From a virus, in IMG/VR virus record IMGVR_UViG_3300046007_011228, positions 1-27,856 of that record: a stretch of 27,856 nt of DNA; one strand, given 5' to 3'. Positions 1-27,856 of this stretch are shown here, one piece after another. A program made the position numbers and the translations under genes. The notes below the pieces were generated by a model. The model was not told the DNA's origin, made no database searches, and saw only the letters and a list, made by a program, of their open reading frames with translations. Each line of letters opens with the position of its first letter. The first letter of the stretch is position 1.

Positions 1-975
1 ATTTGCTGTTGGTGTTTGACCTAAAGAGAAATTATTTATAAAATCACCTATTTGATTAACTAAAGGAATGTTTGAATCAAAATCACATAAACTACTAGTA
101 TCTTTAGTACCAGAACCAAATATTATTTTTGTAAAACCTAAATCGGTATATTCAGTAATAAATTTTTTATCAACTGTAATCCATTTACCTGGTTTTACAC
201 CTGAATTATCAGTTATTTTATTATAATCCTCAACAAAAACTTTATTTTCAGCTAACGCATCAACTTCATACCATCTAAGACTTTGGTTTGAAAACTGACT
301 TAATGATGGTATTGTGTTTATATTGGTACCATCTAAGGTAATAATCGAATCAATTGATAAAACATTATCTTCTGGTAAAATTACTTCTAAAAATGGTCTT
401 ACATCTGAAATATTGATTACTTTTTTAAAGATTCTAGTAAAACCATTTGTAACTATTTCTCTTTTAGTTAAAGTATAATTTATAAGAGTTCCATTTGAAT
501 TAAAGTTTGGTATAATTAATCTGTTAGGTATACCATTGGTGTTGAATGGATTTGAAAAATCTATATCGTATAAATTCTCAAATATTTTACCAGCACCTGT
601 AACTTGAGAACCAGCGTTAATGATTGGTGCGTATGAAATGTCGAATGAATCACCTAGAACTGGAACTGTAACACTAAAATCAACTATTGTTACAGATGGT
701 CTTTTACCAGGAATCTTTAACCCAAACGTTCTAGCCATAGATAAAACGGATTTAGTTTGCTGTGCATAATCTATTTGAGTTTCTTGAAACATTCTATCAG
801 TGTTAAAAGAAAGCATATCACCAACAGCTGCATTTAATTCTAATAACATCATACCTACAGACGCGTCATTAAAATCATTAAAAATATCTGGGTAATATTG
901 TCTAGCCATATCGACTAAACCGCTTCTTATGTCTGCAAAGTTTCTGTAACCGTAATTTATTCCTTGGTTTGCCAT
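1..975 (-). CDS. 6: Baseplate wedge protein, gp6-like (N-terminal 325 residues; runs off the window)
   Basis: Open frame from an ATG at 975 to the left edge with no stop, so only the N-terminal 325 residues are visible; T4 gp6 is about 660. The start MANQGINYGYRNFADIRSG and the block reading SFNTDRMFQETQIDYAQ (about residues 55-71), followed by a lysine/glycine-rich LKIPGKRPS, fit the gp6/baseplate-J family, whose N-terminal part anchors the wedge and whose dimers form the inner baseplate ring. It begins 1 nt after the stop of the gp25-like gene, the usual gp25-gp6 pairing in contractile tails, so the two are probably translated together. The family call rests on motif pattern and neighbour; the C-terminal half cannot be checked here. 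Confidence 0.75.
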   Translation of the reverse strand, partial: MANQGINYGYRNFADIRSGLVDMARQYYPDIFNDFNDASVGMMLLELNAAVGDMLSFNTDRMFQETQIDYAQQTKSVLSMARTFGLKIPGKRPSVTIVDFSVTVPVLGDSFDISYAPIINAGSQVTGAGKIFENLYDIDFSNPFNTNGIPNRLIIPNFNSNGTLINYTLTKREIVTNGFTRIFKKVINISDVRPFLEVILPEDNVLSIDSIITLDGTNINTIPSLSQFSNQSLRWYEVDALAENKVFVEDYNKITDNSGVKPGKWITVDKKFITEYTDLGFTKIIFGSGTKDTSSLCDFDSNIPLVNQIGDFINNFSLGQTPTAN

Positions 976-976
976 T

Positions 977-1363
977 TTATAAATTTATTTGTATTAAGTC
1001 AGATGATTCAAATATATCATCTGTTATTGTGTAATCTATTGTAACTAAAACAGCATATTCATTCAAAGGTGATGGTTCTACTGTCAAATCATTTAACCTA
1101 ACTTGTGGTAAGTATTTTTTAACTGATGTTTCTATTTCGTTTTTAACATCATTAAATGTTAAACCGTCATAGGGTTCGTATATGTATTCTAATAAACTAG
1201 TCCCAAATTCTGGGTTATAGAGTCTTTGTCCTTTTCTAGTTAATAGTAAGTGTAACAAATCAGCTTTAACTGCTTTGTTATCAGTTTCCGTTAAGTCTAA
1301 GAAAAACCCTTTAGGACTATCTTTGAAGGGGTAATTAATGTTTATGTATACTCCGTTGGCCAT
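977..1363 (-). CDS. 25: Baseplate wedge protein, gp25-like (GPW/gp25 family)
   Basis: A 128-residue protein, close to the 132 of T4 gp25. The family hallmark is present: LLTRKGQRLYNPEFGTSLLE at about residues 39-58 (R-x-G-x-R followed by NPEFGT), after an N-terminal region with FKDSPKGFFLDL. gp25 binds the gp6 ring in the wedge core and, in T4 structures, helps connect wedge and sheath. The ATG start is preceded by the motif ATATTTATGAAATAAAG, a candidate phage late promoter, 15 nt upstream. The gp6-like gene follows 1 nt downstream. The older 'lysozyme' label for this family is not supported: no catalytic residues of a muramidase are evident. Confidence 0.9.
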   Translation of the reverse strand: MANGVYININYPFKDSPKGFFLDLTETDNKAVKADLLHLLLTRKGQRLYNPEFGTSLLEYIYEPYDGLTFNDVKNEIETSVKKYLPQVRLNDLTVEPSPLNEYAVLVTIDYTITDDIFESSDLIQINL

Positions 1364-1378
1364 AATGTTCTTTATTTC

Positions 1379-1386
1379 ATAAATAT
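1379..1386 (-). promoter_or_regulatory. Candidate late promoter motif before gp25
   Basis: The minus strand reads ATATTTATGAAATAAAG, with ATATTTAT at these positions, 15 nt before the gp25 ATG. The same 8-mer with a similar A-rich right half lies before five other genes in the window. Function is inferred from recurrence and position. Confidence 0.5.
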
Positions 1387-1422
1387 TATAATAAACTATT
1401 TTTATTAGTAAATATGTGAAAT

Positions 1423-1451
1423 AAAAAAAGGAGCCTTATAAGCTCCTTTTT
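1423..1451 (-). terminator. Rho-independent terminator after nrdA
   Basis: Perfect inverted repeat AAAAGGAGC (1442-1450 read on minus) / GCTCCTTTT (1426-1434) with a 7-nt loop, followed on the minus strand by an uninterrupted T run. It begins about 20 nt after the nrdA stop, so it ends the replication/nucleotide transcript and separates it from the late baseplate genes gp25-gp6. Confidence 0.9.
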
Positions 1452-1470
1452 ATATCTTTATTTTTAATCG

Positions 1471-3627
1471 TTACGTATGACAACCAAAGCATTCAAATTG
1501 AGAATCTTTTGGTTTTTCAACTTGGTTTGCTATTTGATTACTAGCTAATTTAGAATTTGCTTCTAATTTAGATTTAGTTCTAGTGTAATAAACACCAGTT
1601 TTAAGCCCACCTTTCCATGCGTACATAAGTGCGCTGGCTATTTTGCTGTATTTTGCATCAGAATGATAAACATTAAGTGATTGAGATTGGTCAACATATT
1701 TATTTCTAATTATTGATAAATCTAACAATACTCTTTGTGGAATTTCCCAAACATCTTTATATCTATTTCTAATCTCTTCTGGAATTTCAACAATGTTTTG
1801 AACACTACCTTGATTTTTAATTACTTTATCAATTATAGTTGAATCCCAAAGATTATTTTCAATTAATTCATTAACCAAATATTTGTTAACAACTAAAAAT
1901 TCCCCTTGACCAACTCTTCTGGTAAACAAATTTGCAGTTGCTGGTTCAAATGATTCAAACACACCTAACAAAATTGCTGATGAAGCTGTTGGCATCAAAC
2001 CTAATAACAAACTGTTATACATAGGAATTGGTTCACCCTCAGGTTTTGGTGACCAACCTTCAATGTATGTCTCACCTTTAGAGTATCGACTACCTTCCCA
2101 TGCTGGATAATTCTCACCTTTTTCTTCTGCCAATAACATAGATTCAATAACAGCTGTTTTGTACATTGTTTCGAATATATCTTTATTCCATTGTTTAGCT
2201 TCTTCGCTCTCAAAAGAGATTTTCCTTTTAGCAAAGAAATCAGCTAAACCTGCAACACCAATAGCTAACGCTCTTTGGTCTAAACCAGCTTTCTCACTCC
2301 AATTATCACTCCATTTGTTTTTGTCAATCACTTTGTTAAGTGCTCTAACAAGAACTCTAGTTGTTTGCGCGATAGTTTCTAACGTATCGTGTTCAGCTAA
2401 GTTAACAGATGCTAATGTACATTGTGGTGTGTATTTTGGTTTAGACGCTTGCATTACCTCAATACATAAGTTTGATTGTTTTATAGGCCCGATATTATCT
2501 TGCATATTACGTTTGTTCGCGTTGTCTTTGAACATAACATAAGGTCTACCACTTTCAACTTGTGATTTAATGATAGCATCAAAAATATCCTTAGGATTAA
2601 CTTTTTTACCTATACCTAAATCAACAGCTTTTTGATATTCAGCGTTGAACTTTTCACCATGTAAATTATATAATGGTTTTAAACCAGCTTTTTTAATGTC
2701 ATTAGGACAAAATAAATACCAATCTTCACCTTTCTCCAATTTGTCCATGAACAAATCATTTACAATGATTGATGTAAATAAATCTTTGGTTCTTAATTCA
2801 GCTGAACCAATTGGTAAAGTTAATTCTAAGAAATCCATAATATCTCTATGCCATAAAGATATATATAACGCGCAACTTCCAGAACGAGAACCTTGTTTAT
2901 AAAATCTCATTTTAGATTGAACCATATCGGCAAGTCTTACAACACCACCAGCGTTGCCTTGAAATGACTCTACCATGCTCTCTTTGCTACGAAGTGGGTC
3001 AATTAATAAACCAATACCAGAACCTTCTTTAGATGCCGCAGAAATCTTCTTAAGAGTTTCTTCGATACCTTCAAAAGAATCATCTTCTAAATGTGTAAGG
3101 TTACAGCTAATCATACCACCTCTTTTTTCAATACCAGCATTTGTATATGTTGGTGTTGCAAAATTACCTCTTTTAGATTTTAATTCTTCTAATAATTCTT
3201 CTCTGTCAATATCATTATCACCGTGTAAGTGCATACCTACTCTTTCGTACATACATGACGGTAATTCCAATGGTGTTTTATTTTCATCTCTCATTGAGTA
3301 TTTACTCAAGAATGTTGTTGCTGCAAAAAAATCATAAGTTAAGTCTACTGGTTGTAGTTCTTTACCTATTAATTTTGATTGGCGGCTTAATAATATACGA
3401 CCACCTAATAACGAATAATCTGGGTGTTGTATAATTTTATCAGCAGCTTTGAAAGCAATGACTTCGTCAATTTCAGTTGTTGTAATATTATCTGTAATTA
3501 ACGGAATTACTTCTTGGAATAACACATCAGAATCAATTTTTAACCCCTTGGCTTGTGTTTTAATTCTAGTTAGAATTTTGTTAGGCGTAAACGCCTGTGT
3601 CGTTTTGTCTCTTTTTACTATTTTCAT
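1471..3627 (-). CDS. nrdA: Class I ribonucleoside-diphosphate reductase, large subunit
   Basis: Reduces ribonucleotides to deoxyribonucleotides for phage DNA synthesis, with NrdB as radical partner. At 718 residues it is of class I size. An N-terminal ATP-cone (KIVKRDKTTQAFTPNKI, residues 2-18) suggests allosteric activity control. Catalytic residues are in place: Cys175 in MISCNL, Asn386-Cys388-Glu390 in SNLCIEV, Cys403 in PQCTLASVNL, the tyrosine pair in GVYYTRT near the C-terminus, and the C-terminal redox pair Cys713/Cys716 (CFGC). It starts 13 nt after nrdB with an A-rich leader and no clear Shine-Dalgarno, and a strong terminator follows. All key residues are present, so it should be active. 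Confidence 0.98.
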   Translation of the reverse strand: MKIVKRDKTTQAFTPNKILTRIKTQAKGLKIDSDVLFQEVIPLITDNITTTEIDEVIAFKAADKIIQHPDYSLLGGRILLSRQSKLIGKELQPVDLTYDFFAATTFLSKYSMRDENKTPLELPSCMYERVGMHLHGDNDIDREELLEELKSKRGNFATPTYTNAGIEKRGGMISCNLTHLEDDSFEGIEETLKKISAASKEGSGIGLLIDPLRSKESMVESFQGNAGGVVRLADMVQSKMRFYKQGSRSGSCALYISLWHRDIMDFLELTLPIGSAELRTKDLFTSIIVNDLFMDKLEKGEDWYLFCPNDIKKAGLKPLYNLHGEKFNAEYQKAVDLGIGKKVNPKDIFDAIIKSQVESGRPYVMFKDNANKRNMQDNIGPIKQSNLCIEVMQASKPKYTPQCTLASVNLAEHDTLETIAQTTRVLVRALNKVIDKNKWSDNWSEKAGLDQRALAIGVAGLADFFAKRKISFESEEAKQWNKDIFETMYKTAVIESMLLAEEKGENYPAWEGSRYSKGETYIEGWSPKPEGEPIPMYNSLLLGLMPTASSAILLGVFESFEPATANLFTRRVGQGEFLVVNKYLVNELIENNLWDSTIIDKVIKNQGSVQNIVEIPEEIRNRYKDVWEIPQRVLLDLSIIRNKYVDQSQSLNVYHSDAKYSKIASALMYAWKGGLKTGVYYTRTKSKLEANSKLASNQIANQVEKPKDSQFECFGCHT

Positions 3628-3640
3628 ATTTTATTATCAT

Positions 3641-4594
3641 TTAAAAATCTGCGTCAAACATTCCTTCAGTGGTTGTAGGTATTTCAACTCTAGTATACTC
3701 ACCATCTCTTTTTTCAAAAAAATTATTTTTAGCCGATAAACCAATTCTAGCCATATAGTCTAAAGGGTTTGTTACATTGAATTCCACATCACAACCAAAA
3801 TCATTAAGAACGATATCTGTTACATATTGTACGTAACGAACCATATCATCTTTTGTCATTCCTTGTAAACCATCTGGCATACTATCTTCAACAAATACTT
3901 TTTCTATTTCGTAACATCCTAAAATTATGTTTCTAAGTTCCTCTTTTGAAAGTTTGTAATCATCTTTCAAATAATTTTTATACAAGTTAAGTGCAAACTC
4001 ATAATGGAATGTTTCATCTCTTAAAATTAATTCGTTCATACCACCTAAACCTGGCATTTTATTCTTACTTCTAAACCAAAATACTCCAGAAAATACACTC
4101 GCGAATGAAATACCCTCTACACAAGCAAATGCAACTAATCTATGACCAAAAGACGGATGGTGAATCCAATTTTCAGCCCATGTTGCTTTTTTAGCAACCG
4201 CTTGGTTAGTTTCCATAGCATCGAATAACTCTTCTCTTTCGACTAAATTTTTAATATAGGTTTCAATTAATAGTGAATATCCATTTGCATGAACTTGTTC
4301 TATAAATGTTTGATGACCATAGAAATACTGAGCTTCTAACAACTCAACTTCGTTTAAGAAGTTAGTTGCTAGATTGTCAATAACTAGACCATCCGATATG
4401 GCAAAAAATGCCAATATGTTTTTTAAGTATGTTTTTTCAGCGTCTTTTAGACCCTCGAAATCATCTTTACTTAAATCAATTTCTTCAGCTACCCAAGTTT
4501 GGGCTTCAGCTTTTTTATACATTTGCCACAAATCATTATGTATGATTGGGAAAATAGAATATCTTTTTTTTACGGTACTGTCTTTTAAATACAT
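3641..4594 (-). CDS. nrdB: Class I ribonucleoside-diphosphate reductase, small subunit
   Basis: The radical-generating partner of NrdA, a di-iron ferritin-like helical protein of 317 residues. The six expected metal ligands can be picked out: Asp68 (AISDG), Glu99 and His102 (IEQVH), Glu160 (CVEG), Glu194 and His197 (RDETFH). Tyr106 sits four residues after His102, the position of the radical tyrosine in E. coli R2 (His118/Tyr122), so a class Ia-type tyrosyl radical enzyme is likely. The C-terminus, EGMFDADF, is acidic and aromatic, as expected for the tail that docks into NrdA. The start lies 2 nt after the helicase stop, pointing to translational coupling. Confidence 0.97.
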   Translation of the reverse strand: MYLKDSTVKKRYSIFPIIHNDLWQMYKKAEAQTWVAEEIDLSKDDFEGLKDAEKTYLKNILAFFAISDGLVIDNLATNFLNEVELLEAQYFYGHQTFIEQVHANGYSLLIETYIKNLVEREELFDAMETNQAVAKKATWAENWIHHPSFGHRLVAFACVEGISFASVFSGVFWFRSKNKMPGLGGMNELILRDETFHYEFALNLYKNYLKDDYKLSKEELRNIILGCYEIEKVFVEDSMPDGLQGMTKDDMVRYVQYVTDIVLNDFGCDVEFNVTNPLDYMARIGLSAKNNFFEKRDGEYTRVEIPTTTEGMFDADF

Positions 4595-4596
4595 GT

Positions 4597-6045
4597 TTAA
4601 ATTTCTTCTTTGTTTAAATTCTCGTTAATTAATGTGTTTAAAACAACCTCTTTATTCAAGATGTTATCTCTGTTTTGTTTTTGTTCATAAATTTCTCTAA
4701 CCCTTTGTTGTTCACTAACCTTCTTGTGTTCCTTTTGCTCTGAGTACGTTCTACCGCCTTTGTTTTCACCCATATCAATTTGAATTCTAGCATTATCAAA
4801 TGTAATATCTTGGAAAACAATACCGTCTTTACCAAATCTAGATTTTAGTATTGCCATTGTAGCAGTACCACTTTCTTTTTGGTCTAATGATTTAGCTATC
4901 GATACTATGAAGTGACCAATTTGACCTTTTTTGATTGAACCACCTATTTGGTCAGATTCAACAACATCGGCTTTAATTGAGCTTCTATTACCTTGAACGG
5001 CTGTCCATCCAGCTATATCAAATTCGGATAATAATGATTCAAATTGTCTCATTACACTACCCTCACCGACATTAGCATCTGTAAATTTTTTAGATGGTTC
5101 AACACAATCAATATAATCTAATAATACGATATCTGGTCTAAACCCTTGAGCTGAAAGCTTTCTTATATAATTTCTTATTACTGGTATAGTTGTTCCATCA
5201 CTTGAAAACTTTTTAAGTTTAAGAACACCTTGTTTAGTTTTCATAAGTTCAACCATTTCTTTAAGTTTGTCTTTATGTAAAGACAAATCGTTTAATGCAT
5301 AACCAGACCAACAAGCTAAGTGTTTTCTTTGAATTACTTTTGGATTATCTTCAAAGAAAATTTGTAATACATTTTTACCTAAATTCATAGCTGTGTTAGC
5401 AATTTTTGTTATCATTGTTGTTTTTCCAACACCAAAAGGTGCTAAGATAACCGCCAATTCACCCTTAGATAAACCACCATCCATAACTTCATCTAAACCT
5501 TCAATTCCTGTTGGTATAGGGTTACGGAAATCATCAACTAAAACATTATCAACATTTTCCAAAACATCAACTACATCATCTCTAGAATCACCATGTTCTA
5601 AAGCTTTTCTAAGTATTTTTTCACATTCATCATAACTGTCAATATCACCATTTTCAATAATTCTAGAAATTTCACCAACTGATTTTTTTAATTCTTGTTG
5701 TTTACAGAATTTCATAGCTGATTCTTGAACATAGATACTATCATTTAAATTAGAGTTTTCTATTTTTCTCAATTCTGAAATCAAAGCTCTTCTGTTTAAC
5801 TCGTCTGGAATTTTTTCCAATAAACGATATTCTAAACCTTGTTTATCTATAATCGTATCGTCTTGTTCTTTTGCATCAATTATAGTAGAAACTATTAAAC
5901 TTAAATTTGTATCTTTAAAGTATTTTGGGTCAATAATGTCTATAATTGAATTAGCAAACCTGCGGTCCGTTAGTAATTGTAATATTAATTTGTATTGGTA
6001 TTCGTTACCTAAATATGAAAAATCTTCTCTTAATTGTTTTGCCAT
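4597..6045 (-). CDS. 41: Replicative DNA helicase, DnaB/T4 gp41-like
   Basis: Hexameric 5'-3' helicase that unwinds DNA at the fork. It has 482 residues with a DnaB-type layout: a helical N-terminal domain (about 1-150, opening YLGNEYQYKLILQLL), a linker, and a RecA-like ATPase from about 175 (PTGIEGLDEVMDGGL). Walker A is APFGVGKTT (GVGKTT 205-210), Walker B is PDIVLLDYID (D310 and nearby), and WTAVQGNRSS is a plausible sensor segment. The C-terminal 60 residues are charged and probably disordered. It is followed at 2 nt by nrdB, and a candidate phage promoter motif lies 29 nt before its ATG. No primase gene is visible in this window. Confidence 0.93.
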   Translation of the reverse strand: MAKQLREDFSYLGNEYQYKLILQLLTDRRFANSIIDIIDPKYFKDTNLSLIVSTIIDAKEQDDTIIDKQGLEYRLLEKIPDELNRRALISELRKIENSNLNDSIYVQESAMKFCKQQELKKSVGEISRIIENGDIDSYDECEKILRKALEHGDSRDDVVDVLENVDNVLVDDFRNPIPTGIEGLDEVMDGGLSKGELAVILAPFGVGKTTMITKIANTAMNLGKNVLQIFFEDNPKVIQRKHLACWSGYALNDLSLHKDKLKEMVELMKTKQGVLKLKKFSSDGTTIPVIRNYIRKLSAQGFRPDIVLLDYIDCVEPSKKFTDANVGEGSVMRQFESLLSEFDIAGWTAVQGNRSSIKADVVESDQIGGSIKKGQIGHFIVSIAKSLDQKESGTATMAILKSRFGKDGIVFQDITFDNARIQIDMGENKGGRTYSEQKEHKKVSEQQRVREIYEQKQNRDNILNKEVVLNTLINENLNKEEI

Positions 6046-6074
6046 TTATATATAGTTTTTAAAACTGTGTAATT

Positions 6075-6082
6075 ATAAATAT
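6075..6082 (-). promoter_or_regulatory. Candidate phage promoter motif before the helicase
   Basis: The minus strand reads ATATTTATAATTACACA, sharing ATATTTATAA with motifs before gp25, the tape-measure region and others. It lies 29 nt before the helicase ATG and directly abuts the hairpin that ends the preceding gene, so it could restart transcription there. Confidence 0.4.
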
Positions 6083-6111
6083 GGTAAAGTAGTGTGAATA
6101 ACTACTTTACC
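6083..6111 (-). terminator. Stem-loop overlapping the stop codon of the 171-residue gene
   Basis: Perfect 11-bp inverted repeat GGTAAAGTAGT / ACTACTTTACC (6101-6111 with 6083-6093) with a 7-nt loop. The 5' arm contains the last codons and the TAG stop of the upstream gene. On the minus strand it is followed by ATATTTATAA rather than a T run, so it may be a weak terminator, a processing site or an mRNA-end stabiliser. Confidence 0.5.
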
Positions 6112-6617
6112 AAAAATTCTTTTTGAGATTTTTTCCAAGGCTTTGTTTTACTGTCAATCGTGTAAGTTTTTTGACTTAAATACGTTCTGATTTCACTCAT
6201 AATCTCTGGGATTATTTCTCTAACATCGACAGCGTATCTAATTTTAGGTGGAAAATTGTTTCCACTAAATTCAGTTTTAGCAACACACTTATCATCAATT
6301 TTAATTTCAAATTGAAAGTTGTCTTTTCTGTCAACAACATTTCTAATGTTGTCTTCGGTTTGTTGCATATATGGGTTGTAATTGTCCCACAAATAAGTTA
6401 ATGACTTTTTTTGTAAGTAACGCGGTATGATACCTAAAGAACCATGTTGTCCGTTATTCATTCCAGCAATAGATGCCATTAATTCTTTTAATTCCATAGA
6501 CTCTAATGATTCTTCATTAAAATCAAAAATGTTAAAATATCTTTGACACACAATATGGTCATTGATATATAAAATGAATTGATATCTCAATTCTTCGTTT
6601 TTATTATAATCGCTCAT
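6102..6617 (-). CDS. Conserved-looking protein of unknown function in the replication cluster
   Basis: I do not recognise this 171-residue protein. It is soluble, with no signal peptide or membrane segment. Two segments, RYQFILYINDHIVCQRYF (about 11-28) and FQFEIKIDDKCVAKTEF (about 101-117), have the same alternating beta pattern and similar wording (F-x-I-x-I-x-D-x-x-V/C), which suggests a duplicated beta domain. The middle has a glycine-rich NNGQHGSLGI. It starts 3 nt after the exonuclease stop and lies upstream of the helicase, so co-transcription with replication genes makes a replisome-associated role possible (for example a loader or accessory factor), but nothing in the sequence proves it. 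The stop codon is inside a strong hairpin. Confidence 0.8.
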   Translation of the reverse strand: MSDYNKNEELRYQFILYINDHIVCQRYFNIFDFNEESLESMELKELMASIAGMNNGQHGSLGIIPRYLQKKSLTYLWDNYNPYMQQTEDNIRNVVDRKDNFQFEIKIDDKCVAKTEFSGNNFPPKIRYAVDVREIIPEIMSEIRTYLSQKTYTIDSKTKPWKKSQKEFLVK

Positions 6618-6620
6618 TTT

Positions 6621-7673
6621 TTAAATTGTTTTTGTTTCTCTAGTAATTAATTCTTTAAATGGTATAAGGTAGTTTTCATATCTAGTTTCACCTATCAATT
6701 TTCTTAAACCATCTTTTTCCATGTAACTAAGAACATTCTTGATGCTTCGACCATTTGGGTCTAAATCACCTTCAATTAGAAGTTCTAACTCTCTTTCGCT
6801 ATCTTTTGTCATAAATGGATTTTTTAAATCTACTAATTTATAATTTATTTCATAGATTTTATCACCCAACACACTATCCGTTACTTTGTTGATAATGTTG
6901 TCTAATACTGCTAGAGGTTTCTTTTTTTGCTCAGCTCTTTCTTTTTGTATTTCTTTTGCTCTTTCAATTATTTGGGTTAAACTTACTTTTCGTTCTTTTA
7001 ATTCTGGGAAGTGTTTTACCAACGTATCTTCACCTAAACTCTTAATACCTTTGATTGAATCTGAATTATCTCCAACCATTGATTTTACCAAAGCGGCATT
7101 TTCTAAATGATAACAAAAATACGAAGAAAAATTGACATTATCAACATAATTTTTTAAACGTAGGAAATAAATTCTAACATCTTCAGAAATTAATTGCGCC
7201 ATGTCCGTATCATTGGTGCATATTGTTATTTTTTCATTTTGTTTTTTGTTTAGACAATAATAAGCTATGAAGTCATCACTTTCAACGACCTCATGTTTTA
7301 ATTGTCTAATAAATAATTCTTCTAGATATTGCATCACAACTCTTCTTTCGCGAAGTTCATCTTCGTCTATTGGTTGCGTGCCATTTAAGTAGTCTTTCCC
7401 TCTACTGCTCTTGTAGGGGCTATATATTTCATATCTTAATTTACCACTAAAATTACCATCCCAAAAAACATATACTTTATGATACATGTTCTCAGTTAAT
7501 AATTTTCTTACCATGGTTAGGAATTGGTAAATACCACCAATATGTTCTCCTTTGTAGTTGTATTCACCCTTGGCACCGAAATACCCTGATTTGAACAGGG
7601 CATTTCCGTCTACCAATAAAGTGTTTTGTATTTTTTGTCTTATTTCACCATTCTTAGGTGGTCTTTTATTCAC
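6621..7673 (-). CDS. rnh: 5'-3' exonuclease / RNase H, T4 Rnh (FEN-1) family
   Basis: Flap/5' nuclease that removes RNA primers and processes Okazaki fragments. The 350 residues carry the FEN-type acidic metal sites in order: Asp22 (LLVDGNALF), Asp72 (FWDGNF), Glu131 and Asp133/134 (VESDDF), Asp155/157 (CTNDTDMAQ), Asp202/205 (VGDNSDSIKGIKSLG), the last also being the helix-hairpin-helix region. T4 Rnh has 305 residues. The frame has no ATG before the catalytic VDGNAL, so a GTG at 7673 is the best start; an ATG four bases upstream is out of frame and meets TGA after two codons. The next gene follows after 3 nt. The family call is firm; whether it acts mainly on RNA or flaps cannot be read from sequence. 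Confidence 0.92.
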   Translation of the reverse strand: MNKRPPKNGEIRQKIQNTLLVDGNALFKSGYFGAKGEYNYKGEHIGGIYQFLTMVRKLLTENMYHKVYVFWDGNFSGKLRYEIYSPYKSSRGKDYLNGTQPIDEDELRERRVVMQYLEELFIRQLKHEVVESDDFIAYYCLNKKQNEKITICTNDTDMAQLISEDVRIYFLRLKNYVDNVNFSSYFCYHLENAALVKSMVGDNSDSIKGIKSLGEDTLVKHFPELKERKVSLTQIIERAKEIQKERAEQKKKPLAVLDNIINKVTDSVLGDKIYEINYKLVDLKNPFMTKDSERELELLIEGDLDPNGRSIKNVLSYMEKDGLRKLIGETRYENYLIPFKELITRETKTI

Positions 7674-7700
7674 GACATTTCTTTTTAAATGTTAATACTA

Positions 7701-8810
7701 TTAAGCTGACATGTCTTTGCCAGTTAACCCAATTTCTTCTTTCTCAATGATAAAATCATCATACTCAGTATTCAAATGAGCTTTGATAAACTCTTTGTGT
7801 TGGTCTTTGTAATCATTAATTTTATCTGGGGCCCAATACCCATGTGGTGTAGAAGCAATTTTACCCTTCTGAACAACACCATTTACTTGGTTCTTTTCGC
7901 ATCTAACGCGAGTTTCAACACCAAATTCATATTCCTCACCACCTAATGTAGCTTTAAGTTTCTCAGTACTATGTGTTAATATACCACCAAAGTGAACAAT
8001 AAGTCTTGGAGAATAGAAGAAAGCTTCACCACCTTTGTGTTTGATAACTTTATTTTCATTATCAAGCCATATTTGTTGTACCACAGCAAATGTAGCGGTA
8101 TAAGGTGAATCTTCGTTTCTAGACGCTGGGATTCTGTAATTGATAAGAGATTTAAAACAATTCGCCAAAGCACCAGCAGTCCATTGGTTATTTGTCGTTT
8201 TTGAAGTAGCTCCTTTGAAACAGTTGATTGAACCTACTGAATCCCAAAAGAATGCTACGTCTCTTGGTAATACACCTTCTTGTTGTTTATCTAAGATATA
8301 ATGCATGTGTGTTGATATATCTTCAACTACTGGTTCATATCTTAATGGTTTAGTACCCATTTTGCTATGTTGATGGTCATAATTTTGATAACGCTTTAAC
8401 AAATCTGAGTTTCTCATAAAGATAAAATCACCCTTGTAATTTGTTATTTCACCTGTTTCTTCATCAACAACTTCTTCGTATTTAACTCCGATGTTTCTAG
8501 CATGTTCCCAGTTCCAGTTACCTTCTGTTTCGTAGATAATAGGTAGGATACCTAATTTTTGACAACCAGCAACACCTTCATATATTGCAGTTGATTTTCC
8601 AGTGTTCGAATAACCTCTAAAACTGGTAAAGAATCCAATTGGAATACCTGGAATCTTTAATGCGTCATGGAATGCTTCTGATAATGGAATCCATGATAAT
8701 TCTTTGTCTTTGACAACATTGTCTAATCCTTCACTTTCTTTAAAATCATCTAAATTAAATTCTTTTTTTGCAATTGTTGTTTTACTTGTTTTGGTAGGTT
8801 TTACCGCCAT
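7701..8810 (-). CDS. uvsX: RecA-like recombinase UvsX
   Basis: Strand-exchange ATPase for recombination-dependent replication and repair, 369 residues (T4 UvsX 391). Walker A is GYSNTGKST at 66-74, with the family-typical IYETEG (92-97) following one strand later; Walker B is DVAFFWDSVG at 184-193. LLKRYQNYD and the later FAVVQQIW segment fit the RecA core, and the acidic C-terminal region may limit DNA entry as in RecA. Its gene follows the ssDNA-binding protein and the HNH insertion, with a terminator hairpin between, so it probably has its own promoter or is reached by read-through. The leader is A-rich (ATATTTAAAAATG) and lacks a Shine-Dalgarno. Confidence 0.95.
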   Translation of the reverse strand: MAVKPTKTSKTTIAKKEFNLDDFKESEGLDNVVKDKELSWIPLSEAFHDALKIPGIPIGFFTSFRGYSNTGKSTAIYEGVAGCQKLGILPIIYETEGNWNWEHARNIGVKYEEVVDEETGEITNYKGDFIFMRNSDLLKRYQNYDHQHSKMGTKPLRYEPVVEDISTHMHYILDKQQEGVLPRDVAFFWDSVGSINCFKGATSKTTNNQWTAGALANCFKSLINYRIPASRNEDSPYTATFAVVQQIWLDNENKVIKHKGGEAFFYSPRLIVHFGGILTHSTEKLKATLGGEEYEFGVETRVRCEKNQVNGVVQKGKIASTPHGYWAPDKINDYKDQHKEFIKAHLNTEYDDFIIEKEEIGLTGKDMSA

Positions 8811-8842
8811 TTTTAAATATTATTATTCCCTTGTTATTTTAG

Positions 8843-8877
8843 ACCAAAAATGGAGCAATTTCTCACTCCATTTTGGT
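8843..8877 (-). terminator. Rho-independent terminator after the ssb/HNH unit
   Basis: On the minus strand ACCAAAATGGAG pairs with CTCCATTTTTGGT (one bulged base) around a 10-nt loop; the second arm carries a T5 tract but no long T tail. It lies just after the vestigial LPF-stop codons at 8895-8909, so it was plausibly the original terminator of the ssDNA-binding protein gene. Confidence 0.65.
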
Positions 8878-8891
8878 TAATACACTTTCTT

Positions 8892-8905
8892 AGATTAGAA
8901 AGGTA
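8892..8905 (-). repeat. Direct repeat flanking the HNH gene (downstream copy)
   Basis: Minus-strand TACCTTTCTAATCT matches TACCTTTTTAAACT at 9498-9511 in 12 of 14 positions. The two copies bracket the HNH gene exactly, and both encode ...LPF-stop. Confidence 0.45.
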
Positions 8906-8915
8906 AATCAATAGA
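8895..8915 (-). pseudogene. Remnant of the ssDNA-binding protein C-terminus (S-I-D-L-P-F-stop)
   Basis: Reading 8915 to 8895 on the minus strand gives TCT ATT GAT TTA CCT TTC TAA, that is SIDLPF-stop, out of frame with the overlapping end of the HNH gene. The intact ssDNA-binding protein 620 nt upstream ends DDLPF-stop. The best explanation is that the HNH gene landed at the 3' end of the ssb gene and left the old tail codons behind. The stretch is short, so coincidence cannot be excluded. Confidence 0.45.
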
Positions 8916-9453
8916 TGTATTTTATTTTACATTCCTCAAAATATTCAATATGTTTTTCTTTAGAATCCAAAAGAATACCATCTAATCGCCTATACATCAT
9001 TCTTTCTTGGTCATAAGTTATATACCTATGTAAAAAATAATGGTCTTTTATTGATAATTCAATAATGTCTAACCAATCTTCTTGATTATATGACCAATGA
9101 TGTAAATGTAAATCACTGTTTTTAGTTAAATAAATCTCTGTATATTTTCTAGCTAAAGCTTTCTCAGGGAATTTTTGATTATACCTTTTAATTATTTCCT
9201 TTTTCTTATTAGAAGTTGGTTTGTATAAATCTTTATAACCTAATCTATGGTATTTATCTCTACCACGTTTTTTCTCTTTAGCGACCCATTCTGGGTTTTC
9301 TTTTAATTTTTCTTCATTTTTTTTAACATCATTTTTAGTACATATTTTACACTTATTTAAATACCCATCACTCATTTGAGCGTGTTTATAAAACATATCT
9401 AAAGGTAAAATATTTTCACACTTAAAACATTTTTTTTCTTTTAATTCATCCAT
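8908..9453 (-). CDS. HNH homing-type endonuclease with N-terminal zinc finger
   Basis: 181-residue nuclease of the free-standing homing type. A zinc-binding knuckle is formed by Cys9-x2-Cys12 and Cys35-x2-Cys38, as in many phage HNH and endonuclease VII-like proteins; a lysine-rich linker follows (about 40-90). The HNH core is LHLHHWSYN (His118-His119) through KDHYFLHR (His138, His142), and the C-terminal [15 protein letters not shown] is a repeated feature of this group. It sits between the ssDNA-binding protein gene and its apparent old terminator. A 13-bp inverted repeat ends at its start codon and could hide it in long transcripts. Like its neighbours it is AT-rich. The endonuclease call is firm; homing activity is inferred from its position. 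Confidence 0.88.
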
Positions 9454-9505
9454 TTAAACTTTCTATTATTTATTGTTATATTAATAAATATCTAGAAAGT
9501 TTAAA
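9453..9505 (-). promoter_or_regulatory. 13-bp inverted repeat over the HNH start, with a promoter-like motif in the loop
   Basis: TTTAAACTTTCTA (9453-9465) is the exact reverse complement of TAGAAAGTTTAAA (9493-9505), with a 27-nt loop. The stem includes the A of the HNH start codon. The minus-strand motif ATATTTATTAATATAAC (ATATTTAT at 9484-9491) lies in the loop. A long transcript from ssb would fold and block the start, while initiation inside the loop would leave the stem open, the arrangement known for several T4 homing endonuclease genes. Confidence 0.55.
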
Positions 9506-9511
9506 AAGGTA
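9498..9511 (-). repeat. Direct repeat flanking the HNH gene (upstream copy)
   Basis: Minus-strand TACCTTTTTAAACT, 12 of 14 identical to the copy at 8892-8905. In frame with ATT CTA CCT TTT TAA it reads ILPF-stop, a second LPF tail lying 24 nt beyond the true ssb stop. Confidence 0.45.
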
Positions 9512-9527
9512 GAATTATTTTACCATT

Positions 9528-10427
9528 TTAAAATGGCAAGTCGTCAAGGTCATCTTCTTCAGTAGAAGCTTGTGTTGATGTTTCAGTAGCTACTTGAGCT
9601 TGGATGTTAGATTTAACATTTTCAATACCCATAGTCAACTCAGATTCTAATTTGTTTTTAGCTTCACTTTCGTTGATTAACTCTTTAGCAACAAAACATT
9701 TTTCATCTTTGTCCCATACTGGAGTGTAACCTCTTACGATGATAGCTAAATAATCATAAGTTCTAACTGAATAAACATCTTCCCAAGTTCTTTCGTCAGA
9801 TAACCAATCGCTAGTCTTAGTTTCATCCTCAGATAATACAGAAGGGTCTAACGCTTGGATTCCTGAAACTACAGGAACATTGTTTTGGTTTCTAGAAATA
9901 GTAACCACAATGTCTCTACCAGTCTCTGGACTAGTCACGTCTTTTTTCAAGGCACTAATCATAGCAAATAATTTGTCATAAACACCACCTTTAGTGTAGT
10001 CGTGATTAAATCTCCAGAATTTAACACCTTCTTCTTCTTTATCTCTATCGATAACTTTTACAACGTACATTAAACGCGCATTGTATTTTTTTGCCAATTC
10101 TTTGTCAGAGTCTTTTCCAGTCGCTAACAATTCTTGACGAGCTTCGCAGAAAGGACAAGCCTCACCTTTTTCATGTTTAAGACATGGGAATGTTTTCCAT
10201 TCTCCGTCAACCATTACTTTGTGACCATACATTTCTACAAAAGGACTACCATTTTTAGTTGGTAAGATTCTGATTGTTTTAGTACCACTTTTAACACCTT
10301 CTGGAATGTAAGTGTTGAAGTAATTCTTCAAATCATAGGTTTTCGCTTCTTGTTTTTCGTACTTAGGAGCATTATTCTTCTCGTACTGTGCTAACATAGC
10401 GTCTAAAGCATTCATTTGTTCACTCAT
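9528..10427 (-). CDS. 32: Single-stranded DNA-binding protein, T4 gp32-like
   Basis: Coats ssDNA at forks and recombination intermediates. 299 residues (T4 gp32 301). The zinc site matches gp32 in order and spacing: His69, Cys82, Cys91, Cys94 (CLKHEKGEACPFCEAR region; gp32 uses His64, Cys77, Cys87, Cys90). The OB-fold core runs to about 230, with aromatic-rich segments such as GVKFWRFNHDY. The C-terminus ends EEDDLDDLPF, an acidic tip with a terminal Pro-Phe that looks like the tip of bacterial SSB (DDIPF) more than the gp32 tail. Two tandem host-like promoters lie upstream after a terminator, so this gene heads the replication operon and is probably transcribed early or mid-infection. An HNH gene follows at 74 nt. 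Confidence 0.93.
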   Translation of the reverse strand: MSEQMNALDAMLAQYEKNNAPKYEKQEAKTYDLKNYFNTYIPEGVKSGTKTIRILPTKNGSPFVEMYGHKVMVDGEWKTFPCLKHEKGEACPFCEARQELLATGKDSDKELAKKYNARLMYVVKVIDRDKEEEGVKFWRFNHDYTKGGVYDKLFAMISALKKDVTSPETGRDIVVTISRNQNNVPVVSGIQALDPSVLSEDETKTSDWLSDERTWEDVYSVRTYDYLAIIVRGYTPVWDKDEKCFVAKELINESEAKNKLESELTMGIENVKSNIQAQVATETSTQASTEEDDLDDLPF

Positions 10428-10472
10428 TTTAAATATATATAATTTACGTTATTTACTAATATTAAACTTATA

Positions 10473-10503
10473 CAAATATACTAACAAAAATAATAAAAGT
10501 CAA
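10473..10503 (-). promoter_or_regulatory. Bacteroidota-type promoter P1 of the ssDNA-binding protein gene
   Basis: The minus strand has TTG (10503-10501), exactly 20 nt, then TATATTTG (10480-10473), fitting the TTTG-N19/20-TAnnTTTG promoter of Bacteroidota. It lies 45 nt before the start codon. AGTATATTTG is shared with P2 and with the promoter at 12721. Confidence 0.75.
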
Positions 10504-10570
10504 GTGTTTACAATTAAAAATTTTATCGTTATTTTATACGTTTTTTTATATTTTTAAATTCTTTTATATA

Positions 10571-10602
10571 CAAATATACTAAAAAAATAACAATATAACA
10601 AA
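10571..10602 (-). promoter_or_regulatory. Bacteroidota-type promoter P2, upstream tandem copy
   Basis: TTTG (10602-10599), 20 nt, then TATATTTG (10578-10571) on the minus strand, a full match to the host consensus. It begins right after the terminator of the preceding gene. P1 and P2 share TTAGTATATTTGTA and lie 98 nt apart; the intervening DNA is AT-rich and holds no gene. Confidence 0.75.
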
Positions 10603-10623
10603 TTTTTATGATATTTTTTTATA

Positions 10624-10655
10624 AATAAAAAAACCCCTAATTTCTTAGGGGTTTA
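10624..10655 (-). terminator. Rho-independent terminator after the acidic repeat protein
   Basis: Perfect 10-bp inverted repeat AAACCCCTAA (10645-10654 read on minus) / TTAGGGGTTT (10631-10640), 4-nt loop, then T7 on the minus strand. It lies 9 nt after the stop at 10664 and insulates the upstream genes from the ssb promoters. Confidence 0.93.
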
Positions 10656-10663
10656 TATTATTT

Positions 10664-11491
10664 TTACATTTCTTCTTCTTCATAACCTTGGTCTTCTAAT
10701 GGTTTATCGAAAGTGTCTTTTATTTGTGAGTAATTATAATTTGAATCTATATCATCATTGGTTAACACATATTCTTTTTCTTTTTTATCCATAACATCAT
10801 AAGGACCTTCTTTTTCTGACCAATAATCACTTAATTTAATATTATAAGGATATGAACTTAATGAACGCATTTCCAATTTTTCAACTGGTGTTGGGTTTCT
10901 CTTAACGATTTCTTTTTCCAAATTTTCAATTTTATCCGCTACAGAATCCATTCTAGTTAACCTAGCTTCTAAATCAGATAATTTATCCATTAATTTTTCG
11001 CTAGAATTCTTAGATACTTTCATTGCTTTAATAGCAGCTTTTTTGGCATCTTCAGTTCCGTCAACCAAAGAAGTAACGTCAATTTCTATATCATCTTCTT
11101 CTGGCGCTGGTTCTTCAAATGGCATCTCTTCTTCTGGAGCTGGCATTTCTTCTTCTGGCGCTGGCATTTCTCCACCACCTTCTGTAGCTGGTGCACCGAA
11201 ATCCATATTTGTATCTTCTTCTGGAGCTGGCATTTCTTCACCACCAGTTTCAGCTGGAGTTTGGTCTTCCATACCTGCCGCTTGGTCAAAACCTAATTCT
11301 TCTTGTTCTTCACCTGCTTGTGGTTCTTCTTCAGCCTCTTCTAACTCACCACCTAAGATAACAGGTTTTTCTGGTGTAGCTGATGGTGACATAACATTTT
11401 CTTCGTGATAAAAAGAATATTCGGTTAAAAGTTTAAAGCGTTTAGCTTCCTCTTTTATTAATTCTGGGTTAAACGTAACTTTCTTTTTCAT
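10664..11491 (-). CDS. Acidic repeat protein of unknown function, possible head-core component
   Basis: I do not recognise a family. The 275 residues have three parts: an N-terminus with FKLLTEYSFYHEE (about 19-31); a very acidic, Pro/Gly/Ala-rich stretch (about 45-135) containing four versions of (M)PAPEEE/D; and a helical, charged C-terminal half with a coiled-coil-like KLSDLEARLTRMDSVADKIE segment. LTE at the N-terminus fits the (L/I)xE cleavage rule of the T4 prohead protease. Acidity, coiled coil and a candidate propeptide together would suit a scaffold or core protein, but that is inference only. Its ATG overlaps the stop of the 62-residue gene (TAATG), so the two are coupled; a strong terminator follows. 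Confidence 0.8.
   Translation of the reverse strand: MKKKVTFNPELIKEEAKRFKLLTEYSFYHEENVMSPSATPEKPVILGGELEEAEEEPQAGEEQEELGFDQAAGMEDQTPAETGGEEMPAPEEDTNMDFGAPATEGGGEMPAPEEEMPAPEEEMPFEEPAPEEDDIEIDVTSLVDGTEDAKKAAIKAMKVSKNSSEKLMDKLSDLEARLTRMDSVADKIENLEKEIVKRNPTPVEKLEMRSLSSYPYNIKLSDYWSEKEGPYDVMDKKEKEYVLTNDDIDSNYNYSQIKDTFDKPLEDQGYEEEEM
11093..11245 (-). repeat. Degenerate repeats encoding MPAPEE
   Basis: Four copies of about 20 bp (plus strand TCTTCTTCTGGMGCTGG) are spread over this stretch, two of them adjacent in tandem near 11130-11165. They encode the acidic proline-rich repeats. Such arrays change copy number easily by slippage. Confidence 0.75.
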
Positions 11492-11679
11492 TAGAATAAT
11501 AATTGTCTACCGTCTTCTGTTATGATTTTTTTGTTTATTCTTTCAATAAGGCTTTTATCACCTTTAATTACACAAACACCTGAACTACAATCCATGTCTT
11601 GGTTTTCAGTGTTTAAATATCCATCTAAAGTTTTATTTAAATCTTCAGCTGTTTTCTTTTCGTTTTTATTGTTTTCCAT
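11491..11679 (-). CDS. Small protein of unknown function with a CxxxxC motif
   Basis: 62 residues, no known family. The N-terminal half is charged and probably disordered (ENNKNEKKTAEDLNKTLDGY); the centre has DCSSGVCVIKGD, two cysteines separated by four residues; the end, IERINKKIITEDGRQLLF, is a basic helix with ITED. The stop overlaps the ATG of the acidic repeat protein by one base (TAATG), so the two are translated together and may work together. A candidate late-promoter motif lies 34 nt before the ATG, marking this gene as the start of a two-gene late unit closed by the terminator at 10.6 kb. The two-gene unit with its own promoter and terminator supports it being real despite its size. 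Confidence 0.75.
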   Translation of the reverse strand: MENNKNEKKTAEDLNKTLDGYLNTENQDMDCSSGVCVIKGDKSLIERINKKIITEDGRQLLF

Positions 11680-11713
11680 AATAAAAATAGTTTATAATCT
11701 CTTATGTTTACTT

Positions 11714-11721
11714 ATAAATAT
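11714..11721 (-). promoter_or_regulatory. Candidate late promoter motif before the 62-residue gene
   Basis: The minus strand reads GATATTTATAAGTAAACA, nearly the same as the copy before the 422-residue gene (GATATTTATAAATAAAAC). It lies 34 nt before the ATG. Confidence 0.5.
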
Positions 11722-11731
11722 CATAAACTAA

Positions 11732-12127
11732 TTAAAAAACTCTTTTTATATTAAAAATACAAAGTTTTTCATTATTAAGCAATATAAACTTATTTTGATA
11801 TTCTGACCAATCTATTTTTACGTTTTTGTTATCTATATTACCTATAGACTCTGGATATTTTTCTTCTATTAATTTATTTATCGCATTTATAGTGTATAAC
11901 GCATCACCTTTTTTATGTATGATAACAGCATTTGGGAATAAATCTTTAAATTTAAGTGGTTTTTCTGTCTTTACAGTTATTCTAAAAGTCATAATAACCT
12001 TAGATTCATCATCTAGGTTTTTGTAACAAAATACTTTATCAATATCAAAACTGGTTTTTAGGTATTCTAAAAACCAATCAACTCTTTCTGGGAAAATAAA
12101 CGAGGCTAATAATATTTCTTTATTCAT
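11732..12127 (-). CDS. Protein of unknown function, coupled to the 198-residue gene
   Basis: 131 residues, not recognised. It opens MNKEILLASFIFPERVDWFLEYLK, a hydrophobic helix-rich start but not a convincing signal peptide. MTFRITVKTEKPLKFKDLFPNAVIIHKKGDALYTINAINKLIEE (about 46-89) looks like a beta-alpha domain, and the end has DWSEYQNKFILLNNEKLCIF. It overlaps the previous gene by 8 nt, so translation is coupled and the two proteins probably act in one process. No catalytic signature was seen. Confidence 0.75.
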   Translation of the reverse strand: MNKEILLASFIFPERVDWFLEYLKTSFDIDKVFCYKNLDDESKVIMTFRITVKTEKPLKFKDLFPNAVIIHKKGDALYTINAINKLIEEKYPESIGNIDNKNVKIDWSEYQNKFILLNNEKLCIFNIKRVF

Positions 12128-12716
12128 TTCTAATAGAATATAAAAACGGTAAAAATCGAACTTGATTATCTAAATCTTCGATTATATTTTTATATTCTAT
12201 AAATATGTCGGTTTCACCCAAAAACACTGAGCTTAGCTTAAATATTTTGTCTTTTATTTTGTTGATATCTAACCCGATGTATTTTAATAATTTTAAATCA
12301 ACCCCAAATATAAAATTATCACCATAAATATACAACATGTCTTTATGTTGATAAGTAATTTTATTTGAAGTTAAATATATTTTTTTAAGGATTTTTAAAA
12401 ATGATTTTCTCTTGTATTGAATTGGGTCAACAAATATGTAATTAATATCTTTTATTAATTCATTATAAACAAAATATTTAAACCATTCTAATTCAATATT
12501 GTGTTTATCTCTATTTTCTGTTCGTTTTGTTGTCCAATAAACATTATCTTCAACCTTTATTTCACCAACATCATAGTTTGGATACAGTTTGTCTGTAACG
12601 TCAAAACCAATTATCAATGTAGGCAATCCATGGATTATTTCATCCATGGATTGTACCACATTAAAATCTTCTGAAAGATTAATTTGTGTTGTAGAAACTA
12701 TATTGGCAATTTTCAT
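12120..12716 (-). CDS. Protein of unknown function with its own host-like promoter
   Basis: 198 residues, not recognised. No signal peptide or membrane span. IHGLPTLIIGFDVTDKLYPN (about 28-47) and ELIKDINYIFVDPIQYKRK (about 86-104) resemble an alpha/beta fold with strand ends carrying Asp (GFDVTD, FVDPIQ), which could hint at a nucleotide- or metal-using enzyme, but no complete motif is present. A TATATTTG promoter box lies only 4 nt before the ATG, so the mRNA would be leaderless or nearly so. Codons 22-31 form an 11-bp stem-loop. The next gene overlaps by 8 nt. Because it is separated from the late hub gene by its own promoter, it is probably expressed earlier. Confidence 0.75.
   Translation of the reverse strand: MKIANIVSTTQINLSEDFNVVQSMDEIIHGLPTLIIGFDVTDKLYPNYDVGEIKVEDNVYWTTKRTENRDKHNIELEWFKYFVYNELIKDINYIFVDPIQYKRKSFLKILKKIYLTSNKITYQHKDMLYIYGDNFIFGVDLKLLKYIGLDINKIKDKIFKLSSVFLGETDIFIEYKNIIEDLDNQVRFLPFLYSIRNE
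12624..12653 (-). repeat. 11-bp stem-loop inside the 198-residue gene, with palindromic arms
   Basis: CAATCCATGGA (12624-12634) and TCCATGGATTG (12643-12653) are exact reverse complements around an 8-nt loop; each arm contains the palindrome TCCATGGA. It lies 63-93 nt after the start codon and could fold in mRNA or be a dyad protein-binding site. Confidence 0.6.
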
Positions 12717-12720
12717 ATTG

Positions 12721-12752
12721 CAAATATACTAAAAATATTTTAAGAAGGAAAA
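12721..12752 (-). promoter_or_regulatory. Bacteroidota-type promoter of the 198-residue gene
   Basis: TATATTTG at 12728-12721 on the minus strand, inside the shared block TTTTTAGTATATTTG also seen at the ssb promoter P2. At the -33 position, 20 nt upstream, is TTTT (12752-12749), a 3 of 4 match to TTTG that overlaps the end of the hub gene. Confidence 0.6.
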
Positions 12753-15700
12753 TTAAATTTTTTATTTTTTATCATAGTGTAAAATTGATTTGCAAAACTA
12801 GTTCTATTACTAAAAGAATTATCAACAACATTTAATTGTTTAAACCTTTTATCTACACTATTTTCTGAAAAATTTATCATACCTAAAGAACCACCTTCAT
12901 AAGTAACATAAAATATTTTAGTAGAATTTTCCACATTTTTATTAGTTTTTAAATTTTTACCAGTATATTTAAAATTACCGTTTAATTCGTTTGTAATGAA
13001 TTTTATTTGGTCAATATATGAAGTTGCATCTAAATTATTTTTATTTAAAAAATCAAATAATGGACCTTGTCTATCACCATACCATTGAACTAAACCATAA
13101 TCACCCCCAGTTTTATTTTTAGCTGTTGGGTTAAAACGACTTTCTTGGTACATATTACCCATTATACCAGCTATAGCTTCATCTGGATAACCTAATTGTT
13201 TTTTTAATTGGTCGTAAATTAAATTAGGTTGTATTTGTTTACCACTATCTATTATATTTTTTGAAACCCCATCTTTATTTAAGTTTGCTTCTTTGGCTAA
13301 ATCTTTGTTATTATAATATTTATTATTAGTTTTTAATACTAACAATTTATAATCTTTTACATTTGTTTCGTTTGTAATATAACCATCACTTAAAGTTATT
13401 TCAGAAACCTTAACCGAATCACTTACATTACCACCAATTAAAAATATTTTATTGTTTTGTATTTTATAAACCACATCACAATGGCTTGCTGTATAACTAC
13501 CTTCTCTAGTTTGACATAATAGGCAACCAACTTCTGGTTTTATTTTTAAACCAGAATTTAACGGAAATACTTCATAACCATTAACACCTTTCATAGCGTC
13601 AGTAACATACGTGTGATGACCAGTAGATTTCATAAAATTAGAATCCCCAGCTAACATAATAAAAGATGTAAAAGCCGCACTCCATGGTTGTAAGTTATTA
13701 CTAGCATCTGATGGTGTTATACCTGGTGTTTTATCCGTATATTTTTTTATTATGGTTAAAGCATCTTTTTCATCTAATTGACCATTTTTCCAAATAGTAA
13801 ATTCTTCTTCAGCTACTTTAGTTAAATTTTTACTATTTTTTAATTCAACACCAATTATTAAAGTGTCTTTTGGTTTGTTATTTAATAATGTTGAAAAATA
13901 AGTATTGATATAATTGCCATTACCTCTAACTGTTGTAGAACCACCCTTAACTTCAGATAAATCTAAGGTTTCAATTAAACTCATATATGCGTCAGCAACA
14001 TCAAATAATGGTGTTTCAATAGCTCTAATTCTACTACCAGTAAACCATGTTGTCATGTGATTAGGTTTAATGTTATGTCTAGTTCTTATAATCATATAAG
14101 CACCATGGAACATTGGTATGTTATTTAATTGAAAATACATCATAGGTTGAATCATTGGATTACCTAGCATTTCTATTTCAGCACTATAACTTCTAACACC
14201 ATATATATTATACATGTTTTGACCAGCATATGTTGGTTTATTTTCAAACCCGTTCATAGATATATCTTGTACAATCTTTAAAGATTCTTCAGTTTCAGAA
14301 AATTCGCTTTGGTCCAAAGTTATGTCTTTAAATATATTTTGATTTTGCTGCGAATAATTAACCTCAAAAACAGCAACTGGGTCCTCATATGGTTGTAAGG
14401 CGTTTTTAAAATCGTCTGGAATTGTTGTTGAATTACAGCGCATATCAAAACCATCATTTGGGTATCTTCCAGATTTAATATCTAAACTTTTCGAATGTTG
14501 TCCCGTATAAACACAAACAAATGTCGGACCGCATGATGTTATAGAATTACCATATTCTTGCGGGGTAAAAACAGATTGTAACATTTCGTCATCTCTATAA
14601 TTAATAAAAGTTGGTAACGAATGAAACTCAAATTTATTATCGTTTAATAAACCACTAATTACACTATAACTAGATGTGTTAGGAAAATCTGATATTTGCT
14701 CTTCAACAGGTCTAGGGTCGATAAATAATTCGTCACCAATATCTCTAAAAGACCTAGTTACAAATCTAAAACTATCAATTAATCTAGGTTTACCTGAACC
14801 ATATTTATCAGATAAAGCTGTGTCTGTTTGTTTTCTATTACTATCAGTTCTAGAATTATCACCACATTGGAATATTACGTTGTTAATATCTTGAACACCA
14901 CCAACCCACTTATCATAAATGTTTTTACAGTGTTTATACAACATTAATTTAATGTCGTTTTTATTACTCATACCGAAAACTTCATTTAGTTGTTTTTCTT
15001 CCTCACCTTGTATTGTCGTACCTTCAGTTAAAGCTTTTATTTCTTCTGTAAACGTTTTAAAATATTCACCATAAACATCTTTTTTTATTGTAACACCTTG
15101 TCTGTATTGAGCATATTTTTTTGGATTCCAAATTTTATAACCAGTGTTTACAATTATTAATTCTTCTTTAAAAATGTCTTTTAATTTACCTACAATATCT
15201 GAATCATCTTTTAATTCCAAATATATTGAACTTAAATACTCTGCACCACCTATATCACTATAAACAGGTAAAATGACATTATAATTATCATAATTTTTAA
15301 AATTATCTGTTATGTCACTACCTTTTACGTAATTACTAGAAACATTTGTTTTTTTTATAAAAGTATTTGGTAAATCTGGTTGTGAAAATCTATTAACTAA
15401 ATTACAAAATCCTAACCCAGTACCATCGTAAATTTCTAATTTAGACGCTATGTTAGTAAATGACGTTTCACCTTCACCATTAATAAATTCAAAAAATACT
15501 TCTTTAAATTTATCTTGTACTTGTCTAGGTAAATTAAGTAGTATACTATCACTTTCAATATCTTCAGGGTCTAACATTAACATTTTAGGTAAATATTGAT
15601 TTTTAGTAGGTTTACACGCCCAATTACCTGAATCATTTCCACAATCTTTTCTCCAAATAATAGGGTCCGTCTTACCTCTACCACCACCAATTATTTTAGT

Positions 15701-18700
15701 TCCAGAAACTTTTGGGTCTTCTTCAGATAACCACCACAATAAACCACCAACATAGGCTACCCATAATTTAGGTGTATGTATAAAACCAGCGTTTATGTCA
15801 AATAAATGTCGTATTTCAGGTACTTGAAAAGGATTGTTTTTATTATTTTTTACTGTACCACTTGGGTTATTGACAACGTTACCAGTTTCATATATTTTAA
15901 ACGGTAATGTGTTTAAAAACAATAAACCTCTAACATATTTTTCTGCAATCGATGATTGTCTATTATCATAAAAATTAATAACATTATTTTTCTGAAAATA
16001 ATAAAATTTACTACCAAAAAGAGAAATTGTTTTTCTTCTACCATCGCTAATATCTAAATATTGACTTATAAAAGGATAACTTACATCACTACTATCCATA
16101 TTTCTAGATAAACTCCAATTAGAACCATAATCTTTATGTAAAGGTTTAGCGTAGCTACCTTTGTATTTACCTGTTTCTAATATACTTTGTATATCTATGT
16201 TTCTTTCTTCATATGTATTAGATAAATTTATATTACCCGTTTTATTAAAATCATAATCACTTTTTAAATTTTTAGACGCTTTTCTAGATAACCCTAAACC
16301 ATTTAGGATACTATTTTGTTCATAAAAAATAAACATTGATTTTGGTTGGCTCGTTTTGAACTCTTCACCAAAATTAATATTACTATAATCTGAAATTCCA
16401 TAATTACCTCCAAAAACATTAAAACCTGCACTAGCAATTGAATCTTCTTTTAAAGCTTTTAAATCTAAAACCATTTCTGTTTTTAAATTTGTATCATATA
16501 AGCTTTCAGTTGTAGTTGGGATAATATCTGATGGTTGTTTTATTTCTATATAAATACCACCATCATTAGATTTGGCGTTATCAACAGAATCAGAACCTAA
16601 AGCGTTTAAACCACCACCATAGTTTGTTAAAAATATTTTACCAGAACTAGCATATTCTCTTAATTTATCTTGTTCAATATAAGTCCTAGCAAATGGTTCA
16701 CTTTGATAAGCAGTTTCTAAATCTTCACCTTCAATATCAAAACCAATAGGTAATAATTTAAAATCATTTAATAAACCACCATCTTCTTTGTTAACATAGT
16801 TGTAATAATAATCACCTCGCGTTGTCTCACCAATCACATATCTATCACTACCAGAAATCTTACCAATTGTTTTTTTTATGTTATCTTGTTCTATTTTATT
16901 AAATAATGATTTTACTGTAGGATTTAATAACGCATCATATAACATTCTAGCTTCTAATTTAGCCATTGTTTGTATTTCACCATCTTCACCAGCAGTTAAA
17001 TAATCTTGGTCATTGGAATAACCTAAAAATGTCATAGCTCTAACCAAAACAGTTCTTAAAGCTTGTTGTGTGTTTATTATATCTTTTTTAGCATAAGGAT
17101 TACCGCTAACACCAAAAACCTTAGTATCTAAAGGATTTGTTGGTATAAATAATGTTTCATCACCAGCATTTAATAAATCTGATTCTTTTTGTTGTTTGTT
17201 AGCTGTTAGGAACGCTTTTAATAAATCGTCAATAAAAACTAATTCGTCTATGTCTGATATATTATTTTTTAGTTCAGGACATGAACCTAAATACGTATCA
17301 ACATAAGCATTTGTTTTACTATCTTTTTCTCTGTAATCTGGCCATGGCCAATAATTAATTTTTTCGGTATAATCACTTTTATTTAAATCTTGACCAAAAG
17401 CTGTTTGTAATAATTCTTTTCTTATGACATTGTTTTCAGCTTTATTTGAAACAGTCCATATAGTTTCCATGAAAACTTCAATTAAATTAGTGAATATTTC
17501 AACCATATTTCTAACAGTTGGTTCAAAACCTAAAGTAACAGCAACCTTGTCTTTTATCTGAATAGCTAACGCTCTATTAGCGTCTTTTAAACTAGTTTCA
17601 GATAAAGATTTTTGAATTTCAAGTATTTTATATCTAGACCTTAAATCAAACGCTCTAAATGTTACGTTTGATGCTAAATTAAAATTGTTTTTTATATAAT
17701 TTTTTAAATCCTTTTTAAAAGATTCTATTTCCGAGGCGTCTTTATAAATACCAATTTGTAAATCATAGTCTGGTTCTAATTTATCTAAAGTTAATTCAGT
17801 TATAATTGTTGGTGATGCAAATTCATTTTCATTTATTGATAAGCCATTAATTTTTAAATCGTTATATTTTTTTATTGTTTCTTTTATCTCGGCATTTATC
17901 GCATTATAATTTGCATTTTTTTCATTAGAAAAAGGTGTATTATCCATAACAACAAAACTATATTCAGTTGTTTCTGTTGTATTATCTTTTTTTGTTATAG
18001 AAAATTGGTCGTTTAAATTAGCTAAATTTAAATTTAAACTAGATAATAAATTGTTAGATTCTTGAAACGAAACTATATCTTTTGATTCAGATGAAGTTGC
18101 AGCAGCTTTTTGTATTTCTTCACTTATATCAGCTATTTTTTTTCTTAATTCAACTAAATTTAAAATAGGTTGTTTACCTTTGTCTGTTCTTTCTGTGTTG
18201 TAATTATTAAATATAGTCCCACCAATATTTGTTAAATGAATAACTTTTAAAACACCAACAAGCATGTCTGATAATAAGGCATATGTATACCCAATAAACT
18301 CACAACTAATTTCAAAATTACCAGTTTGTGAATTAAATTTAGAGTTAAACTTAGTCATATGTAAACAATACGTTACTGGTTGACCATAATAACCTTTTAC
18401 TTCCAACTCAAACATTGGATAAGGAAATTCAAAAAATGTTGTATATTTGTTTTGTGAATTATCTTGTGTTAACGATTCTTCGTTTTGAAAAATAGAAGAC
18501 CCTTTAACATCAACAAAATCAATTTTAATTACTGGTGTGTATGAAGTATTATAATCTATATCAATATTAGTTATACCAAATGTTTCTGGGTTAAACTCAT
18601 CTTTGTCAAATACTGTTGTTAATTGAGTGTACTTTGTTGTTAACACTTTTTTACCATTAATATCAGAACCTTCAATAAAATTTATAGTAGCACCTTTTTG

Positions 18701-18916
18701 TTCTTTAACAACGGTGTTTTCATCTTCACTAGTAGCAATAGTTGTTCTAGATTTTTTTGTTGTTGTTAATTTAACTGATATTGTTAAATCTTCAATTCTA
18801 ACTGGTATGTTTCTAGATGAGTTTGTTTCACCATAAAACGCGTTAGGGTCTATAATTTTTGTTCTATCTCCAGTGCCAGTACCAAAACGGCACCCTATTT
18901 TAGGTTGATTATCCAT
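12740..18916 (-). CDS. Giant baseplate hub protein with C-terminal DUF2272-like and phage-lysozyme-like domains
   Basis: 2058 residues, the longest gene here. The N-terminal part (FFEFPYPMFELEVKGYYG, then EISCEFIGYTYALLSDMLVG, about 160-230) has the beta-rich look of tail-tube/hub proteins. Around 1582-1629, MIQPMMYFQLNNIPMFHGAY and IIRTRHNIKPNHMTTWFTGS fit the close of a gp27/gpD-type hub domain. A DUF2272-like segment follows (PWSAAFTSFIMLAGDSNF, about 1740, with HHTYV and HCDVVY). The C-terminus is a phage tail lysozyme-like domain: AIAGIMGNMYQESRFNP with putative catalytic Glu1925, then YGLVQWYGDRQG. It probably joins hub and cell-wall-cutting roles that T4 splits between gp27 and gp5. 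Its ATG overlaps the LysM gene by 8 nt. No gp5-like triple-helix spike repeat was seen. Confidence 0.85.
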   Translation of the reverse strand: MDNQPKIGCRFGTGTGDRTKIIDPNAFYGETNSSRNIPVRIEDLTISVKLTTTKKSRTTIATSEDENTVVKEQKGATINFIEGSDINGKKVLTTKYTQLTTVFDKDEFNPETFGITNIDIDYNTSYTPVIKIDFVDVKGSSIFQNEESLTQDNSQNKYTTFFEFPYPMFELEVKGYYGQPVTYCLHMTKFNSKFNSQTGNFEISCEFIGYTYALLSDMLVGVLKVIHLTNIGGTIFNNYNTERTDKGKQPILNLVELRKKIADISEEIQKAAATSSESKDIVSFQESNNLLSSLNLNLANLNDQFSITKKDNTTETTEYSFVVMDNTPFSNEKNANYNAINAEIKETIKKYNDLKINGLSINENEFASPTIITELTLDKLEPDYDLQIGIYKDASEIESFKKDLKNYIKNNFNLASNVTFRAFDLRSRYKILEIQKSLSETSLKDANRALAIQIKDKVAVTLGFEPTVRNMVEIFTNLIEVFMETIWTVSNKAENNVIRKELLQTAFGQDLNKSDYTEKINYWPWPDYREKDSKTNAYVDTYLGSCPELKNNISDIDELVFIDDLLKAFLTANKQQKESDLLNAGDETLFIPTNPLDTKVFGVSGNPYAKKDIINTQQALRTVLVRAMTFLGYSNDQDYLTAGEDGEIQTMAKLEARMLYDALLNPTVKSLFNKIEQDNIKKTIGKISGSDRYVIGETTRGDYYYNYVNKEDGGLLNDFKLLPIGFDIEGEDLETAYQSEPFARTYIEQDKLREYASSGKIFLTNYGGGLNALGSDSVDNAKSNDGGIYIEIKQPSDIIPTTTESLYDTNLKTEMVLDLKALKEDSIASAGFNVFGGNYGISDYSNINFGEEFKTSQPKSMFIFYEQNSILNGLGLSRKASKNLKSDYDFNKTGNINLSNTYEERNIDIQSILETGKYKGSYAKPLHKDYGSNWSLSRNMDSSDVSYPFISQYLDISDGRRKTISLFGSKFYYFQKNNVINFYDNRQSSIAEKYVRGLLFLNTLPFKIYETGNVVNNPSGTVKNNKNNPFQVPEIRHLFDINAGFIHTPKLWVAYVGGLLWWLSEEDPKVSGTKIIGGGRGKTDPIIWRKDCGNDSGNWACKPTKNQYLPKMLMLDPEDIESDSILLNLPRQVQDKFKEVFFEFINGEGETSFTNIASKLEIYDGTGLGFCNLVNRFSQPDLPNTFIKKTNVSSNYVKGSDITDNFKNYDNYNVILPVYSDIGGAEYLSSIYLELKDDSDIVGKLKDIFKEELIIVNTGYKIWNPKKYAQYRQGVTIKKDVYGEYFKTFTEEIKALTEGTTIQGEEEKQLNEVFGMSNKNDIKLMLYKHCKNIYDKWVGGVQDINNVIFQCGDNSRTDSNRKQTDTALSDKYGSGKPRLIDSFRFVTRSFRDIGDELFIDPRPVEEQISDFPNTSSYSVISGLLNDNKFEFHSLPTFINYRDDEMLQSVFTPQEYGNSITSCGPTFVCVYTGQHSKSLDIKSGRYPNDGFDMRCNSTTIPDDFKNALQPYEDPVAVFEVNYSQQNQNIFKDITLDQSEFSETEESLKIVQDISMNGFENKPTYAGQNMYNIYGVRSYSAEIEMLGNPMIQPMMYFQLNNIPMFHGAYMIIRTRHNIKPNHMTTWFTGSRIRAIETPLFDVADAYMSLIETLDLSEVKGGSTTVRGNGNYINTYFSTLLNNKPKDTLIIGVELKNSKNLTKVAEEEFTIWKNGQLDEKDALTIIKKYTDKTPGITPSDASNNLQPWSAAFTSFIMLAGDSNFMKSTGHHTYVTDAMKGVNGYEVFPLNSGLKIKPEVGCLLCQTREGSYTASHCDVVYKIQNNKIFLIGGNVSDSVKVSEITLSDGYITNETNVKDYKLLVLKTNNKYYNNKDLAKEANLNKDGVSKNIIDSGKQIQPNLIYDQLKKQLGYPDEAIAGIMGNMYQESRFNPTAKNKTGGDYGLVQWYGDRQGPLFDFLNKNNLDATSYIDQIKFITNELNGNFKYTGKNLKTNKNVENSTKIFYVTYEGGSLGMINFSENSVDKRFKQLNVVDNSFSNRTSFANQFYTMIKNKKFNFPS

Positions 18917-19226
18917 ATAATTGTTTATAATTTAAAACTTGAGTTGAGTAACGACTTATCGCTTCGTTAAAAGGAAATGGTACTCTAATAACAGCACCAT
19001 CTGGTATGTTAAATTCTAAACCACCAAATTCTGGGTTAGCTTGCATTATTAACCAACCACTGTACGGGTTATTATAATAAACATTACTTATTTTGTCAAG
19101 TCTACTTTCCCCTTTTTTATAAACAACCGATTTGTCTGAACTTGAAAAAGGTATTGTAATACCTGGGATTGGTTCAACCCCAGAGTTATTTCTAAATGAT
19201 TTATATCTATCGTAGTATTCTGCCAT
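18909..19226 (-). CDS. LysM-like tail protein (gp53 / tail protein X type)
   Basis: 105 residues. The segment KKGESRLDKISNVYYNNPYS and then GWLIMQANPEFGG...IPDGAVIRVP (about 37-86) follows the LysM pattern (G-x-x-L-x-x-I-s-x-x-Y-Y, W-x-I-x-x-x-N-P, I-P-x-G-x-x-I-x-I-P). In contractile tails this fold occurs in gp53 of T4 (196 residues, wedge) and in gpX of P2, which bridges hub and baseplate; the small size here is closer to gpX. It lies 11 nt after the tube-cap gene and overlaps the hub gene by 8 nt (ATGGATAA), so its product is probably made in step with the hub. A structural linker role is more likely than free peptidoglycan binding. Confidence 0.75.
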   Translation of the reverse strand: MAEYYDRYKSFRNNSGVEPIPGITIPFSSSDKSVVYKKGESRLDKISNVYYNNPYSGWLIMQANPEFGGLEFNIPDGAVIRVPFPFNEAISRYSTQVLNYKQLYG

Positions 19227-19237
19227 AATTTATTTTT

Positions 19238-22200
19238 TTATATTCCATTGTTGTTATTAAAGTTACATTGTGATGACCCACCAGTTTCCCATTCAAGTTT
19301 TAACATGGTTCCAGATTTAGTAAACAAATCTTTTACGTTGTTTGAAATTGTTTCATCATCAAAAACTAAAATAACGTTAAATGTTTGGTCATTTTTTATA
19401 TTTGGTGATATTGATATTTCAGCACCACTATTAGTACTTACTAAAACACCATTATTTAAACCATTAGAAACAACTGAAACAAAACCAATATTAGTTTTAG
19501 CCATACCATTTATTAAATAAACTTGTCCTTTATATGTTTTAGGATTTTCATCTTTAAGGTTAAAAGGTCTATCAAATTCTTTATTATATGTTAACAATAA
19601 CGTTAAAATATCGTCTGTTGTTGTATATTTTAAATAATTTACAAGTTTTATACTATTTACAATTTCATTATCATCAACATTTGAAGTTGTAGGTGTTTCA
19701 GTTTCATTATTTTGAGGACCACTATTAACAAAAGCTTCATCTTTTATTTGGTCTAATGGTTGGTCAGTAACACCTAAATCAGTTTTTGTTAGTTTATTAG
19801 TTATATCAGTATATTCTTTGTATGATACACCATCATTGATATAATAACCACTTTCACTTTCTGGTGCTATCATTGACATAGGTAAATCATTACCATCTTT
19901 ATCTTTAACATTCCATGTTGGTCTTTCTTTAGAAATATAATCAGCTCTTGGGTCATATACATGTGTATTAGCAAAATAGTTAAACGATAACGCATTTTGT
20001 AATTTATTTAATGGACCCATAAGAGTTGAACCTCCTAAAAAGTTAAACGTTATATCAACATTAGCAATCATAGGTTGAACACCAACACCTTCTGGGTTAA
20101 GGTCCCATACCAATGGTTCATAACTAATATTAATATTATCAATAACAATTTTTGTATTATAAAAATCACCAATTCTAAGAATACAAACTGGTGGTCTACC
20201 AAACGCTAAATTATTCGCACCTTGTTTTTCTAATGTCGGTCCTTGTCTAGTACATTGTAATAAAAATGTAAGTCTAGAATTAAGACCTTCTGGTGTGGTT
20301 GAATGGAACGCTGGGTGAAAGTATCTAATTTTTTCTCTAATACTATCAAAAACAAAAGGGTCGTTTTCAGTTAAACGTTCAAAATAATCACACTCAGTGT
20401 AAAATTTATTTTTTAACTCACCTGTTAGTCTAGTGTTACTATAAGTTATTTTAGGTGGTAAAGGTGCTAAAGATTTTTCAATTTCAGCTTTTAAATTCTC
20501 ATCAAAAACAATTGAAATTTCAACTTTTCTACCTAATTTACAACCTTTAGTATCTGTTGGTGGGTTTGGGTTTGATTTTGTTTGAACAACACAACCTGGG
20601 GTGTCTGCCTCAGTAAGTGGTTTTGCACCTATTTTTTTAAACCTTTGTTCTAATTGTGTTGAGTTAAGACCTAGTTGAGAACCCCATGTACTTTTAAGTG
20701 TTTCTAATATACCGTCAGCTCTAAGGTCAGCTAATCTCTCATTAGATTTTTGAAAACCTTGTGGACTAGCATATCCAGTAACATTAACAACAGCCCATGG
20801 ACAAGATTTTAAAAACTCAATCATAGCTGCGTGCCAATTAGGGTCGTTATAACCATTGTATTTAAAGTCATTAACAACTGATGTTTCACATTCGCTGTCT
20901 CTACCAGCGTTTAACCCAAAGTTTTTATTATCTAACCACGACCTAGTTATACCATTATATAATTTTTGTGTAATATCAGCTTTATAATAACCTACACCTT
21001 GTCCTTCACCTTGTGGGTTTGTAACATAATTAATAGGTGTTGTAGTTCCAGATAAATAACCATCTTCATAATCTGAATTATATTTCCTAACGTCATTAAG
21101 AAAATAAACGTTACATGGTTTAGGTGCGTCTGGATTTTTAGGACTTTCTCTTTTTTGAGGAGTTTCTATTTTATTTGATTCAATTTCATTAACGGTTTGT
21201 GTTGACATTAATTTATCTGCCCATCTTCTATCAACATCGACACAACCAGCAAAAAATGATGCTATATAATTATCATCAGGTCCACCATTATTGTTTTTTC
21301 TATCATTAAAAGCATTATAATAACTTGGGTGGTCAACAACTACTTTAAATGATAAGTTCCCACTTCTTTTTGTGTTATTATATGTATATATAGGTTCACC
21401 CCTACCTATGAAATTAGTTTCTTCCCAATTGACTGTGTTATTTTCACTAAATTGAATATCATATGGAGGGAACCACATAATTCTACCTCTTTCACCTGAT
21501 ATTAAATCACCTGGACCTTGTTCACATTCTGGTAAATTTTGAACTTCATCCTTCCATGCAAGATTTTCAATTGATAACATAAATTTTTTAGGGTCTTCAA
21601 TTTCATTTGCATATGGTGCTATTTTAACAAAAGGACCATCTAACACACTGTTTTGTGTTTGAAATCTATACGCAACATTTGGGTCTGTATATAACGCCTT
21701 GTTTCTAATCAATTTACTTATGCTATCATATCTATCTAACGTTGTCCAACTTCTACAATATGTTTCATCAGCTGTGGCATTTTTTTTACCTATATAAACA
21801 CCTCTGTCATCATACATTTCTGCTTTTAAAACAGCACTACCTTTAGAAAAACCATTACCATTAGCTGTTTGTATTTGAGTTGAAGAGTTTTCCATATCAC
21901 CCTTAACACTAACAATAGTTTGCATACCTTTACTATTGAATAATTTTTGCGTTTTAACCAACAATGATTTTTTATCACCAGTTATTTGTGCGTATTCATA
22001 CCCACTAGAATTTTTAGAATTTAATGAATCAGGTTGTTCACCACCCCAAGAAAAATGAATATCACTTATTTTTCTATCGTTATAACTAACACCACCAACA
22101 TAACCAACAAAACCGTTTAATGATTCTTCAGGTGATTTAAAACCAGAATCACTAGTCATTTGTTCTCTAAGATAACTAAGACTAGGCATATAATCACCTA

Positions 22201-23110
22201 TATTACCTAATAATTTACTTACACCACCATTAACAGTTCCTTGACCATTGGTTAGATAATAAGCATATATCTTAGGGTCACTCATCGGTTCTCCTTTTTT
22301 ATCATTGAATGCTGGTGAATAACCACTTCTAAAAGGATTTATTTCTACACTTCCGTTAACTTCATTAGCACTTAAATTATTCAACATTGAAGCGATGAGT
22401 GATTTTACTTGACCCTTACCAGTGTTTTCAATCATAGCGTTAGCTCTTACTATATTTGCCGCATCGCCATTTTCTGTTTGGAATATAGAGCCACTTTCAT
22501 CTAGATAACTTCTTGGTATTTGAAAACCTAATACTCTAGTGATACCATTTAATATTTGACCACCAGGTGATTTTGGTACTGTGATTTTATAACTAGGTCT
22601 AAATTCTGGTGACGAACCATCTTTGATAAGAGAATAAATATTTTCTTGTATATTTAATGTACCTAATATTTCTTGTTGAACATTGAATGCTGCATTATTA
22701 GCTAAAGCTAACGCTAATTGTTTTGCACCAATAGTACCTATCTTAGTATCACTTAAAATACCTGTAGAACCTAACACACGACCTAATAGAGACCCTCTAA
22801 CGTCAAAATTAGGTTCAATTGAACCTCCACCACCCAAACCAACACCTTGACCGTTTAAAATGCTTCCTAGTATGTCTAAACTTGATGTATTACCTTCAAG
22901 TCTTTGTTGAGGATAAAAATTAAGGAAATTAGTTTCAGTATCTAGTACTGGTTCACCAATACGTGGACTACCATTTAAACTAGTTGATAATGTTGGATAT
23001 GTTGGTAATAAATTTTTTTGTAATAGAAAATCTCTAATATCAATTGAAACACTATTGATTGTATTTCTAGAAGTTGGTGTTGGCGAAGCCGTGTCATAAA
23101 ATAATGGCAT
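19238..23110 (-). CDS. Tail-tube-fold baseplate protein (gp48/gp54 region) with an OmpA-like domain
   Basis: 1290 residues. The first 500 are Ser/Asn/Gly-rich and probably extended. From about 540, IMWFPPYDIQFSENNTVNW, then RGEPIYTYNNTKRSGNLSF and VVVDHPSYY, looks like a tail-tube domain; its second half returns at about 965-1040 (PPVCILRIGDFYNTKIVIDN, ISYEPLVWDLNPEGVGVQP, FNFLGGSTLMGP). Between them, about 745-865, is an OmpA-like segment: VVNVTGYASPQGFQKSNERL, LADLRADGILETLK (Arg797), and RKVEISIVFD. Downstream of the tape measure, this is the place of the T4 tube-initiating proteins gp48/gp54. A candidate late promoter lies 16 nt upstream. The tube-cap role is inferred; the OmpA-like pattern is fairly clear but has Ser where the canonical Asp stands. 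Confidence 0.8.
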   Translation of the reverse strand: MPLFYDTASPTPTSRNTINSVSIDIRDFLLQKNLLPTYPTLSTSLNGSPRIGEPVLDTETNFLNFYPQQRLEGNTSSLDILGSILNGQGVGLGGGGSIEPNFDVRGSLLGRVLGSTGILSDTKIGTIGAKQLALALANNAAFNVQQEILGTLNIQENIYSLIKDGSSPEFRPSYKITVPKSPGGQILNGITRVLGFQIPRSYLDESGSIFQTENGDAANIVRANAMIENTGKGQVKSLIASMLNNLSANEVNGSVEINPFRSGYSPAFNDKKGEPMSDPKIYAYYLTNGQGTVNGGVSKLLGNIGDYMPSLSYLREQMTSDSGFKSPEESLNGFVGYVGGVSYNDRKISDIHFSWGGEQPDSLNSKNSSGYEYAQITGDKKSLLVKTQKLFNSKGMQTIVSVKGDMENSSTQIQTANGNGFSKGSAVLKAEMYDDRGVYIGKKNATADETYCRSWTTLDRYDSISKLIRNKALYTDPNVAYRFQTQNSVLDGPFVKIAPYANEIEDPKKFMLSIENLAWKDEVQNLPECEQGPGDLISGERGRIMWFPPYDIQFSENNTVNWEETNFIGRGEPIYTYNNTKRSGNLSFKVVVDHPSYYNAFNDRKNNNGGPDDNYIASFFAGCVDVDRRWADKLMSTQTVNEIESNKIETPQKRESPKNPDAPKPCNVYFLNDVRKYNSDYEDGYLSGTTTPINYVTNPQGEGQGVGYYKADITQKLYNGITRSWLDNKNFGLNAGRDSECETSVVNDFKYNGYNDPNWHAAMIEFLKSCPWAVVNVTGYASPQGFQKSNERLADLRADGILETLKSTWGSQLGLNSTQLEQRFKKIGAKPLTEADTPGCVVQTKSNPNPPTDTKGCKLGRKVEISIVFDENLKAEIEKSLAPLPPKITYSNTRLTGELKNKFYTECDYFERLTENDPFVFDSIREKIRYFHPAFHSTTPEGLNSRLTFLLQCTRQGPTLEKQGANNLAFGRPPVCILRIGDFYNTKIVIDNINISYEPLVWDLNPEGVGVQPMIANVDITFNFLGGSTLMGPLNKLQNALSFNYFANTHVYDPRADYISKERPTWNVKDKDGNDLPMSMIAPESESGYYINDGVSYKEYTDITNKLTKTDLGVTDQPLDQIKDEAFVNSGPQNNETETPTTSNVDDNEIVNSIKLVNYLKYTTTDDILTLLLTYNKEFDRPFNLKDENPKTYKGQVYLINGMAKTNIGFVSVVSNGLNNGVLVSTNSGAEISISPNIKNDQTFNVILVFDDETISNNVKDLFTKSGTMLKLEWETGGSSQCNFNNNNGI

Positions 23111-23126
23111 AATATTTCTTTTATAT

Positions 23127-23134
23127 ATAAATAT
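23127..23134 (-). promoter_or_regulatory. Candidate late promoter motif before the tube-cap gene
   Basis: The minus strand reads ATATTTATATATAAAAG, 16 nt before the ATG at 23110. Because a terminator sits just upstream, this is the likeliest promoter for the 1290-105-2058 residue operon. Confidence 0.5.
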
Positions 23135-23183
23135 TAAACTACCAAAAAAATTATAAAAATAAATGTTTAAAACATATTAAAAC

Positions 23184-23207
23184 AAAAAAAGGCACAATAT
23201 GTGCCAA
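23184..23207 (-). terminator. Rho-independent terminator in the 23.2 kb gap
   Basis: GGCACA-TAT-TGTGCC hairpin (23205-23191 read on minus) followed by T7. It lies 160 nt after the tape-measure stop and about 85-100 nt after the promoter at 23289-23319. Confidence 0.85.
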
Positions 23208-23226
23208 TTTTTATTAAAAAGTTATT

Positions 23227-23267
23227 ATTATATATTTTATTATTATAATTATATATTTTATTATTAT
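23227..23267 (-). repeat. Two 20-bp direct repeats in the A/T stretch
   Basis: The plus-strand 20-mer ATTATATATTTTATTATTAT occurs at 23227-23246 and again at 23248-23267, one base apart (offset 21, two helical turns). The composition is A/T only, so it may be slippage rather than a selected site. Confidence 0.7.
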
Positions 23268-23288
23268 TTATTTTAAATTTTATATATA

Positions 23289-23319
23289 CAAAAATACGGT
23301 TTTTTTTTGACAAAATCAA
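23289..23319 (-). promoter_or_regulatory. Bacteroidota-type promoter in the 23.2 kb gap
   Basis: TTG (23319-23317), exactly 20 nt, then TATTTTTG (23296-23289) on the minus strand, matching TTTG-N20-TAnnTTTG. It lacks the AGTATATTTG block of the other three. It would give an RNA of roughly 100 nt ending at the terminator 23184-23207. Confidence 0.55.
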
Positions 23320-23370
23320 GTATAATAAACTATTTTTTTATATTATTTTATAACTACTTGATAATCAATA

Positions 23371-25836
23371 TTATTTTCTATCAGAATTTTTACCATTTAT
23401 ATTTTTTTCAAGTTGAGATTGAACAACTCTAGTAATTGATGATTTAAATTCAGAACTTTTTAACAATTCAGAACCAATTTGTGAACCACCTGGTAAAGTA
23501 ACCTTTATTTCTCCAGTAATATTTAATTCACCAAATTCAACTCTTGTTAAACTATTACTTGTAGCTTTAGTGTTATTAAGGGTTTTATCAACCACTCCAC
23601 CAGGTTTCATTGCCAATAATTCATCTTTATTATCAATTGGTGTTATTTTACCTCCTTGTGTTAACATTCTACCTTTAGAATGGTTAGGTCCTAATTTTGG
23701 AAATTTAACATCATTTTGAGGTTCGTCAAATAATCCTCCAATATAACCACCAGCCATTCCACCTAATGCCATACCTATAGGTAGTGGTATACCTAAAAGC
23801 TGACTAGCTGCGCCAATAGCTGTACCTATACCACTACCAATCATAGCGCCAGTTCCACCACCACCAATAGCTGTACCACCAATTGTACCAACAGCACCAC
23901 CAAGTCCAGCTCCAACACTACTAAGTGCGGTTTTACCAAAACTACTAGCCATAGAACCACGACTCATATTGGTTATCATCTTACCTTGAGGGCTATTAGC
24001 TGGATAAGTTTTACCGCTTTTCGAAGTTACCATTCCATTAGAACTAGGTCCACCTTTACCACCAAACATACCCATACCTTTAGTTCCCATTAAAAATCCT
24101 TTAGATAAAGACAATCCATTTAAAAACCATTTCCCCACTTCAAATAAACCCATAAGAGCTTTACCTGTCAACCATGTATAAAATATACCTTTAGGACCTA
24201 AAGCGACAGCCATTTGTATTAAAGGTTTAACCCATTCAGCTGCACCTGAAATAAAATTACCAAGTTGTTCACCTAAACTTTTTAATTCGTTTTTAAAGGC
24301 CGTACCTTTTTCTCCCATTAAATCATCTATAACTGGTTTTAATACATTTGATAACCCTTCAACAATTGGCATCATATAAATTTTAACCATGTTTAACAAG
24401 TTATTTAACGTTTCATCAAAAGATTGTGCAGCATCTGCCCTTTCTTTCATTGTTTTTTTCTCTTCTACTTGACGTTTTAAATAATCTCTATCAGCTTTTG
24501 TTATATGACTTAATAATTTTTTATCACCACTCTCAACTTGAATATAAGCTTTACCGTTTTTAAATTCAGCTGTATTTGCAACAAACTCTTTTACATCATC
24601 AGGTAACCCAGAAGATTGCATTTCAATTTTACCCATTTTAAATTGAGTTTTACCTAACTCAACCAATTTTTCATATTCAAGACCAGTTTGCTCCGCAATT
24701 ATTTTTAACCTATGCATTTCCATGGCGTTAGTTTCAATACTACCATCTTTAGCAAAAGTCATTGATTGAGATGCAGCCTTAGCAATATCTTCTGTTAAAC
24801 CTTGAATATCATTACGCGCTTGATACATTAATTTGAAAGGGTCGGCCATTTGAGCCCATGCACCACCCATAACGTTTAATTGTGCCGACATTTCAACAGC
24901 ACCTTCAACGTTCCAAAGCTTATCAGACATACCAGCAGCAAAATCCATTTCAACACCTAATTTAGTCGCCATTTGAGCCATTTTAGTGATACCCTTAATA
25001 CCATCTTTAAAACGATACTTATTAAGCATTTTAAAGTTTTGGTTTAAGTTCTTCATTACTTTGGTAGTGTTTAACCCCATAGCACTAGAATTATTTAAAG
25101 TTTCTTCCATAAATTCTCCAGTCCTATCTGCCGACACACCCATTTTGTCAAACTGAGCGGCCATTTCAGTAGCACCTTCAATACCTAGACCACTAGATTT
25201 ACCCATTTCAGCAATAGCTTCAAGGCCCTTCTGAGAAACTAATACATTTCTACCTAAAGACTCTGCGTATTGTGCTTGAATTTCAGCAATCTCTTTAATC
25301 CCAACACCAAAAGAAACTGTGTTTACAGCGGCTGATTTTATATTTTGTCTTACTATATCACTTTGCTTGCCAAGAGTACCCATTTGATTAACGGTTACTC
25401 TAATGGCTTTGTCCATTTCAAAAAGACCTTTTAAAAGACCTAATTTACCTGTAATAAAATTAGGTATTTTATCAAGATTAGAAGCACCTTTAACAACACC
25501 AGCCATTGCTGTACCACCAGCTAATTTAAATTTATTAACGTCTTTTATAGTTTGTTTAATAACATCTCTATTCTTTTCTAATAAAGCAAGTTCTTTTTTT
25601 AATGCGGCTACTTTTAATTTACCTTCTTCTGTTTGGTCTTTCTCTAATTCTAATATTTGTTTATTAACATTTTTAATATCAGAAGTTAAATTACTAACAT
25701 CTTTAACACCCTTTGTAAACCCATCCCATCCACTATTTATTTCTTTCTGGATGTTATACATTTCTTTTAATTCAGCCCTAGCCTTAGCTAAAGCTTTTTC
25801 GAATGCTTTTAATTCTTCTTCATTCATTTCAGCCAT
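23371..25836 (-). CDS. Tail tape measure protein
   Basis: Sets tail length and leaves the tube on DNA ejection. 821 residues; by the usual rule of about 0.15 nm per residue it would span roughly 120 nm. The first 120 residues are strongly coiled-coil (NIQKEINSGWDGF, LELEKDQTEEGKLKVAALKK), the centre is helical with repeated small-residue segments (AIAEMGKSSGLGIEGATEMA), and residues about 635-702 are a glycine/alanine-rich hydrophobic stretch (GAGLGGAVGTIGGTAIGGGG...) typical of tape measures and possibly membrane-inserting. The C-terminus is beta-like (VEFGELNITGEIKVTLPGGS). The order chaperone-like frames, 422-residue gene, tape measure, tube cap fits a tail module. No separate lysozyme domain is seen in it. 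Confidence 0.88.
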   Translation of the reverse strand: MAEMNEEELKAFEKALAKARAELKEMYNIQKEINSGWDGFTKGVKDVSNLTSDIKNVNKQILELEKDQTEEGKLKVAALKKELALLEKNRDVIKQTIKDVNKFKLAGGTAMAGVVKGASNLDKIPNFITGKLGLLKGLFEMDKAIRVTVNQMGTLGKQSDIVRQNIKSAAVNTVSFGVGIKEIAEIQAQYAESLGRNVLVSQKGLEAIAEMGKSSGLGIEGATEMAAQFDKMGVSADRTGEFMEETLNNSSAMGLNTTKVMKNLNQNFKMLNKYRFKDGIKGITKMAQMATKLGVEMDFAAGMSDKLWNVEGAVEMSAQLNVMGGAWAQMADPFKLMYQARNDIQGLTEDIAKAASQSMTFAKDGSIETNAMEMHRLKIIAEQTGLEYEKLVELGKTQFKMGKIEMQSSGLPDDVKEFVANTAEFKNGKAYIQVESGDKKLLSHITKADRDYLKRQVEEKKTMKERADAAQSFDETLNNLLNMVKIYMMPIVEGLSNVLKPVIDDLMGEKGTAFKNELKSLGEQLGNFISGAAEWVKPLIQMAVALGPKGIFYTWLTGKALMGLFEVGKWFLNGLSLSKGFLMGTKGMGMFGGKGGPSSNGMVTSKSGKTYPANSPQGKMITNMSRGSMASSFGKTALSSVGAGLGGAVGTIGGTAIGGGGTGAMIGSGIGTAIGAASQLLGIPLPIGMALGGMAGGYIGGLFDEPQNDVKFPKLGPNHSKGRMLTQGGKITPIDNKDELLAMKPGGVVDKTLNNTKATSNSLTRVEFGELNITGEIKVTLPGGSQIGSELLKSSEFKSSITRVVQSQLEKNINGKNSDRK

Positions 25837-25838
25837 TA

Positions 25839-27107
25839 TTAACTATTTTTTTTTAATTTTTCATAAGATGTATAACCTTCAGAATCTAAAAATTTAATTC
25901 TGACATTTTCAACAAAATATTTATTTTCCTCGACATTATTTTTATTAACATATACGTCACAAAAATATTCATCAGGTCTTTCACCAGTTGGTTTTTTTAC
26001 AATTATCTTGAAACCAAAAGACCCACCACTACTTCTATATGTTAAAACTTTTACGTCACCTAACCCAGCTTCATATTGTCTAACAGTTGCTTTATAATAA
26101 CCAGCGTTTAAAGTAAAATTTTTAAATTCTTCTTCATTTATTTTTTTATACCTTATATTAATATCATCAAATAAATAAAAACTAGCTCTTTTATTTTCTT
26201 TATTAGCAAATCCTGGTAATTTTTCATCAATTTTTTTATTAAAATAACCGTTAATTATTTCATATGCGGGAAAAATACCTTTACCTCTAGCTTTTTCGTT
26301 ATTTAAAGCAGACGTGAAATAATTCCAAAATGAAGGTGCTTTATAAAAAGCTTTCTTTAAATTAGGGTCGTTTATGATTTCTTTATAATACTTATTAAAT
26401 AAATCATTATAATAATCAGGGTTAATTTTATTTTTATTTTTTTCTATGTTAATCTCTTCAAATTTTATAATTTCTTCAATTTGATTATCACCATCATTTT
26501 TAATAATTGTCATTTCTTTATTTTTATCATCTATATTTTTAATAACAACATCAAAATTATCTTGGTCTTTACCATAAACATCATCACCTTCAATAGAAGT
26601 TATTGTAATAGAATAAGTTTCATCATTTTGATTTTTAACTGTTATTATATTATTAACTTCTAAACCACTTAAATTTTTAGATTGATTATTTTGTTGTTGA
26701 TTTACATTTATGTTGTTATTTGACTGATTATTTGTTGGTTTAGTAATATTTTCTGGAGCGACAAATAAATCATTATCTCTCCAAATATTCATATCTTTAA
26801 CATAAACTTTTTTAGGTATGTATTTTTTAGCAACATCATCAAATTGATGATAAGTTAAAAAATCGTTTTTTTCGTTGAATTCACCAATCCTTAACATTAT
26901 TTTTTCATTTTTTGGACCATAAGCTAAAATTTCATTATTAGGTATGTTTACGCTAGTGATTTTTAAATTTACGTTTTGATTATTTTTTAACGTAAAACTT
27001 AAAATATCACCATTCTTAATGTATTTAAAATCATTATTTATGTCTTCCAATAAAAATTTAGTTAACTTAAGATATTGTGTTTCAGTTAAAATTATTTTCT
27101 TTTTCAT
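25839..27107 (-). CDS. Tail-module protein of unknown function with duplicated beta domains and an LTE N-terminus
   Basis: 422 residues, not recognised. The N-terminus MKKKIILTETQYLKLTKFLL followed by E has two (L/I)xE sites, like a head or virion propeptide. Residues 28-75 (KNGDILSFTLKNNQ, LKITSV, EILAYG) and 148-192 (EVNNIITVKNQNDETYSITI, TSIEGDDVYGKD) are two versions of one small beta-barrel-like unit, joined by an Asn/Gln linker at 122-145. The C-terminal half has YYKEIINDPNLKKAFYKAPS and FWNYFTSALNNEKARGKGIF and a final beta-rich part (RQYEAGLGDVKVLTYRSSGG). It lies between the chaperone-like frames and the tape measure, 2 nt before the latter. The motif GATATTTATAAATAAAAC lies 14 nt upstream. 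Presumably virion- or tail-assembly-related. Confidence 0.8.
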   Translation of the reverse strand: MKKKIILTETQYLKLTKFLLEDINNDFKYIKNGDILSFTLKNNQNVNLKITSVNIPNNEILAYGPKNEKIMLRIGEFNEKNDFLTYHQFDDVAKKYIPKKVYVKDMNIWRDNDLFVAPENITKPTNNQSNNNINVNQQQNNQSKNLSGLEVNNIITVKNQNDETYSITITSIEGDDVYGKDQDNFDVVIKNIDDKNKEMTIIKNDGDNQIEEIIKFEEINIEKNKNKINPDYYNDLFNKYYKEIINDPNLKKAFYKAPSFWNYFTSALNNEKARGKGIFPAYEIINGYFNKKIDEKLPGFANKENKRASFYLFDDINIRYKKINEEEFKNFTLNAGYYKATVRQYEAGLGDVKVLTYRSSGGSFGFKIIVKKPTGERPDEYFCDVYVNKNNVEENKYFVENVRIKFLDSEGYTSYEKLKKNS

Positions 27108-27116
27108 GATAAGTTT

Positions 27117-27129
27117 TATTTATAAATAT
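27117..27129 (-). promoter_or_regulatory. Candidate late promoter motif before the 422-residue gene
   Basis: The minus strand reads ATATTTATAAATAAAAC. This copy contains the exact T4 late box TATAAATA (27124-27117). It directly follows a terminator and lies 9-14 nt before the ATG. Confidence 0.6.
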
Positions 27130-27138
27130 CTTATAAAT

Positions 27139-27163
27139 TAAAAATCCCCAAAATGGGGATTAA
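27139..27163 (-). terminator. Rho-independent terminator after the gp26-like/chaperone genes
   Basis: AATCCCCA (27161-27154 on minus) pairs with TGGGGATT (27150-27143) around a 3-nt loop and is followed by TTTTAATTT. It begins directly after the stop codon at 27164. Confidence 0.85.
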
Positions 27164-27406
27164 TTAATTTAATGGGATTTCTCCAGATTTCATTTTTGAT
27201 TTTAAAGCGTCTCCAGATATTTTTGTTTTTCTAGAACCCTTAGCGTTTGAATTTGTTGTACCCGCATTATCTTCTATGTATTGTTGCTGTTTTTCATGTT
27301 GGTTTAATAATAAATTAATAAAAAACCTTCTTTCATATACTGGCATCGACATTACATCAATATAAGGTGTTTTCAATTGTTGCATAACGATAAAAGTTTC
27401 TTCCAA
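27164..27406 (-). CDS. Small tail-assembly protein, possibly made by frameshift from the gp26-like gene
   Basis: 80 residues if started at the TTG at 27406; the first ATG (27385) would give 73. Notable wording: YIDVMSMPVYERRFFINLLL (about 15-34), then a Gln/Lys-rich tail ending KSKMKSGEIPLN. The same frame is open further upstream to a TAA at 27470-27472, through the end of the gp26-like gene, and those codons read like protein (FFGLTSEYKPIVLEETFIVM), yet contain no ATG or GTG. That fits either a TTG start or a +1/-2 ribosomal shift from the gp26-like frame. Position before the tape measure is that of tail assembly chaperones, or of T4 gp51 after gp26. The terminator follows at once. Confidence 0.7.
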   Translation of the reverse strand: MEETFIVMQQLKTPYIDVMSMPVYERRFFINLLLNQHEKQQQYIEDNAGTTNSNAKGSRKTKISGDALKSKMKSGEIPLN

Positions 27407-27416
27407 AACAATTGGT

Positions 27417-27856
27417 TTATACTCGGAAGTCAGGCCAAAAAAATCTGACGTTAAGGGGAAGAAAGGTTTTTATGGACCCACCTCCAGGAGTCCCAACCTC
27501 AATATCTAAATCAATACCAGTCTCAATGGATTCAACAAATTTATTGAATTCTTTTGAATCTTGTATTCTCATATAATTAACAAAATCTCTAATCATAGTT
27601 TTATTGGTATCACCATTAACTTCAATAATCATTTTTTCTAATTTGTAAGTATTCGCGTTGTTAACTAAAATATTGTTTTCCCTATCTCTCTCTAACATTT
27701 CTTCAATATTATCAATATCACCACATGTTAATAATTTAAATCTAACATTTGCTTTGCTTAAAGGCATAATAAAATTAAATAACCCATCTTCATCTGGTTC
27801 AACGTTTAAATCGATTGTTTTAAGTTCATTTAAATTTATTTCCGTTTCAAAAGCTT
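27417..27856 (-). CDS. 26: gp26-like baseplate hub / tail assembly protein (C-terminal 145 residues; start outside the window)
   Basis: The frame is open through the right edge: upstream of the internal ATG at 27767 it reads TEINLNELKTIDLNVEPDED then GLFNFIMPLSKANVRFKLL without a stop, so the true start lies beyond the window. The centre is helical (DIDNIEEMLERDRENN, about residues 46-61 of the visible part), and the end FLPLNVRFFWPDFRV resembles the FFWP-type C-terminus I associate with T4 gp26 and its cyanophage relatives (T4_baseplate family). In T4, gene 25-26-51 precede 27-29, and gp26 is needed for hub assembly. Here it precedes the small overlapping frame and, further on, the tape measure. 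Family assignment is from pattern only. Confidence 0.6.
   Translation of the reverse strand, partial: AFETEINLNELKTIDLNVEPDEDGLFNFIMPLSKANVRFKLLTCGDIDNIEEMLERDRENNILVNNANTYKLEKMIIEVNGDTNKTMIRDFVNYMRIQDSKEFNKFVESIETGIDLDIEVGTPGGGSIKTFLPLNVRFFWPDFRV
27435..27443 (-). promoter_or_regulatory. Candidate programmed frameshift site (T7 run)
   Basis: The minus-strand sequence AGA TTT TTT TGG in the gp26-like frame contains seven T (27443-27437). After two Phe codons, a +1 or -2 slip re-pairs tRNA-Phe on TTT and continues as GGC CTG ACT TCC in the next frame, joining the two proteins. No shift leaves 6 further codons to the stop. Confidence 0.4.

Follow-up and report, generated by a model that had tools for sequence, protein, structure and literature searches.

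Very probable +1 programmed ribosomal frameshifting between a gp26-like gene and the following frame in a phage tail locus

The window analysed here is a stretch of viral DNA of 27,856 nt, and the frameshift locus lies on its minus strand, as do all features of the locus described below. The gp26-like gene in its short form occupies 27417..27854; the window ends inside this gene, whose 5' end is lost at the window edge and whose upstream neighbours lie outside, and its 3' end reads GTC AGA TTT TTT TGG CCT GAC TTC CGA GTA TAA, with the stop TAA at 27419-27417. Within this end a run of seven T (27437..27443), read AGA TTT TTT TGG in the gp26 frame, forms the putative shift site TTT TTT T(GG); the adjoining GGCCTGACT (27428..27436) gives GGC CTG ACT in the +1 frame and (T)GG CCT GAC T.. 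in the gp26 frame. The +1 frame is open from an upstream stop to its own stop (27164..27469), the upstream TAA at 27470..27472 setting the upstream limit on the shift position; in relatives this frame is marked by a T-domain profile and by its codon-position pattern. The dual-frame region extends from the shift site to the gp26 stop (27417..27443), and the post-shift part of the +1 frame (27436-27164) would supply a 90-residue T-like extension plus stop.

Directly 3' of the +1-frame stop lies a terminator-like hairpin with a T tail (27143..27161); a hairpin search of the window returned two sites, one hairpin counted once per strand, where shuffled sequences would give 0.2. The tape measure gene is transcriptionally downstream (23371..25836; phrog_167 tail length tape measure, E=3.2e-10). 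The locus had initially been placed before it; one gene of 422 aa (25839-27107, minus strand) intervenes between the chaperone gene and the tape measure gene, and for this gene Pfam gave nothing at E<=1 and phrog nothing better than E=0.033. Elsewhere in the window, a 2058-aa protein (12740-18916, minus strand) matches phrog_9570 over its C-terminal part (E=5.8e-18), a family also labelled tape measure, although it is another gene of the window that matches the tape measure family phrog_167. A 181-aa ORF (8908-9453, minus strand) with Cys pairs and a His-rich LHLHHWSYN segment appears HNH-endonuclease-like by eye and sits between RecA-like (7701-8810) and gp32-like (9528-10427) genes, likewise named by eye. 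No tRNAs were found within the window, a genome fragment.

From 27469 the +1 frame of the window reads KPFFPLTSDFFGLTSEYKPIVLEETFIVMQQLKTPYIDVMSMPVYERRFF..., and its first ATG, GTG or TTG is a TTG at 27406, 63 nt past the frame opening; the codons before this TTG read KPFFPLTSDFFGLTSEYKPIV and include one CTG. The first-pass annotation, made from the letters of the window, had reported the T run giving TTT TTT TGG and the lack of ATG and GTG in the overlapping codons, with only CTG and a late TTG, all of which we confirmed on the sequence; the frame is also open before its first start as claimed, over 63 nt, the figure of 66 nt given at that time having counted the stop codon.

To place the locus in its family, relatives were collected by four scans. 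The initial scan gave 14 loci of 53-99% identity, and TTTTTTTGGCCTGAC together with an open +1 frame was kept in 14/14. Three further scans contributed the best 80 of 149, the best 80 of 599 and the best 80 of 600 matches, and divergent members are consequently under-sampled. Together with the window, the 263 loci made a set of 264 sequences, with the gp26-type frame on the plus strand in 262; 215 were left after dropping identical regions and loci short of post-stop sequence, and clustering at 90% yielded 173 representatives including the window, which share descent, so that counts of representatives are not independent trials. The amino-acid anchor [FL][FL][WFY]P was present in 168 of the 173. 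The motif set (n=167) differs slightly from the anchored 168: L053 and L024 were excluded for a +1 frame below 120 nt and L020-L023 for having no YTTYTTT, and L019 was kept. Three groups of 41, 71 and 54 account for 166 of these 167 (all except L019) and were defined by the finding scan, not by a tree. Protein identity between the window's group (A) and aligned members of the other groups is 25-33%; Flavobacterium phage immuto (group B) and Microcystis phage Mel-JY01 (group C) are 51% identical.

The +1 frame remained open for at least 120 nt beyond the gp26 stop in 171/173 representatives, compared with 13/173 for the other frame. The two exceptions are L024, in which the arrangement is -1, and L053, in which the T domain is read in +1 over only 103 nt. 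Counted from the site, the +1 run was at least 202 nt long, with a median of 274, in all 167 members of the motif set, whereas random starts inside the same gp26 genes gave +1 runs with an 18-nt median, all of them shorter than 195 nt. Beyond the gp26 stop, both of the other two frames ran into a stop codon in 41/41 and 71/71 loci of two groups, and in 52/54 and 54/54 loci of the third. Codon differences in the post-stop +1 frame at positions 1/2/3 amounted to 0.37/0.25/0.51, 0.30/0.21/0.52 and 0.40/0.28/0.59 in the three groups; the third position is the most variable and the second the least in all three, which indicates purifying selection in the +1 frame.

Conservation at the site itself is far above the gene background. 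TTT TTT TGG CCT was found in 141/168 anchored representatives and close variants in the rest (TTTTTTTGGCCT 141, TTTCTTTGGCCT 14, TTTCTTTACCCT 3, TTTTTTTTCCCT 3, TTTTTTTACCCT 3, CTTTTTTGGCCT 3 and TTTCTATTCCCT 1), and TTT or CTT stood at both site codons, with T as the next base, in 167/168. The fraction of pairs sharing an amino acid that also share its codon was 1.0, 1.0, 1.0 and 0.972 at the F, F/L, P and D columns, relative to a mean of 0.53 (sd 0.14) over 236 scorable gp26 columns, of which these four rank as the top four for synonymous conservation; both Phe columns and the Pro column were at 1.0 within each group alone (41, 71 and 54 representatives). The Pro codon was CCT in 168/168 anchored representatives, and the column after it (motif set, n=167) showed GAC in 96 against GAT in 1, and AAC in 34 against AAT in 0. 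Elsewhere in the gp26 genes, TTC makes up 257/1325 of Phe codons, CCT 472/1363 of Pro codons and GAC 585/2782 of Asp codons. A conserved slippery sequence, as in G/GT-type chaperone genes, is thus present, and the frames overlap in the window and across the survey. The alignment check put forward with the first-pass annotation accordingly came out in its favour, with the T run, the overlap and the +1-frame protein all conserved in relatives; the opposite outcome, an ATG-started downstream gene without overlap or selection confined to the gp26 frame, is not the picture given by the survey.

The direction of the shift was assessed from the bases around the site. T precedes TTTTTT sites in 0/147 cases, though 40% of gp26 third bases are T; a T at this place would create T TTT TTT, a -1-type heptamer. 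Where the T domain lies in the -1 frame, as it does in four relatives, T TTT TTC or an extended T run is indeed present: L024 (GGT TTT TTC; T-profile E=5e-6), Agrobacterium phage Atu_ph07 (CAT TTT TTC; E=0.014), Pseudomonas phage PA5oct (AGT TTT TTC; E=1.3e-3) and L277 (GAT TTT TTT TTC; E=1.7e-17), the best reversed control for these matches being 0.48. L024, which has an ATG just past the gp26 stop, belongs to the survey; L264, L265 and L277 lie outside it. The canonical -1 class X_XXY_YYZ was not found at the window's site, and 171/173 representatives are +1. At the TTT CTT T sites of 17 representatives, and at the divergent sites of L021 and L023, a slip of +1 would re-pair (UUU to UUC, or CUU to UUU), and tRNA-Leu on CUU slips +1 in RF2.

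Taken together, the site, the conserved +1 coding, the constraint on both frames and the gene position, all of which are observed, make it very probable that the gp26-like gene and the next frame are joined by +1 programmed ribosomal frameshifting. The occurrence of the shift and its direction, codon, frequency and function are predicted from the sequences as follows. A single tail assembly chaperone gene would comprise the gp26-like gene together with the +1 frame after it. Most ribosomes would terminate at the gp26 stop to give a short G-like protein, and at the T run the P-site tRNA-Phe (or tRNA-Leu on CUU) would occasionally slip one base forward, the shifted ribosomes producing a long G-T-like protein with the 90-residue T-like extension at its end. 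By codon count the two products of L001, a near-identical longer copy of the window gene, would have about 421 (short) and 505 (long) residues. By analogy with lambda, the short form may coat the tape measure and the long form recruit tube subunits.

Several other explanations of the same layout were weighed against +1 frameshifting. The first-pass annotation had left the slip open between +1 and -2. A -2 ribosomal shift on the same T run, of the type reported for Mu, would let P-site UUU re-pair two bases back in TTTTTTT and enter an identical downstream frame, the long protein gaining one extra Phe; however, TTT CTT T sites permit no cognate -2 re-pairing, since in these 17 representatives the CUU tRNA-Leu would face UUC after the shift, and the divergent sites of L021 (TTC TTT CGT) and L023 (TTT CTA) do not fit it either. 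The +1 reading is therefore favoured and we give -2 little credence. Slippage by the polymerase on the T run, leading to a mixed mRNA population, draws on the 7-T homopolymer of most relatives, but seven T is short for transcriptional slippage, and T runs do not exceed 3 in TTTCTTT relatives (4 at a single locus) or 6 in CTTTTTT ones, all of which keep the +1 arrangement, making this explanation very improbable.

If instead the +1 frame were a separate gene, translated from a non-ATG start or by reinitiation after the gp26 stop, the TTG at 27406 in the window could serve as its start, the Mel-JY01 record has an overlapping gene of its own, and in 109/167 representatives the +1 frame contains some ATG, GTG or TTG ahead of the site (ATG in 41 of them), so that initiation is excluded for part of the representatives only. 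In the remaining 58/167, however, any such codon lies 30 nt or more beyond the site, and 57/58 of these keep [GTS]L right after it. The +1 frame opens 9 nt or less before the heptamer in 37/167, 34/37 of which have no ATG, GTG or TTG before the site, and the possible shift window, bounded by the +1 opening and the gp26 stop, can be as short as 20 nt. Furthermore, the gp26 Phe, Pro and Asp/Asn codons are nearly fixed at the site, which a downstream start would not need, and we regard a separate gene as improbable. Homopolymers are error-prone, and a sequencing error splitting one gene, or a chance overlap of two, was also considered; yet isolates and many metagenomes share the layout, as do sites that lack a homopolymer, and the gp26-frame end FWP is itself conserved, leaving these with hardly any probability.

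Sequences that might stimulate the +1 shift were sought around the site. In the window's group (n=41) the columns before the site are nearly fixed synonymously (TTTCTTCCNCTTAAC), and the 24-nt block ACCTTTCTTCCCCTTAACGTCAGA (27444..27467, minus strand) upstream of the site, written ACCTTTCTTCCCCTTAACGTC for the group, is synonymously conserved in this group only; the fuller pattern TTTCTTCC.CTTAAC.TC was exact in 30/41. The +1 frame is open across the 24-nt block in 41/41 of the window's group, and in 42/71 and 32/54 of the other groups. Read in +1, the block and site in the window's group give mostly PFFxLTSx followed by FFGLT, and the block looks like a copied shift cassette (FFxLTS/FFGLTS); it is a candidate second slip site (UUU C) or a candidate stimulator. 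At the PFF position L042 has LSF, a difference easier to reconcile with a pyrimidine tract than with a protein motif. Consensus RNA folding, applied to 25 of this group's 41 sequences, gave -3.7 kcal/mol. One long-range helix around the site, TTTCTTC/GAAGAAA, had 98.3% of cells paired versus 54-80% when slid, but within the window's group none of its pairs had changed on both sides, and the pairing did not exceed that of shuffled sequences. An SD-like GGAGGTGGG was rejected as a stimulator: it lies ~40 nt upstream of the site, too distant for an RF2-type SD effect. With respect to codon usage, UGG ranks 31st among the codons of the window at 9 per 1000 and is middling, and the new-frame codons GGC (1.7 per 1000) and CTG (0.1 per 1000) are rarer than UGG; a simple rare-codon stall is therefore not evident.

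The arrangement extends to named phages. In immuto the site reads TTT CTT TGG CCT GAC GCC GGA GTA TAG and the +1 frame FFGLTPEYRAGLFAQLHDIVF; in Mel-JY01 it reads TTT TTT TGG CCT AAG TAA and the +1 frame FFGLSNEYRLALHDEIF. T-like extensions in the +1 frame were also found in Rhodothermus phage RM378 (TTT TTT TGG), Bacillus phage SP-15 (TTT TTT CAC), Streptococcus phage GXN1 (TTC TTT CGT), Listeria phage LIS04 (TTT TTT AGT) and the huge metagenomic phage L023 (TTT CTA), with T-profile E-values from 5e-19 to 4.5e-3. By annotation, the gene lies between the tail tube and tape measure genes: LIS04 has the order tube, chaperone gene, tape measure; immuto has 'tail completion protein', chaperone gene, small ORF, tape measure; SP-15 has tube, chaperone gene, ORF, 'putative tail protein'; and Mel-JY01 has tube, chaperone gene and then a large gene without a name. 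RM378 departs from this position, with the tube gene on the opposite strand right after the T frame. In the immuto record (L016, MW353176, 4427-4700) only a 36-residue ORF is annotated between gp26 and the tape measure gene, and in the Mel-JY01 record (L017, PP395634, 4016-4252) the T frame is annotated as a separate overlapping gene; annotation fixes would follow from a +1 shift, the long form being missed in the former record and split off in the latter. A chromosomal example was found in WOR-3 bacterium CP070664 (L280, 6673-12763), with sheath, PF12322 gene, TTT TTT TGG CCT site and +1 T frame; the ORFs in its tube and tape-measure (633-aa) positions had no Pfam match. This island is flanked by cellular genes (oxidoreductase, DNA polymerase) and may be either a phage remnant or a cellular contractile system.

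Membership of the gp26-frame protein in the family PF12322 (T4_baseplate) was established from relatives, with matches above the cut-off of 24.5 bits for L001 (E=2.9e-8, 34.1 bits), SP-15 (100.4 bits) and RM378 (37.6 bits); the window's own cut piece reached 15.1 bits (E=0.019), under the cut-off. The immuto and Mel-JY01 proteins have no Pfam match at E<=0.1 and match phrog_150 'baseplate hub'. T4 gp51 has 249 aa, of which residues 1-201 match PF12322, leaving a tail placed like the T domain. Direct comparison of the T domain with this tail gave a weak match (hhalign probability 30%, T-profile E=0.069). The joined L042 protein (P0003) aligns with the gp51-type phrog_150 across the junction, over 21-282 of 282; that of L263 (P0002) stops at 251 of 282, and that of L078 (P0001) had no phrog_150 match at E<=0.1. 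On these weak matches, T4 gp51 may be a long form encoded as a gene of its own, which would make the window's system related to gp26/gp51, not foreign to it. The first-pass annotation had remarked that frameshifting is not an established feature of T4-type gp26/gp51; the possible kinship of gp51 with the long form refines that remark.

At two loci of bacterial genomes (L284 and L285) a single frame encodes PF12322 and the T domain, which meet at FF; the T profile matched them at E=1.7e-5 and 4.5e-4, compared with 22 and 17 for their reversed controls. L283 looks alike by eye (E=0.5); the three bacterial proteins possibly come from contractile injection systems. DUF6760 (PF20546) matched the T domain of one joined protein weakly (E=0.013), with no match in the window's own record and none over the cut-off in control genomes. 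An AlphaFold2 model of the gp26-frame protein of L001 was confident, with a pLDDT of 88.5 and a pTM of 0.84. Foldseek against the PDB returned nothing significant for this model, the HK97 tail assembly chaperone 2ob9 ranking 25 (E=3.3). VIA-align on the same candidates placed YqbN (3klu), which we take to be a prophage protein of XkdN type, in its first row (Z 5.2, 80 residues, 3.3 A) and the HK97 chaperone 2ob9 in its second (Z 4.4, 91 residues, 4.5 A); these Z values are low and by themselves prove nothing, and Z 2 was reached by 4/736 chains. With a prophage protein and a tail assembly chaperone in the top rows, the comparison of the model is suggestive of a chaperone fold. A PDB sequence search with immuto gp26 gave one row, ComB10 (E=0.029), and that with T4 gp51 gave none.

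A broader reading, which we consider evenly balanced, takes recoding at a terminal Phe-Phe as the usual route to the long chaperone in the PF12322 superfamily. In the large group surveyed here the shift would be +1, at UUU YUU U, and some giant phages would have changed over to -1, at U UUU UUC, together with the sequence surrounding the run; in-frame fusions would take its place in some bacterial loci, and the separate genes of T4 would be another way to the same end. If this is true, the T4 'exception' to G-T frameshifting would be a lineage-specific replacement. A T4-related family that shifts +1 at a heptamer with almost no variation would link T4 gp26/gp51 with the general scheme. To our knowledge, few +1 sites are known in bacteria, and the family, if confirmed, would rank among the largest known for +1 frameshift sites in viruses of bacteria and would supply a large natural alignment of such sites. 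The titles and abstracts found, a weak sample in which subscription journals were thinly covered, contain no +1 site in PF12322 chaperones.

Among known systems, lambda gpG/gpGT is the closest in organization: as described in the available text of a 2016 recoding review (PMC5009743), a short and a long chaperone likewise arise from one gene, with the shift near its 3' end and before the tape measure gene. In lambda the shift is -1, whereas the window's family, as read from sequence, is characterized by a predicted +1 shift, the slippery UUU YUU U and PF12322. The chaperones of phage Adele (Vandenendeviridae/Andersonviridae), as far as their description in the available part of PMC12846349 allows the likening, are also myovirus chaperones with a poly-T site and a second half annotated as a separate hypothetical gene; they differ in shifting -1 at GTTTTT and in belonging to a different taxon. 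The same text, citing Vladimirov 2022, mentions poly-T -1 signals in T4-like chaperone genes, and the PRFect paper (PMC10274946), in the portion available, cites that work for some T4-like phages having a short gene and a fusion gene with no frameshift. A +1 slip with P-site UUU likewise occurs in influenza A (UCC_UUU_CGU, from a title in a reference list) and in a rhizobial ICE, according to the review (PMC5009743); these cases concern other genes and hosts with no chaperone role, and the influenza shift level is described as very low. The review also lists Listeria phage and rhizobial ICE +1 cases and, for the archaeal myovirus HSTV-2, likened here by description, a chaperone shift that is 'very likely +1', as in the present family. 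It describes a wide conservation of G-T frameshifting among long-tailed phages, 'except T4' (PMC5009743). T4 gp26 and the longer gp51 are two genes on opposite strands, unlike the single locus of the window; they belong to the same Pfam family PF12322, and the C-terminal tail of gp51 is placed as the T domain is in the window's family.
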